A stretch of DNA of 64,000 nt, taken from Psychrosphaera saromensis (GTDB lineage Bacteria; Pseudomonadota; Gammaproteobacteria; Enterobacterales; Alteromonadaceae). The stretch covers positions 3,077,991 through 3,141,990 of the forward strand of contig NZ_MSCH01000003.1 of the NCBI RefSeq assembly GCF_002954545.1, written 5' to 3'. Positions 1-64,000 of the stretch are shown piece after piece (positions within the stretch are counted from its first letter, which is position 1; every line of letters starts with the position of its first letter). The notes beneath the pieces were generated by a model that had not been told where the DNA came from, made no database searches, and saw nothing but the letters and a program-made list of their open reading frames with translations. Position numbers and translations under genes: made by a program.

Positions 1-865
1 CAGTAAAGGTACCTGGCGTTAAAGTGTTCAGCATCTCTGGACTGGATGCCATATATAAAACGCTTGCCAGTGCAAATGAGGCGATAATTTGAATCGTAGA
101 AACACTTAATACACTGGTAGAAACCATCTTCATTTTTTGCTGACGGTTATTGTTATTGATTTTTAAAAATTCTGTTTTTTCTTTATCTTGCCCACCAAAA
201 GCTAATATTACTTTATGGCCAGAGATCATTTGCTCCGACTGACGAGTTACGTGTCCCATCGCTTGTTGGATACGTTTTGAAATTACTCTAAAGCGCTTAG
301 TCACATAAGTAACCACAATCGCCACAAAAGGTACTAACACTAATATCGCAATAGACAACTGCCAACTGTGGTAAAACATGATAGTCATCAGGCCAATAAC
401 AAAGGCACCTTCACGCACCATAACCAATAATGCTTTACTGCAAGCATTCTCAAGTTGTTCTGTGTCGTAAGTGATTTTTGAAATTAAACTGCCTGTGGAA
501 TTGGCATCGTGGAAGCTGACGGGTAAAGACATAATTTTTTCATACAGTTCCTGGCGCATATTCATCACAACATTAGAGCCAACCGAGCCTAAGCCGAAAG
601 TAGCCATAAAGTTAGATAACCCTCTCAGGACAAAAACCACAATGACGAATATTGGCGCGTAAGCTAAAACCTTTGAACTTTGCCCAGTAATACCTTCGTC
701 GATGAAAGTCTGTATTTTTGAAATGAATAATGCGTCGATTGAGGCATTGATCACCATACCTATAATGGCAAATGCAAAAATAAATTTAAACGGTTTAACG
801 TATTGAAGTAAACGCTTAAACGTCTTTGGTTCTTTAACGATTGCGGTAGTGTTTGCTGAATTCAA
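1..865 (-). CDS. msbA: Lipid A export ABC transporter MsbA, N-terminal part (cut by window edge)
   Basis: MsbA is the homodimeric inner-membrane half-transporter that flips lipid A-core from the inner to the outer leaflet. My reading of the minus strand from 865 gives about 288 residues of the transmembrane domain. It shows the helix ending in ASIDALFISK, the loop NMRQELYEKIMSLPVSFHD and the coupling segment QMISGHKVILAFGGQ, all typical of MsbA. The nucleotide-binding domain lies beyond base 1. I chose a TTG start (863-865): AAAAGG sits 8 nt upstream and no ATG occurs near it in frame. The gene follows comEC with a gap of about 50 bp, the usual comEC-msbA operon order in this group. Confidence 0.9.
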   Translation of the reverse strand, partial: MNSANTTAIVKEPKTFKRLLQYVKPFKFIFAFAIIGMVINASIDALFISKIQTFIDEGITGQSSKVLAYAPIFVIVVFVLRGLSNFMATFGLGSVGSNVVMNMRQELYEKIMSLPVSFHDANSTGSLISKITYDTEQLENACSKALLVMVREGAFVIGLMTIMFYHSWQLSIAILVLVPFVAIVVTYVTKRFRVISKRIQQAMGHVTRQSEQMISGHKVILAFGGQDKEKTEFLKINNNNRQQKMKMVSTSVLSVSTIQIIASFALASVLYMASSPEMLNTLTPGTFT

Positions 866-916
866 AAATAGCGCCTTTTAAAAATTTAAACAAAGGAATT
901 GAGATGACTGCGTATT

Positions 917-3646
917 CTACCGTATTTTTGATGTAAATCTAAAAGGATTTTGTTTTTTCCAAAATGGCTGCCAATGATCCAAATAACCTGTAACGATAAC
1001 GCCACTTTTTGTTGAGTTCTGGTCTGTCTGGGTAAAGACAACTTCTAGCATTCCTTGGGTATTTGTTGAGTACTGAGTTAGTTGTGGCAACCCCCTCTGT
1101 GGTGATTTACCTTTCGTATATTGAGCATTCAATAAATCAAAACGGTCAATCACCTCAGTTGTTGGAAAACCAAATCGATTATTTACTCCTGCACTATGAA
1201 ATACAATCTCTGGCGACACTGCATTTATAAACGCCTGAGCAGATGAATATTTACTGCCATGGTGGGCGGAGATAATAACGTCAGACTCTAGGTCTATTTT
1301 TGCTTTATTGTGCATAGCTAATAACCTACGTTCAATTTTACTGGTTATATCGCCGGTTAATAACACCCTACTATTGGTGAGTTTGTCGGTAATTTTTATC
1401 ACGCAACTGCTGTCGTTTTTAGATAACTCGTTTTTATTTTTATTTTTATTTTTATTTTTAGTCGTTTGTTTTGAAAAGGAATGATTAAGCCTTGGCTGCT
1501 CAGGCCATAACATGGTTATTTCTGTGTTAAACCACGTTAAGGTTTGAGGTTTACAACTTTGCTTTCTTGTTGCTATCCAACTTGTATCTCCCAATACATT
1601 AATATCACCTGTATGGTCGCTATCATTATGGGAAACAACAATATGCGCTACATCGGTAATACCTAAACCAATTAACATAGGTTTTACCACAGCTTGGGTG
1701 GCGTTAAATCCCGATGGATATACCGGCCCTAAATCATAAATAAATGCAGAACTGCCCTGCTTAAATAATACCGACGTGCCTTGCCCTACATCGAGTACAT
1801 ACATAGTTAACTTAGGTTTAAACTGAGTAATTAATGATGAATGCCACGGATAAAAACTTAATCCCACAGGTAAAACTAGCAAAACGCTTAATACTACTTT
1901 GCTAGCGCGACTTCGATTCAGTACATACACAGGCAATATCAACACAATACAGATAATTAATAACCACCATGACCAAACACCAAAGGCAAAATCAATCCAG
2001 TAATGAAATACAGAGTAACGGCTAAACATATTAAGTAATGGGCTAAGCACCGCATCCGCAAATACAAATAAATAGTGTAACCAGCTAATGTCGAGCAAAG
2101 CTCCTACCGTCCCGACAAAAATACTCGGCACTAATATAAAACTGAAGATAGGAATGGCGATTAGGTTGGTTAATACGCTAGATACTGAAACGCCACCAAA
2201 CCAGAACAGCACAACAGGCATCATCCAAACAGTAATAAACACCTGAAACTTAAGCAGATAAATAAATCTATTTGTTACATTCCTAAATATCGGAAAAAGC
2301 TTATTTTGCCATAACTGCCATTTAAGTGAATCTTCAGGGTTAGACTCTTGCTCTTGTTTGTCGCTGCTGGTAAATAGCGCCTTGATAGATTCCCTTTCTA
2401 CAGAAAAATTTTTTATAGACAGCTCTTTGATAGACAGCCCAGTTGAAGACTCCACTTTAACAAAAGGGACTTTCTGGATAAATATAACGATGCCCAATAC
2501 CGCAGAAAAGGTTAACCACCAAGCTGCCGTTAAGGGTGAGAAAGGATCAATTAACAGGCTAAAAAACGCGACTAACAATAACAATTTGATCTTATTAATA
2601 TTACTAAAGGTTAAGTCCAACAGCGCCCATAATGAAACAAACAACCCCGCTCTTGTTGCCGACACAGGAAAGCTAATTAAGCCGATATACGACCATAATA
2701 AAATTAGCGTAAACATGGTTAAATATTTATGATTTAGATGAAGCCGCGTTAACGTCAGCCAGCCTTTTGCCACTAATTTTAATAACCACTTTATCACTAG
2801 AAAAATAATACCTATATGCAGTCCCGATATTGCTAATAAGTGGCTAATGCCCATGTGATTATACAACTCAAACTGTTCATTGGTGATTAAACTGCGATTG
2901 CCTAAACCAACCGCTAACATAACGCCCTGGCTGTTTATTCCTTGAGTTGCTTCGATTAATTTATTAACTGAGCCTTGCTGCAGTAGATTTTGTTGTAGAA
3001 ATTTAAATTCTAATGGTTGTTGCTTTGAAGGATTTAGCTGTGTCGGATTTAGCTCTTTTAAAGATGAATGCGAATGAATTTTTTTAATACTGCCAGTCGC
3101 AATAAAGCCTTTTGAGAAAACCCATTGATTGTAGTCAAAACCAAATCTATTTTGATAACCATGCGGCTTAGTTAATTTGATGGTCGCGGTAAGTAGATCG
3201 CCTTGTTGTAGTAACAGCTTAGGTTTAAACCAACTAACTCTAAGTAAAGTTGGAAACCAAGACGACTTTACCGGCTCCCCATTTATGGTTGCTACTTTTA
3301 TAGTGAACATTAACGATGGATTATTTTGCTTTTTAACCACCACCGAACTCACTTGTCCTTGTACATCAAATGTTTGAGCCTGTGCCGTGACAAAGTTGTT
3401 ATTAAAATGGAAATTAGACATGGCCATTAAATAAATTACACCTGCCATAAAGCCGCTTATTATTGTTAAATAACCAAAGCTTTTGTGGTGTTTAAATCTA
3501 AACGACAAACTGTTTTTAGTGCTAGCTATGGTGGTAACAACCAAAAAAAAGCAGAAGATAATGACGAGTATATTTAACGGCAATAGCACAGGTGAAAATA
3601 AGGCCGCGATGTCACCGACCAAAAAAGCGAATATCCACCGTTCCAT
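917..3646 (-). CDS. comEC: ComEC/Rec2 family DNA internalization protein
   Basis: Inner-membrane channel for uptake of single-stranded DNA in natural transformation. The 909 residues show the family order: N-terminal membrane helices with a DUF4131 segment, the central Competence domain (around residues 230-600, containing GISHLLAISGLHIG), and a C-terminal metallo-beta-lactamase-like domain with DVGQGTSVLF and the metal motif SHNDSDHTGD. An AGGGGGC ribosome site lies just before ATG 3646. The C-terminal domain carries a low-complexity Lys-Asn run encoded by a hexanucleotide microsatellite (1431-1460). It is transcribed with msbA and is divergent from the DUF2062 gene. No other competence genes are in view, so transformability is not shown. 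Confidence 0.93.
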   Translation of the reverse strand: MERWIFAFLVGDIAALFSPVLLPLNILVIIFCFFLVVTTIASTKNSLSFRFKHHKSFGYLTIISGFMAGVIYLMAMSNFHFNNNFVTAQAQTFDVQGQVSSVVVKKQNNPSLMFTIKVATINGEPVKSSWFPTLLRVSWFKPKLLLQQGDLLTATIKLTKPHGYQNRFGFDYNQWVFSKGFIATGSIKKIHSHSSLKELNPTQLNPSKQQPLEFKFLQQNLLQQGSVNKLIEATQGINSQGVMLAVGLGNRSLITNEQFELYNHMGISHLLAISGLHIGIIFLVIKWLLKLVAKGWLTLTRLHLNHKYLTMFTLILLWSYIGLISFPVSATRAGLFVSLWALLDLTFSNINKIKLLLLVAFFSLLIDPFSPLTAAWWLTFSAVLGIVIFIQKVPFVKVESSTGLSIKELSIKNFSVERESIKALFTSSDKQEQESNPEDSLKWQLWQNKLFPIFRNVTNRFIYLLKFQVFITVWMMPVVLFWFGGVSVSSVLTNLIAIPIFSFILVPSIFVGTVGALLDISWLHYLFVFADAVLSPLLNMFSRYSVFHYWIDFAFGVWSWWLLIICIVLILPVYVLNRSRASKVVLSVLLVLPVGLSFYPWHSSLITQFKPKLTMYVLDVGQGTSVLFKQGSSAFIYDLGPVYPSGFNATQAVVKPMLIGLGITDVAHIVVSHNDSDHTGDINVLGDTSWIATRKQSCKPQTLTWFNTEITMLWPEQPRLNHSFSKQTTKNKNKNKNKNELSKNDSSCVIKITDKLTNSRVLLTGDITSKIERRLLAMHNKAKIDLESDVIISAHHGSKYSSAQAFINAVSPEIVFHSAGVNNRFGFPTTEVIDRFDLLNAQYTKGKSPQRGLPQLTQYSTNTQGMLEVVFTQTDQNSTKSGVIVTGYLDHWQPFWKKQNPFRFTSKIR
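1431..1460. repeat. Hexanucleotide microsatellite (TTTTTA)x5 inside comEC
   Basis: Five perfect TTTTTA units on the plus strand encode alternating Asn and Lys in ComEC. The unit is 6 bp, so gain or loss of units keeps the frame and changes only the length of a polar loop in the beta-lactamase-like domain. Confidence 0.9.
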
Positions 3647-3842
3647 GGTTGCCCCCTATTCTGTTGAGTTATAATCCTTAACATCGTCAACTTTTGTGAT
3701 CAAAGAAATTATTTATTGTCTATTTTAAACAACAAATTTAATTACAAATCCACCAAATTAAGGTAAGTTTAGCCCAATATTTTTCATGTTCTAATATTAT
3801 GGTGAAAACCTTAATTCCTACCTGCTTAAGTAAGTGTTAATA

Positions 3843-4376
3843 ATGCCTAGAAAATTAATTAAACGGTTTTTACCGGATCATCAAAAAATCAAACAAAACC
3901 GAGCCATCAATATGTTTGGTACCTTGTTACATGACGCAAATTTATGGCATTTAAACCGTAAGTCAGCGCGTGGAGCGTTTGCTATTGGTTTGTTTAACGC
4001 TTTTATACCTGTTCCTTTTCAAATGTATTTATCCGCTCTCGGCGCTATTGTTTTTAAAGTAAACTTACCTTTATCCGTTGGTTTGGTTTGGATCAGTAAC
4101 CCACTAACTATGCCGCCTTTATTTTATGCTTGTTATAAACTGGGTGAGTGGATCTTAGGTCCAACAGGCCATGAGTTTGCCTTTGAACTTAGCTGGGACT
4201 GGCTTGTAACCAGCTTATCTACCATAGGCCCAACCTTTTTGTTTGGTTGTCTAGTAGTTGCAACAACTTGCGCAATCATTGGATTTTTTGGAATCGATAT
4301 TTTATGGCGTTATTCCGTTGCTAGAGCATGGAAAGACCGACAAACCAAACGTGAAAACCAAGCAAAAAGCGAATAA
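3843..4376 (+). CDS. DUF2062 domain-containing membrane protein
   Basis: A 177-residue protein of the DUF2062 family, with a basic N-terminus (MPRKLIKRFLPD) and a membrane region with conserved Pro/Asn segments (GLFNAFIPVPFQMYLSALGA, SNPLTMPPLFY). The family is widespread in proteobacteria next to comEC or glycosyltransferases, and its function is not established. A GTG nine bases upstream (3834) is also in frame, but the ATG at 3843 matches the usual MPRK start. It is followed after about 70 bp by pyrC on the same strand and may be cotranscribed with it. Confidence 0.85.
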   Translation: MPRKLIKRFLPDHQKIKQNRAINMFGTLLHDANLWHLNRKSARGAFAIGLFNAFIPVPFQMYLSALGAIVFKVNLPLSVGLVWISNPLTMPPLFYACYKLGEWILGPTGHEFAFELSWDWLVTSLSTIGPTFLFGCLVVATTCAIIGFFGIDILWRYSVARAWKDRQTKRENQAKSE

Positions 4377-4447
4377 AAAACTCTGCGCTAAATTATTTCT
4401 TTGGGTTTATTTTATTTTGTTAACCATCTCTAATTTCAGGATTTACA

Positions 4448-5482
4448 ATGACACAGATTACAATTACAACACCAGATGACTGGCACTTACATTTTCGCGA
4501 TGGCGACATGCTTAACGAAACCGTACCGGCAACAGCTCGTTGTTTTCAACGTGCCGTCGCTATGCCTAACTTAGTACCTCCTGTTACGACTGCCGACATG
4601 GTGTCTGAATATAAACAACGTATTTTAGCGGCTCGACCTAAAGACAGTACGTTTGAACCGGTTATGACATTATTCTTAACCAACAATACCAGCTGCCAAG
4701 ATATTATTGATGCCAAAGCAGCAGGAGCATTAGCCGCAAAGCTTTATCCTGCTGGAGCAACAACCAACTCAGACGCAGCCGTAAGTGCTTTAGATGGAAT
4801 GTTTCCTGTTTTTGAAGAGATGCAAAAGCAAGGCATGTTGTTGTTAATACATGGCGAAATGACAGCACATCATATTGATATATTTGACCGTGAAAAAGAA
4901 TTCATTGATCAAAACATGACTCGTATTGTTAGTGCATTCCCACACTTAAAAGTCGTGTTTGAACACATCACCACAAAAGAAGCGGTCGAGTTTGTACTAG
5001 CCGCAGGCGACAATGTTGCTGCGACTATTACGCCTCAGCATTTGTTATTAAACCGTAACGACTTATTAGTTGGTGGTGTACGTCCTCATTATTATTGCTT
5101 ACCTGTATTAAAACGTAATATTCATCAGCAAGCATTACGTTCCGTAGTCGCAACTGGTAGTAAGAAGTTTTTCCTAGGTACTGATTCCGCCCCACACGAG
5201 AAAGACAAAAAAGAAAATGCCTGCGGCTGTGCTGGTTGTTACAGCGCTTGGAGTGCAATTGAATTGTATACGCAAGTGTTCGATGAATTAGGTGCGCTAG
5301 ATAAGCTAGAAGGCTTTGCATCACATAACGGTGCAGACTTTTATGGCTTACCACGCAATTCAACAAGCATTACTTTAGTAAAAGAAGACTGGGTTATTCC
5401 AGCTGAAGTCACCTTACCAAACGGCAATCCAATTGTGCCATTTTTTGGCGGTGAAACTTGTGCTTGGAAAATAAAAGACTAG
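4448..5482 (+). CDS. pyrC: Dihydroorotase
   Basis: Zinc amidohydrolase that interconverts N-carbamoyl-aspartate and dihydroorotate, the third step of pyrimidine synthesis. The 344 residues match the length of the E. coli type II enzyme. The metal motif HLHFRDGD is at residues 13-20, the carboxylated lysine is K98 in [11 protein letters not shown], later metal ligands lie in HGE and EHITT, and the catalytic Asp is in GTDSAPH. The gene is intact and ends in WKIKD. A 3'-terminal fragment of a second pyrC lies at 12873-13017. Another pyrimidine gene, pyrD, lies about 29 kb away, so the genes are dispersed. Confidence 0.97.
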
Positions 5483-5536
5483 TTCTTCTTGTTCTTAATG
5501 CATTTAGTGTTTACGTAATGTCCCGTCCTAAAATAC

Positions 5537-5571
5537 AAAAAAGCCGAGGTGTTAATCACCTCGGCTTTTTT
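5537..5571. terminator. Bidirectional Rho-independent terminator between pyrC and BspA copy A
   Basis: Perfect stem of 15 bp, AAAAAAGCCGAGGTG with loop TTAAT, flanked by A and T runs so that it works in both directions. It ends convergent pyrC (plus) and copy A (minus). It is the likely parent of the copies after each of the other four BspA genes. Confidence 0.9.
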
Positions 5572-5621
5572 ATTTTTTACGCCAATTAATGTTAAATCTA
5601 ATTAACTAAAAACCAGAGTTA

Positions 5622-7310
5622 TTAAGGCTGCAATCCATCGTCATTAATTGTCCAATTATAAGTATCTATAATTGATTGACGAGCGGCTTGACTTGAACTG
5701 CTATACGTTGCACTTACATCAAAAATTAAATCAGGTTGTAGTATTTGTATACTCCACCCGTTTAACAATGCATCGTAATTATCTGTAGATAATCCAGAAG
5801 AGTTAAGCATATTTATCATAGTTGTAACATTTGACACATCCCAACTATCTAACGGTTGGTTAAATGCAGTAGTACCTGAAAACATAGATTCCATATCAGT
5901 CACATTTGACACATCCCAACTATCTAATGGTTGATTAAATGCAGCTAAACGATGAAACATAATTGACATATTGGTTACCCTTGAAACATCCCAACTGTCT
6001 AATGGTTGATTAAACACTCCCGCTCCTGCAAACATTCCGGACATATCTGTTACATTCGATACATCCCAACTATCTAATGGCTGATTAAATGCAGCAGTAC
6101 CGCCGAACATCCATGACATATCTGTCACATTAGATACATCCCAACTATCTATAGGTTGATTAAACGATTCAGCGAGTTGAAACATAAAACTCATATTTGT
6201 CACATTAGATGCATCCCAACTATCTATAGGTTGATTAAATTCAGCAGCAACATAAAACATTCCGGACATATCGGTTACATTAGACACATCCCAGCTGTTT
6301 AATGGTTGATTAAATACAGCAGCATTGAAGAACATCCATACCATATTTGTCACATTAGATACATCCCAACCATCTATAGGTTGATTAAATGCAGCAGCAC
6401 CATAAAACATAACTGACATATCCGTTACATTCGATACATCCCAATGACTGATATCAGTATTGAAACTACTCGCCCCATAAAACATTGCATACATACTTTC
6501 GACATCAGATAACACAGGTGCATCAGTAGCGTTTATTACTAAGTTATGAGCTCCCCTAAACATATAACGCATGCTACTCCACCGAATATTCCCCCACTGC
6601 TCAACAGACATTAACTTGTCAACACTACTATTTTCATCATTATACATATGAGGAAATATCCCAGTAATAGAAACCGTATAAGTACCAGCTGTGCTATAAA
6701 TATGGGTTACAGAATCAGTTTGATTCTCATCAATTTGACTACCATCCCCCCAATCAATTGAGAAGTCATAGTAAGTATTAAAAGAATAGATAGGGATTCT
6801 AATACTTTGATTGGACTCCGTAGTTGTCCATGTAGTAATAAATGGAATAGGAGCAAAAACATTAACTGTTCTTGTTGCAACAGTTTCATTGCCTTCACTA
6901 TCAATTAAGGAGAAGGTTACCGTGTGCTCACCTAATATTGATGTGTCAATATTACGGCTATCTCCATCTGTGAAAACATAGAAGTCCCCCCCTTCATCAT
7001 AAACCATAGCTCCAGCATCAATGTAGTCAAAACCTTGAGGCCAATCAACGATAAGAGCACCATTAACAGTAATAACGTAACCTACAGCATTCCCAGCCTC
7101 TACTTCCTCTACTACATCTTCGCTGGACCTATCATCGCTGCTACACCCAGCTAAAATAAAAACAGTGGATATAATCAAAGCACTACGTTTGATTAGATCT
7201 AACATTTGAAAATTTATTTTAGAAAATGATAAAACATTTGAGGATGAGTTTAGATTTGTGGATAGAGCTGAGTTTATTGGTATTAATCTATTTCTGAGGC
7301 GGCTTAACAT
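5622..7310 (-). CDS. BspA family (DUF285) repeat lipoprotein, copy A
   Basis: Predicted surface lipoprotein of 562 residues. It has a long N-terminal region of about 35 residues before the hydrophobic core, lipobox LAGC with Ser at +2 (outer-membrane sorting in gammaproteobacteria), a DUF5011-like Ig domain, and a PKD-like domain around FSIDWGDGS and AGTYTVSITG. Nine 25-residue BspA/DUF285 repeats of the form FNQPLDSWDVSNVTDM follow, and then a C-terminal cap ending in NWTINDDGLQP. AAGGA lies 5 nt before ATG 7310, which favours this start over one 21 bases upstream and over the internal ATG at 7205 next to the signal core. The ligand is unknown; in other bacteria such repeats occur in adhesins. 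First of five tandem paralogs. Confidence 0.85.
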   Translation of the reverse strand: MLSRLRNRLIPINSALSTNLNSSSNVLSFSKINFQMLDLIKRSALIISTVFILAGCSSDDRSSEDVVEEVEAGNAVGYVITVNGALIVDWPQGFDYIDAGAMVYDEGGDFYVFTDGDSRNIDTSILGEHTVTFSLIDSEGNETVATRTVNVFAPIPFITTWTTTESNQSIRIPIYSFNTYYDFSIDWGDGSQIDENQTDSVTHIYSTAGTYTVSITGIFPHMYNDENSSVDKLMSVEQWGNIRWSSMRYMFRGAHNLVINATDAPVLSDVESMYAMFYGASSFNTDISHWDVSNVTDMSVMFYGAAAFNQPIDGWDVSNVTNMVWMFFNAAVFNQPLNSWDVSNVTDMSGMFYVAAEFNQPIDSWDASNVTNMSFMFQLAESFNQPIDSWDVSNVTDMSWMFGGTAAFNQPLDSWDVSNVTDMSGMFAGAGVFNQPLDSWDVSRVTNMSIMFHRLAAFNQPLDSWDVSNVTDMESMFSGTTAFNQPLDSWDVSNVTTMINMLNSSGLSTDNYDALLNGWSIQILQPDLIFDVSATYSSSSQAARQSIIDTYNWTINDDGLQP

Positions 7311-7648
7311 AACGTTCCTTATTATAAGCATTTAAATATCTAAATTAATTCTAACAATTACTTTCCATCAAGGTTAGTTTTTATTTGTAAAGGTTTTGAT
7401 TTGCTATAAGCATTTTTATCAGGCTGAACTATAAAACATATAAATAGACAGATTAAGATAAATTTACGTGTTCTGATTCTTCAAGTTATTGTATTCAATG
7501 ATGTGAGCTGCAATCGTTATTAAAATACTTATACGTTACTGACTGTATTAGAAATCCCACACCAGTGCATTAATTTAATACACCTTTAATTCAAAAAAAA
7601 CGCCAACGATCTGAATATAACGTTAAGAACTTTGTTACCCAGTAAAAT
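7158..7648. repeat. Segmental duplication block, A-side copy (5' of copy A plus upstream spacer)
   Basis: This 491-bp block, covering the first 50 or so codons of copy A and the spacer upstream to the terminator of copy B, is nearly identical to 9682-10182. The only large difference I see is a 10-bp tandem duplication (TTTATTTGTA type) in the other copy near 9906-9920. The identity stops abruptly inside the signal peptide codons. In the spacer I find no ORF, only AT-rich sequence that probably holds the promoter. Confidence 0.9.
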
Positions 7649-7650
7649 AC

Positions 7651-7685
7651 AAAAAAGCCGAGGTACTAATCACCTCGGCTTTTTT
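7651..7685. terminator. Terminator copy after BspA copy B
   Basis: AAAAAAGCCGAGGT stem with loop from ACTAATC, a variant of the pyrC/copy A hairpin. It lies about 50 bp beyond the stop of copy B on the minus strand. Confidence 0.85.
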
Positions 7686-7735
7686 GTGAGTAATACTTAG
7701 AGCACTTTTAAAGTGTATTTAATGTATTAGCTAAT

Positions 7736-9834
7736 TTACTCAACTGTAATTTCACGTGTTGCCGTTGATGTATTTCCAGCTGAGTCTGATGCAGTGTACG
7801 TTAACGTATAGACACCTAATACACTTGTATTTACAGAGCCTGATGTTGTAACCGCTACAGCGCCATCTCTGTCGTCTACAGCATAAGCATAAAGTTTTAA
7901 ATCACTGTATTGAGAGACTGTCGTTATACCTTCATCCCACATAGTAATTGAAGGGCCTGTACTATCAGCTGTTTCGGGTAATTCCCCATTATCAAGGATA
8001 TACCAATTATAATTATCCATGATGTATTGATGGGCTGCTGCACTTTCACTGTTATAATAAGCACCAATATAAAATGTAATACTTGGCTGTAATGTTCTCA
8101 AACTCCAGCCGTCCAATAACTGTGAATAACTCTCCGTCGATAACCCAACTGCACTTAACATATTACTCATATCAGTCACATTAGAAATATCCCAATCACC
8201 TAATAACTGATTAAACCCCAAAGCACTACTAAACATTCCTTGCATATTGGTGACATTAGAGACATTCCAACTATTTAATGGCTGATTAAACACAGGAGCA
8301 TAAAAAAACATTGCATTCATATCAATTACACTAGATACATCCCAATTATTTAAAGGTTGATTAAAAGAAACAGCTCCTGAAAACATCTTCTTCATATCCC
8401 TCACATTAGAAACATCCCAATTATTTAAAGGTTGGTTAAATGCATCTGAACCACTAAACATAGACGACATATCGGTCACATTAGAGACATCCCAGTTATC
8501 TAATGGTTGATTAAATTTTCAGCGGAAAAGAACATACTCGTCATATCCGTCACATTGGAGACATCCCAATTATCTAATGGTTGATTAAATTTTTCAGCTA
8601 AAAAGAACATGCTCGTCATATCCGTTACATTGGACACATCCCAACTGCTAATATCAGCATTAAAACTACTGGCATTTGAAAACATCCCCCCCATATCCGT
8701 TACATTGGACACATCCCAACTGCTAATATCAACATTAAAACTACTGGCATTTGAAAACATCCGCCCCATATCAGTTACATTGGACACATCCCAACTGCTA
8801 ATATCAGCATTAAAACTACTGGCATATGAAAACATATAACTCATATCAGTTACATTGGACACATCCCAACTGCTAATATCAGCATTAAAACTACTGGCAT
8901 CTGAAAACATATAACTCATATCAGTTACATTGGACACATCCCAACTGCTAATATCAGCATTAAAACTACTGGCATTTGAAAACATTGAACGCATATTACT
9001 TACGTTAAACAATATAGGAGTATCCGTTGCGTTTACGACTAAATTGGTTGCACCATAAAATGAAAGCTCCATATTCTCCCAGTGAGTATTTCCCCATTGT
9101 TCCACTGAAGTCAACTTGACATTATTTTCTCTATCAGTACCGTATGAGCTTGAATACAAATAAAGGAATCGCCCTAAAATAGTAACTGTATAAGTTCCAG
9201 CTACATCATAAATATGAGAACTATCACCTGTTACATTAATTTCAACCTCGCCACCATCCCCCCAATCAATTGAGTATTTATAACCAGAACCATTGGTTCT
9301 AATTTTAATCTCTTCATTTTCTGAGGTTGTTGTCCATGTAGTAATAAATGGTGTAGATGCCACCACGTTAACCGTTCTTTTAGTGATAGTTTCATTATCT
9401 TCAAGATCGACTGCGGAATAAGTAACGGTGTAAGAACCTACTGTCGACACATCAATATCATTTGTTTGAATGAGGGGGGTTACACCATCTATATCATCAT
9501 AGGCGTCAGCACCAAAATCCTCGTAGTCAAAATCTTGAGTCCAATTAATTTCATTTTCACCGACTAAAGTAATAACTGGCCCAATACCGTCGTTTGTTTC
9601 AGTTTCAACAACTACCACATCTGGTATTACCTCAACAATATCCTCACTCAATTCCTCGTCACTACCGCAGGCAGTTAAAACAAAAACAGTGGATATAATC
9701 AAAGCACTACGTTTGATTAGATCTAACATTTGAAAATTTATTTTAGAAAATGATAAAACATTTGAGGATGAGTTTAGATTTGTGGATAGAGCTGAGTTTA
9801 TTGGTATTAATCTATTTCTGAGGCGGCTTAACAT
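7736..9834 (-). pseudogene. BspA family repeat lipoprotein, copy B, with a one-base frameshift
   Basis: Two adjacent reading frames (9834 to about 8516, and about 8516 to 7736) form one gene of about 699 residues. Near 8516-8519 the coding strand has four A in the GAAAATTT context, where the neighbouring repeat unit (8590-8594) has five. Restoring one A rejoins AEKFNQPLDNWDVSNV in frame. Order: lipobox LTAC, Ig-like domain, PKD-like domain, five near-identical repeats of the FNADISSWDVSNVTDM subtype, about six FNQPL-type repeats, the cap, and, unlike its siblings, an extra C-terminal Ig-like domain ending TREITVE. AAGGA precedes ATG 9834. It could be a true pseudogene, a homopolymer sequencing error or a phase-variable gene. 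Confidence 0.8.
8641..9000. repeat. Five near-identical 75-bp units in copy B
   Basis: Units of 75 bp encoding ASSFNADISSWDVSNVTDM differ at only a few bases, mainly in the two variable codons after DM. This indicates recent unequal crossing-over or slippage. Confidence 0.85.
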
Positions 9835-10182
9835 AACGTTCCTTATTATAAGCATTTAAATATCTAAATTAATTCTAACAATTACTTTCCATCAAGGTTA
9901 GTTTTTATTTGTATTTATTTGTAAAGGTTTTGATTTGCTATAAGCATTTTTATCAGGCTGAACTATAAAACATATAAATAGACAGATTAAGATAAATTTA
10001 CGTGTTCTGATTCTTCAAGTTATTGTATTCAATGATGTGAGCTGCAATCGTTATTAAAATACTTATACGTTACTGACTGTATTAGAAATCCCACACCAGT
10101 GCATTAATTTAATACACCTTTAATTCAAAAAAAACGCCAACGATCTGAATATAACGTTAAGAACTTTGTTACCCAGTAAAAT
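9682..10182. repeat. Segmental duplication block, B-side copy (5' of copy B plus upstream spacer)
   Basis: The 501-bp partner of 7158-7648, longer by a 10-bp tandem repeat in the spacer. It includes the 5' codons of copy B and the region up to the terminator of copy C. The part from 9835 onward is noncoding and presumably contains the copy B promoter; no other feature is visible. Confidence 0.9.
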
Positions 10183-10185
10183 CAC

Positions 10186-10217
10186 AAAAGCCGAAGTGTT
10201 AATCACCTCGGCTTTTT
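10186..10217. terminator. Terminator copy after BspA copy C
   Basis: GCCGAAGTG pairs with CACCTCGGC around loop TTAAT with one A-C mismatch, followed by a T run. A slightly decayed copy of the pyrC/copy A hairpin. Confidence 0.8.
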
Positions 10218-10268
10218 TATTATTTACGCCAATTAATGTTAAACCTAATTAACTAAAAACCAGAGTTA

Positions 10269-12719
10269 TTAAGGCTGCAATCCATCGTCATTAATTGTCC
10301 AATTATAAGTATCTATAATTGATTGACGAGCGGCTTCACTTGCACTGCTATACTTAGCACTTACATCAAAAATCAAATCAGGTTGTAAAATTTGTAAACT
10401 CCACCCATTTAATAATGCATCATAGTTTTCTGTAGATAATCCTGAAAGACTAAGCATAACGGCCATATTGGTTACATTTGACACATCCCAACTATCTAAT
10501 GGCTGGTTAAATGCAGTCGCACCAGAAAACATACTTCTCATATCCGTTGCACTAGATACATCCCAACTATCTAATGGCTGGTTAAATGCAGTTGCACCAG
10601 AAAACATCCTGCTCATATCTGTCACATTAGAAACATCCCAACTATCTAATGGCTGGTTAAATGCAGTTGCACCAGAAAACATAAACGTCATAGCTCCCAG
10701 ATTGTATTTACCAGATGATAAATTTGACACATCCCAACTATTCAACGGTTGGTTAAATGCAGTCGCGCCTAAAAACATAAAGGACATATCTATCACACTA
10801 GAAACATCCCAACTATCTAATGGCTGGTTAAATGCAGTCGCACGAAAAAACATACTTGTCATATCCGTTACACTAGATACATCCCAACTATCTAATGGCT
10901 GGTTAAATGCAGTTGCACCGTAAAAAATCCCGCTCATATCTGTCACATTAGAAACATCCCAACTATCTAATGGCTGGTTAAATACAGTTGCACCTTCAAA
11001 CATCCTGCTCATATCTGTCACATTAGAAACATCCCAACTATCTAATGGCTGATTAAATGCAATTGCACCGTAAAAAATCCCGCTCATATCTGTCACATTA
11101 GAAACATCCCAACTATCTAATGGCTGGTTAAATGCAGTTGTACCGTAAAACATATTCTCCATATCTGTCACATTAGAAACATCCCAACTATCTAATGGCT
11201 GGTTAAATGCAGTCGCGCCTTTAAACATCCAGCTCATATCTATCACATTAAAAACACCCCAACTATCTAATGGCTGGTTAAATGCAGTAGCACCAGAAAA
11301 CATACTTCTCATATTCGTTGCACTAGATACACCCCAACTATCTAATGGCTGGTTAAATGCAGTCGCACCAGAAAACATCCTCCACATACCTTTCACATTA
11401 GAAACATCCCAACTATCTAATGGCTGGTTAAATGCGGAGGCTCCTTCAAACATAGAGTGCATATATGTCACATTAGAAACATCCCAACTATCTAGTGGCT
11501 GATTAAATACAGTTGCACCTTCAAACATCCACCTCATATCTGTCACATTAGAAACATCCCAACTATCTAATGGCTGGTTAAATGCAGTTGTACCGTAAAA
11601 CATATTCTCCATATCTGTCACATTAGAAACATCCCAACTATCTAATGGCTGGTTAAATGCAGTTGCACCGTAAAACATATAACCCATATCTGTTACATTA
11701 GTTAACACTGGTGTATCTGTCGCATTTATGGTTAAATTATTTGCGCCATAAAAGGCTGCTTTCATACTACGCCATGGAGTATTCCCCCACTGCTCTACCG
11801 ACATTAAACGTTTACGATTTAGCTCTGCCGTAATTAAACATATATGATTTAGCTCTACCGGCACCGGCATTAAACATTTACGATTTAGCTTATCAGAACC
11901 TAAAAGATATAAATGCGGAAATGCCCCAGTAATAGAAACTGTGTATGTACCAGCGCTTGCATAAACATGAGTAGCATCGCCTGTTTGGTTTTCTTGTACA
12001 GCACTTCCATCACCCCAATCAACTAAATAGTTATATCCACTTTCAAATGTAGGGATTGTAATCGGCTCATTCGCCTCAGTGGTTTTCCATGTAGTAATGA
12101 AAGGCGTAGCTTCTAATATATCAACCTTTTGAGTTACAGATGATGCTTCATTACCTTCACTGTCTATGGCGCTATAGGTTACTGTATAACTACCTACGAC
12201 TGTGTTATCTATATCATTTGTCTGGGTAACCGTGACATCATCATCGTACTCATCATATACAGTAACCCCTAAATCTTCATAACTATAATATTGCAGCAGC
12301 TCAACAGATTTATCTCCCACCAAGGTAATGATTGGAGCCGTTGTATCAACGACCGTTACTTGACGTGTTTCAGTGATGGAGTTATCACTACTATCTGTTG
12401 CTGTGTAAATAATTAAATAAGAGCCTAATGAAAGGACATCGACGCTACCGTTTACTTCAACGGTTACACTACCATCAACATCATCTAACGCAGTTGCACC
12501 TAATTCCTCGAATAGGGAATTGTATTCTAAGGTTATTTCATCAGCACCATTAAGCGTAATAACTGGGGGAGTTGTATCTGCTGTGCTTTCTGTATCTGCG
12601 TCATCACCACACGCGGTTACAGATAGCAATAATGGGAGAATAAATAATGCCCGGAGAAGTGATTGTTTAATATTAAATTCAGCAAAAGGGTTTGCTAATA
12701 TTCTCTTTTTATTGTCCAT
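10269..12719 (-). CDS. BspA family repeat lipoprotein, copy C (largest, 16 repeats)
   Basis: Predicted lipoprotein of 816 residues. It has a long N-terminal region, lipobox SVTAC followed by Gly-Asp-Asp, two DUF5011-like Ig domains (each starting with a PVITLNG or PIITLVG type strand), a PKD-like domain, and then 16 repeats of FNQPLDSWDVSNVTDM type plus the cap ending NWTINDDGLQP. One repeat, near 10690-10740, carries a seven-residue insertion. The start is ATG 12719, with AGGAAG 11 nt upstream; GTG 12731 is too close to that site. An insertion of tandem 30-36 bp units sits just before the repeats. The 3' end is nearly the same as that of copy A. Confidence 0.85.
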   Translation of the reverse strand: MDNKKRILANPFAEFNIKQSLLRALFILPLLLSVTACGDDADTESTADTTPPVITLNGADEITLEYNSLFEELGATALDDVDGSVTVEVNGSVDVLSLGSYLIIYTATDSSDNSITETRQVTVVDTTAPIITLVGDKSVELLQYYSYEDLGVTVYDEYDDDVTVTQTNDIDNTVVGSYTVTYSAIDSEGNEASSVTQKVDILEATPFITTWKTTEANEPITIPTFESGYNYLVDWGDGSAVQENQTGDATHVYASAGTYTVSITGAFPHLYLLGSDKLNRKCLMPVPVELNHICLITAELNRKRLMSVEQWGNTPWRSMKAAFYGANNLTINATDTPVLTNVTDMGYMFYGATAFNQPLDSWDVSNVTDMENMFYGTTAFNQPLDSWDVSNVTDMRWMFEGATVFNQPLDSWDVSNVTYMHSMFEGASAFNQPLDSWDVSNVKGMWRMFSGATAFNQPLDSWGVSSATNMRSMFSGATAFNQPLDSWGVFNVIDMSWMFKGATAFNQPLDSWDVSNVTDMENMFYGTTAFNQPLDSWDVSNVTDMSGIFYGAIAFNQPLDSWDVSNVTDMSRMFEGATVFNQPLDSWDVSNVTDMSGIFYGATAFNQPLDSWDVSSVTDMTSMFFRATAFNQPLDSWDVSSVIDMSFMFLGATAFNQPLNSWDVSNLSSGKYNLGAMTFMFSGATAFNQPLDSWDVSNVTDMSRMFSGATAFNQPLDSWDVSSATDMRSMFSGATAFNQPLDSWDVSNVTNMAVMLSLSGLSTENYDALLNGWSLQILQPDLIFDVSAKYSSASEAARQSIIDTYNWTINDDGLQP
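10480..11690. repeat. 75-bp tandem repeat array, 16 units, in copy C
   Basis: Near-identical 75-bp units, each containing a plus-strand ACATCCCAACTATCTAATGG segment. There is also a higher-order repeat: the segment with GTACCGTAAAACATATTCTCC and its flanking units occurs twice (about 11100-11215 and 11570-11690). Variation is concentrated in the few codons around the Met-Phe boundary. Confidence 0.9.
11803..11890. repeat. Three imperfect tandem units inserted in copy C
   Basis: ATTAAAC...GATTTAGCT units start at 11803, 11833 and 11869 (periods 30 and 36 bp, both multiples of three). They add about 25 residues, including LNRK, LNHI and LNRK, between the PKD-like domain and SVEQWGN. The sibling genes lack this insertion. 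Confidence 0.85.
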
Positions 12720-12872
12720 AATAAATCTCACTTCCTGATGGTTTTATCATAATTTAACAAATTAATTTCAATTGATATTAGCATAATACTAATTCCAAAC
12801 AAATTAATATTATGGATTTTAACTTGCTGATTTAATGTAATTATAATGAATGTACACCCTAATAAGTTTGCT
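12720..12872. other. Spacer upstream of copy C
   Basis: AT-rich noncoding sequence between the start of copy C and the stranded pyrC fragment. It should contain the copy C promoter. I see no convincing -35/-10 pair and no ORF. Confidence 0.5.
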
Positions 12873-13017
12873 TTTATACGGCTTACCACGTAATACCAGC
12901 ACGATTACCTTAGTAAAAGAAGATTGGGTTATTCCAGCTGAAATCACCTTACCAAACGGCAATCCAATTGTGCCATTTTTTGGCGGTGAAACTTGTGCTT
13001 GGAAAATAAAAGACTAG
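12873..13017 (+). pseudogene. Stranded 3'-terminal fragment of pyrC
   Basis: This reads as the last 45 or so codons of dihydroorotase, from the YGLPRN segment to [13 protein letters not shown] and the stop, followed by the same downstream DNA and hairpin as intact pyrC. The last 75 or so bases are identical to pyrC. The first 65 differ at about a dozen positions. These include synonymous changes (CGC to CGT, ACT to ACC, GAC to GAT), Ser/Thr swaps and one Val to Ile, which looks like divergence under protein-level selection. It has no start and no 5' portion, so it is a relic of duplication or of recombination with a foreign pyrC allele. Confidence 0.92.
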
Positions 13018-13071
13018 TTCTTCTTGTTCTTAATGCATTTAGTGTTTACGTAATGTCCCGTCCTAAAATAC

Positions 13072-13106
13072 AAAAAAGCCGAGGTGCTAATCACCTCGGC
13101 TTTTTT
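13072..13106. terminator. Terminator copy between the pyrC fragment and BspA copy D
   Basis: AAAAAAGCCGAGGTG stem with loop CTAAT and A/T runs on both sides. It sits in the same relation to the pyrC fragment and copy D as the hairpin at 5537 does to pyrC and copy A. Confidence 0.9.
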
Positions 13107-13155
13107 ATTTTTACGCCAATTAATGTTAAATCTAATTAACTAAAAACCAGAGTTA

Positions 13156-14997
13156 TTAAGGCTGCAATCCATTATCTTCAAACGTCCAATTATAACTATC
13201 TTTAATTGATTGACGAGCGGCCTCGCCTTTATCGCTATAATAAACGGATGTAGTTAAAAATACCCCACTTTGCAAAACTAGCTGACTCCATGCAATTAAC
13301 ATATCGTCGTAATTATCAGTGCTTAACGCTGACCCATGTAGCATATTTTTCATATCCTTTACATTAGATACATCCCATGCATTTAATGCTTGATTAAAAG
13401 CATCTGCATTAAAAAACATCCTTGACATAGTTGTGACATTAGAAACATCCCAATTATCTAACGGTTGATTAAAAGCATCTGTATAGCTAAACATAAACGA
13501 TATATCTGTTACATTAGATACATCCCATGCATTTAATGGTTGATTGAAAGCCTCTGCAAATGAAAGCATATTTGACATATTTGTAACTTTAGAAACATCC
13601 CAATTATTTAATGGCTGATTAAACTCACTTGCATAAGAAAACATATCACTCATATTGGTTACATTTGAAACATCCCAAGTATCTAAAGGCTGGTTAAACT
13701 CAGTTGCGCCATAAAACATATTCTTCATATCTGTTACATTAGATACGTTCCAATTCTCTAACGGTTGATTAAAATGAATTGCTCGAGAAAACATATCACT
13801 CATATTGGTTACATTTGAAACATCCCAGTTATTTAAATCTTGATTAAATACTGTTTGTAATAAAAATGAGCTAGTGCCAAACATTAGATACATATTTGTT
13901 ACACTGGATACATCCCAACTATCTAATGGTTGGTTAAATGCGGAGGCTCCTTCAAACATCCACTTCATATCGGTCACATTAGATACATCCCAAGTATTTA
14001 AAGGCTGGTTAAACTCAGTTGCTTTAGAAAACATAAACGACATATTTGTAACTTTAGATACATCCCAATTATCTAACGGCTGATTAAACTCAGCTGCATT
14101 AGAAAACATATAACTCATATCTGTTACATTGGATACATCCCAATGACTAATATCACTATTAAAGCCCTTAGCATAACTAAACATAAGGCTCAGACTTTCA
14201 ACATTATACAACACTGGAGCATCTGTCGCATTTATGACTAAATTCTCAGTACCTTGGAACATTGACTCCATCTTGTCCCACTTTATGTTCCCCCACTGTT
14301 CAACTGATGTTAATTTATCCATATCAGAATCAACACCTTCGAAAAGAATGGTGTTTGGCATGTACGAGAATATTCCAGCAATAGAAATTGTATAAGTACC
14401 GGCTTCGGCATAAATATGAGTAACATTACTTTCTTGATTAACCTCCATTGCACTACCATCTCCCCAATCAATTGAGAAGTCGTAATCATAATAGTCATGC
14501 TCATCTGTAGGGATTGTAATACTTTGATTGGCCTCCGTAGTTGTCCATGTAGTAATAAATGGTATTGGGGTATATATATTAACCGTTCTTGTTGCAACGC
14601 TTTCATTGTTTTCACTGTCACTTATAGTGTAAGTAACTGTTTGAGTACCAACAACTGATACATCAATATCAGTCCCATTCAGGAGATAAAACTGATCATC
14701 AGCTTCATCGTAAGAGCTAGCTCCTGAATCTCTGTAAATAGCACCTTGCGGCCAATCGACTTCAAGTTCACCATTTACAGTAATAACAGGACCTATTCCA
14801 TCCCCAACCTCTACTTCTACTTCTTCGTTAGAGCTATCATCGCTGCTACACCCAGCTAAAATAAAGACGGTGAATATAATAAAAACACTACTTTTGATTA
14901 GGTCTAACATTTGAATATTTGCTTTAGCAAATAATGACCAATTTGAGGATGAGTTTAGATTTGTAGGTAGTGATGTATTTCTGAGTATATTAAACAT
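13156..14997 (-). CDS. BspA family repeat lipoprotein, copy D
   Basis: Predicted lipoprotein of 613 residues related to A and B at the N-terminus (NLNSSSN, MLDLIK, lipobox LAGC with Ser at +2). One Ig-like domain and a PKD-like domain (FSIDWGDGS) precede about 11 repeats of more varied sequence than in copy C. One repeat has a five-residue insertion (GTSSFLLQTVFNQ). The cap ends FEDNGLQP. AAGGA lies before ATG 14997, matching copies A and B. Its 3' flank, including the hairpin and pyrC fragment, is nearly identical to the pyrC-copy A junction. Confidence 0.85.
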   Translation of the reverse strand: MFNILRNTSLPTNLNSSSNWSLFAKANIQMLDLIKSSVFIIFTVFILAGCSSDDSSNEEVEVEVGDGIGPVITVNGELEVDWPQGAIYRDSGASSYDEADDQFYLLNGTDIDVSVVGTQTVTYTISDSENNESVATRTVNIYTPIPFITTWTTTEANQSITIPTDEHDYYDYDFSIDWGDGSAMEVNQESNVTHIYAEAGTYTISIAGIFSYMPNTILFEGVDSDMDKLTSVEQWGNIKWDKMESMFQGTENLVINATDAPVLYNVESLSLMFSYAKGFNSDISHWDVSNVTDMSYMFSNAAEFNQPLDNWDVSKVTNMSFMFSKATEFNQPLNTWDVSNVTDMKWMFEGASAFNQPLDSWDVSSVTNMYLMFGTSSFLLQTVFNQDLNNWDVSNVTNMSDMFSRAIHFNQPLENWNVSNVTDMKNMFYGATEFNQPLDTWDVSNVTNMSDMFSYASEFNQPLNNWDVSKVTNMSNMLSFAEAFNQPLNAWDVSNVTDISFMFSYTDAFNQPLDNWDVSNVTTMSRMFFNADAFNQALNAWDVSNVKDMKNMLHGSALSTDNYDDMLIAWSQLVLQSGVFLTTSVYYSDKGEAARQSIKDSYNWTFEDNGLQP

Positions 14998-15250
14998 AAC
15001 GTTCCTTATTATAAGCATACAAATATCCATTTAATTTAACGATTACTTTACAACAGATTTTGAGTGCGATTAGCGATTAAGAGTTATTTTACTCCTCAAC
15101 AATAACATATATAAAATAGAGAGATAATATAAAATCATGCATTTTATTACGTAACTCACTCATTTAATTATATTAATATAATACGATGTCTATACTGGTA
15201 ATAAAGGTCTGCTACTTAAGTTTTAAATAAAAAAGTCATCCAATTAAATC
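14998..15250. other. Spacer between copies D and E
   Basis: AT-rich noncoding DNA upstream of copy D. It is not similar to the duplicated A/B spacer beyond the shared ATAAGGAACGTT ribosome site. No ORF; a promoter for D is expected but not clear. Confidence 0.5.
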
Positions 15251-15283
15251 AAAAAAGCCGAGGTGTTAATCACCTCGGTTTTA
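15251..15283. terminator. Terminator copy after BspA copy E
   Basis: AAAAAAGCCGAGGTG, loop TTAAT, CACCTCGG and a short T-rich tail. The fifth copy of the pyrC-type hairpin, with a weakened tail. Confidence 0.85.
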
Positions 15284-15326
15284 TTTTGTTACAGCTTGAT
15301 ATGTGATCAATTGAAAGTCAGAGTTG

Positions 15327-16967
15327 TTAAGGTTGTAATCCACCATCATTAATTTCCCAATTATATGTATCTATAATTGATTGACGAGCGGCTTCACTGG
15401 CACTGCTGTAGTAAATACCATCAGCTCCAAATTCTACTTTTGTTTGTAAAATTTGTGCACTCCAAGCATTTAATAATGCATCATAGTAGTATGTAGATAA
15501 CTCTGAATTACTGAACATATTACCCATATCCTTTACGTTAGACACATCCCAATCCCCCAAAGAGCTACCAAATGCAGTAGCACCTGAAAACATAGATGAC
15601 ATATCCATTACATTTGATACATCCCAACGATTTAATTCCTGAGAAAATATAGTAGCTCCAGCAAACATAGATGACATATCCGTTACATTTGATACATCCC
15701 AATTATTTAACCATTCATTGAACGCGCTAGCACCACTAAACATACTTGACATATCTGTCACTCTTGATACATCCCAATCATGTATTGGTTGATTGAACGC
15801 GCTAGCACCACTAAACATACTTGACATATCTGTCACTGTTGATAAATCCCAGTCATTTAATGGTTGATTGAACGTGGTAGCACCACTAAACATACTTGAC
15901 ATATCTGTCACTGTTGATACATCCCAGCCATTTAATGGATGGTCAAATGCAACAGCGCCTTCAAACATATGACTCATATCCTCCACATAAATTAACACCG
16001 GAATATCTGTCGCATTTATGACTAAATTTATAGCGGACTTAAACATATACGCCATGCTACGCCACTGAATATTCCCCCATTGTTCAACCGATGTTAATTT
16101 ATCAATATCATCGTTATTTAAATTATTCATATGAGGGAATATTCCAATAATAGAAACCGTATAGGTGCCTGCTTCGTCATAGATATGGGTTACAGAATCA
16201 GTTTTATTCTCATCAACTTCACTACCATCCCCCCAATCAATTGAAAATTTATAATTATAACTTCCGGTAGGAATCGTAATTTCCTCATTTGGGCTAGTGG
16301 TTGTCCACGTAGTAACAAATGGAGTAGGAACAAGTACATTAACGTTTCTAGTTGCCAACCTCTCATTACCACTACTGTCTATTGCTTTGTACGTTACGGT
16401 GTAACTACCAATTACAGAGGTATCTATGTCATTAGTTTGAGTAACAATGACGTCACCATCATATTTATCATATGCAGTAGCTCCCAAATCCGTGTAGCTA
16501 TTATTGGGAAGTAAATCAATTGTGTCATTACCAATTAAAGTAATTTTAGGGGCGGTTGTATCGACAACCATAATCGGGCATTCCACAACTGTAGAGTTAC
16601 CACTGTAATCTGTTGTTGTATAGGTAATTATATATGTGCCCAAGGTAAGAGTATCTACACTTCCCTCTACCACAACGGTTAAAAGATCATCTTCAAGGTC
16701 AACAGCACCAGCTTTCGGTAGAGTATAATTCTTTGTATTATACTCTACTGTAATATAATCTACTGTAATATAATCTACTGTAATTCTACAACCGCCATTG
16801 ATGATAATTACTGGGGGGTTTGTATCTGATTTTTCATCACTGCACGCCGTAATTAAAAATAATATTGCCAGAGTTGAAAGTGCTCTAATAATTGATTTTT
16901 TAAAGCTAAACTCAGTTACAAACGTTGTTAACGTTTGATATTTATTATTTATACTCTTTTTATTCAT
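15327..16967 (-). CDS. BspA family repeat lipoprotein, copy E (shortest, 6 repeats)
   Basis: Predicted lipoprotein of 546 residues. The N-terminus resembles copy C: FSFKKSIIRAL, then lipobox LITAC with Ser at +2. Two Ig-like domains follow, the first expanded by an ITVDY triplication, then a PKD-like domain and six divergent DUF285 repeats (FNQPLNDWDLSTVTDMSS type). The cap ends NWEINDGGLQP. AAAGGG lies about 8 nt before ATG 16967. The greater repeat divergence suggests it is one of the older copies. Outermost gene of the array, next to the hemolysin-III gene. Confidence 0.85.
   Translation of the reverse strand: MNKKSINNKYQTLTTFVTEFSFKKSIIRALSTLAILFLITACSDEKSDTNPPVIIINGGCRITVDYITVDYITVEYNTKNYTLPKAGAVDLEDDLLTVVVEGSVDTLTLGTYIITYTTTDYSGNSTVVECPIMVVDTTAPKITLIGNDTIDLLPNNSYTDLGATAYDKYDGDVIVTQTNDIDTSVIGSYTVTYKAIDSSGNERLATRNVNVLVPTPFVTTWTTTSPNEEITIPTGSYNYKFSIDWGDGSEVDENKTDSVTHIYDEAGTYTVSIIGIFPHMNNLNNDDIDKLTSVEQWGNIQWRSMAYMFKSAINLVINATDIPVLIYVEDMSHMFEGAVAFDHPLNGWDVSTVTDMSSMFSGATTFNQPLNDWDLSTVTDMSSMFSGASAFNQPIHDWDVSRVTDMSSMFSGASAFNEWLNNWDVSNVTDMSSMFAGATIFSQELNRWDVSNVMDMSSMFSGATAFGSSLGDWDVSNVKDMGNMFSNSELSTYYYDALLNAWSAQILQTKVEFGADGIYYSSASEAARQSIIDTYNWEINDGGLQP
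16741..16790. repeat. 15-bp tandem repeat in copy E
   Basis: About three units of ATCTACTGTAATATA encode ITVDY, ITVDY and ITVEY in the first Ig-like domain. Copy C has a single ITLEY at this place. Confidence 0.85.
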
Positions 16968-17209
16968 TAGATATCCCTTTCTTGATGCGCTTATAATAAT
17001 GAAAGATTTATAGTAACATTAACTACTTTAATAAATTAAAACCTTAGCATAAGACAACAACCTCACCAATAGATTTTTTAAATTCCTCTTTGTTTTTATG
17101 GAGTTAAGTAGATTCAACCAATATAGATTAAGCTATAAAAACTTTTATTCCGATTAAAACTAATCTAATTACTATAATTCTTTCTTATGTAATAAACACC
17201 TGTTATCAT

Positions 17210-17231
17210 TCAGCGAACACGTGTACGCTGA
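17210..17231. promoter_or_regulatory. Near-perfect 22-bp palindrome upstream of the hemolysin-III family gene
   Basis: TCAGCG and CGCTGA arms enclose a central ACACGTGT palindrome with a single A-A mismatch pair. The element abuts the AAAAGG ribosome site of the gene starting at 17246, so it could be a repressor operator or an RNA hairpin controlling translation. Function is inferred from position only. Confidence 0.45.
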
Positions 17232-17245
17232 AAAGGTATTTATCT

Positions 17246-17914
17246 ATGAATGATCAAGATATAAACGATTCAAACATCCCGAACCCTAATGCTAGTTATT
17301 CAATTAATGAAGAAATAGCTAACTCTGTTAGCCATGGCATTGGGGCGTTATTAAGTGTAGCTGGATTAACCTTATTATTGGTATCCGCCAGTGCAATTGA
17401 AAACACAGCGTTATTATTTAGCTATATTGTTTATGGCCTTAGTTTAATGAGCTTGTTTCTAGCTTCTACGCTTTATCATGCCTTTAGCCAACCGCAAATT
17501 AAAAAGCTATTTAAGCTATTTGATCATTGCGCTATTTATCTATTAATTGCAGGAACCTATACCCCTTTGATGGCAGTAACGCTAGGCGGTACATTAGGCT
17601 TTACTATGCTAGCGATTATTTGGGCATTAGCATTATTGGGTATTGGCTTTAAAATGAAGTTTGGTTCTCAATATAAAATAATATCCCTTGGCACTTATTT
17701 AGGGATGGGCTTTATTGCGTTATTTTTTGTTCCAACCTTATATGACGCATTATCTCATAACGGTTTTCTGTTCTTGGCATTTGGTGGGTTAAGTTACGCT
17801 TCTGGTGTGTATTTTTACGTGAATAAAAAAATACCGTTTAATCATGCTATTTGGCACCTATTTGTTTTAGGTGGCGCTATCAGTCATTTCTTTATGATTT
17901 ACTTTTACGCGTAA
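17246..17914 (+). CDS. Hemolysin III / PAQR family membrane protein
   Basis: A 222-residue seven-helix membrane protein of the HlyIII/YqfA family. It shows EEIANSVSHGIGALLSVAG near the N-terminus, FDHCAIYLLIAGTYTPL in the middle and HLFVLGGAISHF near the C-terminus, with the conserved His/Asp residues of the PAQR metal site. The family is linked to membrane energetics in E. coli (TrhA/YqfA); the hemolysin name is historical. AAAAGG lies 9 nt before the ATG. It is divergent from the BspA array, with a palindrome just upstream. Confidence 0.88.
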   Translation: MNDQDINDSNIPNPNASYSINEEIANSVSHGIGALLSVAGLTLLLVSASAIENTALLFSYIVYGLSLMSLFLASTLYHAFSQPQIKKLFKLFDHCAIYLLIAGTYTPLMAVTLGGTLGFTMLAIIWALALLGIGFKMKFGSQYKIISLGTYLGMGFIALFFVPTLYDALSHNGFLFLAFGGLSYASGVYFYVNKKIPFNHAIWHLFVLGGAISHFFMIYFYA

Positions 17915-17928
17915 AAACATCAAAAAAA

Positions 17929-17950
17929 GCTGAGGTATTAACCACAGCCT
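17929..17950. terminator. Degenerate hairpin between the hemolysin-III gene and lolE
   Basis: GCTGAGGT pairs with ACCACAGC except for one A-A mismatch, with an A run before it. It resembles a decayed relative of the pyrC-type hairpin and lies between convergent genes. Confidence 0.5.
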
Positions 17951-17987
17951 TATTATCTTCTACAATCTTCAATATGTTAAATATAAA

Positions 17988-19367
17988 CTAACCAGAAATT
18001 AATTCTACAGGTGACAGTTTTGACGCTCTACTTGCTGGATATAAAGTAGCAAAGTATGCAATAACAAATGCCGTTACCGACACCACCAATACCTGAATAA
18101 GTTCTAATTCAGTTGGCAAATAATCAATAAAATACACTTCTCCATCTAACGCTTTAACGTTAAATAACTGTTCAATAACAGACAGCAATTCTGGGATGGA
18201 CAAGGTTAACACGACACCCCATAAAATCCCCCAGGCTATGCCTTTAACCGCTGTTAACATTCCCATCATTACAAATACACGCTTTACGATAACAGGGGTT
18301 AAGCCCATGGTTTTTAATATACCAATGTCACTGTGTTTTTCCTGGATTGCCATAGTCAATGACGACACTATGTTAAAACAAGCTACCGACATGACTAGTA
18401 CCATCACTAAATACATGATGTCTTTGACCATCACAATATCGTTATAAACATGGCCGTTGGTTCTAAACCAATCTAAGACATAAACATAATCGTGTAAACT
18501 GCTACCAATTTGACGCCCTAGTACTTGTGCATCAAATGGGTCGTTTAACCCTACTTTAACGCCTTCAGCCTGTTGTTCTGTCCAACCAAATTTTTCTTGA
18601 ATAATACTTAGCGGCAAATAAACTTGGCCGTAATCCATTTGCCCACCCAATTGATAAATACCAACCAGGTTTGCTTTTAAGTACTTTGGCGCTGCCAGTT
18701 TGCCGGAGACTGACGTATTGGGGATAAGCAATTCAATGTCATCGTGTAACGACAAACCTAATTTATTCGCTAATCCTTGACCAATCACCGCTTCTACTTT
18801 ATTTGCGTCTGCTGATGTTACGTCGGTCAATTGTGCTGCATTTATTCCAGTAGTGGCGACTGTAACAGCATTAACTGGTTCTTGAGTTAGCCAATGTCCT
18901 GCTTTAATATATTTATGGGTCGCATTAACGCTGGTTTCTAATTTGGCAGAAACACCATGGATGATCACCGCTTCCAAATCATTTTGCTGTTGCAGCATGG
19001 CATTTACTTTAATGTAAGGTGCAGCCCCTATCACATTCGGGTTTTTCAAAATGGCTGCTTGGGTTGCATGCCAGTTAGGTAAAGACCCTTGCACAGCTTC
19101 AAATTCAATATCTGGAACCACAGCTAATAAAGAGCTTTTTAACTCTCGTTCAAAACCATTCATTATTGACAAGCCAACAATCAAAGCGGCCACACCGACA
19201 CTTATGCCTATTTTTGATGCGCGGTTAATAAAACGAATGTATTTATTTTGAAACGCAGCGTGATAATAACGTTTGGCAAACGTAGCCGCGAGCTTAAAAG
19301 ATGGACTGATCAAAGATGAGCTTTTAATAGAATCTTTTTTAATAGATGAAGGGCTTATAATTGGCAT
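17988..19367 (-). CDS. lolE: Lipoprotein-releasing ABC transporter permease LolE
   Basis: Inner-membrane subunit of LolCDE, which extracts mature lipoproteins from the inner membrane and hands them to LolA. The 459 residues have the MacB/FtsX-like layout: one N-terminal helix (SKIGISVGVAALIVGLSIMN), a large periplasmic domain, and three C-terminal helices with SDIGILKTMGLTP. The N-terminus is about 35 residues longer than usual before the FAKRYYHA segment, so a start downstream of 19367 is possible. It starts 7 bp after the lolD stop, as last gene of lolC-lolD-lolE. The C/E assignment rests on gene order. Confidence 0.9.
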   Translation of the reverse strand: MPIISPSSIKKDSIKSSSLISPSFKLAATFAKRYYHAAFQNKYIRFINRASKIGISVGVAALIVGLSIMNGFERELKSSLLAVVPDIEFEAVQGSLPNWHATQAAILKNPNVIGAAPYIKVNAMLQQQNDLEAVIIHGVSAKLETSVNATHKYIKAGHWLTQEPVNAVTVATTGINAAQLTDVTSADANKVEAVIGQGLANKLGLSLHDDIELLIPNTSVSGKLAAPKYLKANLVGIYQLGGQMDYGQVYLPLSIIQEKFGWTEQQAEGVKVGLNDPFDAQVLGRQIGSSLHDYVYVLDWFRTNGHVYNDIVMVKDIMYLVMVLVMSVACFNIVSSLTMAIQEKHSDIGILKTMGLTPVIVKRVFVMMGMLTAVKGIAWGILWGVVLTLSIPELLSVIEQLFNVKALDGEVYFIDYLPTELELIQVLVVSVTAFVIAYFATLYPASRASKLSPVELISG

Positions 19368-19374
19368 AAATAGC

Positions 19375-20112
19375 TTAACTTATTAATCCGTCGTCGAGTT
19401 TGATCACTCTATTAAACCGAGCAGCCAACTCTAAATCATGAGTAACTACCACTAAACTTGTACCAAATTCTTGGTTAAGCTGCATAAACAATTTAAAGAC
19501 ATGTTCTGCATTTTCTTTGTCTAGATTACCTGTAGGCTCATCTGCCAATACCAATTTAGGTTTGTTGACCAATGCCCTAGCAATCGCGACTCGTTGGCGT
19601 TCACCACCAGATAACTGTGAAGGGTTATGATTCAAGCGATGCGACAAGCCAACCAATTCTAATAATTTGGTCGCTTCTTTATTGGCTTCTTGATTGCTCA
19701 CACCTTTTATTAAAAGCGGCATAGCGACGTTCTCTACCGCGCTAAATTCCATTAACAAATGATGAAACTGGTAAATGAATCCCATATTCTCGTTTCTAAA
19801 CGCAGCGCGTTCGGTTTCATTTAAACTGGTCACATCTTGTCCCAATATTTTAACGACACCTGAGCTTGGATTATCTAACATGCCTAATATATGTAACAAG
19901 GTACTTTTACCCGAGCCAGATTGACCCAAAATCGCAATTTGTTCGCCTTGTGCTATATCAAGGTTCACGCCTTTTAATACTTGCGTTGTCACCGTGTGTT
20001 CTTTAGATTTTGTATCTATTACATCGGCGTATTGCTTTACCACATTTTGGCATTCAACTAGCTTCATCTCTGACATTTTGTTACTCGTCTTATTATTCGT
20101 TTCGTTATTCAT
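19375..20112 (-). CDS. lolD: Lipoprotein-releasing ABC transporter ATPase LolD
   Basis: ATPase that powers LolCE. The 245 residues show Walker [10 protein letters not shown], signature [14 protein letters not shown], Walker [13 protein letters not shown] and the switch His in VVTHD. The [16 protein letters not shown] segment after the Q-loop is typical of LolD/MacB-type ATPases. The first 15 residues are polar and probably dispensable; starts at the internal Met codons near residue 13 or 16 are possible, since no ribosome site clearly favours the first. Middle gene of lolCDE. Confidence 0.95.
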
Positions 20113-20163
20113 TGTAATTGTGGTGTTACTAATTTAGTGACCTATTACATTCGCTATTTTGTA

Positions 20164-21441
20164 TTACTCATAACGTAATACATCTGCAGGCATTAACTGA
20201 GATGCTTTTTTCGCTGGATAAATACTGGCTAATAACGCAAGTACAATTGCCAAACTCACAATGTAAAATAACTTCATCCAACTAAAGTCAATTGGCAAAC
20301 CTACACCGGCAACACCCAAAAAGTTAAGTCCTGTGGCATTCATAAAACCATTCAAATTTAAGGTTAAAAACGCACCTAAACCGCCGCCAAACAATGCACC
20401 TAAAATTCCGTTATACGCACCTTGAACAATAAATATATTTGATATGGTATTTTGTGTCATGCCTAAGGTTTTTAATATCGCAACTTCGTTCTGTTTTTTG
20501 GTGACCATCATCACCAGAGCCGACACTATATTAAATGCAGCCACACAAATAATTAAGCTCAACATAAACCACATCATGGTTTTTTCCATTTTCACTGCAT
20601 CAAATAACTTACCGTGAGTGTCGTGCCAATTTTCTATTTTGTAATTTTCTGCTGGATAATACTCTGCCAACTTTTGCGCTACATCGTTCGCTAAAAACGC
20701 ATCATTTAACACTAACCTTATACCTGCATTATCATTTGGTGGTTTTTTCATTAGTCGGTTTAAGTCTTGTGAGCGAACAAAAACAAGTTGTTCGTCAATT
20801 TCACTTTCAGTTTGAAACATTCCCACAATAGTAAACGTACGTTGGGATGGCATGCGCCCTATTGGCGTGTAATGGCTAGTTCCGCTGATCATTAATCTAA
20901 CTTTATCGCCAATCCCCAGACCATATTCCATTGCTAAATATTGACCGACGACGACACCGTATTTAAAGTCCAAAAACTCAGACCAACTACCTTGCACTAA
21001 ATGATTGGTCACACCTAAAGGGATAGAATCGTCACCGCTAATACCTTGCGCCATTACGCCTTTTAAATCTGACGGTAGCTGCATAATAGCAACCGACTGC
21101 ACCAAAGGAAGTACTTGAATAATTTGCGCATTAAACGGCGCATTTTTAGTCACCGCATTAAACTGTTTAACCTTTAACGCCGCGTCTTTTTCTGATTTTG
21201 GGATGGATGTTTTATTTGATGAGTCATTCTTCGCTTGTATGATCACGTGCGGAACGGCACCTAAAATACGCTCTTTCAAAATACCTTCAAAGCCATCCAT
21301 CACTGACATAACAAGAATTAAGGCCAGCACACCTAACGCAATGCCCGCCATGGAGAAAAAGGAAATAAAGCTAATGAATTTGCCATCTTTGGCTGCTTTT
21401 GAATAACGTAAGCCGATTTGTAAACTAATTGGGAGGTTCAT
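20164..21441 (-). CDS. lolC: Lipoprotein-releasing ABC transporter permease LolC
   Basis: First permease gene of lolCDE, 425 residues. An N-terminal helix in SMAGIALGVLALILVMSVMD is followed by a periplasmic domain of about 230 residues and three C-terminal helices, with NEVAILKTLGMTQ before the second. LolC is the subunit that docks LolA in E. coli. The gap to lolD is about 50 bp. It is divergent from the PilZ-like gene. The complex would sort the array lipoproteins encoded at 5.6-17 kb if they are outer-membrane targeted. Confidence 0.93.
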   Translation of the reverse strand: MNLPISLQIGLRYSKAAKDGKFISFISFFSMAGIALGVLALILVMSVMDGFEGILKERILGAVPHVIIQAKNDSSNKTSIPKSEKDAALKVKQFNAVTKNAPFNAQIIQVLPLVQSVAIMQLPSDLKGVMAQGISGDDSIPLGVTNHLVQGSWSEFLDFKYGVVVGQYLAMEYGLGIGDKVRLMISGTSHYTPIGRMPSQRTFTIVGMFQTESEIDEQLVFVRSQDLNRLMKKPPNDNAGIRLVLNDAFLANDVAQKLAEYYPAENYKIENWHDTHGKLFDAVKMEKTMMWFMLSLIICVAAFNIVSALVMMVTKKQNEVAILKTLGMTQNTISNIFIVQGAYNGILGALFGGGLGAFLTLNLNGFMNATGLNFLGVAGVGLPIDFSWMKLFYIVSLAIVLALLASIYPAKKASQLMPADVLRYE

Positions 21442-21622
21442 GTAGATTCTATTTAGTTGATTAAAACTTGAATTTAGTTAGGTTGATTTTGCCTAAGCAG
21501 ATAAATATTTTATGTAATTACTATATTAAATAATTATTAAGCTTCGATAATATGGTTTTCATTGCTAAAGTACAAGTTAATACCAATCGCTAACTTGCTA
21601 GAATATAACGTAGAGTAAAACA

Positions 21623-22258
21623 ATGACTGACCAAGACCTAGAGCTGTTTGAAGAGTACTTCCAACTAGAACATCAAATTCCAGTTAACATCAAAGATGGC
21701 GGTACTTGGAACACAATTCCAGACATGGATAAATTTGACGCCATGATCCCAGCGGCATATAAAATCGCCTCGGAAATGCAAGGTTTAGAACAAAGCATGT
21801 TGCGCCCGTTACGACAACTTGGCGACGCTATAGAACCTTTAGCAGAATACTTAAAAGCCCAAAGTCGTAAAATAGACTTAATGATGAGCTACGTATTACA
21901 AAGCCAGGATGAAGACGATATCAAATTTAACGCACACTCTTATGGCGGTGGCGGTTTTGTATTCCAATCTGAACAAGAATTCACGTTAGATAATTGGATA
22001 CAATGTAAGTTATTTTTTAATGAAGAAGCGGCGGCTGTTTTCTGCTTAGGTAAGATTGTAGAAATACAAACCGTTACTCCAAGCCAAGACGAATTAGACG
22101 GTAAAGCACAAGAGAATAAAACACCGGCCACTCCATACATTTATAAAGTCGTTTTCCACCGCATCCGTGATGAAGACCGAGAAGTGGTAGTAAGAGCGTC
22201 GCTGCATCAACAATCTAAGTTACTGTTGAACAAAACTAAGAACCGCTCAAATAAGTGA
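21623..22258 (+). CDS. PilZ-like domain protein, putative c-di-GMP effector
   Basis: A 211-residue soluble protein. The N-terminal half is helical (EMQGLEQSMLRPLRQLGDAI). The C-terminal half is beta-rich (FNAHSYGGGGFVFQSEQEF, LGKIVEIQ, YKVVFHRIRDEDREVVVRAS) and resembles atypical PilZ proteins found beside lolC in Alteromonadales. Canonical RxxxR and D/NxSxxG motifs are not clear: SYGGGGF takes the place of the second. Binding of cyclic di-GMP is therefore uncertain. It is divergent from lolCDE and is followed by a hairpin. Confidence 0.55.
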   Translation: MTDQDLELFEEYFQLEHQIPVNIKDGGTWNTIPDMDKFDAMIPAAYKIASEMQGLEQSMLRPLRQLGDAIEPLAEYLKAQSRKIDLMMSYVLQSQDEDDIKFNAHSYGGGGFVFQSEQEFTLDNWIQCKLFFNEEAAAVFCLGKIVEIQTVTPSQDELDGKAQENKTPATPYIYKVVFHRIRDEDREVVVRASLHQQSKLLLNKTKNRSNK

Positions 22259-22328
22259 TCGTTTCTAGTTTTCGTTTCCAGTGTTCGTTTCAAATAGTTA
22301 AGAGCTATCTAGTTAAGTGCTATCTAAT

Positions 22329-22362
22329 TAAAAGCCCATTAGTTTGTACTAATCGGCTTTTA
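22329..22362 (+). terminator. Terminator after the PilZ-like gene
   Basis: AAAAGCC-ATTAG pairs with CTAAT-GGCTTTT around TTTGTA, followed by a T-rich tail. It lies between convergent genes. Confidence 0.7.
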
Positions 22363-22428
22363 ATTAATGAACCAGTCCCATTTCACTATTAGTATTTACT
22401 TATTTGAAATTTGTTTGATATTAGCTAG

Positions 22429-22998
22429 TTATTCTTTCATCAAATCACTAACAAATTCATCTGCCGTAGAATAAGTTCTGCCACCTAAATTGCCATGAGT
22501 ACCATCTTCAGACCACAGTCCAACAACGCCTTTAACCGGATCATCTTCACTAAAACTTAATGTTTTTTCGTAAGTATAAAAATGGTAACCCTTATCACCC
22601 TTTTTAATTAAGACAAAAAAGCAATTTGTAAGTGACTTAGGTGTTGGAAAAGTAATCAGTGCGGCATCATGTTCAGGATAATATTTACTCGCCATTCCAG
22701 TTGCATAGTCCGCTGATATTATTTCAGCAGCAATACTTTGAAGTTTGGCCAAGTCCCTTTGCATCAAGTCAGCAAATAGTAAATCTCCACTAACACTGTC
22801 ATAAGTTAATTCCGGTAATAACCTATGCTGAAAGTAATAGACCTTTTGAGATTCTGGAACTTCAGGTGCTTTTTCCGCAGACTCTTTTGTTTCTAATTCT
22901 AGGTTAACAGTATCAGCCAAAGGCTCAGTTGGTTTAGTTACTTGCGTGCTACTACAAGCACTTAAGGTTAGAACTAAAACAAGAATAAATAACTTCAT
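22429..22998 (-). CDS. Hypothetical lipoprotein
   Basis: A 189-residue protein with signal MKLFILVLVLTLSAC; the lipobox LSAC with Ser at +2 predicts an outer-membrane lipoprotein. A Pro/Glu-rich linker (to about residue 55) is followed by a compact domain (YYFQHRLLPELTYDSVSGDL, DAALITFPTPKSLTNCFFVL, GLWSEDGTHGNLGGRTYST) that I do not recognise. Start chosen at ATG 22998 because AAGG lies 8 nt upstream and the signal peptide begins there; the frame is open 27 bases further. Neighbours give no functional clue. Confidence 0.7.
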   Translation of the reverse strand: MKLFILVLVLTLSACSSTQVTKPTEPLADTVNLELETKESAEKAPEVPESQKVYYFQHRLLPELTYDSVSGDLLFADLMQRDLAKLQSIAAEIISADYATGMASKYYPEHDAALITFPTPKSLTNCFFVLIKKGDKGYHFYTYEKTLSFSEDDPVKGVVGLWSEDGTHGNLGGRTYSTADEFVSDLMKE

Positions 22999-23283
22999 AA
23001 ACAATGCCTTTTTAAAAATATACATTTAATTAAAACCTAATACATAACAGAGACACTACTCTAGATTAAAACCCGCTAACTTTGTAGATCTATACTTCGT
23101 TATTGCTCGTTTTTCTCGATAGCTTTATATTTGAAGTTTTAGAATCTATTGGGATTAAAGATGACACAGATGACCATCTTAAATAGCCAATACAAAAGCA
23201 AACTAGGATATCCACTAATTGACAACTAAGCAGCTGACGTTTAGTCTGCCGCAATAAATAAAATGATGTATTTAATACTTTAA

Positions 23284-23967
23284 ATGGATATGAAAACTAT
23301 GATGAAAAAAATTATCGCAACTTCTTTATTAATTTTTACTGCTGCAGGCGTTCAAGCAAAAAGTACAGATCAAATTGGCTTTATGAGCGATTATTTATTC
23401 CGTGGTATTACTCAAACGGATCACGGTTTTGCCGCTTACGCCCAAACAAAAAAAACCACTGGAAATGGCTACGGTAAAATATCTTTTATCAATATTGATG
23501 CACCAGACAATGCTGAAGGCATTCCTGTGCAAATGGATGTGAGCTTTGGTTACAACAGTAAATTTGACGGTTTTAACATTGACCTAGAAGTGATCACATA
23601 TAACTATTTGATTGACTCGAGAAGCGATGAGACTGAATTTAAAATAGGTACGTCTCTTACTCATAGTTTAGACATTGCTTTATATCGTGGTATTAAAAAT
23701 AAAACCTTATACGCTGAAATCGTTTATGAGAAGTTTTTAACCAATCGTTTATACCTAGATGCTCATGTAGGTTACGCAACTCAAGATGACTCAGACGACA
23801 GCGCGCTTGACGCACGTGTAGAGTTAGGTCGTGACTTCCCAGAGTTTTACGGCATTGATATTTATGTAGCCGCTGACTTTATTACCGACACAACTCCGTA
23901 TGGTAATAACAGCGACCAAGATGACTCTGAAGTTAGCTATGTTTTTGGTGTGCGTAAAAACTTCTAA
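23284..23967 (+). CDS. TorF family putative porin
   Basis: A 227-residue secreted beta-rich protein with signal KKIIATSLLIFTAAGVQA and then IGFMSDYLFRGITQTDHG. This start (D/SDYxFRGxSQ) is diagnostic of the Gcw_chp/TorF putative porin family (PF09694). Alternating strands continue to the C-terminal aromatic SYVFGVRKNF, typical of an outer-membrane barrel. The family is reported near torF and in varied loci; the substrate is unknown here. Several in-frame Met codons at the start make the exact start uncertain. Confidence 0.8.
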   Translation: MDMKTMMKKIIATSLLIFTAAGVQAKSTDQIGFMSDYLFRGITQTDHGFAAYAQTKKTTGNGYGKISFINIDAPDNAEGIPVQMDVSFGYNSKFDGFNIDLEVITYNYLIDSRSDETEFKIGTSLTHSLDIALYRGIKNKTLYAEIVYEKFLTNRLYLDAHVGYATQDDSDDSALDARVELGRDFPEFYGIDIYVAADFITDTTPYGNNSDQDDSEVSYVFGVRKNF

Positions 23968-24000
23968 AAATTCTGTAGAGCCATTACCTGAATAAGACTC

Positions 24001-24037
24001 AAGCCGATTTAATGTTATTAACGTTAATCGGCTTTTT
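24001..24037 (+). terminator. Terminator after the TorF-type porin gene
   Basis: AAGCCGATT pairs with AATCGGCTT, followed by TTTT. It starts about 34 bp past the stop codon. Confidence 0.8.
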
Positions 24038-24093
24038 TGTTGCTATTTTTATAGCGTAAGCAAGCAGCGTAAGTGAAGGTTATACCAATTTAA

Positions 24094-24570
24094 TTAATAT
24101 AATTTATCTTGTGGTTCGATAGCCCAAACCGCTTCATCTAACACTGTGTTTATATATTTGTTACCGACTATGTCGTAAATAAATATAGACACTAAAGTCC
24201 GTTTTCTTATGGCATCCCACTCAGTTACGCCTTTAAATAACCCAACTCCAGAAACGATTAAATCTAAATACCCATCTCTATTTACATCTACAAACTGATG
24301 TTTAAGTAAGTGATCTTGAAAAATAGTTCCATCATTATGTGAGTCGTACGTGTGAATATAAAGTCCACCAATATTAATACCACCATCACCACGAGAGGTA
24401 ATACTAAATTTATAAGGCAAAGAAACACCACCACCAATATCCAGCGAGCCTTTTAATTCTTCGTAGGGGGCAAGTTTTTCCACTAAAGCGTAATCTATAA
24501 TTGCAGCTGGCTCCTTTGATAAAGCATCAAAGCTAATAAGTGCTGCAACCAGCAATGTTAACGTTTTCAT
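24094..24570 (-). CDS. Secreted hypothetical protein with a DxDxDG-like calcium loop
   Basis: A 158-residue protein with a short signal peptide (MKTLTLLVAALISFDALS). A segment DVNRDGYLDLIVSG resembles the calcium loop of FG-GAP/VCBS/EF-hand-like repeats. A Gly-rich stretch (GSLDIGGGVSLPY) and a beta-rich C-terminus follow. I do not recognise a family. It is isolated, with a 527-bp spacer upstream that contains a potential leader hairpin (ATCAGAAG/CTTCTGAT at 24597-24630). Confidence 0.6.
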   Translation of the reverse strand: MKTLTLLVAALISFDALSKEPAAIIDYALVEKLAPYEELKGSLDIGGGVSLPYKFSITSRGDGGINIGGLYIHTYDSHNDGTIFQDHLLKHQFVDVNRDGYLDLIVSGVGLFKGVTEWDAIRKRTLVSIFIYDIVGNKYINTVLDEAVWAIEPQDKLY

Positions 24571-25097
24571 TTAGACCCTTTTAAAACAACGGTTATATCA
24601 GAAGGCAATCTTGTTGAATAGTCTTCTGATAATTCTAAAAAGAAGTTACTCTTTATTTACTTTTTCTATTGATAACAGATATTTACCACTGTTTCCAGAT
24701 CTTTCCTGTATGCATTTACCGCATCAGACATCCTGTTTATTTAGATTTTAGTAATTGAATGCTTTGACTTTTATATTCTGCAATGTAGAGAGATAAATTA
24801 TTCTCAATTGAGATAAAAACGATGTAGTTTAGTCATCTAAACAAGTCTGTTTGTGACAAAGAGTGATTAGGAAAATTTCGAGTTTGCGAGCTGCGAGTGG
24901 CGAGCTAAGAAATTAGCTCAACAGAAGATCAATAATGAAGTACGGATTGATGTGCGTATAAAAGCTCCATCATTGAGTTAATGTAAACTATTTCTTAACT
25001 TTTTTATGTTGTGAACAAGGCAATACATTTGCCATTTACTTTATCTTGTCGACGTAGCGCGGAATCAAAATGATCTGACCCCGTTGATTCTTTTCTT
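24571..25097. other. 527-bp noncoding spacer with hairpins and a possible REP-related motif
   Basis: There is no credible ORF. It holds an inverted repeat at 24597-24630, a GAGCTAA/TTAGCTC hairpin at 24902-24919 beside the run GCGAGCTGCGAGTGGCGAG, and at 25060-25090 the motif GATCTGACCCCGTTGATT. I associate the last motif with REP-type elements near RAYT transposases in marine gammaproteobacteria; that link is from memory and unverified. No transposase gene is present. Confidence 0.4.
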
Positions 25098-25550
25098 TTA
25101 TTCTTTTTTTGCGTATTCTCGAACCAATTTCAATTTCGATTCAGCGAATTCTAATTGTGGTCGATACTTAAATGACCCATGGCAATGTGAGACATAGTTC
25201 TCAACGCTACTTTCTTTGGGGACATAGACTAAATACCTTTGCGTCGGGTATAAATCTAGACCGCAATTACTATAGGTTCTTAAAGATTCTACAGGGATAG
25301 CCGACTCTTTAAATGTCTCAATTGTGTTAAATGTTGCTTCAAGTACTTTGAGATACTCATCCTTCCGACTTTTATCTGTAATTGTAACTACTTTCAAAGA
25401 CTGTACCTCAATAAGTAAAACTGCTTTAGCATCCCCAAATGACTCTTCAACAGACTTTAATCGACAAGAACAGCTTAAAGCATCATATGAGAACATGACA
25501 CATATCAAAGTTAAGAATTGCAATATTTTCACATACCCTCCTACCCACAT
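25098..25550 (-). CDS. Secreted TIMP/netrin-like domain protein (putative)
   Basis: A 150-residue protein with a signal peptide ending in ALS, immediately followed by CSCRLKSVEESFGDAKAVLLIEV. A mature Cys-x-Cys start, a central segment with CGLDLYPTQRYLVYVP and a late Cys (SHCHGSF) fit the bacterial relatives of the tissue-inhibitor-of-metalloproteinase/NTR fold. In animals that fold places the first Cys in the metalloprotease active site; in bacteria the role is unproven. Several signal starts are possible (ATG 25550 or the Met codons inside it). It is flanked by long noncoding DNA. Confidence 0.55.
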   Translation of the reverse strand: MWVGGYVKILQFLTLICVMFSYDALSCSCRLKSVEESFGDAKAVLLIEVQSLKVVTITDKSRKDEYLKVLEATFNTIETFKESAIPVESLRTYSNCGLDLYPTQRYLVYVPKESSVENYVSHCHGSFKYRPQLEFAESKLKLVREYAKKE

Positions 25551-26121
25551 AAAACTTAATTTAGAGGCTTAAAATAACTGGCAGATTCATTGTGTTATAA
25601 AAATAAAATGAACATTCACTTTAATTTGAGCAGACATACAAGTCAATTAACTACTCACGAACCGTCAGGTTCGTTTTGCTTTTGCTTTTGCTTTTGAGTC
25701 TCCATCTAAATATTCCCGAAATAAAATAAGTTTTCCAAAATATGAGACAGGACGTCGAATAAGGGATGGTGTTCAGGGACGAATGTACATCCCGTTTTTG
25801 AGGATAAAACTTAATTTTATTGAGGATAAGAATATTGGTTAGGAGCGGCCTTTTTGGGTTACGTTTTTGGGCTGTTGCAAAAAGGTAACTTGCCGAGAGG
25901 CGAAACCTTAGAGTTAATTTAAATACGATGTAACAGCAATATAATTAAAGGAGTTCAGTTAAGTAAAATGTCATAGTAAAAATATAAATAAATCCCCCCA
26001 CCTTTCATGGCCCCAACAAATAAAACACCCAAATAAAAAACATCACTCCGGGCTGATTCTTTTTTTATAACTCCATTCACGTTACACTAGCGGCAATATT
26101 GTCGTTTCAGTGGAATAATCA
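25551..26121. other. 571-bp noncoding spacer with hairpins and probable dispersed-repeat debris
   Basis: It contains a hairpin ACGAACC-GTCA-GGTTCGT (25657-25674) running into about four TTTTGC units (to 25697). A GGGATG/CATCCC inverted repeat with a following T run is at 25763-25800. A stretch at 25830-25920, ending in CAAAAAGGTAAC and GCCGAGAGGCGAAACC, looks like repeat sequence I remember from other Alteromonadales spacers. No ORF fits. The mfd promoter should lie near 26040-26100. Confidence 0.4.
25657..25697 (+). terminator. Strong hairpin followed by (TTTTGC)n
   Basis: A 7-bp GC-containing stem with a GTCA tetraloop is followed directly by a T-rich hexanucleotide repeat. It has the shape of a plus-strand terminator, although no plus-strand gene lies just upstream. 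Confidence 0.5.
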
Positions 26122-29100
26122 GTGTCTAATAAGGCTTCAACAGCGTCTTTGCCGTTAACAAAACTTACCAATTTGCCAATCCCAAAGGCCACGAGTTCAG
26201 CTAAGTCTGACAAGATATCCTGGGGACGATTGACGGGAAGCAGTAAAGCGCTAGCGATTGCAGAAAGTGCCTTATATTCAGACCGCGTAACGATAGTTAT
26301 TACTGAAAGTACGCCAGCAGCCCACAGGCTTGAAGCTGAAATTGTTTCTTTGGTACCTGACGACTTTAAATTATTTACCTTCCCTGACTGGGAAATATTA
26401 CCGTACGACACGTTTTCTCCGCATCAAGATATTATTTCACAGCGCTTATTAACTCTTTATCAGCTGCCTAAAATGACCAAAGGCATCGTTATTGTGCCAA
26501 TTAGCACCTTGATGCATTTTTTAAGTCCAACCAAATATATTCAGGGTAATAGTTTTGTCTTTGCCGCTGGCGATACTAATAATATTTCGGCGTTAACCTT
26601 ACAGTTAGAACAAAACGGTTATCGTCATGTTGAGCAGGTTATTGAACATGGTGAGTTTTCGGTTAGAGGCTCCATTTTAGATTTATTCCCAATGGGCAGC
26701 GACCAGCCTTTTCGCTTAGACTTTTTTGACGACGAAATAGATACCATACGTTACTTTGATCCTGAGTCTCAGCGCAGTAAAGACAAAGTCGAGTCTATTA
26801 ACTTATTACCAGCTCACGAATTCCCTTTAGATGCCAAAGGCATTGAGTTATTTAGAAATAACTATCGTGAAGCGTTTACCATTAGAAATGAAAAAGACAG
26901 CTTATATAAGCTCGTCACCGAAGGCAGTTTCCCTGCGGGGATTGAGTATTACTTACCTTTGTTTTTTGACTCAGTTGCCACCTTGTTTGATTACTTTCCA
27001 GAAAATAGTCAAATCATTCAAGTTGGTGATATTAAGCAGCAGGCAGATCATTTCCTTGCCGATATTGAAAATAGATATGACAACTTAAACATTGACCCTT
27101 TACGACCTCTACTTGCACCGAGTCAGCTGTTTTTAGAAATTAATAAACTGTTTGCCCAGTTTAATAATTGGCCGTCAATTAAATTAGAAAAAGGGGTATT
27201 AACGAAAGGTGCTGGTAAGTTTAATGCCAATACCGAAGCGTTGCCAGACATCGCAATTGATAGCCAACTCAAATCGCCATTTAACAAGATCATCGCTTAT
27301 GTGTTGGAACAAAAAGAACAACAAGGCCGGGTAATATTTAACGTTGAGTCTGCTGGGCGACGCGAAACCTTGTTAGAACTGTTAAAACAAGCGCAATTAA
27401 AACCAACTCAACACAGCAGTATTAGTGACTTTATCTTGTCAAATTCTGACATAGGTATAGTGATCACTTCCCTTGAGCACAGCTTTAGAATGCTGGCGTT
27501 AGTCGATAATAATTCTGTGCCTGTCACCTTTATTACAGAAACCGAATTACTTGGTGGCAGAGTCAGTCAGCGCCGTAAAAACAAGCGCACTAAAAACATT
27601 TCCACCGACGCATTAGTTCGTAACTTAGCCGAATTAAAAATAGACCAAGCCATTGTTCATATTGACCACGGTGTTGGTCGTTACCTTGGTTTACAAACCA
27701 TAGATGCCGGCGGTATGGCAAGCGAGTTTGTCACCATTGAATATGCCAATGAAGCCAAACTATATGTGCCTGTTGGCAATTTACATTTATTAAGCCGTTA
27801 CTCTGGTGGCGACACAGAAAGTGCCCCACTGAATAAATTAGGCTCAGATGCGTGGGAACGTGCTCGTAAAAAAGCCGCTGAAAAAATAAAAGATGTAGCT
27901 GCTGAGTTATTGGATATTTACGCTCAACGTGCAGCTAAACCTGGTTATGCATACAATTTGGATCGTGACGGTTATCGTCAATTCTCTGCGACTTTCCCGT
28001 TTGAAGAAACCGACGATCAACAAAGTGCAATTAACTCGGTTATTAACGACATGAAATCAAAAAATGCCATGGACAGATTGGTCTGTGGTGATGTTGGCTT
28101 TGGTAAAACCGAGGTTGCAATGCGTGCCGCTTATGTTGCGGTTAACGACGGTAAACAGGTTGCAGTATTAGTACCAACCACTTTGCTTGCACAACAACAT
28201 TATGAAAATTTCTCTGACCGATTTGCCGACTGGCCAGTAAAAGTTGAAGTGTTATCTCGGTTTAAATCAGCCAAACAACAAACTGAAATTCTACAGCAAT
28301 TAGAAAATGGTCAGGTAGACATAGTGGTTGGCACGCATAAATTAATTCAAGACAGCATTAAGTTTAAAGACTTAGGTTTATTGATCATTGATGAAGAACA
28401 CAGGTTTGGTGTCAAACAAAAAGAAGCGATTAAGAAACTCCGTGCCGATGTGGACATATTAACGCTAACGGCTACGCCAATTCCAAGAACGTTAAACATG
28501 GCCATGAGTGGCATGCGTGACTTATCTATTATTGCTACTCCGCCGGCAAAACGTCTTGCGGTTAAAACCTTTGTGCGTACATACCAGCCTGAGCTAATTA
28601 AAGAAGCCATCATGCGGGAAACCAATCGTGGTGGTCAGGTTTACTTTTTACATAACAATGTAGAAACCATTGAGCAGCGCGCCAAAGAAATTGAAGCCTT
28701 AATGCCAGATGTAAGAGTAGTGGTTGCCCACGGTCAAATGCGTGAACGTGACTTGGAACGCATCATGAGCGACTTTTATCATCAAAGATACAATGTATTA
28801 ATATGTACCACGATTATTGAAACCGGTATCGACGTACCGACAGCAAATACCATTATTATGGAACGAGCCGACCGTTTAGGTTTAGCACAACTGCATCAAT
28901 TACGTGGCCGTGTGGGACGTTCGCATCATCAAGCTTATGCTTATTTATTAACACCACCGCCAAAATCAATTACTAAAGATGCGATGAAGCGTTTGGAAGC
29001 CATTGAGTCTCTTGAAGATTTAGGGGCAGGTTTTGCACTTGCCACACACGACTTAGAAATTCGTGGTGCTGGTGAATTATTAGGTGATGATCAAACCGGA

Positions 29101-29652
29101 CAAATCCATACCATAGGTTTTACCTTGTACATGGAAATGTTAGAACAAGCGGTTGAAGCGTTAAAACAAGGCAAAGAGCTCACACTAGATGCCCTAACCT
29201 CAAAACAAACGGAAGTTGAATTACGCATACCTGCGTTATTACCAGATAGTTATATCCATGAAGTGAACATTCGCTTGAGTCTATACAAACGTATTGCAAC
29301 TTGTACTAACGTTGATGAACTGAATGAAATTAAAGTAGAGCTGATTGACCGCTTTGGTTTACTACCGGATGCGGCTAAAAATCTATTTACCGTTGGTGAG
29401 TTTAGACAAAGAGCCCAGGCATTAGGTATTACTAAAATCGAAGGCGGCCCACGTGGTGGCAGCATAGAGTTTGGTGACAGTACCAAAGTCGACCCAGTAT
29501 TTATTATTAGTTTAATTCAACAACATCCAAGTGTTTATAAACTCGATGGCGGGAACAAGCTTAAGTTTATATTAGAAAATAAAGATACCGAGGATAGAAT
29601 AAAACTGATAAATTCGATGCTGAATGATTTTGAGCACAGATTAAAAAAGTAA
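26122..29652 (+). CDS. mfd: Transcription-repair coupling factor Mfd
   Basis: ATP-dependent translocase that removes stalled RNA polymerase from DNA lesions and recruits UvrA. The 1176 residues show the expected order: UvrB-like region (FPDWEILPYDTFSPHQDIISQR), RNA-polymerase-interaction domain (DQAIVHIDHGVGRYLGL), RecG-like motor with Walker A CGDVGFGKTEVAMRA and Walker B IIDEEHRFGV, QLRGRVGRS, and a C-terminal TRCF domain. The start is GTG (26122-26124); TGGA lies upstream. csiV follows after 38 bp. Confidence 0.97.
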   Translation: MSNKASTASLPLTKLTNLPIPKATSSAKSDKISWGRLTGSSKALAIAESALYSDRVTIVITESTPAAHRLEAEIVSLVPDDFKLFTFPDWEILPYDTFSPHQDIISQRLLTLYQLPKMTKGIVIVPISTLMHFLSPTKYIQGNSFVFAAGDTNNISALTLQLEQNGYRHVEQVIEHGEFSVRGSILDLFPMGSDQPFRLDFFDDEIDTIRYFDPESQRSKDKVESINLLPAHEFPLDAKGIELFRNNYREAFTIRNEKDSLYKLVTEGSFPAGIEYYLPLFFDSVATLFDYFPENSQIIQVGDIKQQADHFLADIENRYDNLNIDPLRPLLAPSQLFLEINKLFAQFNNWPSIKLEKGVLTKGAGKFNANTEALPDIAIDSQLKSPFNKIIAYVLEQKEQQGRVIFNVESAGRRETLLELLKQAQLKPTQHSSISDFILSNSDIGIVITSLEHSFRMLALVDNNSVPVTFITETELLGGRVSQRRKNKRTKNISTDALVRNLAELKIDQAIVHIDHGVGRYLGLQTIDAGGMASEFVTIEYANEAKLYVPVGNLHLLSRYSGGDTESAPLNKLGSDAWERARKKAAEKIKDVAAELLDIYAQRAAKPGYAYNLDRDGYRQFSATFPFEETDDQQSAINSVINDMKSKNAMDRLVCGDVGFGKTEVAMRAAYVAVNDGKQVAVLVPTTLLAQQHYENFSDRFADWPVKVEVLSRFKSAKQQTEILQQLENGQVDIVVGTHKLIQDSIKFKDLGLLIIDEEHRFGVKQKEAIKKLRADVDILTLTATPIPRTLNMAMSGMRDLSIIATPPAKRLAVKTFVRTYQPELIKEAIMRETNRGGQVYFLHNNVETIEQRAKEIEALMPDVRVVVAHGQMRERDLERIMSDFYHQRYNVLICTTIIETGIDVPTANTIIMERADRLGLAQLHQLRGRVGRSHHQAYAYLLTPPPKSITKDAMKRLEAIESLEDLGAGFALATHDLEIRGAGELLGDDQTGQIHTIGFTLYMEMLEQAVEALKQGKELTLDALTSKQTEVELRIPALLPDSYIHEVNIRLSLYKRIATCTNVDELNEIKVELIDRFGLLPDAAKNLFTVGEFRQRAQALGITKIEGGPRGGSIEFGDSTKVDPVFIISLIQQHPSVYKLDGGNKLKFILENKDTEDRIKLINSMLNDFEHRLKK

Positions 29653-29690
29653 CACGGTATTAACCCATTATTAGATTAAAGGAAGTAAAC

Positions 29691-31034
29691 TTGAGTCTGT
29701 TTAAGATTGAAGCGTTTAACGTAAATATGAAATTATTAGCATTAATGTCTGTATTGGTATTGGCGAGCTCATTTTCAGCCGATGTATTAGCCTTAAAAGT
29801 TGAAGCTGGACGCGTTCCAACGGCAAAATTAGTCGAAGGGATAAAGTCCCGCGATGGCCGTTGGTTTGAAGTTGAAATGATTGTTTTCAAACGCACCGAT
29901 AACGTTAAATTACGTGAGCAGTTTTCTCAAAATGTAAAATCGTTAGTCGATGTTCGCCAGTGGGATCTTGTTCGTGAATTACTGCAACCTGACCTTTCTT
30001 ACTATTTAACCGGTTTGCCTGAGTGCCATCAGGATAAAAACCCGCTTGCCGATGTAAAACTCAGTAAATTTTTATCTCCGTCTCAATTTTATAATCAGAT
30101 GATGGCGTACCAGAGATTGATCAACGAAAAATGGCAGTTCACCAATGAATTGTGTTTGATGCCAAATGAATCTCTTGTGGGTTACTGGGATTTAGTCAAT
30201 GATCTACCTCGTGTTGGTAGAAACAATTACACTCATGTTCCTTATTATGAAGTACCAAAAACAATTACCACAGGCGGTTATGATGACTTTCATAATGTGT
30301 ATGTTATTGGTAAAAAAGATTTAAAACTCACAGCTCAATTTAACAAACTAGAAAGCAACCCGACTACCGAACCTATGCTGCATATTGGTTGGCGTCAGCC
30401 TGGTTTATCTAAACGTGATGCTCGACCTGTTTATATCATTGCAGGTAAAAACTATACCGATAAATTTAAATATGATGGTTCAGAAAAATTACCACCACTG
30501 TTGCCTAGTGAATTGGAGTTAGAAAGTCAACGTAATTTAGATGATGAAATTGATTTAGACTCACCATTTAGATACAAAAATAGCGTTCAGAGCTTTATGA
30601 GAAAGTTACAATCTGGTGCTGTGGTTGATTTTAAAAACAGAACATTAATCTATCCAAAACAACGTGAAATGCCTGCTGAAACTTGGCAAGTTGACGGTTT
30701 TATTAAAGTACATTTAGATCATTATTTATATATTGATGGTCAGTTTAACTTTAGAGAACTGAGCCAAATGAAAATAGACCCAATTAAGTTCTTAGCTCAG
30801 GTAACGAAAGATAAAGGCAGAACAAATGAACTGGATGACGGTTTAAGCTCACAGCAATCAGATGTGGATTCTTATGCTGAACTTGAAGCTGAAAACCCTG
30901 AAGATTTTGTCACAATTAATTATTTAAAAAATTATAACTTTAAACAAACAAGAAAATCTTACTCTGGCGATTTACATTATTTAGATCATCCTAAAATGGG
31001 TATTTTAATTCAAATTAGAAAGTATCGTCATTAG
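29691..31034 (+). CDS. csiV: CsiV family peptidoglycan-binding protein
   Basis: A 447-residue periplasmic protein with a signal peptide (MKLLALMSVLVLASSFSADVLA). It then has RWFEVEMIVFKRTD and the paired ..HVPYYEVPKT and HIGWRQPG segments of the CsiV family (PF10972). In Vibrio cholerae CsiV binds peptidoglycan and works with LpoA in septal wall synthesis. It is conserved just downstream of mfd in Vibrio and Shewanella, as here. AGGAAG lies 6 nt before the TTG at 29691; an ATG at 29727 gives a shorter signal peptide and is the alternative. Confidence 0.82.
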   Translation: MSLFKIEAFNVNMKLLALMSVLVLASSFSADVLALKVEAGRVPTAKLVEGIKSRDGRWFEVEMIVFKRTDNVKLREQFSQNVKSLVDVRQWDLVRELLQPDLSYYLTGLPECHQDKNPLADVKLSKFLSPSQFYNQMMAYQRLINEKWQFTNELCLMPNESLVGYWDLVNDLPRVGRNNYTHVPYYEVPKTITTGGYDDFHNVYVIGKKDLKLTAQFNKLESNPTTEPMLHIGWRQPGLSKRDARPVYIIAGKNYTDKFKYDGSEKLPPLLPSELELESQRNLDDEIDLDSPFRYKNSVQSFMRKLQSGAVVDFKNRTLIYPKQREMPAETWQVDGFIKVHLDHYLYIDGQFNFRELSQMKIDPIKFLAQVTKDKGRTNELDDGLSSQQSDVDSYAELEAENPEDFVTINYLKNYNFKQTRKSYSGDLHYLDHPKMGILIQIRKYRH

Positions 31035-31070
31035 GAAAAGTTTAAAATCACAACCAAAACTAGGAATGTT

Positions 31071-31490
31071 ATGGAAACCGACTTACCTATCACATTAAAT
31101 ATCAAAGGCTTATTTGAAGCTAATGATAAAAGCTCAGCGTTTTTGATCAGCAAATTAGAAGCTTGGTTAAACTTTAAAGCGCTAGGTGCCAATTGGTACG
31201 GTGATGAAACTTTGGTTGTGAATATAGACTTTACCATATTGCCAGAAAGCCAGTTTATGGACTTACAACTCGATACGGCAGACAATTGGATCCCAATTAA
31301 TTTACCAGGATTAACCGCTGTATATAACCACGATATGAGCAAACAACACTTTAGCTGCATGGTCATGTTTTCTAACGACGAGTTAAGTGAAGCGATGAAA
31401 GACGGCTCAAAAGTAGAAAGTACTTTTCAGCTTAAACTAGCAGCTGCCGCTAATGTATTGGCCACTTATTATCATTTGCCAGCGCTTTAA
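31071..31490 (+). CDS. Conserved hypothetical protein downstream of csiV
   Basis: A 139-residue soluble protein with no signal peptide, starting METDLPITLNIKGLFEAND. Mixed alpha/beta composition with two Met/Cys-rich strands (HFSCMVMFSNDEL) and a C-terminal helix (LKLAAAANVLATYYHL). I do not recognise a family. It lies 36 bp after csiV on the same strand and 38 bp before the GNAT gene, so mfd-csiV-this gene-GNAT could form one transcript. Confidence 0.65.
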   Translation: METDLPITLNIKGLFEANDKSSAFLISKLEAWLNFKALGANWYGDETLVVNIDFTILPESQFMDLQLDTADNWIPINLPGLTAVYNHDMSKQHFSCMVMFSNDELSEAMKDGSKVESTFQLKLAAAANVLATYYHLPAL

Positions 31491-31528
31491 CTGATAGCCG
31501 TGATTTAAGAGATTAAAGGATAGTTATT

Positions 31529-32017
31529 ATGTTCAAGCCGGTTACAAGCCAAGATGATATTAATCAAGTTGTTGAACTAGCTCACCTGATTTGGACTGAA
31601 CATTACACGCCAATTATTGGTACGGAGCAAGTTGAGTATATGTTGACTCACTTCCATTCCAAGTCAGAAATTAGTAAACAAATCTCACAGCAAAACTATC
31701 ACTTTTATCTAATAATCAACGATGATAAAGCGGTTGGTTATTGCGGCTTCCAGTTACAAGAAAACGACTTGTTTTTAAGTAAGCTGTATATTTTAAGTTC
31801 TCAACGTGGACAAGGTTTTGGTAAATTAGCCACTGACTTCATTATTCAATCGGCCAGAGATAATCATAAAAATAAAGTCTATTTAACCGTAAATAAACAC
31901 AATCACGGTTCTATTAATGCCTATTACAATATAGGCTTTAACAAAGTCAAAGAGATATGTGTGGATATAGGTGGCGGTTATCAGATGGACGATTACCAAT
32001 TGGAATTAGCTTTATAA
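31529..32017 (+). CDS. GNAT family N-acetyltransferase
   Basis: A 162-residue acetyl-CoA-dependent acetyltransferase. GNAT motif A is clear as LSKLYILSSQRGQGFGKLATDFI, with the Q/RxxGxG/A loop that binds pyrophosphate, and motif B follows in YYNIGFNKVKE. The substrate cannot be told. AAAGGA lies 8-9 nt before the ATG. It is the last gene before a convergent hairpin and deoB. Confidence 0.88.
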   Translation: MFKPVTSQDDINQVVELAHLIWTEHYTPIIGTEQVEYMLTHFHSKSEISKQISQQNYHFYLIINDDKAVGYCGFQLQENDLFLSKLYILSSQRGQGFGKLATDFIIQSARDNHKNKVYLTVNKHNHGSINAYYNIGFNKVKEICVDIGGGYQMDDYQLELAL

Positions 32018-32043
32018 TCCCTACCTGCCCTATAAGGCTTAAC

Positions 32044-32064
32044 AAGTTGTAACACTTACAACTT
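32044..32064. terminator. Small inverted repeat between the convergent GNAT gene and deoB
   Basis: AAGTTGTAA-CAC-TTACAACTT, a perfect 9-bp stem without a T run. A weak terminator candidate. Confidence 0.4.
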
Positions 32065-32078
32065 AATGTTGGCGTAAG

Positions 32079-33326
32079 TTAACTTTTTAACTGATTTAAG
32101 AACGATGTACCGTATTCCATTTTATCTAATTGGAATATCTCACAAATGGTTTGCCCCATATCGGCAAAAGTATCCCGCTTACCTAAGTTAACCGCTTGCA
32201 TATTATGCTGATACACTAAAATCGGCACGTATTCTCTTGTGTGATCTGTGCCCTTCCAACTTGGATCGCAGCCGTGATCGGCCGTTATAAACAAAATATC
32301 GTCATCATTTAATGCCGCTAGTACGTCAGTCAAACGCGTATCAAAATATTCTAATGCTTGCGCATAACCTTTAATATCGCGTCTGTGACCAAAGTCTTGG
32401 TCAAAATTAACTAAGTTAGTAAAGATAATATGTTGCTCTGTTGACTGTGTGGTATCCGTCAACTGCTCAATGGTTTTATCTATTAACTGTTCAAGTCCTG
32501 TCGCTTTAATACTTTTGGTAATGCCTTGATGAGCGTATATATCTGCTATCTTGCCAATACTAGTCACTGTACCGCCTTGTGTGACGAGTTTGTCTAACAT
32601 AGTTTCACTAGGTGGTAATACCGAAAAATCTCGACGGTTGCCCGTACGTTTGAATTCAGCGGCTTGTTCGCCTAAGAATGGACGTGCGATTACTCGACCA
32701 ATATTATATTTGTCTAATAACTCGCGAGCGACTTCGCAAAAGTCATATAAACGTTGTAAACCAAAATGTTCTTCATGAGCCGCAACTTGCAATACACTGT
32801 CTACTGAGGTGTAGCAAATTGGTTGTTGATTCTGAATGTGTTGCTCACCGTGTTTAACTAAGATGTCAGTGCCTGGTGCATGACAATTTCCTAGAATTCC
32901 AGTTACTCCTGTTCTTGCGGTTAATTCGGTAATAAATTCTGTAGGGAAACTATTGGTTTTATCTTTGAAATATCCCCAGTCAAATAACACAGGAACGCCG
33001 GCCATTTCCCAATGACCGCTAGGTGTATCTTTACCTGTGGATATTTCCTGCATGTAACCGTATGCAGAAATTGGAGGAGTATTGCAGGGTAAGTCAATGT
33101 CTACATTGTTGGCTTGTTCACACGCTTTTAATAAACCGAGTTTAGCTAGATTAGGCAAATGTAGTTCTGGTGCTTCACCTTTTATAGAACGCTCTTGTAT
33201 AGAAAGCTGTTTCATAAACTGATAAATATGAAAAAAAGTATTCGCACCAACATCGCCAAATTGCTCTGCATCTGCGCTACTGCCGATACCTAAACCGTCG
33301 GCAACTAATATTACAACTCTACTCAT
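32079..33326 (-). CDS. deoB: Phosphopentomutase
   Basis: Interconverts ribose/deoxyribose 1- and 5-phosphates in nucleoside salvage. The 415 residues fit the family, with E. coli DeoB near 407. The metal-binding start VVILVADGLGIGSSADA, the nucleophile-Thr region STGKDTPSGHWEMAG and the C-terminal metal site FITADHGCDPSWKGTDHTREYVP of the alkaline phosphatase superfamily are all visible. The other deo genes are not next to it. Confidence 0.96.
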   Translation of the reverse strand: MSRVVILVADGLGIGSSADAEQFGDVGANTFFHIYQFMKQLSIQERSIKGEAPELHLPNLAKLGLLKACEQANNVDIDLPCNTPPISAYGYMQEISTGKDTPSGHWEMAGVPVLFDWGYFKDKTNSFPTEFITELTARTGVTGILGNCHAPGTDILVKHGEQHIQNQQPICYTSVDSVLQVAAHEEHFGLQRLYDFCEVARELLDKYNIGRVIARPFLGEQAAEFKRTGNRRDFSVLPPSETMLDKLVTQGGTVTSIGKIADIYAHQGITKSIKATGLEQLIDKTIEQLTDTTQSTEQHIIFTNLVNFDQDFGHRRDIKGYAQALEYFDTRLTDVLAALNDDDILFITADHGCDPSWKGTDHTREYVPILVYQHNMQAVNLGKRDTFADMGQTICEIFQLDKMEYGTSFLNQLKS

Positions 33327-33382
33327 ATGGCTCTGCTCATAACTGTACTCAATACATAAAGGTTTTTTATAAGTGTTTTTAT

Positions 33383-33964
33383 CTATAAAGCTAAAGACTC
33401 TATATTAGACTTTTTCTCTAAACGGTCATTATGGACTCTAATTACCTGACCTTGATTAAAGACTCGGTTGGTATCAATTTGTTGTTGTTCGGATAAAAGC
33501 ATAATAGTTGATGTTAGCTCATCGGTGTCAATAACCAAATAATAGCCAATAGACTTAGATTCAGTTTCTACTATATCGCCACTTTCAAAATAAAAACCTG
33601 GGTTGCCAATGGTCTCGAAGAGCCAACTTTTTGTCGCATAAGCACCGAGATAGTTATGCACGGCAGTGGCGTTAACGGCGATAGAAAATTGGGCTTGTGG
33701 GTTTAATTTAGTTAATGCTAATAACTCACGAAAGCGACTATAAACAACCGCATCTTCTGTGGTGAAGGGGATATGTTTTTGAGATGTAGTCAAAAGTTGT
33801 TGGCGAGAAAATAGCGTAGGGAATTGAATATCATTTGATAGATTCAAAATAAATTCATCTGAGTTTACATCGACTTGCCAATACCAATTCACCAGATTAT
33901 TCTGCAACGCTAACCACCTAATAATAGAAAAATTTTTCGCAATTAATGTAACTGAGTTTTGCAT
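33383..33964 (-). CDS. zapC: Cell division protein ZapC
   Basis: FtsZ-associated factor that promotes Z-ring bundling. The 193 residues match E. coli ZapC in pattern: NWYWQVDVNSDEFILNLSND near residue 27 corresponds to its NWRW...MMLDLANG. The C-terminal GQVIRVHNDRLEKKSNIESL corresponds to DAIKIMNDRLKPQVNVDS. It lies directly downstream of pyrD on the same strand, the same neighbour as in E. coli (ycbW), which supports the call. The N-terminus is somewhat longer than in E. coli. Confidence 0.82.
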   Translation of the reverse strand: MQNSVTLIAKNFSIIRWLALQNNLVNWYWQVDVNSDEFILNLSNDIQFPTLFSRQQLLTTSQKHIPFTTEDAVVYSRFRELLALTKLNPQAQFSIAVNATAVHNYLGAYATKSWLFETIGNPGFYFESGDIVETESKSIGYYLVIDTDELTSTIMLLSEQQQIDTNRVFNQGQVIRVHNDRLEKKSNIESLAL

Positions 33965-33984
33965 GCAAAACCAGCCATAATCGC

Positions 33985-34019
33985 AACCACTAACTAAACT
34001 TGGAATTTAGTTAGTGGTT
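33985..34019 (-). terminator. Strong hairpin between pyrD and zapC
   Basis: A 14-bp stem, AACCACTAACTAAA with its complement, around a 7-nt loop, without a clear T run. It sits 20 bp before the zapC start and could attenuate or process a pyrD-zapC transcript. Confidence 0.5.
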
Positions 34020-34046
34020 TCACTGATAGTGCTGTCACTGAGTTTA

Positions 34047-35054
34047 CTATAAATTATTAACGATATTTTTTATTAGCTTAGGTCCCTGGTAAATAAAGTT
34101 GGTATAAACCTGAACTAAATTTGCACCTGCGGCTAATTTCTCTTTCGCGCTTTGAGCGTCATTAATACCCCCCACACCTATGATAGGTATTTCTTTATTA
34201 ATGGAACGAATTTTAGTTATAACTTGTGTGCTCATGTCTTTTACTGGGTTACCACTTAAACCACCGGCTTCTTCAGCGTGTTTTAAGCCTTGTACCGCAT
34301 CACGTGATAACGTGGTATTGGTCGCAATAATACCGTCCATTCCCTCAGATACTATGCAATCTACAACTTGTTCAATGGCAACTTCGTCCATATCTGGTGC
34401 AATTTTAACTAGCACAGGGACGTATTTATCATGTTCTTTAGCTAATAACGTTTGTTGTTGTTTTACCGCAGATAACAAAACGTTTAATGAGTCACCAAAT
34501 TGTAAATCTCTTAATCCTGGGGTATTTGGTGAAGAGATATTTACCGTAATATAATCGGCATATTGATATACCTTTTGCATACAGATCACATAATCTTCAT
34601 GACCTGTTTCATTTGGCGTATCTTTATTTTTACCAATATTGATCCCCAAAATACCTTTGAAATTTGCGCGTTTAACATTCTCAATTAAATTATCTACACC
34701 ATGGTTATTAAAGCCCATGCGGTTAATTATGGCGTTTTGCTCTGGTAGTCTAAATATGCGAGGTTTTGGATTGCCGGCCTGGCCTACTGGTGTTACAGTG
34801 CCGATTTCGACAAAGCCAAATCCCATTTGACCAAATGCATCAATGCAATCACCGTTTTTATCTAAACCCGCTGCTAAGCCCACAGGATTAGGAAAAGTCA
34901 TTCCGAGTACTTCTACCGGCTTGTCTTGTATTGTTTGTTTCCAAACAAAGCTAAGTGGTGTATTAGCAAATCGTTTAAAGTTTTTTAACGCAAATTCATG
35001 TGCCCACTCAGCATCTTGTGTGAACATAAACTTTTTTGCTAATTCAAATAACAT
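34047..35054 (-). CDS. pyrD: Dihydroorotate dehydrogenase (quinone), class 2
   Basis: Membrane-associated FMN enzyme that oxidises dihydroorotate to orotate with quinone as acceptor. The 335 residues match class 2 length. It has an N-terminal amphipathic helix ([25 protein letters not shown]), [29 protein letters not shown] with the catalytic Ser region, and [21 protein letters not shown]. The frame stays open 60 bases upstream, but class 2 enzymes start at MLFELA, so ATG 35054 is chosen. Followed by zapC. Confidence 0.96.
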
Positions 35055-35258
35055 GTCGGAACCCCGTTTGGATTGTATTAATAAAACTACTGATAAAGGT
35101 GCAGATAAAAGCACTTATAAAAGCACTGATAAATCGGACGCATAAAAAAACGCCCAACAAATAAATTCATGAGGCGTATTTTATAGAGTTAGACGATAAA
35201 TTGTTAGTTAATTAACCGTCTATTTCTTGTCTATTTCTTGTCTCTTTCACGTTAAACG

Positions 35259-38200
35259 TTATAGAGATGAATCACAATGGTAACTTAGCAGCATAAGTTC
35301 ACGTAATGCCACTGAGAACTTAGCAAATTCATGACTATCCGAGGTTTTAAACTCAGCTAACATTTGTTCCCAACGACCAATGATTCCGTTGAATTCAGCC
35401 ATCCAGTTATCAAACATTACTTCGTCGTCATTACTGCCTTTATTAAAGTTCAGTACTGCAGATGTTAACGCACGTTGCTGCCAATCTAACTCTTCACGAT
35501 AACTTGCACGAGCGAGTGCTTGCCAATGGTTACCAACAGGTTGATTAGTGATCTGTTCTAAGAACCAATGTAAACCAAGTTTAGCGCCTAATCTAAAGTA
35601 AAGTTTAGTCACTAAATCAACGTCTTTATCCATGCTTTGTGCAACATCAGCGATATCCATTGCTGAGAAGATAGAGCTTAATTGTGCGACATAAGCAGCG
35701 ACTTCTTGCGGAGCGCCCTCTTGCACAAATTCGTTTTCAGCATCTTTTAATACCGTTGACTCAGCCTCGATTAAGTACTCAGGTAACTTAGTACTTAATC
35801 TATCAAATGTCGCTTTGTAGAAACCAATAGTATCTTCTAAGCCTATCGCTTTATTTCTATGTCTTAAGAACCAACGAGCTGTACGACGAACCGTACGGCG
35901 AACTTGATGCAACATTTCTGTTTGCAATTGTGCTGGGATCTTATTATCTAGCGCTTCAATTTGAGCCCAGTATTTTGGCAAGTTATAAACATCACGAGCC
36001 ATCATGTAACAAGTGAGAATTTCTTCTACCGGAGCACCGGTTTCTTCTTTCATACGCTCAACAAAGTTTAAGCCCATGTCATTAACAACTTCGTTGGCTA
36101 ACTTAGTCGCGATGATCTCTTTACGTAATGGATGTTTTTGGATCTGTTCTTTATATTCTTGCTGTAATTTCGGCGGGAAAGCCTCAATTAACATGTTTAA
36201 ATAATATGGATTTTGATCAATTTCATCGGTAGCAAATTGTTCTTTTAACACCATTTTGCCATACGCCACTAATACAGCTAATTCTGGACGAGTAAAGCCT
36301 TGACCAGATAATTGGCGTTCAGCAATGTCTTCATCCGACGGTAAAAATTCAATTTCACGGTCTAGCTTACCACTTTTCTCAAGAGCATGAATAAAGCGAG
36401 TTTGTTCTTTTAGCAGACTTGCGCCTTTAAGCTCAGTAACCGAGATAGTATGAGTTTGACGGTAACAATCTTTTAATACAATTTCAGATACATCGTCAGT
36501 CATGTCATACAATAATTGGTCACGGTGTTTTTTGGTTAATTCACCTTCCGTCACTAACTGATTTAACAATATTTTAATGTTAACTTCGTTATCCGAACAA
36601 TCAACACCACCTACGTTATCAACAAAGTCAGTATTAATACGGCCACCACTTAGTGCGTATTCAATACGACCTAATTGTGTCGCACCTAAGTTACCACCTT
36701 CACCAAATACTTTGGCTTTTAGCTCGCCACCATTAACACGAACTAAGTCCGTGCCACGGTCACCAACTTGTGCGTCACTTTCCGATTTAGCTTTAATATA
36801 TGTACCAATACCGCCATTCCAGAACAAATCAACTTCCATGGTTAATAACCCACGGATTAATTCATTTGGCGTCATGCTGGCTTTTTTAGTGCCCAACATT
36901 TTTTTCATTTCTGGCGTTAAACTAATTGATTTAGCGCTGCGTAAGAAAATACCGCCGCCTTTTGAAATTAGCTTAGCGTCATAATCTTCCCAAGAAGAAC
37001 GTGGCATATCGAATAATCGGCGACGCTCTGGAAATGATGTTGCTGAGTCAGGCGTTGGGTCTATAAAGATGTGCATGTGGTTAAACGCACCTTGCAAACG
37101 AATGTGTTCAGATAACAACATACCGTTACCAAATACATCACCAGCCATGTCACCAACGGCAACACAAGTGAAGTCTGTAGTTTGACAGTTAACGCCCATT
37201 TCACGGAAATGACGCTTAACCGATTCCCATGCACCGCGTGCGGTAATGCCCATTTTCTTATGGTCGTAACCAACACTGCCGCCTGATGCAAATGCATCAC
37301 CTAACCAGAAGTTATATTCTTCTGAAATAGCATTAGCGATATCTGAGAATGTTGCTGTGCCTTTATCGGCAGCAACAACTAAATAAGTATCATCTTCATC
37401 GTGGCGAACCACATCTTTCGGTGGAACAACATCACCATGTACTATGTTGTCAGTTAAATCTAATAGGCCACGGATAAAGATTTTGTAACATTCTTGCCCT
37501 TCAGTGAAAAATGCATCACGTCCGCCATCAGTTGGCATTTGCTTACAAACAAAACCACCTTTAGAACCGTTAGGGACAATTACTGTATTCTTAACTTGCT
37601 GTGCTTTAACCAGTCCAAGTACTTCAGTACGGAAGTCTTCCATACGGTCAGACCAACGTAATCCACCACGAGCCACTTTACCACCACGTAAATGCACACC
37701 TTCGATACGAGGGCTGTACACAAAAATTTCAAATTTAGGTTTAGGTAAAGGTACTTCTGGAATTAATGAAGGTAACAATTTAAATGAGATGTATGGTTTG
37801 TCTGTCCCATCTTTTGCCGGTTGGTAAAAGTTAGTACGTAACGTGGCGTCCATTAAAGTAACGTATAAACGAATGATACGGTCATCATCTAAGTTGCCAA
37901 CATTGTCTAATTCAGCAAATAATTCTTCTTTGGTCTTATCGTACTTTTTAACGCTATCTTTATTCGGCTTAAATTTATGGGTAAATAAAGTAACTAATTT
38001 CCCTGCAATTTCAGGATAGCGGTCGAAAGTAGATTCGATATAACTTTGTGAGAAAGTCACACCAATTTGACGCATATATTTAGCATACGCACGGATAATC
38101 GACGCTTGGCGGCCACTTAACTTAGCGCCTAAGATCAAACGGTTAAATCCGTCATTCTCTAATTTGTTATCCCACACAGCTGCGAAAGCTTGTTGGAACA

Positions 38201-40085
38201 ACTTCTGAGTTTTCTCAAAGTCTGAGTTATCACCATTGGTTAATGTCATGGTGAAATCCATGATCCAATGCTCACCCGTTTCAGTGTCTACAGCATAAGG
38301 GGTTTCACCAATAACGCGTAGTCCAAAGTTTTCTAAAATCGGCAATACGTCAGATAAATGAATCGGTTCATCTTTATGGAATAAACTTAAACGAACGGCG
38401 TTTTTCTCAACCGCTTCTTGTGAACGATAAAACAGCATTTCTAACTTGTTGTCATCGGACAATTTTTCTAAATAGGTGACATCAACCGTAGCCGTTGATG
38501 GTAATACCGCTTCTTTATAGCTTCTAGGGAATGAGCGGTTGTAACGAGCTGCGAGCTCTTTACCTTTAGCGCCACCAAATGTTTTAGTTAACGCAGTTGC
38601 TAATCTGTCGTCCCATGTTTTGGCCGCTTCTATCAAATTACTTTCAATTTCTTTCACGTTAATTTCTACATCCTGATTGTTAGCATGAACAATATAGTGC
38701 GTTCTAGCTAAAGGTGACTCAGAAAAGTAAGTAGTGAATTCAACTTCACTATCACTGCCTATCGCTTCGCGTAATACTTCTTGTGTGTCTTTACGTAATT
38801 TAGTGTTGTAACGCTCACGACGAACAAACACCATACAAGAATAGAAACGACCATAAGTATCTTTACGAACGAAGAGCTTGGTCATATCGCGTTCTTGCAT
38901 TTGCAATACGCCCATGGCGACTTCTTTTAAATGCTCATCAGAGGCTTGAATTAATTCGTCTCTTGGATAAGTTTCTAGAACATTTAATAACGCTTTGTAA
39001 CCATGCGTTTCTTTTGCAAACGAGCTATTTTCAGTTATACGATTTATTTTTTCATTTAACAGCGGTATATCTTTTACGCTTGAGTTATAAAAACTCGCCG
39101 CATAAAGACCAACAAATCGATACTCGCCAACAACGTTACCTTCCGCATCTAACTTTTTAATGCCAATGTAATCTAAATAAGCTGGGCGATGGACACGAGA
39201 TTGTGCGTTTGTTTTAGTCAATACTAAAAGGTTGCTAGACAATGCTTCAGTTCGGCCAGCTTGAGACAATTCAGATAACAATCTATCTGTGCTTGGTCTC
39301 TTTTTCATCAAGCCTAATGAGGTTTCATCTTTGCCTTTAACTAACGTGTCACCTTTAACTGCAGATACCGAATATTCGCGATATCCCATTAATGTAAAGT
39401 TATGATTGGCAATCCAATCTAAGAAACTTAACGTGGTTTTTACGTTGTCTTTATTAGCAACTTTTGATTTTTTGACCTCAGCAATGCACTGAGCCAATTT
39501 ATCCTGAATAGGTATCCAGTCTTGCACGGCGATGCTGACATCACCAAGTACTGACGCCAATTCTTTCACTAAACTGTTTAATTGTTTCTGATCACTTTGG
39601 TGATCAATTTCAATTAAAAATACAGTTTGGTGATGCGTACTTGTGCCTGCTTTTAAGTCAATAAATTCAGATATTTCACCGTTTTTATCACGGTTCACTT
39701 TAACTGGTGTATGTAATAACAAATGAGGTGTAATTGACAGACGGTTTAACGCCATACGCACAGAGTCGACAAGAAACGGCAGATCGTTAACCACAATTTG
39801 CACTATGGTATGTTCTGACTGCCAACCGTTATCACCAAGTTCAGGATTAAAAACTCGAATAATAGGTTTGTCTTCAAATGCTTCATTAAAAGCATTAAAT
39901 AAACTAAGAGATGCGCCATATAAATCTACGTCAATTCGTCTATCTAAATCGTCTGGCGCTATGTTTTCAAACAAGCGAGAGGCAAATTCTTCGACCAAGT
40001 GTTGACGTTTGGCGGGTAACTTCTCATTTATCAATTTGGCGACGTTCTTAAGGATCACCGATGAGGAATTACGTAATAAAGCCAT
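35259..40085 (-). CDS. NAD-specific glutamate dehydrogenase, large (about 180 kDa) class
   Basis: Catabolic enzyme that oxidatively deaminates glutamate to 2-oxoglutarate. The 1608 residues match the L_180/GdhB class. It has an N-terminal ACT-like region (HTIVQIVVNDLPFLVDSVRMA) and a central catalytic domain starting EGVHLRGGKVARGGLRWSDR with VKNTVIVPNGSKGGFV. The Rossmann part has FGEGGNLGATQLGRIEYALSGG, and a long helical C-terminus follows. AAGGA lies 7 nt before ATG 40085, so that start is preferred to the ATG 18 bases upstream. It is a single-gene unit. Confidence 0.95.
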   Translation of the reverse strand: MALLRNSSSVILKNVAKLINEKLPAKRQHLVEEFASRLFENIAPDDLDRRIDVDLYGASLSLFNAFNEAFEDKPIIRVFNPELGDNGWQSEHTIVQIVVNDLPFLVDSVRMALNRLSITPHLLLHTPVKVNRDKNGEISEFIDLKAGTSTHHQTVFLIEIDHQSDQKQLNSLVKELASVLGDVSIAVQDWIPIQDKLAQCIAEVKKSKVANKDNVKTTLSFLDWIANHNFTLMGYREYSVSAVKGDTLVKGKDETSLGLMKKRPSTDRLLSELSQAGRTEALSSNLLVLTKTNAQSRVHRPAYLDYIGIKKLDAEGNVVGEYRFVGLYAASFYNSSVKDIPLLNEKINRITENSSFAKETHGYKALLNVLETYPRDELIQASDEHLKEVAMGVLQMQERDMTKLFVRKDTYGRFYSCMVFVRRERYNTKLRKDTQEVLREAIGSDSEVEFTTYFSESPLARTHYIVHANNQDVEINVKEIESNLIEAAKTWDDRLATALTKTFGGAKGKELAARYNRSFPRSYKEAVLPSTATVDVTYLEKLSDDNKLEMLFYRSQEAVEKNAVRLSLFHKDEPIHLSDVLPILENFGLRVIGETPYAVDTETGEHWIMDFTMTLTNGDNSDFEKTQKLFQQAFAAVWDNKLENDGFNRLILGAKLSGRQASIIRAYAKYMRQIGVTFSQSYIESTFDRYPEIAGKLVTLFTHKFKPNKDSVKKYDKTKEELFAELDNVGNLDDDRIIRLYVTLMDATLRTNFYQPAKDGTDKPYISFKLLPSLIPEVPLPKPKFEIFVYSPRIEGVHLRGGKVARGGLRWSDRMEDFRTEVLGLVKAQQVKNTVIVPNGSKGGFVCKQMPTDGGRDAFFTEGQECYKIFIRGLLDLTDNIVHGDVVPPKDVVRHDEDDTYLVVAADKGTATFSDIANAISEEYNFWLGDAFASGGSVGYDHKKMGITARGAWESVKRHFREMGVNCQTTDFTCVAVGDMAGDVFGNGMLLSEHIRLQGAFNHMHIFIDPTPDSATSFPERRRLFDMPRSSWEDYDAKLISKGGGIFLRSAKSISLTPEMKKMLGTKKASMTPNELIRGLLTMEVDLFWNGGIGTYIKAKSESDAQVGDRGTDLVRVNGGELKAKVFGEGGNLGATQLGRIEYALSGGRINTDFVDNVGGVDCSDNEVNIKILLNQLVTEGELTKKHRDQLLYDMTDDVSEIVLKDCYRQTHTISVTELKGASLLKEQTRFIHALEKSGKLDREIEFLPSDEDIAERQLSGQGFTRPELAVLVAYGKMVLKEQFATDEIDQNPYYLNMLIEAFPPKLQQEYKEQIQKHPLRKEIIATKLANEVVNDMGLNFVERMKEETGAPVEEILTCYMMARDVYNLPKYWAQIEALDNKIPAQLQTEMLHQVRRTVRRTARWFLRHRNKAIGLEDTIGFYKATFDRLSTKLPEYLIEAESTVLKDAENEFVQEGAPQEVAAYVAQLSSIFSAMDIADVAQSMDKDVDLVTKLYFRLGAKLGLHWFLEQITNQPVGNHWQALARASYREELDWQQRALTSAVLNFNKGSNDDEVMFDNWMAEFNGIIGRWEQMLAEFKTSDSHEFAKFSVALRELMLLSYHCDSSL

Positions 40086-40293
40086 TACTGTTTCCTTTTT
40101 CATTATACATTTATAGTTATATGTTGATTTGACGTATTTATTTAATATAAACAGCTTATATAACTGCTCGCATTAACAATTGCATTTAGTTTAGACCTAT
40201 TTTCAAAATTAGAGAAGTAGATTCTAACTGGTAGTAACACCAAAGAATTCAAGAGATTAGTTGAAAAGGGAAAGATATGCAGAGGGTTTAAAT

Positions 40294-40320
40294 AAAAAAG
40301 CGGCTTAAGGCCGCTTTTTT
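40294..40320. terminator. Bidirectional terminator after the MMPL transporter gene
   Basis: AAAAAAGCGGC, loop TTAAG, GCCGCTTTTTT. It lies about 60 bp past the stop of the gene at 40380 on the minus strand and separates that cluster from the glutamate dehydrogenase promoter. Confidence 0.9.
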
Positions 40321-40379
40321 ATATATTTATTCATAAATAATTCATTTAAAGATGTGTGAATTAGTTACCTTTTTACTGT

Positions 40380-42701
40380 CTATTTTTCTTTACGCCAAAG
40401 AACCGATGCTAGAGCTGGTAAGATGATCACCGCACCTAACATGTTCACCAAGAACATAAAGGTTAATAACACGCCCATATCCACTTGGAATTTAAGCGCT
40501 GAGAATGCCCAAGTACTCACACCAATTGCTAATGTTAAGCCGGTAAATAATACTGCACTGCCACGTTCTTTAAGAGCTAAGAAGTAACTGTGAGTTAGAG
40601 TGTTACCTTTTCTTAGCTCACCTATCATAGTAGACAGAATATAAATTCCGTAATCCACGCCAATACCAACACCTAATGCAATAACTGGCATAGTTGAAAC
40701 CGTAAGACCAATTTCTAAATAGGTCATTAATGCTTGGGCTAATGTTGATACCACAAACAAAGGAAGAACAACTGCGATAGTGGCTTTCACTGAGCGGAAG
40801 CTAATTAAACATAAAATGATAACCGCGCCATAAACATACCAAAGCATTGGTACTTGAGCCGCTTCAACTGCTTCATTAGTTGCAGCCATAACACCCGCCG
40901 CACCAGAGGCTAATAAGAATTTAACTTGTTCTGTTTCCATCTCAGCTTTGGCAGCTTTAATTGATGAAATCACACGTTCTATCGTTTCAGCTTTATGATC
41001 TTCCAAGAAAAGAATAATTGGCATTACGCTACAGTTACGATTTAACAACCCCGTACTGGTTTCAATACGTGCTGTTGATTGAACTAAAGAAGAACTATTA
41101 CGTGGCAATGAACGCCATTTCAAGTTGCCTTCGTTATAACCTGTGTTAACTACTTTTGCTACGGTAGATAAACTAATGGCCGACTGAACGCCTTGAACGT
41201 TACTTAAACGCCATTGGAATTGGTCAATCAAGTCCATAGTTGCATGACTTGTGCAGTCATAAGCTATGTCATCGTCTAAGTTGTCATCATGTATTTCGAC
41301 AATGACTTTTAAGATATCCGTTGAAATAGCGTATCGGTCAGTAATTAAAAATGTATCTTGGTTATAGCGACTATCTTCATGTAAAGATGGCGCGCCCGCT
41401 TTCATGTCACCAATTTTCATTTCTTGGCTTTTCATCCAACCAAAACCATATAACAAAGCCGTGATCACTAAGATAATTGCCGTATTTTTAGGTTTGGTTA
41501 CTCGAGACATTTTCTCCCATAAATGATCATGAGAATCTGCAGGTAATGCTTTAAAGCGTTTATCAAAATCTATGTATGACGCTAATACCGGCATTAAGAA
41601 TAAGTTAGTGAAAATAATAACCGCCACACCTAAACTTGCTGTGATTGCTAATTCTTTAATAATACCAATATCGATTGTTAATAACGTTAAGAAGCCCACG
41701 GTATCAGACATTAATGCAATGCCACCAGGAATTAACAAGGTACAGAAACTGGCACTACAAGCCTGCTTAGCACTAAAGCCTTCATGTACCCTTTTGCCTA
41801 TTGAATTTATCATTTGCACGCCATGGCTCACACCAATAGCAAAGACTAAAAACGGCACCAAAATAGACATAGGATCTAAACCAAAGCCTAAGCTATTTAA
41901 CATACCTAGCTGCCATATCACCGCCATAATAGAACAAGCAATTGGCAAGATAGTTAATACGGTAGAACGGATAAATATCCAAACCATTAATGCGGTGATA
42001 ACAATCGCAACGGCAAAAAACAGAACAACGTCTTTAGCCCCTGACGCAACATCACCAATCATTTTAGCAAAGCCAATGATATGGATTGATATTTTGTCGT
42101 TTTCAAACTTCTCTCTAACTTCAGTTTCTAACTGCTGAGCTAGCGCTATGCTATCTAATTTTTCGCCAGTCTCTGGATTAGTTTCTAATAATTGGCTAGA
42201 CACCATGGCACAGGAATAATCGTCTGCAACCATACGACCAATAAGGCCCGCTTTTTCAATATTCTGTTTTACTTTCTGTAAGCCTGCTTTATCGGCATTG
42301 AAATCAGCTGGAATAACCGGTCCGCCAGCGAACCCATCTTCTACAACTTCAATAAAACGAGTTGATGGGGAATAAAGCGAAGATACTAATGTACGGTTTA
42401 CACCAGGAATAAAAAACAATTGATCGTGGACTGATTTAAGCGACTCAAAAAACTCAGGGTTAAATATGTCGCCATTTTTGTCACACACAGAGATGTAGAT
42501 GGAGTTTGCACCACCAAAGTCGTCACTGTGCTTAACATACGTTTTCATGTATTCATGATTAAGCGGTATGTTTTTGTTAAATGAGGCGTCTAAATGAATG
42601 TTAGATGCTTGATAACCTAAAACCAAAGTGATCGCGGTAAATACACCAATCACTATGGCGCGTTGTTTGAATAAGAACTTCTCTAAACTTTTTACAAACA
42701 T
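40380..42701 (-). CDS. MMPL/RND superfamily exporter of the DUF1302-DUF1329 cluster
   Basis: Inner-membrane transporter of 773 residues in two homologous halves. Each has one helix, a periplasmic domain and a block of five helices; conserved segments are LVFAIGVSHGVQMIN in the first half and IALGVGIGVDYGIYIL in the second. This is the MMPL/HpnN type, usually linked to lipids or other hydrophobic cargo, and it lacks the length of drug-efflux RND pumps. It begins 4 bp after the YCF48 gene, so the two are cotranscribed and likely coupled. The cargo is not known. Confidence 0.85.
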   Translation of the reverse strand: MFVKSLEKFLFKQRAIVIGVFTAITLVLGYQASNIHLDASFNKNIPLNHEYMKTYVKHSDDFGGANSIYISVCDKNGDIFNPEFFESLKSVHDQLFFIPGVNRTLVSSLYSPSTRFIEVVEDGFAGGPVIPADFNADKAGLQKVKQNIEKAGLIGRMVADDYSCAMVSSQLLETNPETGEKLDSIALAQQLETEVREKFENDKISIHIIGFAKMIGDVASGAKDVVLFFAVAIVITALMVWIFIRSTVLTILPIACSIMAVIWQLGMLNSLGFGLDPMSILVPFLVFAIGVSHGVQMINSIGKRVHEGFSAKQACSASFCTLLIPGGIALMSDTVGFLTLLTIDIGIIKELAITASLGVAVIIFTNLFLMPVLASYIDFDKRFKALPADSHDHLWEKMSRVTKPKNTAIILVITALLYGFGWMKSQEMKIGDMKAGAPSLHEDSRYNQDTFLITDRYAISTDILKVIVEIHDDNLDDDIAYDCTSHATMDLIDQFQWRLSNVQGVQSAISLSTVAKVVNTGYNEGNLKWRSLPRNSSSLVQSTARIETSTGLLNRNCSVMPIILFLEDHKAETIERVISSIKAAKAEMETEQVKFLLASGAAGVMAATNEAVEAAQVPMLWYVYGAVIILCLISFRSVKATIAVVLPLFVVSTLAQALMTYLEIGLTVSTMPVIALGVGIGVDYGIYILSTMIGELRKGNTLTHSYFLALKERGSAVLFTGLTLAIGVSTWAFSALKFQVDMGVLLTFMFLVNMLGAVIILPALASVLWRKEK

Positions 42702-42705
42702 CTAT

Positions 42706-43746
42706 TTAATCTCTTGCTTTATTTGAAGTAAATTCGCTTAACGCGATTTTTTTAATACCAGCTTCCGTCGCTAAGTATAAGAACCCATTAAATACCACAC
42801 CAGACATCACAGCTTTGCCGTCATCGAGTTCATAATCGTTAATATCTGTGTTATTTGAGGTATAAAAAATATTGCCAGAATTAGCAAAAAAATAAGTAAC
42901 ATTTTTGTAGTGATAAGCAGAATTTATTGTTGCTTTAACACCAGTATCTAATGCTTGCCAAGAGTCGCCTTGGTCTTCACTTTTGAATAGGTTGCCACGT
43001 AAACCAGCTAAGAACTGACTGTCGTCTACATTAATAATAGAGAAATAAGAACCAAAGTAGTCAGTTTCGATGATCTGCCAGTCTTCGCCATCCTTATCAC
43101 TTTTAGCTAAAAAGCCAGCTTCGCCAGCAATAAATAGTTGTTCACCAACCACGTTAATATTATTAAAGTGAGGCAACATAAACTGTTTTTCTTTTTGGTA
43201 AACATCAGGTTCATATTCTTTCAGATCGTTTAAATACAAACGGTCATCTTCAATTAATAATTCGTCTTGAAAAGAGTCCTGCCAAGTTTGGCCTGCGTCG
43301 AAGGATTGTAAAAACAAACCATAAGCACCAACGGCAATAACATTGTCGCCAATTACTTTTACATCTAGTAAAGGTTTATCCAGCTCAGGTTGATAATTTG
43401 ATACGGACCAGTTGAAACCACCATCCGTTGTTTTTAATAAAGTTGCATCATGGCCTGTTGCAAAACCTACTTTATCATTTTTAAAATCTACCGATGTTAA
43501 TAATACATTAACTGGAACATTAGCTTGCTGCCATTGCTCTCCATCACTTGAAAGTAAAATGTGTCCGCGTTCACCTACCGCAATGAGGGTAGAGCCAGCA
43601 AGGGTTATATCAACCAATAAATTTTTTGAAGCAAGTTTTGATTGAATTGCGGCAACAGGAGATTGAGCTGTGACTGAAAAGACAGAACAAACAACAAGTG
43701 TATAAAACACATTTTTAATCGTTTTTTTCAACATAGGTGACTTCAT
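42706..43746 (-). CDS. YCF48/BNR-type beta-propeller protein
   Basis: A 346-residue secreted protein (signal around residues 5-33 ending in AVAAI-type cleavage). It has repeated propeller motifs such as GERGHILLSSDGEQWQQANVP, FATGHDATLLKTTDGGFNWS and LFLQSFDAGQTWQDSF, which match YCF48/photosystem II stability factor-like repeats. Proteins of this type accompany MMPL transporters with DUF1302/DUF1329 genes in many gammaproteobacteria; the role is probably assembly or cargo binding (inference). ATG 43746 or 43734 are both possible. Confidence 0.82.
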   Translation of the reverse strand: MKSPMLKKTIKNVFYTLVVCSVFSVTAQSPVAAIQSKLASKNLLVDITLAGSTLIAVGERGHILLSSDGEQWQQANVPVNVLLTSVDFKNDKVGFATGHDATLLKTTDGGFNWSVSNYQPELDKPLLDVKVIGDNVIAVGAYGLFLQSFDAGQTWQDSFQDELLIEDDRLYLNDLKEYEPDVYQKEKQFMLPHFNNINVVGEQLFIAGEAGFLAKSDKDGEDWQIIETDYFGSYFSIINVDDSQFLAGLRGNLFKSEDQGDSWQALDTGVKATINSAYHYKNVTYFFANSGNIFYTSNNTDINDYELDDGKAVMSGVVFNGFLYLATEAGIKKIALSEFTSNKARD

Positions 43747-43812
43747 AGATAAAATAACTTTTGATAAATAGATATGAATAAAAAAGAGGTTTGGGAATAA
43801 GAATAAATAAAA

Positions 43813-43833
43813 ACGGTTGGCATAACCAACCGT
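43813..43833 (-). terminator. Terminator between the DUF1329 and YCF48 genes
   Basis: ACGGTTGG, loop of about 5 nt, CCAACCGT, followed on the minus strand by a T-rich tract. It splits the four-gene cluster into two transcription units or sets a ratio between them. Confidence 0.8.
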
Positions 43834-43850
43834 CTTTTATAACAAAGAAG

Positions 43851-45212
43851 TTATCTACCTTCTCGTCTTAATGCTGCAGGTGTGTACATACGATCTGTTT
43901 GTTCAGTTTTGAAATCATACATATCTTCCTGATTATCCAAACCAATCGCTATATAACGACGTGAATCTAAGTCGTAATATACTTCTAACGTACTCCAATG
44001 CGTAGGTACTTCGTAATAGTTAATACCGTAAGCAACAGCTACACGATATAACTCATCACGGTTATCGTACATATCGGCAATAGAAACCTGCCAGCTATCT
44101 TCGTCGATGTAAAATACACGTTTTTTATAAACATGGCTGATACCATCTTTAAGATTAGCTTCAACTACCCAAACTCTGTGTTTTTCCCAACGAACAACAT
44201 CAGTTGCTATATGGCCAGGCTTGATAATATCATCGTATTGTAATGAATTACTATGTAGTTTGTAGCTGTTATAAGGAATTAATACTTCTTTTTTACCTTT
44301 TAATGTCCAAGTGTAACGATCTGGAGCTCCGTTATACATGTCAAAATCATCGGTAGTACGTAAGCCATCAGCTGCAGATCCTGGTGCATCGTATGCAACA
44401 TTAGGTGCACGACGAACTCGGCGTTGTCCTGAGTTATATGTCCAAGCTTGACGAGGTTGTTTTACTTGGTCCATCGTTTCATGAACTAACAATGCTGTAC
44501 CAGCAAGACGAGCAGGTTCGGTAATTTTCTGTTTAAAACGGAATAAAATATTACTTTCTTCTAACGCAGCAGCAGTCGCATCTTTTTTAGAGTAATCAAT
44601 TGCGATTGACTCATCAAAACCGATATACGTATAGTCGCCATCAGCAGTCGGAACAGCTTGTCCACCATGACGAATAGCTGAAGCACCACGGAAACGCAAA
44701 ATATGGTTCCATATTACTTCTAGACCGTTAGCTGGAACTGGAAATGGAACTCCAATTGCTGCATTTTTAATACCGTTACCGTTTTGTACTAATTCTGTTT
44801 TAGTCGCATTAGCAACAGTTGCATCATAAACATACTTTGGGTATGACGCAGTACGACGACTTTGATAAACGTCTAACTTATAAGTATCAGGGTACGTTGC
44901 AAGCATTTTGCTTACGCCTGGTGTTAATAAGTCTTTGTACTGTGCTTTATTAGCATTAGTTACGGTATAAAGAACTTTATCTGCAGAGAAAGGGTCTGGG
45001 TGATGCATGCCCTCTTTATAACCAGCAGGTGGTGTTGTAATACCACCATTCCATGCTGGTATAGAACCATCTGCATTTGCAGCTCTTACTGCGCCCATTG
45101 GCGTTAATTCGCCAGTTAGCTTAGTCGCTTCTTGAGAACTAATTTTTGCACTCGCGCCAACTGATGCTAATGCAAAAGTTAAGGCCGAGGTCAATAAGGT
45201 GATCTTTTTCAT
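43851..45212 (-). CDS. DUF1329 domain protein (periplasmic, LolB-like fold expected)
   Basis: A 453-residue exported protein: signal MKKITLLTSALTFALASVGASA, then the family hallmark GAVRAANADGSIPAWNGGIT near the mature N-terminus and, later, HRVWVVEANLKDGISHVYKKR with YEVPTHWSTLEVYYDL. DUF1329 (PF07044) proteins are predicted to share the LolA/LolB lipid-binding fold. They co-occur with DUF1302 barrels. ATG 45212 is chosen because AAGGG is 12 nt upstream; the ATG at 45224 would abut it. It starts 15 bp after the DUF1302 gene. Confidence 0.88.
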   Translation of the reverse strand: MKKITLLTSALTFALASVGASAKISSQEATKLTGELTPMGAVRAANADGSIPAWNGGITTPPAGYKEGMHHPDPFSADKVLYTVTNANKAQYKDLLTPGVSKMLATYPDTYKLDVYQSRRTASYPKYVYDATVANATKTELVQNGNGIKNAAIGVPFPVPANGLEVIWNHILRFRGASAIRHGGQAVPTADGDYTYIGFDESIAIDYSKKDATAAALEESNILFRFKQKITEPARLAGTALLVHETMDQVKQPRQAWTYNSGQRRVRRAPNVAYDAPGSAADGLRTTDDFDMYNGAPDRYTWTLKGKKEVLIPYNSYKLHSNSLQYDDIIKPGHIATDVVRWEKHRVWVVEANLKDGISHVYKKRVFYIDEDSWQVSIADMYDNRDELYRVAVAYGINYYEVPTHWSTLEVYYDLDSRRYIAIGLDNQEDMYDFKTEQTDRMYTPAALRREGR

Positions 45213-45227
45213 AGTAAGTAACATCCC

Positions 45228-47279
45228 TTATAGTGAATATTTAATATTGAAAGAAACAAAGTCACGGTCTGCCATTTGGTTTACCGTACCTACGCCATCC
45301 CAAAATGCGTTATAAGCCATACCAAATGAAACGTTTTGGTATTCTACATCCATAGCCATGCTGATTGATTTTTTATCTTCATGGAAAAGGAATAATGGAT
45401 CAGGTGTTACACCTTTAACATCATGAGAGAAAACAACTTTTGGTTTTAAGTTAAACGAACCAAATACACGGTTCAATTCACCCGCTAAAATTAAGCGATA
45501 CCCCCAAGCATCTTGAGTTGGGAAATATGACTCAGTGTCTTGACCATCTTGTACGCCTGCAAGTATACCAGCTGCAACTTCATCAGTAGTTGCGCCAGAA
45601 CGTGAAGTCCCTGGTGCATTAAAACGAAGTACGCTTTGATCTGGGAAGTCGTTAATTGTAACGTAACCAACTTCAGCAACACCATTTAAATTATCTAAAC
45701 CAAATGTAGGACCAAATGATTGAATTAACGTAAATTGCGCTTGTACTGAATCAACAAGACAAAATCCTGTTGCAGTTCCGCCAGCTTGAACGCCACCAAC
45801 AGGACTATTACAACCTTCTACGTCGTAATCGCCTAACTGAGAAACCCCAGTTAACTCTGGACGTATACCAGCATTAGCTAGCTGTTCAGGCATAGCGGCA
45901 AATAGCAATTCAATATCATCAATCTGAATCGGTTCATCTTGACGATAAGAAACTTCACCTGAAACTGCAGTTGTGCCTACGGTAGTATTGAAACTAAAGC
46001 CAAACAGCTGAATGTCTTCTGGGAAATATACAGCTGCTTTACTAAATGCATTTAGCGAACTGATATTGTCAGCTGTGATACCTTCAGACGCTATAAGACC
46101 TAAATCTGCAGCAATAGCAGCACTCGTAAAGTTAGACGCGCTACCTGATATTAATGGACGGCGGCTATGGTAATTTGTATAGTAAAAACCAAACTCGGTA
46201 TAGTTTAATTCTTCAGCAAACCAACCTAATTTCAAACCAAATTGGCCTGAATCTTTAGCGTCTTCATCTAAGTCTTCTGCTCTTAATGCATATTTAGTTG
46301 GATACGATAAATAAGCACTGGCTGCAGTATCTGACCCTGATGAAATCAGTGGAGCCAACGCGTTTAAGTGATTAATTAACTCTTCGCGTCCCATATCTGG
46401 ATTAGATGCAAAGTTTAACTGTACGTTACTGTTAGCACCGCCAGCTGCAATGAAGTCGTTGGTAGAGAAGTATGTACCAGTCGCTGCTAAGCGAGACTCT
46501 TGCGACTCGTATTGATAAAAGGCTTCTAAAGACAAAGTATCAGTTAAACCAATGTTGGCCCAAATCATACCTGTTGGAATAAATGCTTCTTTTAAGTCAG
46601 CTCCTGGTGTTTTTAGTCGAGCAACGTCAACCGCACCAACATTGATACCATGAGGTATTAATGTACTTTCACCCCAAGATAAAACTTGCTCACCTACTTT
46701 AATTGAAATTGGCGTATTACCAATTTCAAAATCAGCATAAATGTAAGCATCTAAGAAACGGAAGTCTTCACAAGCAAATTCTTTTGCTTCTGAGTCAGCA
46801 CAAGGGTCAAAGCTTTTACCTGATACTGGATCTTGATAACCAATACCATCAACTGCAAAATCTTTGTAATACATGAAACGCACAAATGCACCGTAACCAT
46901 CACCGTCGATAGTTAAGTCATGTAAACCTTTTATCACTTGTGAAAATGCTTCACCTGGATCGTAATTAAGGTTGGATAAATCACCATTGGTTGAGTAAGA
47001 GCCGCTGGTATTCCAAACGTCACTACTTGAATATTGTGGTGCGTAGCCTGCATAACCAGTCCAATCTAATTGTTGGTTATTAGACTTACCTATTAAACTA
47101 AAATCACGATTCTCGACACGGTATGCTGCACCCGCTGAGAAAGTTGAATCGAATTTTATTTCAAAGTTACCAAGTTCAAAAGTTGCTGCATTACCGCCAA
47201 AAGACTGCATAGCAATGATAGCTGATGCAATACTCGTAACCAGTGGTTTTAAAGCAGACTTTGTTGCCCCTCTAGACAT
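45228..47279 (-). CDS. DUF1302 family outer-membrane beta-barrel protein
   Basis: A 683-residue outer-membrane protein. It has a signal ending near FGGNAA, then FELGNFEIKFDSTFSAGAAYRVENRD, typical of DUF1302 (PF06980), with long alternating strands and the C-terminal NIKYSL ending in a hydrophobic residue. GGGGAG precedes ATG 47279 by 6 nt and is better placed than for the ATG at 47303. It is the first gene of the pair with DUF1329. The predicted role is a pore or acceptor for a hydrophobic compound; this is inference from neighbours. Confidence 0.87.
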   Translation of the reverse strand: MSRGATKSALKPLVTSIASAIIAMQSFGGNAATFELGNFEIKFDSTFSAGAAYRVENRDFSLIGKSNNQQLDWTGYAGYAPQYSSSDVWNTSGSYSTNGDLSNLNYDPGEAFSQVIKGLHDLTIDGDGYGAFVRFMYYKDFAVDGIGYQDPVSGKSFDPCADSEAKEFACEDFRFLDAYIYADFEIGNTPISIKVGEQVLSWGESTLIPHGINVGAVDVARLKTPGADLKEAFIPTGMIWANIGLTDTLSLEAFYQYESQESRLAATGTYFSTNDFIAAGGANSNVQLNFASNPDMGREELINHLNALAPLISSGSDTAASAYLSYPTKYALRAEDLDEDAKDSGQFGLKLGWFAEELNYTEFGFYYTNYHSRRPLISGSASNFTSAAIAADLGLIASEGITADNISSLNAFSKAAVYFPEDIQLFGFSFNTTVGTTAVSGEVSYRQDEPIQIDDIELLFAAMPEQLANAGIRPELTGVSQLGDYDVEGCNSPVGGVQAGGTATGFCLVDSVQAQFTLIQSFGPTFGLDNLNGVAEVGYVTINDFPDQSVLRFNAPGTSRSGATTDEVAAGILAGVQDGQDTESYFPTQDAWGYRLILAGELNRVFGSFNLKPKVVFSHDVKGVTPDPLFLFHEDKKSISMAMDVEYQNVSFGMAYNAFWDGVGTVNQMADRDFVSFNIKYSL

Positions 47280-47337
47280 ATTATTCTCCCCTTGTCCTCT
47301 CAAGTTTATTTTTTATATTTATAAGTGAGGATATTAG

Positions 47338-47352
47338 GCTCATCGGATGAGC
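47338..47352. promoter_or_regulatory. 15-bp inverted repeat upstream of the DUF1302 gene
   Basis: GCTCAT-CGG-ATGAGC, perfectly symmetric arms about 60 bp upstream of the start of the DUF1302-DUF1329 unit. A candidate operator; no regulator gene is adjacent. Confidence 0.3.
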
Positions 47353-47439
47353 GTAATTATCCCAATAATTACACCATTTAACTAAGCAAGCAAGTGCTAT
47401 GTTTAATTATTATTAGAGTAATTATTCCATTAAATACCG

Positions 47440-47667
47440 TTAGTTACTTAGTTTATGTAACGCCCTAAATTTATTATTTGCTTCTAATTCCAACTCAAAA
47501 AGCCCATCTATTCCGTTTGCTGTGACGAACGAGCGAATGTGCTCAGCCGGGAATTGAATTCGTTGCCCCGTTTGCGCGACAACTTGAATAGACTTATAAA
47601 ATCCTTCGTAATACTGGCGGCATTCCGCCGGAGATAAATGTAAATAAAACTTAAATGTACGTGTCAT
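47440..47667 (-). CDS. DUF2835 family small protein
   Basis: A 75-residue protein, MTRTFKFYLHLSPAECRQYY, that fits DUF2835 (PF11197). This small family is found beside pepN in Alteromonadales and Vibrionales. It starts 2 bp after the pepN stop, so it is translationally linked to pepN. Function unknown. Confidence 0.8.
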   Translation of the reverse strand: MTRTFKFYLHLSPAECRQYYEGFYKSIQVVAQTGQRIQFPAEHIRSFVTANGIDGLFELELEANNKFRALHKLSN

Positions 47668-47669
47668 AA

Positions 47670-50246
47670 CTAACCTAGCGCTGAACTTACTTTCTCATAC
47701 AAATCTTTTGATAGCTCTAATTTACTCAATTGAGTTAACTGTTGTTTCATTAAATCCTTTCTTGCTGGTTCATAACGTTGCCAGCTAAGTAATGGAGATA
47801 TCATACGAGATGCTAATTGAGGGTTAAGTTTATCCATTTTTTTCAAAAAATCAGCTAAAAATTGATAACCTTTGCCAGATTCATCATGAAATTGCTCTGG
47901 ATTATTCATAATAAATGCACCAAATAATGATCTAACTCGATTTGGATTTTTATCAGAAAACAGCTTATGCTCTGCCCATAATGCCATTTTTCCATAAACT
48001 TCAGCATGTGGAATTCGAGCGACGGCAGACGTCATTTTATCGAAAACTAATACATTATCCGTAAATTGCGTATCCATATCTTTTAGCAAATCATCCAGTA
48101 ATGCTACCGAATACACTCTAGCAGACTCAAGCGCTGACACTTTTTCAGTCATGTTGGTCGAGTCTAAATAAACCTGCCTAATAAGACGTTCAACGTCACT
48201 GTTTTTGCTATGCGACAAATACGTTAGCAGTATGTGTTTCAATCGTCTTTGTGCCACACTTGATTGAATATAACCATCTTCAATGTTAGTTAAATTCTGT
48301 ACCAAAGCATTAATCGTTTCAAATAACGACTCTATGATCTGCTGAGTTATCTCGGCTTTAACTTTTAAAATATGACTAGGATTTATCACATCAAAGGTTT
48401 CAGCAATACTGGTATAACTTGGTATCGTTAATAGTTCCGCTTTAATTGATGTTTCAATGTCGTCATTATTTAATACGTATTCGATAACTTCGATAAGCCC
48501 CTGTCTGCTCTTATCTAATATTGTGTCGCTCGCACCGTTGATTTGTTGTAACCATAATGATTGCATTGAGTCCCATCGACAAAAAGCATCAGATGCATAT
48601 TTAACTATATGGATTAATTGTTCTTGAGTTAGTGTTCTTTGCACTTTTACTGGTGCTGAGAAGTTTTCAAATAACACCAACGTAACTGGCTCTGAACAAT
48701 TAAATGTGAACATTTGCTCAGTTTTATCAAAGATAACCGTACCGCGTTCTAAACTACGACCATCACTATTGGCTAATAATTCATATTTAACTGGGATAAC
48801 TAACGGTTTATTTTGTTCTGCTGCAGGACGTGTTGGTAACGATTGAGATAGTGTCAATTCTAAAGCCGTATCGGTTTGTTTTTCAGAAACAACAACGCTT
48901 GGCGTTCCAGCTTGTGAATACCAATTTTGGAACTGAGTTAAGTCCTTGTTATTTGCATCAGCCATTGCAGATACAAAGTCATCACAAGTAACGGCATTGC
49001 CATCATGACGCTTAAAGTACAAATCCATCCCAGCTCTAAAACCAGACTCGCCTAATAGACTATGCATCATACGGATAACTTCTGCGCCTTTATCGTATAC
49101 AGTCACAGTATAAAAGTTATTCATTTCGATAACTTTTTCAGGTCTGATTGGATGTGCCATTGGACCTGAATCTTCGGCAAATTGCATTGTTCGCATCACA
49201 TTGGCATGACTGATGCGCTCTATCACTTCACTGCCCATGTCAGCACTAAATTGTTGATCGCGGAAAACCGTCAAGCCTTCTTTTAAACTTAACTGAAACC
49301 AATCTCGACAAGTAACTCGGTTGCCAGTCCAGTTATGGAAATACTCATGACCAATTACCGCTTCAATGCCGTGGTAATCGATATCGGTCGCCGTGTTTAA
49401 ATCGGCCAATACGTACTTACTATTAAAGACATTAAGTCCTTTATTTTCCATCGCGCCCATATTAAAGAAGTCGACAGCCACGACCATGTATTTATCTAAG
49501 TCATATTCTAAACCGTAACGTTGCTCATCCCACGCCATTGATTTAACTAACGACGCCATCGCATGATGACCTAAATGCAAGTTGCCTTTGTCGACAAACA
49601 GTTCTAAATCAACGGTTCTGCCAGACTGAGTAACAAACGTGTCGGTTAATAAATCAAAATCACCTGCAACCAAAGCAAACAAATAGCTTGGTTTCGGATG
49701 CGGATCTCGCCATTTCACCCAGCGTAGCTGTTTATTACTGTCGTCATCTTCTGTAACTAAACCTGAGTCGATAAGGTTACCGTTTGATAACATGTGTGGA
49801 TAAAGTTCAGCATCGGCAAAAATAGTAACGGTAAATACAGATAAAACATCCGGACGGTCTAAATACGGTGTAATGCGTCGAAAGCTTTCAGCTTCACATT
49901 GGGTACAAAAAACACCAGCAGACTTGTATAAGCCTTCCAGTGCTGTGTTATTAATTGGATCGACCGTCACTTCAATTTCTAATTCAAACTCAGCTAAATC
50001 GACATCAATCTTTAATTGTTCTTGCTCAACGTTAAAGTCGGTTTGGTTACCGTTAATTAATACACGTAACACTTGTTTAACTTGGCAATCCAGAACTAAT
50101 CCACGTGTATGTTCGCCATTACGTTTCATCTGCAACTTACTGCGAACTAAAGTGTGTTCATCGTCTAAGTTAAAAAACAATTCTGTTTCTGGAATAAAAA
50201 AGTCGGGAGTTTGATAATCTTTTAAGTATTTAGCTTCAGTTGTCAT
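47670..50246 (-). CDS. pepN: Aminopeptidase N
   Basis: M1-family zinc exopeptidase that releases N-terminal residues from peptides in the cytoplasm. The 858 residues compare with about 870 in E. coli. The substrate-anchoring motif is seen as MGAMENKGLN and the zinc motif as HEYFHNWTGNR with a Glu in SLKEGLTVFRDQ. The C-terminal half is the helical domain (LSRLEL-type repeats) that closes the active site. ATG 50246 is preferred to the GTG three codons earlier. It is followed by DUF2835. Confidence 0.96.
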   Translation of the reverse strand: MTTEAKYLKDYQTPDFFIPETELFFNLDDEHTLVRSKLQMKRNGEHTRGLVLDCQVKQVLRVLINGNQTDFNVEQEQLKIDVDLAEFELEIEVTVDPINNTALEGLYKSAGVFCTQCEAESFRRITPYLDRPDVLSVFTVTIFADAELYPHMLSNGNLIDSGLVTEDDDSNKQLRWVKWRDPHPKPSYLFALVAGDFDLLTDTFVTQSGRTVDLELFVDKGNLHLGHHAMASLVKSMAWDEQRYGLEYDLDKYMVVAVDFFNMGAMENKGLNVFNSKYVLADLNTATDIDYHGIEAVIGHEYFHNWTGNRVTCRDWFQLSLKEGLTVFRDQQFSADMGSEVIERISHANVMRTMQFAEDSGPMAHPIRPEKVIEMNNFYTVTVYDKGAEVIRMMHSLLGESGFRAGMDLYFKRHDGNAVTCDDFVSAMADANNKDLTQFQNWYSQAGTPSVVVSEKQTDTALELTLSQSLPTRPAAEQNKPLVIPVKYELLANSDGRSLERGTVIFDKTEQMFTFNCSEPVTLVLFENFSAPVKVQRTLTQEQLIHIVKYASDAFCRWDSMQSLWLQQINGASDTILDKSRQGLIEVIEYVLNNDDIETSIKAELLTIPSYTSIAETFDVINPSHILKVKAEITQQIIESLFETINALVQNLTNIEDGYIQSSVAQRRLKHILLTYLSHSKNSDVERLIRQVYLDSTNMTEKVSALESARVYSVALLDDLLKDMDTQFTDNVLVFDKMTSAVARIPHAEVYGKMALWAEHKLFSDKNPNRVRSLFGAFIMNNPEQFHDESGKGYQFLADFLKKMDKLNPQLASRMISPLLSWQRYEPARKDLMKQQLTQLSKLELSKDLYEKVSSALG

Positions 50247-50339
50247 AACAATCACTTGCAGGAAGTTGAATGGTAAAAATACGCACGGTTAATGCGTACA
50301 GTTAATTGTGCATCGATAAAAAGTCTGATTCTTATCAAT

Positions 50340-50418
50340 AAGTAGATGAGTTTTACTATAAACAGTCCAATTATAAATTTTCATTTATAATTTCTTATTT
50401 ATAAAGCCCCATCTACTT
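50340..50418. repeat. Nested inverted repeats between nhaC and pepN
   Basis: Outer arms AAGTAGATG (50340-50348) and CATCTACTT (50410-50418) enclose an inner perfect stem AATTATAAAT/ATTTATAATT (50369-50392). This could end the nhaC transcript or act as a regulatory hairpin; there is no T run. Confidence 0.4.
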
Positions 50419-50440
50419 ACTAACTTTTATTTTGCGTCGA

Positions 50441-51874
50441 CTAAGCTGCTTTGGTTTTTAAAATCTTAATACCCATGTAAGCAAAAGCAATGGCCATTAC
50501 AGGGTTGATTAAGTTAAAAAATGCATATTGCCAATAATCTAGCGGGCTAACCAATAAAACACCGGCCATATACGCACCACAAGTATTCCAAGGAATTAAT
50601 GCACTGGTAATGGTTCCGCCATCTTCTAGCGCTCTAGATAAGTTTACGTTATCTAAACCGCGACGTTCATATTCTTCTTTATACATACGACCTGGCATAA
50701 CGATAGACATGTATTGATCAGCAGTGATTAAGTTAGTACCAAACGCAGTAAAAATAGTCGAAGTGATTAACGACCCCGTTGATTTCGCTTTTTTCAAAAT
50801 ACCTTGAACAAAAACAGCAAGCAAACCTACTTTTTCCATAACCGCACCAAACATTAACGCCGTCATGATTAGCCACGTAGTATTCAACATGCTAGACATA
50901 CCACCACCACTGAGTAGGTCGTCCATCACACCATCACCTGTGGTAATAGAGAAGCCATCAAACATCGCAGTCCAAATAACGGATATTTGATCAATAACCA
51001 GACTGCTGTCGGCGATCTTAGTTAATAACTCTTGTTGGAAGATAAATCCCCAAAGAGCACCAATAAGCGCACCGATAAAAATAGATGGAAATGCAGGCAG
51101 TTTTTTTAGAGCCATGACCACAAGGAATACAAGAGGTATTAAATTGAATAACGAAACATGGTAATTCGCTGAAATAATAGTTTGCACACTATCAATCGAC
51201 ACATTTGCGCCGACTCGGTCTTCAGTGAAACCTAAAATAGTAAATAACACTAAGGTAATCGTAAACGATGGGACTGTGGTCCACATCATGTGGCGGATAT
51301 GACTAAATAAATCACTACCTGCAACTGCCGGAGCTAAGTTTGTCGTTTCCGACAGCGGACTTATTTTATCGCCAAAATATGCACCAGAAATAACAGCACC
51401 AGCGGCAATCGCTGGATCGGCGCCAATACCATTAGCAATCCCCATCAGAGCTACACCTATTGTTGCAGCAGTCGTCCAAGAACTCCCTATACTCATGGCA
51501 ACAATCGCACTTAATAAACAAGCGGCAACATAAAACCAGTCAGGGTTAAGGATTTGTAATCCATAATAGATAAGGGTTGGCACTGTACCTGACAACAACC
51601 AAGTACCGATTAAGGAACCTACAGCTAATAAGATAAAGATAGCACCCATGGAAACCGATATACCATGGATCATGGCATCTTCTATTTGCTTCCAATTCAA
51701 GCCGTTTTTTAAACCTATGATACTGGCAACACCAGCTGACATGATCAATATAATTTGGTTTGGACCAAAAGAGCTATCACTTCCATAAATAGAAACAGAT
51801 ACCGCTAATAACGCCACCAAAAATAGCACCGGAATAAGTGCATCAATAAAACTTGGAGATTTAACTGATTTCAA
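50441..51874 (-). CDS. nhaC: NhaC family Na+/H+ antiporter
   Basis: A 477-residue inner-membrane antiporter with about 11-12 helices. Family segments include NGLNWKQIEDAMIHGISVSMGAIFILLAVGSLIGTW, IGSSWTTAATIGVALMGIA, GAYFGDKISPLSETTNLA (the conserved GDxxSPLSdtt motif) and DGGTITSALIPWNTCGAYM. NhaC members exchange sodium, or malate/lactate with sodium and protons, which suits a marine cell. It is a single gene upstream of pepN on the same strand. Confidence 0.9.
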   Translation of the reverse strand: MKSVKSPSFIDALIPVLFLVALLAVSVSIYGSDSSFGPNQIILIMSAGVASIIGLKNGLNWKQIEDAMIHGISVSMGAIFILLAVGSLIGTWLLSGTVPTLIYYGLQILNPDWFYVAACLLSAIVAMSIGSSWTTAATIGVALMGIANGIGADPAIAAGAVISGAYFGDKISPLSETTNLAPAVAGSDLFSHIRHMMWTTVPSFTITLVLFTILGFTEDRVGANVSIDSVQTIISANYHVSLFNLIPLVFLVVMALKKLPAFPSIFIGALIGALWGFIFQQELLTKIADSSLVIDQISVIWTAMFDGFSITTGDGVMDDLLSGGGMSSMLNTTWLIMTALMFGAVMEKVGLLAVFVQGILKKAKSTGSLITSTIFTAFGTNLITADQYMSIVMPGRMYKEEYERRGLDNVNLSRALEDGGTITSALIPWNTCGAYMAGVLLVSPLDYWQYAFFNLINPVMAIAFAYMGIKILKTKAA

Positions 51875-52064
51875 AACTTAAGTCCTTATAGACATAAATA
51901 TGTGTGTAACCCAATCCGTTATTTATCACACATTAAATTTTAATTTACTACTATCAAAGTAAAAAATGAGTTCAAACGTATTAAAAATCAGAGGAGCCGT
52001 TTTAATATGAGCTTTTTAAAAAAGCTAAACATCCACTGAGATTTAGTTATTTTGTTTTAATACC

Positions 52065-52092
52065 AAAAAAGCAGCCTCTAGGGCTGCTCTTT
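52065..52092 (-). terminator. Terminator after prc
   Basis: AGCAGCC, loop TCTA, GGGCTGCT with a T-rich tail on the minus strand side (AAAAAA on plus). It lies about 15 bp past the prc stop. Confidence 0.85.
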
Positions 52093-52107
52093 GTTTAAAC
52101 GTTTTGT

Positions 52108-54147
52108 TTATTTTGCGGCTTTTGCAAACTGCCCTGCAGAAATCAAATCAGATATAATTTGTGCAGCTTCTTCTAAGAATGGGTCTAACTTTTCCAATTC
52201 TTTCGGTGTATCGTCTTCTAACGATTTTACATTCTCTAGACCTAGACGTGTTAAACGTTCATTTAAGCGCGCTAAGTTCTTTATTTTATTTTCTTCTTTT
52301 TCAGCTAAACGTTCTTTTTCGTTAAGTGAAATAAAGTTACGGTCTTTTTCTTGTTTATATTCTGCAATATCGCTTTCTAAATATAAAAATTCAGGCTCAG
52401 ACTTAATTCTTAAATTATGTCTTTGCGTTAGAGAATTAACCTGTGAACTTATTGTTGGCGTTGGCGAATATTGTACCGAGCGGATATTATCCCAAGGTAG
52501 CGCTGTATCCATTTGGCTTTCACCCCAATCAGATGACTCAATTGCAGATGGGAATAGAATGTCAGGAACCACACCTTTATGCTGAGTACTGCCGCCGTTA
52601 ATACGATAGAATTTAGCAATTGTATATTTAACCGAACCTAATTTTTTATCGAAACGGTCATATCTTTGACCAAGCGGTTTGAACTGTTGAACCGTACCTT
52701 TACCAAAGGTTTGTTCACCAACAATTAATGCTCTGCCATAGTCTTGTAATGCGGCTGCGAATATTTCTGACGCTGATGCACTATAACGGTCAACTAATAC
52801 AGTTAACGGGCCGTCGTAGTAAGTAACGCCATCGTAGTCGCCTCTTACATCAATATTGCCAACACTATTTCTTATTTGAACTACAGGGCCTTTATCTATA
52901 AATAAACCGGTAACAAGTGAAGATTCAATTAATGAACCACCACCATTGCCGCGTAAGTCGATAACTACGCCACTAACATTTTGATCTTTTAATTTTTTAA
53001 TCTCAGCTTTTACATCAACCGAAACATCATTATAAAAACTAGGTACGGTGATCACACCGATTTTACTGTCTAAAGAACTAGTTACAGGTTCAAATACATG
53101 AGAATCAACCGATTTATCTTCTAGATATACCTTGTCTCTAATAATCACGACTTCTTTAGAAGCGCCGCCTATGTTTTCGCCACGAATAACTTGCAGTCTA
53201 ACTTCGGTGCCTTTTTTGCCTTTAATTAATTCAACAACTTCATCTAAACGCCAGCCCACTATGTCAACAAAGTCATCTTTACCTTGAGCAACGCCAATGA
53301 TTTTATCTTCTGGTTTTAGTTTTGCCGTTTTATCAGCTGGACCACCTGGCACTAAACTACGGATAACCGTATATTCATCAACAGGTTGTAACACTGCGCC
53401 AATCCCCTCTAACTCTAGATTCATATCTATGTTAAATCGTTCTGAATTGCGCGGTGATAAATAAGAAGTATGAGCTTCAATACTGCTTGCAAAGGCATTC
53501 ATCACTAGCTGAAATGCATCTTCGCTTTGCGTTTGCGATAAACGACGCTTAGCATTGACATAACGTTTCGTTAACGTTTCTTTTATTTGCGGAATATCTT
53601 TACCAGTAAGCTTTAAGTTTAACGCATCGTATTTGGTTTTTTGACGCCAAAACTCATTTTGCTCGGCTAGTGTTTTTGGCCATTCAACATCTTCACGGTC
53701 ATAATAAAAAACATCTTTTTTATCAAAGTCCATTTTGTCGTCAAGTAACTTAATACTATAGTCGTAACGCTCTATACGTCGTTTGATTGACTCTTCATAA
53801 AGATCAAAGGCGAATTGTAATTCACCCGACTTTATCGCGTCATCGAATTTATCTTCGTATTTAGCAAACTGGTCTACATCTTTTTGCAGGAAAATACTTT
53901 TATTGTAATCCAAGTTTTCAATAAACTTTTTATACACTTTTGCAGATAGTTCATCATCGAGCTTTGTTTTTTTATAGTGATACCTTAAAAACCATGACGA
54001 AATCCGTTTTGACGCCGCAACGTGCTGGGATTCCTCAACTAATTTTGGGGTTTCAAATGATTCATTTTCAATAGATGCACTTATTGAAAATGACATACAT
54101 AACGATACTAATAAAGGTAACGTAAAAACACGCTTAACTATCTGCAT
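52108..54147 (-). CDS. prc: Carboxy-terminal processing protease (Tsp/Prc)
   Basis: Periplasmic S41A serine protease that trims or degrades proteins with non-polar C-termini and acts on cell-wall hydrolases. The 679 residues are close to the 682 of E. coli. It has a signal ending around SISA, the N-terminal domain (SKRISSWFLRYHYKKTKLDD), a PDZ domain (residues about 240-330, LEGIGAVLQPVDEYT) and the catalytic Ser in RYSASASEIFAAALQDYG. The Lys lies about 25 residues later in VGEQTFGKGTVQ. It is next to proQ, as in E. coli. Confidence 0.96.
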   Translation of the reverse strand: MQIVKRVFTLPLLVSLCMSFSISASIENESFETPKLVEESQHVAASKRISSWFLRYHYKKTKLDDELSAKVYKKFIENLDYNKSIFLQKDVDQFAKYEDKFDDAIKSGELQFAFDLYEESIKRRIERYDYSIKLLDDKMDFDKKDVFYYDREDVEWPKTLAEQNEFWRQKTKYDALNLKLTGKDIPQIKETLTKRYVNAKRRLSQTQSEDAFQLVMNAFASSIEAHTSYLSPRNSERFNIDMNLELEGIGAVLQPVDEYTVIRSLVPGGPADKTAKLKPEDKIIGVAQGKDDFVDIVGWRLDEVVELIKGKKGTEVRLQVIRGENIGGASKEVVIIRDKVYLEDKSVDSHVFEPVTSSLDSKIGVITVPSFYNDVSVDVKAEIKKLKDQNVSGVVIDLRGNGGGSLIESSLVTGLFIDKGPVVQIRNSVGNIDVRGDYDGVTYYDGPLTVLVDRYSASASEIFAAALQDYGRALIVGEQTFGKGTVQQFKPLGQRYDRFDKKLGSVKYTIAKFYRINGGSTQHKGVVPDILFPSAIESSDWGESQMDTALPWDNIRSVQYSPTPTISSQVNSLTQRHNLRIKSEPEFLYLESDIAEYKQEKDRNFISLNEKERLAEKEENKIKNLARLNERLTRLGLENVKSLEDDTPKELEKLDPFLEEAAQIISDLISAGQFAKAAK

Positions 54148-54155
54148 ATGGACTC

Positions 54156-54785
54156 CTATGCTTGGAAGATATTTTCCTTGCTTACTTTCATCACCATACC
54201 TGAAGCCAATTGTACTGACACTTCATTTTTTGAAGTTTCAACAATTGTTGCAGCTATTGGTGACGCGCCTAACTTAACTTGAACCTGTTTACCTTCGGTA
54301 AAGTCATCATTGGCTACAAGTTCTTTTTGAGGCTCAGCAACAGGTTTAGTTCCCTGGCTTTCTGATTTAGCTTTTCTTTTTGGAGGATTAGCCACATTCT
54401 TAGCCGGTTTTTTATAAGGCTTTTTGTCTTTACTGGCATTTGCTTTTTTCTTTTCTTGAAATTTAGCTTTGCTTTCGGCCAACTGAGTTTGAGCATGTTG
54501 TACATGTTCCTCAGTTAATGGTTCAGCATCGTTACCTTCCAAATCAACACGTTGACCACCTTTAACAACGGCCTCTAAATAGCGCCAGCTATTGGTGTAA
54601 CGGCGAAGTGCATGTCTAATCTGTGTTTTTGAAACTGGATCTTCTTCACCAATTAATCCGGCGATATCATTAAAGATACCAACTTTTAATGGTTTAGCTT
54701 CACCTTTTAAACTAAAGCTCTTTGGAAACTTAATAGTTAAAAATTCAATTACTTTGTTTAAATCTGTTTTTTCTTGATTTTGCAT
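54156..54785 (-). CDS. proQ: RNA chaperone ProQ
   Basis: Global RNA-binding protein that stabilises sRNAs and mRNA 3' ends. The 209 residues show the FinO-like domain (KVIEFLTIKFPKSFSLKGEAKPLKVGIFNDI, VSKTQIRHALRRYTNSWRYLEAV). A Lys-rich linker (KKKANASKDKKPYKKPAKN) and a C-terminal Tudor-like domain ending in SKENIFQA follow. ATG 54785 overlaps the TGA of the upstream small gene, indicating translational coupling. It lies 8 bp before prc. Confidence 0.95.
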   Translation of the reverse strand: MQNQEKTDLNKVIEFLTIKFPKSFSLKGEAKPLKVGIFNDIAGLIGEEDPVSKTQIRHALRRYTNSWRYLEAVVKGGQRVDLEGNDAEPLTEEHVQHAQTQLAESKAKFQEKKKANASKDKKPYKKPAKNVANPPKRKAKSESQGTKPVAEPQKELVANDDFTEGKQVQVKLGASPIAATIVETSKNEVSVQLASGMVMKVSKENIFQA

Positions 54786-55069
54786 CAATCGTACTCTATT
54801 TCATCTAGCTTCTGGCGAACAAACGTATCTAACCAGCTTTCCAGCTCATCATATTCCGCTTCAATAACAAATTCTTGTCCTGCAACAGCTGCCCATAATT
54901 CATCAAATAATTTCTCCGCAGATTCAGTCGAAACGTCTTCTGGGAACATGTTGTAGGCCTGATGGATCATTGAATTGATCCTGTCAGTTACCTCTTCTTC
55001 CTGCCCATCCCAATCACCAACTATCTCAGAGCTAATTATGTAATCGTGGATGTTTATAAAATCTTTCAT
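54785..55069 (-). CDS. Small acidic hypothetical protein between msrC and proQ
   Basis: A 94-residue, strongly acidic protein (many Asp/Glu, for example GDWDGQEEEVTDRI and EAEYDELESWLD), with no signal peptide and predicted helical. I do not recognise a family. It starts 6 bp after msrC, and its stop overlaps the proQ ATG (TGATG), so it belongs to the msrC-proQ-prc operon. Its acidity beside an RNA-binding basic protein is notable, but no function can be assigned. Confidence 0.75.
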   Translation of the reverse strand: MKDFINIHDYIISSEIVGDWDGQEEEVTDRINSMIHQAYNMFPEDVSTESAEKLFDELWAAVAGQEFVIEAEYDELESWLDTFVRQKLDEIEYD

Positions 55070-55075
55070 TTTCTG

Positions 55076-55558
55076 TTATTTCTTCGGCCAAATGGTTTCA
55101 ATAAAACTAACCATAGTTTCGACACCATTTAAATCATCTTGATCAAAACGACCTATACTTGGACTATCAATATCCAATACCGCCACTACTACATCATTAA
55201 TAATGATAGGGACGACAACTTCAGAATTACTTGCTGCATCGCATGCAATATGTCCATCAAACGCATGCACATCTTCAATTAATTGAGATGTTTTATCCGC
55301 AACGGCTGTACCACAAACGCCTCTTCCTACTGGAATTCGAACACATGCAGCTTTGCCTTGAAATGGCCCTAATACAAGCTCTTGTTCATTACCCTGAACA
55401 TTATCTTGCATCAAATAAAAACCGGCCCAATTTATGTCGACTAATCTGTCAAATAAGATTGCACTGATGTTAGCTAAATTTGCGATTAGGCTTGGTTCGC
55501 CATCACAAAGCGCCTTCACCTGCATATTTATTTCACGATATAATTCTACTTTAGCCAA
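55076..55558 (-). CDS. msrC: Free methionine-(R)-sulfoxide reductase (GAF domain)
   Basis: Reduces free L-methionine-(R)-sulfoxide. It is a 160-residue GAF-domain protein with three Cys at 72, 82 and 106 (AACVRIPVGRGVCGTAV and GHIACDAAS). Their spacings of 10 and 24 are the same as for the redox Cys 84, 94 and 118 of the E. coli enzyme. The start appears to be TTG at 55558, with AAAGG 6 nt upstream. It leads the operon with the small acidic gene, proQ and prc, the same order as yebR-proQ-prc in E. coli. Confidence 0.92.
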   Translation of the reverse strand: MAKVELYREINMQVKALCDGEPSLIANLANISAILFDRLVDINWAGFYLMQDNVQGNEQELVLGPFQGKAACVRIPVGRGVCGTAVADKTSQLIEDVHAFDGHIACDAASNSEVVVPIIINDVVVAVLDIDSPSIGRFDQDDLNGVETMVSFIETIWPKK

Positions 55559-55688
55559 AATACACCTTTATTCAATTGGTCATTTCTAAACGTAACGCAG
55601 TAACTTACCTTGATCCGCCCCAAATTTAAAGGTTTGCATCCTAATTAATAGCAATAGACTTGTTTAAACGAATAAAAAAACAACTATA

Positions 55689-55702
55689 TTGATAAATATC
55701 AC
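55689..55702. promoter_or_regulatory. Possible FNR/ANR-type site upstream of msrC
   Basis: TTGATAAATATCAC matches the FNR consensus TTGAT-N4-ATCAA at 9 of 10 fixed positions. It lies about 130 bp before the msrC start. A chance match in AT-rich DNA is quite possible. Confidence 0.3.
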
Positions 55703-55746
55703 AAAAACAACCGTAAATTTGGATTTTTAAAAGAAATTTAAACACT

Positions 55747-55768
55747 AAAGGATCAGCCACAATCCTTT
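55747..55768 (-). terminator. Weak hairpin after the DUF6279 gene
   Basis: AAAGGAT pairs with ATCCTTT around an 8-nt loop, about 10 bp past the stop on the minus strand. The T run is short. Confidence 0.5.
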
Positions 55769-55777
55769 TATATCCAA

Positions 55778-56656
55778 TTAGTTTATTTGATCTTGTGCGA
55801 TTAAAAGCTCAAAGTCCGTTGTCATGTCATCGATTTTTTCGAGCAGGTAAACTTGTTGTTTATCAGTCATCGATTTTATTATGTACCTTAGTTCAGATAT
55901 GCGTAATTGAGATATTTGTTCGGATATATTTTGCTGCTCAATACTTCGGTGACTAGATAGCTCAGTGAACAAAGCAAATAAGGTTAATTGGTCAATTTCA
56001 GGCTGATTAAATAAAGCTTTAGAGAAGAGATCAAGCCAACGTTTTCGCCCTGCAATTCTTAATGGCAATATATCCGGACGTTTACGTTCCATCGCTTGGA
56101 GTGTTACTTTTTGTTCTTGCGTTAAATCACCTATAAAATTTTCAATTTTATCTTCCGCGTCTTCAAACTTTTCATCCCAAGTTTGGTCTTGATCTTCTTG
56201 CCATTGTTGATTTCTTTCTTGTTGAATGTCTTTTATATTTTTAACCAATTCTTGTTTTTGTTGCTGAGATAAAGAAGGTAAAAAATCAATAATATCTGGC
56301 GTTACTTTTAAGGCCGCACGCTTCCATAACCCTCGTGCTTTTTGGTATAAAGGTTCAAGGGCAAGATCATCTTTGTTAACAACAATCGTGCGCAGCTCTT
56401 TTAACAAGCTAGTGTAATACGGCAACTCTTCTTGTCGATGCCATTTTAATAACTCGTAAATTTTTATTTCTAAGACATTTTCTTGTGCCTCATTAAGCTC
56501 CACATAGTCGTCAACTGTCCAGAATATAAGCCAATCGGCATAATTATAAATCAGTTTAGTACTGCAACTTGTTAAACAAAAAGTGAGTAATACTAATGCC
56601 AGTAATTTAACGGTTGCTTTGCGTTGACCATTTGCTCTAATCATATTTTTACTCAT
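55778..56656 (-). CDS. DUF6279 family lipoprotein
   Basis: A 292-residue lipoprotein. The basic N-terminus and hydrophobic core end in the lipobox LTSC with Ser at +2, followed by TKLIYNYADWLIFWTVDDYVELN, the hallmark start of DUF6279. The rest is helical, with repeated charged segments (QQKQELVKNIKDIQQERNQQ). Function unknown; it is usually a single gene. Two in-frame Met codons (56656 and 12 bases later) could start it. Confidence 0.82.
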   Translation of the reverse strand: MSKNMIRANGQRKATVKLLALVLLTFCLTSCSTKLIYNYADWLIFWTVDDYVELNEAQENVLEIKIYELLKWHRQEELPYYTSLLKELRTIVVNKDDLALEPLYQKARGLWKRAALKVTPDIIDFLPSLSQQQKQELVKNIKDIQQERNQQWQEDQDQTWDEKFEDAEDKIENFIGDLTQEQKVTLQAMERKRPDILPLRIAGRKRWLDLFSKALFNQPEIDQLTLFALFTELSSHRSIEQQNISEQISQLRISELRYIIKSMTDKQQVYLLEKIDDMTTDFELLIAQDQIN

Positions 56657-56813
56657 ATTAAGGACGCTTTATCGCCCTTATGTCGTTATCGGGTTATTAA
56701 ATAGATTTATGTTGTTATAGATCAATACCCTATTCGTCTATATTTAGATCATAATGCTTATAGTTAAAGTTGTAATTAACCGCTTTATATCAAATTTTAG
56801 GATTGATTCTGTT

Positions 56814-57800
56814 ATGAAAAAAATTGGAATTCTCACATCAGGTGGTGATGCCCCTGGCATGAATGCAGCCATTCATTCTATTGTAACAACCGCCAGTGTC
56901 CATAATATCGAGTGTATCGGTTTTGAAAGAGGTTATAACGGCTTAATTGATAATGCCACATGCGCACTTCCTTTAGCAAAAGTTAAACATATTTCCCATC
57001 TTGGCGGAACCATTTTAAAAAGTGCGCGCTGTCCTAAAATGCTAGAGGATAGATACCGCCAGCAGGCAATTACCAGTTTAAACTCCAACTCATTGGATGG
57101 ACTTATTGTGATTGGCGGTGATGGTAGTTTCCAAGGAGCCCACTTACTTAGTCTGCTAACCGACATCCCTATTATTGGTGTGCCAGGGACTATTGATAAT
57201 GATATAGATGGTTCAGACTTCACAATTGGATTTGATACCGCGGCCAATACAGCCCTGGATGCGATTGATAAAGTAAGAGATACCGCAGATGCATTTGAAC
57301 GCATATTTATTGTTGAGGTGATGGGCAGACATAGTGGACAATTGGCTGTGAATATTGGCGTTGCTGCAGAGGCTGAGCAAATATTATGTCCTGAAATGAA
57401 TATAGAGCCACATCAAATAGTACAAACCGTTACCGCACATATTAATGCTTATTTAAAAGTAAACGGCCATGCGAGTTATATTATCGTCGCCGCAGAAAAA
57501 ACCTATCCCGACGGTGCTTCCGCACTTGCTGAGATGTTAACCAAACAAATAGGTATAGACTGCCGTGCTTGTGTTTTAGGTCATCTACAAAGAGGTGGAA
57601 TGGCAAGTTGTGCAGACCGTACTCTTGCAACCAAACTTGGCGCTTTTGCGGTTGACAGTTTAGTAAACGGTGCTAAAAGCGTTATGTCCGGTGAAGTTAA
57701 TAATCAATTAGTGTTAACAAAATTAGTTGATACAGGATTAGGGAAAAAGAAAATTGATCCGTATTTACTCGACCTTTATAAAAACAAACTGAGTTTATAG
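56814..57800 (+). CDS. pfkA: 6-phosphofructokinase, ATP-dependent
   Basis: Phosphorylates fructose 6-phosphate in glycolysis. The 328 residues from ATG 56814 begin MKKIGILTSGGDAPGMNAAI. The ATP site GGDGSFQGA is at about 101-109, the catalytic loop PGTIDNDIDG at about 124-133, and the substrate-site MGRHSGQLA segment and LGHLQRGG follow. The frame is open 60 bases upstream, but known PfkA starts at MKKIGI. It is a single gene. Confidence 0.95.
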   Translation: MKKIGILTSGGDAPGMNAAIHSIVTTASVHNIECIGFERGYNGLIDNATCALPLAKVKHISHLGGTILKSARCPKMLEDRYRQQAITSLNSNSLDGLIVIGGDGSFQGAHLLSLLTDIPIIGVPGTIDNDIDGSDFTIGFDTAANTALDAIDKVRDTADAFERIFIVEVMGRHSGQLAVNIGVAAEAEQILCPEMNIEPHQIVQTVTAHINAYLKVNGHASYIIVAAEKTYPDGASALAEMLTKQIGIDCRACVLGHLQRGGMASCADRTLATKLGAFAVDSLVNGAKSVMSGEVNNQLVLTKLVDTGLGKKKIDPYLLDLYKNKLSL

Positions 57801-58006
57801 CCAAGTTATTTTGTTACTCAAACTCAAGTAATAAGGCAATCACTCATCCATCAACTCTTTATTTAACAAAGGCTCACCCGTAATTGGATTAACTCTTAAC
57901 GGACGTAGTAAAATTCATATAAACAGCTTGATAAGCTGACAGGTTAATTCCGTTGGGCTAGTTGTATTTAGAAAAAATTACGCCTTTTCTGTTAAACAAT
58001 CCAACA
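57801..58006. other. Spacer between pfkA and the LytTR regulator
   Basis: About 200 bp. The minus strand holds a 24-codon open stretch ending in NPITGEPLLNKELMDE that looks like the C-terminus of a lost protein but has no start or upstream frame. No terminator for pfkA is evident. Confidence 0.4.
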
Positions 58007-58852
58007 TCAAAGTAATGCCGCTCTTACTTTATCTCTGTAACTACGACTAACTCGAATTTCATGTTTATTTGTTAGTTGGATAACATACTCACCGCTGGTT
58101 AAGGTTAATACCTTAGAAACTTCGGTAGAATTAACAATAACTGAACGATGCACACGAATAAACCTGGCTGGGTCAAGTTCTTGTTCCAACTGCTTCATGG
58201 TTTTACGCAGAATATGAGTTTCACCATCTGAACAATGAACACACATGTAATCGCCAGCGGCATCTACCCAAACGACTTCTTTAACTGGTATACGAGTGGT
58301 TTCGCCCACATCTTTAACGGCAACGTAATTGCTGTACTCTTTTACCGATTGAAACTCACCATCAGCTAAGTTTTGTAAAATAGTTTCACTGTCAGAACCA
58401 ATTAGCTGTGCCACCATATTAACTAATTTGGTTTGACTGTCCGTTTGACTGTCCGAGTTAATTTGATTTCTAACCTTAGTGATACAGTCTTGTAAACGCG
58501 CGTTATCAACTGGCTTCAGCAAATAATCTAACGCATGAACTTCAAATGCTTTTAGTGCATATTGGTCATAAGCCGTTACAAATACCACAATTGGCCAGTC
58601 TTCTGGGGCGACATCACTATGCAACTCTTTCATCACATCAAAGCCTGTCATACCTGGCATTTGTATATCTAAAAAAACCAATTTAGGTTTTTCTTGCTTA
58701 ATCGTCTCAAGCGCCGAAGCACCATTGTGACATTGAGCTATTATTTCAATATCTGCAAAATCGGCCAATCTAATCGCTAAGCCTTTTCGTGCCAAAGGCT
58801 CATCGTCAACGATGATAGTTCTGATTTTATTGTCTGTATTGATTTCAATCAT
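58007..58852 (-). CDS. LytTR family response regulator
   Basis: Two-component response regulator of 281 residues. The receiver domain is at about 10-130, with acidic pocket VDDE, phosphoacceptor Asp62 in LVFLDIQMPG and conserved Lys in YLLKPVDNARL. A LytTR DNA-binding domain follows at about 180-280 (RIPVKEVVWVDAAGDYMCVHC, RFIRVHRSVIVN, ISRSYR-like end). It lies 5 bp after the histidine kinase gene, forming a LytS/LytR-type pair. Its targets are unknown. Confidence 0.93.
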   Translation of the reverse strand: MIEINTDNKIRTIIVDDEPLARKGLAIRLADFADIEIIAQCHNGASALETIKQEKPKLVFLDIQMPGMTGFDVMKELHSDVAPEDWPIVVFVTAYDQYALKAFEVHALDYLLKPVDNARLQDCITKVRNQINSDSQTDSQTKLVNMVAQLIGSDSETILQNLADGEFQSVKEYSNYVAVKDVGETTRIPVKEVVWVDAAGDYMCVHCSDGETHILRKTMKQLEQELDPARFIRVHRSVIVNSTEVSKVLTLTSGEYVIQLTNKHEIRVSRSYRDKVRAALL

Positions 58853-58857
58853 GCTGG

Positions 58858-59925
58858 TTATTCCGACTCAAACTCTAAAGGAATTCTAATATTTACTTTT
58901 AAACCATTTGGTTCATTAGTGGACAATGAGAATGAATAATCGTCATATAAAGTTTGTAATCTATCTTTTATATTCGCTATTCCTACGCCCTCACCTTTGC
59001 TGGTTGAAGATGTACTTGCCATTAATCCAGGCCCATCATCACTTACTTCAAGCAATAAGTCATTACCAAATGTCTTAGCAACAATAGTAATTGTGCCACC
59101 ATCGGTTTGAGCTGCAATACCGTATTTAATAGCATTCTCAATTAACGGCTGCAATAACAAACTCGGAACTAAAGCATTACTTGCCGATTTACTGATAGAC
59201 CATGTCACCGTGAGGCTTTCTTCAAATCGAATTTTTTCAATTTCCAAGTACAAGGTCAATGCTTTAACCTCTTGTTTAAGTTGTACTTTTTTAATTGGAT
59301 CTGTGTGTAAAGAATAACGTAGGAAGTCGCTTAATTTGGCGACCATGCCATTGGCTATCTTGTTCTCATTACACAAAATTAATGTCGAAATAGCATTTAA
59401 GGTATTAAACAAGAAGTGAGGATTAAGTTGATAACGCAACATTTTCAATTGCGCTTCATTGGCCATATTTGAGGCTTTTAATGCTTTTTGTTTTTCTTTT
59501 TGCAGCATTTGGTAATACTTAATGCCAAAGTACAAACCACTCCAGCATAAAATAATATAAAACCCACCTAGTGAATTTCTAAAGTACCAATACCAAGCGT
59601 CAGGTCTGTAACCAAATTTATAAAACTCCCAATAAGTGAAGTTCTGCATAACAACCCAGATAAGACCAACGACATAAGAGGCTGACAAGATGACCGTGAC
59701 TAAAAACCATGGAGAACGTTCCCATACACGCTGATAAAGATAACGTAGGGGTATGGTAAGTAACGCGCCAAACCATGCATTTGAAATAATTATAAACACA
59801 TAGATATCACGCATGTCATTCATGAATGAGCCTATGTAATGCACTAAGGCAAATCCGAACCAGCCAGAAAAATGCAATATCCAAAAGAAACGTTTTCTAT
59901 CTTCTATATATTTTTGAAATTTCAA
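58858..59925 (-). CDS. LytS-type sensor histidine kinase
   Basis: Membrane histidine kinase of 355 residues with four N-terminal helices (to about residue 135) and no large periplasmic domain. It has a His_kinase (PF06580) region with the phosphoacceptor His170 in LRYQLNPHFLFNTLNAIS and an ATPase domain with the N box LLLQPLIENAIKYGI and G box DDGPGL and GVGIANIKDRL. It is cotranscribed with the LytTR regulator. A hairpin and a 15-bp tandem array lie upstream. Confidence 0.93.
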   Translation of the reverse strand: MKFQKYIEDRKRFFWILHFSGWFGFALVHYIGSFMNDMRDIYVFIIISNAWFGALLTIPLRYLYQRVWERSPWFLVTVILSASYVVGLIWVVMQNFTYWEFYKFGYRPDAWYWYFRNSLGGFYIILCWSGLYFGIKYYQMLQKEKQKALKASNMANEAQLKMLRYQLNPHFLFNTLNAISTLILCNENKIANGMVAKLSDFLRYSLHTDPIKKVQLKQEVKALTLYLEIEKIRFEESLTVTWSISKSASNALVPSLLLQPLIENAIKYGIAAQTDGGTITIVAKTFGNDLLLEVSDDGPGLMASTSSTSKGEGVGIANIKDRLQTLYDDYSFSLSTNEPNGLKVNIRIPLEFESE

Positions 59926-59993
59926 ATTACAACCTACTTAGAAAAAGGTAAGACAAATTAATGTAATTAAGATTAAGGTATTAATTATAAATC

Positions 59994-60040
59994 AAAAAAA
60001 AAACGGCACATCCCCGCCTGACTTGGCAGATGTGCCGTTT
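59994..60040 (-). terminator. Terminator after the DUF962 gene
   Basis: ACGGCACATC pairs with GATGTGCCGT, with an inner GCC/GGC pair in the loop. On the minus strand a run of about ten T follows. It stands about 210 bp downstream of the DUF962 stop, beyond the tandem array, so the array would be transcribed with DUF962. Confidence 0.85.
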
Positions 60041-60088
60041 ATCGTTTTGTTAGTTTTTTCACCATCAAAACGCAAATGAGTGTTAACG

Positions 60089-60238
60089 TTTGGTCGCACG
60101 GTTTTAAACCTATCGCTCTTAAACCTATCGCTCTTAAACGTACGGTTCTTAAACGTACGGTTCTTAAACGTACGGTTCTTAAACGTACGGTTCTTAAACG
60201 AGCAGTTCTTAAACTAGCGGCTATTAACCAGTAACGAC
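60089..60238. repeat. 15-bp tandem repeat array between DUF962 and the LytS kinase gene
   Basis: About nine units of 15 bp. Two of TTAAACCTATCGCTC are followed by four perfect TTAAACGTACGGTTC (60134-60193), then diverged units TTAAACGAGCAGTTC and TTAAACTAGCGGCTA, with degenerate edges. Each unit brings a TAA on one strand, so it is not coding. The central units contain the palindrome CGTACG. Confidence 0.92.
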
Positions 60239-60249
60239 TGACTCAGTTA

Positions 60250-60720
60250 TCAATAACGGATATTTAGCTTTTTATAAACAAAACATAAAATCCAAACTGG
60301 GCCGATAAGTAAAAACTGCAGGTCTTTTAAAAATGATGGTTTCTTGCCTTCAAGATGATGACCCACAAACTGCAGGATCCAAGCAATAACAAACACCACA
60401 ATAGACATAATTAATACCGACATAACCCCAGACATACTTAATTGCCACCACTGTAAAAATGCGACAACAAGTGCTGAAAATAACGTCATACCAAGTCCAA
60501 CAGTAAATGATAACGAAAAGTAAAATAACATAGCTGGAATAGCGACTATCGTAGACCAGTTAACCCACATTGGCATATCTGCAATAGGAAATGGAATTGA
60601 CCATAGCAAACCAAAAACCGTCATATAGATGGCTGGCACGCATAAATAGTGAATTATCTTATTGGTTTTATTTTGGTGACTAACACCATAATCTTCTAAC
60701 CATTGTGTAATTGATTTCAT
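60250..60720 (-). CDS. DUF962 / Mpo1-like membrane protein
   Basis: A 156-residue protein with four hydrophobic helices, starting MKSITQWLEDYGVSHQNKTNKIIHYLCVP. The conserved N-terminal HxNxxNxxIHxxCVP motif and the later QFVGHHLEGKKPS match the Mpo1/YGL010w (DUF962) family. In yeast Mpo1 is an iron-dependent dioxygenase of 2-hydroxy fatty acids; activity here is inferred from family. GGAAA lies about 6 nt before ATG 60720, which is therefore chosen. Confidence 0.85.
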   Translation of the reverse strand: MKSITQWLEDYGVSHQNKTNKIIHYLCVPAIYMTVFGLLWSIPFPIADMPMWVNWSTIVAIPAMLFYFSLSFTVGLGMTLFSALVVAFLQWWQLSMSGVMSVLIMSIVVFVIAWILQFVGHHLEGKKPSFLKDLQFLLIGPVWILCFVYKKLNIRY

Positions 60721-60790
60721 AATTGTTTCCAATTTTTGTTTTTAGCATGCGCTAATAGATTTTAAATTTACAGGTACTAAATACCACAAA

Positions 60791-61201
60791 CTATAATTCA
60801 ACACCATTCAAAACAGGCGTTGGTTTTCTATCGTCGTCTAATGCTACAAACTTAAATGAGCCACTAATCGCTTTATGTTTATCGTCTTTATGCATGCCTT
60901 CAACAAAAACATTCACATCTACAACTAAGCTGGTACGTCCTAACGTACTAACGTTAGCCACTAACTCAACAATAGAACCTGCTGGAATTGGTTCTTTAAA
61001 ATCAACTCTATCTGACGATATTGTGACTAAAGACTTACGACAAAAGCGAGTAGCACAAACAAAGGCAACTTCATCCATCCATGCTAAGGCTTCACCACCG
61101 AATAAGGTATTGTGATGATTTGTTCTGCCAGGGAAAACCGTTTTTGTGGTATAAGTAGTAGCGTAGTTTATGCGAGCTTGGACTTTATCAGAGTGTTCCA
61201 T
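60791..61201 (-). CDS. Acyl-CoA thioesterase (hotdog fold, YciA/BACH type)
   Basis: A 136-residue hotdog protein. TVFPGRTNHHNTLFGGEALAWMDEVAFVCATRF carries the N-x-x-x-x-x-F-G-G-x-x-x-x-x-x-D motif with the catalytic Asp, and VTISSDRVDFKEPIPAGSIVEL follows. It likely hydrolyses acyl-CoAs; chain length is unknown. It lies upstream of DUF962 on the same strand and is divergent from the M61 peptidase. Confidence 0.88.
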   Translation of the reverse strand: MEHSDKVQARINYATTYTTKTVFPGRTNHHNTLFGGEALAWMDEVAFVCATRFCRKSLVTISSDRVDFKEPIPAGSIVELVANVSTLGRTSLVVDVNVFVEGMHKDDKHKAISGSFKFVALDDDRKPTPVLNGVEL

Positions 61202-61302
61202 TCATCTTCTTATTTAATTAATACAGTTGAAAAGCATTATAAGCGCACATACTACTAAGGTGTAATCTAAATTTAACTCAATTCTAATTAAAGCAGAGAT
61301 CA

Positions 61303-63078
61303 ATGGCGTCCATCAAATATAAAGTATCGATAGAAAACCCGCTTAAACATCAATTTCGTATTCAAATATCTTTTGTGCCGAATACTGATAAGTTGATGCA
61401 TATTTCGTTACCCAACTGGATCCCCGGTAGTTACATGATCCGTGATTTTGCTAAACATGTTTTAGAATTAAAAGCACAGGACACATCTGGCGAACTGGTT
61501 ATTGAGACCATCAGCAAAAATCGTTTTGCCATTAGCCATAACCAGCAAGAAGTCACCGTAACTTATCTCTATTACGCCTTTGATATGAGTGTGCGTAAAG
61601 CTTACTTAGACCAAGAGTTTGGATTTATAAATCCGGCAAGCGCTCTATTTTGCATTGACGAACTTAAAGATCAAACCTGTCTGGTTGAATTAGTAAAATC
61701 AAATAATCCTATCATTGCAAACTGGCAACCAGCGTCTGGTTTAACGGGCGTTGACCATACCGATAGTTTTGCTTGGGGACATTACAGCGCCAAAAATTAC
61801 TTAGAGTTTACTGACTACCCGATCTTGTTTGGTGAGTTAGATATTGCTGAGTTCTCAGTGGCTAACACACCGCACTTTTTAGTTACTGTAGGCCAACATT
61901 TTGGCGACTTACAACGTGCAGCCAAAGACTTAAAACCATTATGCCAATATCATATAGATATGTTTGATGGACTGCCTGAAGGTGTCGACAAGTATTTATT
62001 CTTAACTATGGTTACGGACAGTGGCTTTGGTGGTTTGGAGCACCTTAATTCAACCGCATTAGTATGCAGTCGTTTTGACATTCTTAAACAAGAACAAGAA
62101 ATTGACGATAATTACACTACTTTCTTAAGCTTATGTAGCCACGAATATTTACATACTTGGAACGTAAAACGACTTAAACCAAAAGAGTTTATTCCGTACC
62201 AATTAGAGCAAGAGGTGTACACCAAACAACTTTGGTTTTATGAGGGCATGACCTCTTACTTTGACGACTTAAGTTTGCTTGAAACCAATACAATTACTCA
62301 AGACAAGTATTTAGAAATACTAGCAAAAACCTTTACTCGCATTGAGAAAGGTCAAGGGCAATTACGTCAATCAGTAACAGAAAGCAGCTTACATACTTGG
62401 ACTAAGTTTTATCAACAAGATGAAGCTGCACCAGATCAAATTGTTAGTTATTACCAAAAAGGCGCAGCTATCGCATGTTTAATGGATTTAATCATTAAAC
62501 AAGACAGCCAAGGGAAAATTGCATTAAAAGATTTAATGCACAAAGCTTGGAACTTATATGGCAAAGAACAGATTGGCACCACACAACAACAACTGGAAGA
62601 CTTATTCAAATCGTTTATTGGTACTCAAAATCATGATTTATTACATGATGTTTTATACAACACAAACAAGATAGATTTAATCGCAGCCTTTGCTCGTAGT
62701 GGCATTGAGCTAAGTTATCAATCACAGCAAAGCGCGACACATGCTCAAGGTATTGTAGAAAACTCAACCAATAATTGGTTAGGCTGTGTGGTTGCTCTTA
62801 ATAACGGTTACTTAGTGGTTAAACAAGTATTAGAGAACAGCCCAGCAGAGCAAGCTGGTATAGCCGTTAATGATCATTTAATTGCGATAGATAACTTTAG
62901 GTTAAACAACTTAAATATCGAAAAAGTATTGAGTACCGTCATTGGCAAAAACACAAGCGTACATTACTTTAGAAAAGATAAACTGTACCAGGCACCTTTG
63001 ACTGTTGAGGCATCACCTAAATTTGTTGCCAGTTTAACAATTAAAGATACAGAAAAAGCTAAGCTTTGGTTAGGCTAA
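61303..63078 (+). CDS. M61 family metallopeptidase with PDZ domain
   Basis: A 591-residue protein of the M61 (glycyl aminopeptidase) family. The N-terminal domain has SLPNWIPGSYMIRDFAKHVL; the gluzincin zinc motif is SHEYLHTWNVKRLKP, with a downstream FYEGMTSYFDDL as the third-ligand segment. A C-terminal PDZ domain (about 490-575, VVKQVLENSPAEQAGIAVNDHLIAID) follows. No signal peptide is seen, so it is probably cytoplasmic. It is a single gene, ending at a bidirectional hairpin. Confidence 0.92.
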   Translation: MASIKYKVSIENPLKHQFRIQISFVPNTDKLMHISLPNWIPGSYMIRDFAKHVLELKAQDTSGELVIETISKNRFAISHNQQEVTVTYLYYAFDMSVRKAYLDQEFGFINPASALFCIDELKDQTCLVELVKSNNPIIANWQPASGLTGVDHTDSFAWGHYSAKNYLEFTDYPILFGELDIAEFSVANTPHFLVTVGQHFGDLQRAAKDLKPLCQYHIDMFDGLPEGVDKYLFLTMVTDSGFGGLEHLNSTALVCSRFDILKQEQEIDDNYTTFLSLCSHEYLHTWNVKRLKPKEFIPYQLEQEVYTKQLWFYEGMTSYFDDLSLLETNTITQDKYLEILAKTFTRIEKGQGQLRQSVTESSLHTWTKFYQQDEAAPDQIVSYYQKGAAIACLMDLIIKQDSQGKIALKDLMHKAWNLYGKEQIGTTQQQLEDLFKSFIGTQNHDLLHDVLYNTNKIDLIAAFARSGIELSYQSQQSATHAQGIVENSTNNWLGCVVALNNGYLVVKQVLENSPAEQAGIAVNDHLIAIDNFRLNNLNIEKVLSTVIGKNTSVHYFRKDKLYQAPLTVEASPKFVASLTIKDTEKAKLWLG

Positions 63079-63123
63079 ACCAATTAGATTTAACTTGAAG
63101 GTTAAAAACCAACTAACATAACG

Positions 63124-63150
63124 AAAAAAGCGAACTTAAGTTCGCTTTTT
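63124..63150. terminator. Bidirectional terminator between the M61 and M23 peptidase genes
   Basis: Perfect palindrome AAAAAGCGAACTTAAG and its complement, with T runs on both strands, between convergent genes. Confidence 0.92.
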
Positions 63151-63170
63151 GTTTATTTGTTATTCAACAA

Positions 63171-64000
63171 TTATGGTAATAAAAGTTGCGGGTCGAGTCT
63201 GCGGTTAAACCAATTTAAACGCCAGTCTAAATGAGGTCCAGTAACACGGCCTGTTGCACCAATCTCAGCAACTAATTGGCCTTGCTCGACAACATCGCCA
63301 GCTTTAACATGCAATGCACTTAAGTGTATATAAGTTGTGGTTATGCCCATACCGTGATCAACAATCAAAGTACCGCCAGAATAATATAAGTCATGCTCAG
63401 CCAGCATAACTTTACCAGACCAAGGTGCAATCACCTTAGTACCCGTTTTAGCGGCGATATCCATACCAAAATGTGGACGTTTAGGAACGCCATTAAATAC
63501 ACGCTGACTTCCGTAAACGCCGCTTAATCTGCCTTGGGCAGGTTTAACTACGTCACCGGTAAAATCGGTTCTAAACGACAATCCAGCTCGTGCTTGTTTA
63601 ACTATCGCTGAATCATTACGAATACGTTGTAATACGCTTTCAGGCGGAGAAACATACTTACTTTCAACACCATTTACTTTATCAACTTTATATTCGCGTT
63701 GGGCGATGTCTAAATTTAATTGCTCTTGCGTACCGTCTTTATAACTAATTTTAAAAACAGACTTAGCTTTTGCATCACGGCCAAAGCCAAAAGCAAACAG
63801 TTTAGAATTTGGGTGGATTGGTACTTTAACGCCATCAATTGAGGCTTTTTCAACTGCTTTCGTCGCGTTGCCGACTATAAGGCCACCTTGAATAAAGTCA
63901 CCCGATAAAGTTACATCCTGACTTTGTGTATTTACCGCATTTACTGCAAAGGTAAATAACAAACTAATAATAAAAATTGCTCTATTGATAAGAGTTTTAT
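63171..64000 (-). CDS. M23 family metallopeptidase, start beyond the window
   Basis: Predicted LytM-type peptidoglycan endopeptidase or related envelope factor. The M23 core shows HFGMDIAAKTGTKVIAPWSGKVMLAEHDLYY with the zinc His/Asp, and HLSALHVKAGDVVEQGQLVAEIGATGRVTGPHLDWRL. The TTG at 63962 is not the real start: the frame runs on to base 64000 and reads KTLINRAIFIISLLFTFAVNA, a clear signal peptide, so the initiator lies just outside. An N-terminal Ig-like region (SGDFIQGGLIVG) precedes the catalytic domain. Confidence 0.9.
   Translation of the reverse strand, partial: KTLINRAIFIISLLFTFAVNAVNTQSQDVTLSGDFIQGGLIVGNATKAVEKASIDGVKVPIHPNSKLFAFGFGRDAKAKSVFKISYKDGTQEQLNLDIAQREYKVDKVNGVESKYVSPPESVLQRIRNDSAIVKQARAGLSFRTDFTGDVVKPAQGRLSGVYGSQRVFNGVPKRPHFGMDIAAKTGTKVIAPWSGKVMLAEHDLYYSGGTLIVDHGMGITTTYIHLSALHVKAGDVVEQGQLVAEIGATGRVTGPHLDWRLNWFNRRLDPQLLLP

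Follow-up and report, generated by a model that had tools for sequence, protein, structure and literature searches.

A stranded pyrC 3′ end within a BspA gene array of Psychrosphaera saromensis, a probable seam of homologous recombination

Some integrative islands restore the 3′ end of the gene they target, and Campbell-type (insertion-duplication) integration proceeds by one crossover. Many hotspots of variable gene content are without mobile elements and show recombination at the flanking core genes, and recombination at core genes that flank variable loci is an established mechanism (2017, PMC5635113). Here, we report the analysis of a locus between pyrC and hlyIII in the marine bacterium Psychrosphaera saromensis, in which a 3′ fragment of pyrC lies stranded within an array of genes for BspA-like surface proteins. 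As far as the published account of such hotspots goes, the locus resembles them in having variable genes between two conserved genes, no visible integrase and a recombination signal in a core gene; it differs in that a 3′ fragment of the core gene stands inside the array and a block is bounded by its direct repeats, and in being one locus in one genus. Like an integrative island, it presents an intact gene, cargo and a displaced 3′ end, but no recombinase was seen in its interval and the patches of identity overlap only partly between the two genomes that carry them. Like a product of Campbell-type integration, it has direct repeats of a homologous segment at both ends, with an allele break; unlike in that process, no circular donor is known here, and a linear double exchange explains the arrangement equally well. 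We find that the relic is best read as the seam of ordinary homologous recombination at the pyrC 3′ end (probability about 0.64). The mechanism is a known one and the instance, this locus and its scars, is new: the literature searched holds neither, and a search for pyrC with Psychrosphaera returned nothing, which is no proof of absence from print.

The stranded pyrC end and the BspA array

The window is the whole stretch of 64,000 nucleotides that was analysed, and coordinates below refer to it unless another locus is named. Its genome (G000) was compared within a set of eight Psychrosphaera genomes, G000 included; two of the others, G006 and G003, recur below. The features of the locus are as follows.

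4448-5482, + strand: intact pyrC (dihydroorotase, 344 amino acids; Amidohydro_1 domain), with 78-92% identity to pyrC in the seven other Psychrosphaera genomes
5375-5638, + strand: near-identical patch, copy 1 (pyrC codons 310-344, spacer, terminator and 3′ end of BspA copy A)
5519-5535, + strand: 17-base tip identical to one IS end, in the pyrC-terminator spacer (second copy at 13054-13070)
5622-7331, - strand: BspA-like (DUF285) copy A, tail to tail with pyrC (Pfam)
7736-9855, - strand: BspA-like copy B, in two open frames, 7736-8479 and 8500-9855 (Pfam)
10269-12731, - strand: BspA-like copy C, the 5′ half of which is the counterpart of the single BspA gene of G006
12873-13017, + strand: stranded pyrC 3′ end, the relic (codons 300-344 at 12880-13014, stop to 13017; codons 300-309 of a diverged allele)
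12910-13172, + strand: near-identical patch, copy 2 (relic codons 310-344, spacer, terminator hairpin at 13078-13100 and 3′ end of copy D)
13156-15030, - strand: BspA-like copy D (Pfam)
15327-16967, - strand: BspA-like copy E (Pfam)
17173-17914, + strand: hlyIII and its leader, which bound the variable interval on the right; alignment with G006 begins at 17173, and hlyIII itself is at 17246

The relic lies inside the array, between copies C and D. In a blastn comparison of 12701-13400 with the window, 12871-13221 matches 5338-5687 over 353 columns at 94% identity (E 6e-153). The relic reproduces pyrC codons 300-344 in frame, with the same TAG stop as the intact gene and 125/135 bases identical; stops are abundant upstream of it in the same frame, it has no evident start and a product is probably absent. 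As had been read from the sequence alone, the repeat continues past the gene fragment through the spacer, the terminator and a BspA 3′ end, as at the real pyrC junction, and we confirm this correspondence (12880-13172 against 5345-5638). The repeat ends 17 bases into the frame of copy D, after which copies A and D diverge. The intact and stranded ends are direct repeats 7535 bases apart on one chromosome, and a search of the same genome at E ≤ 0.001 gave no third pyrC match.

DUF285 repeats and Ig-like domains (PF03382 and PF16403) were found in all six of the six BspA frames scanned. These six are the BspA-domain members among the window ORFs of at least 120 amino acids between pyrC and hlyIII; the sole other is an unscanned 151-aa frame inside copy C. 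Judged by their coordinates, the two frames of copy B are in different reading frames. A nearly identical bidirectional terminator closes every BspA unit (5529-5579, 7642-7687, 10177-10225, 13064-13113 and 15246-15286), and the pre-terminator stretches of A-B and B-C are close copies; such shared joints may let the units recombine. Further BspA-like genes are found in G000 at C6:167315-168904, 181672-185781 and 1731185-1733101, and in G006 at C6:128321-161649, with frames of 1244 to 1519 amino acids. The window also encodes a Competence-family (ComEC-like) protein at 917-3646, which is no proof of natural transformability of the host.

The 17 bases in the spacer, TGTCCCGTCCTAAAATA, are identical to one end of an IS that, elsewhere, carries an rve-domain transposase. 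This tip is present at the intact pyrC ends of G000 and G006 and in the relic; G006 has no second copy, and G003 has none. Other positions of the tip in G000 are C6:3153715 (- strand) and 3509064 (+ strand), and the IS lies at 222-1520 of L193. In G000 the tip directly precedes terminator hairpins of different sequence, and in all three loci viewed (L193, L194 and L195) the IS begins shortly after a terminator-like T run; in G006 a matching inverted tip follows the terminator (L099, about 6163). The IS may favour terminators, because the tip or the IS adjoins them at the sites viewed. From an impression of the translations, the two other tip sites of G000 (L170 and L171) adjoin the 3′ end of a peptidase-like gene.

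Mosaic structure of the relic

Ungapped comparison of the two pyrC ends divides them into three segments. Over codons 300-309 (5345-5374) relic and intact pyrC differ at 8/30 positions; over the following patch (5375-5638 against 12910-13172) they differ at 3/263 positions plus a 1-base indel; and over 5639-5688 the two copies again differ at 9/50. The longest run with at most three mismatches is 264 bases, a length reached in 0/100000 shuffles of the 19 mismatches. The borders of the patch were picked after inspection, so Fisher values for it are optimistic, and the shuffle test depends less on them. The contrast between a diverged 5′ part and an identical 3′ part, the starting point of the sequence-only reading, therefore holds in these counts, 8/30 giving way to 3/263 and one indel. 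All ten coding substitutions in the relic fall within codons 303-321 and the next 70 coding bases carry none. Seven codons are changed, three synonymously and four conservatively (S/T, T/S, S/T and V/I), which agrees with the earlier description of the changes as mainly synonymous or conservative. A check by codon position yields 2/2/6 for first, second and third positions (P 0.077), a weak argument that is not significant alone.

A firmer indication comes from the bases themselves. Every one of the ten differing relic bases recurs in the pyrC gene of one or more of the seven other Psychrosphaera genomes, an outcome that random substitution gave in 1/200000 simulations, or in 5/200000 with transition bias; the 5′ piece therefore looks like a diverged functional allele, as had been proposed. 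Six of the ten occur in G006 or G003, and the remaining four (at 5364, 5367, 5368 and 5389) are absent from both and are found only in more distant relatives. We compared the 5′ piece by per-site distances, 30 bases being too few for a tree. Over codons 300-309 the closest pyrC among the seven is that of G006, with 4/30 differences from the relic, against 8/30 between the relic and its own pyrC; the latter also stands 4/30 from G006. From codon 310 onward the closest counterpart of the relic is its own pyrC, and the two share the bases at 5393, 5394 and 5404, found in none of the seven other functional genes. Together, the distances and the shared bases mark the relic as allele-like at its 5′ end and of its own lineage at its 3′ end. 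Its codons 300-309 occur in 0/7 of the other Psychrosphaera genomes; no donor strain was found among them, and G006, the nearest, differs at 4/30.

A comparable scar in a related genome

All eight Psychrosphaera genomes encode pyrC. The closest to that of the window (92%) belongs to the sister genome G006, an uncultured Psychrosphaera sp. (contig NZ_CANMSK010000013.1, locus L019), in which pyrC is followed by one BspA gene, a displaced pyrC 3′ end and hlyIII. In G003, hlyIII follows pyrC directly, roughly 0.2 kb on, without BspA genes. Gene content thus varies between the same two core genes, from five BspA units in G000 to one in G006 and none in G003, and a core gene carries a recombination signal, in the form of mosaic pyrC 3′ ends in G000 and G006. 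In the stretches examined of the other 5/8 genomes, hlyIII was not found near pyrC; in one of them, G005, the contig ends 7.8 kb after pyrC. A strain in which pyrC leads directly into copies D and E, which the sequence-only reading had proposed to look for, was met in 0/8 of these genomes.

The two pyrC ends of G006 share a core with 0/68 mismatches, flanked by segments with 7/24 and 8/75; an identical run as long arose in 399/100000 shuffles. Of the seven differences upstream of the core, six affect third codon positions; six have a base that occurs in at least one of seven other functional pyrC genes. The displaced end stops at TAA and is followed by another spacer; the intact end stops at TAG, followed by the G000 spacer. 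Between the third base of codon 322 and codon 344, the displaced end differs from G003 at 17 positions and the intact end at 13; the corresponding differences from G000 are 3 and 6. As the displaced end is no closer to G003, it is taken for the original one because of its position next to hlyIII and its distinct spacer.

The G006 BspA gene matches the 5′ half of copy C (813/860 aligned bases identical), and a C-type gene adjoins the relic in both genomes. The spacers between the C-type gene and the relic are not significantly alike in the two (88/200 shuffles reach the score); the comparison thus does not show that the scars share an origin. Between G000 and G006, identity is 85% over the first 900 bases of pyrC, 89% over the last 135 and 93% over hlyIII, and the two genomes have no difference over 96 bases spanning the stop, spacer and terminator (249/100000 shuffles). 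On sequence grounds this identity suggests exchange between lineages; constraint on the spacer and terminator could explain part of it. In G006, 114 bases (L099, 8833-8946) separate the displaced end from the hlyIII leader; nothing corresponding to them flanks hlyIII in G000.

We also searched 395 genomes of the family, drawn from a larger group, with the pyrC C-terminus and used the match counts per genome. A match was found in 384/395, 11 had none and four had two (G000, G006, G047 and G124), with scars only in G000 and G006. The two matches of G124 lie in open frames of 372 and 354 amino acids on different contigs, and the second match of G047 is weak (E 8e-4) and lies in a 232-aa frame; neither genome has a short fragment. 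Among 80 loci kept from 588 relatives, some with short flanks, a second pyrC piece was present only in that of G006.

Probable joining of two pyrC-hlyIII forms

The mosaic, the allele-like 5′ piece, the analogous scar of G006 and the BspA-free site of G003 are observed, and they fit best with ordinary homologous recombination at the pyrC 3′ end that joined two forms of the pyrC-hlyIII interval. One form would have resembled G006, with pyrC, a run of BspA genes of which C is the last, a displaced 3′ end of pyrC and hlyIII; the other would have had the order pyrC-D-E-hlyIII. DNA of one form, probably from a related Psychrosphaera cell, would have been taken up and have paired with the other along the 3′ end of pyrC, the spacer and the terminator, presumably with the help of RecA. 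Tandem joining would leave behind codons 300-309 of the diverged allele and the duplicated patch of about 264 bases, and two exchanges within one homologous segment would produce a patch with divergence on both sides. Against this reading stand the failure to find a donor genome or a pyrC-D-E strain among the genomes compared, the length of the donor-like segment, only 30 bases, and the four of ten relic bases found only in distant relatives.

The main rival, which we hold to be unlikely though serious, is conversion on the same chromosome: an old duplicate of the pyrC 3′ end would have been partly overwritten from the pyrC-A junction through gene conversion or an unequal crossover of sister chromosomes, with no foreign DNA at that step. 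The presence of both direct repeats on a single chromosome, at a distance of 7535 bases, the bases unique to its own pyrC in the 3′ part of the relic, a patch bounded on both sides and BspA units that are alike and joined at similar terminators all accord with it, and conversion between pyrC and an older relic would yield an identical mosaic. Yet codons 300-309 need a source outside the genome's own pyrC (8/30 to its own against 4/30 to G006), and every differing base occurs in relatives.

Site-specific integration, in which a recombinase would have inserted an element bearing its own pyrC 3′ end and displaced the old one, is improbable. The architecture of intact gene, cargo and displaced 3′ end fits it, most clearly in G006. 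At the looser G000 border (codon 310), moreover, the G000 and G006 patches have 38 bases in common (codons 310-322), which leaves a shared core conceivable; the strictly identical G000 run starts at 5409 and has only 4 bases in common with the G006 core. The genes scanned in the G000 interval include no recombinase, and beside the G006 BspA gene there remain gaps of at most about 250 bases. BspA genes are the only ones recognised in the interval in either genome, and Pfam placed none of 19 more window ORFs downstream of the array in an integrase or transposase family. Nor did plasmids or phages match a 501-base query, or viral contigs two exact patterns.

Simple tandem duplication of the genome's own pyrC 3′ end followed by random decay would account for the clear homology (125/135 bases over codons 300-344) and is very improbable, since the substitutions cluster within codons 303-321, the 70 coding bases after these are free of them, and all ten differing bases match functional relatives. 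An assembly artefact is extremely improbable: repeats are prone to misassembly, but the relic differs from the intact end, lies inside a 3.63 Mb contig and has an analogue in G006.

Under homologous recombination between two forms, which of the blocks A-C and D-E arrived last cannot be told, as the seam is symmetric and either order gives the same product. The proposal that recombination at pyrC could have inserted copies A-C is supported in its first part, by the mosaic and the G006 scar; for its second, the joining of D-E downstream of an existing C-relic form is an equal alternative. The 114 bases of G006 that lack a counterpart in G000 make the addition of D-E to a C-relic form fit slightly better, by inference. 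The sole likely effect of the relic itself is to provide a direct repeat for loss or amplification of A-C, with pyrC staying whole.

From two genomes, we tentatively suggest, as a rather doubtful extension, that the 3′ end of pyrC serves repeatedly for docking, where a repeat-bounded BspA block may move by homology alone, without a recombinase, into related pyrC loci and may be lost again, always leaving a working pyrC. If so, surface-protein genes would be gained and shed as recA-dependent cassettes, and the locus, should its repeats be active, would vary reversibly in how many surface proteins it encodes. The locus offers a base-level example of how an integrase-free hotspot may grow, in which core-gene fragments would mark the seams of separately arrived blocks, and its signature, the 3′ part of a core gene interrupted by an allele break, could be searched for in other hotspots.
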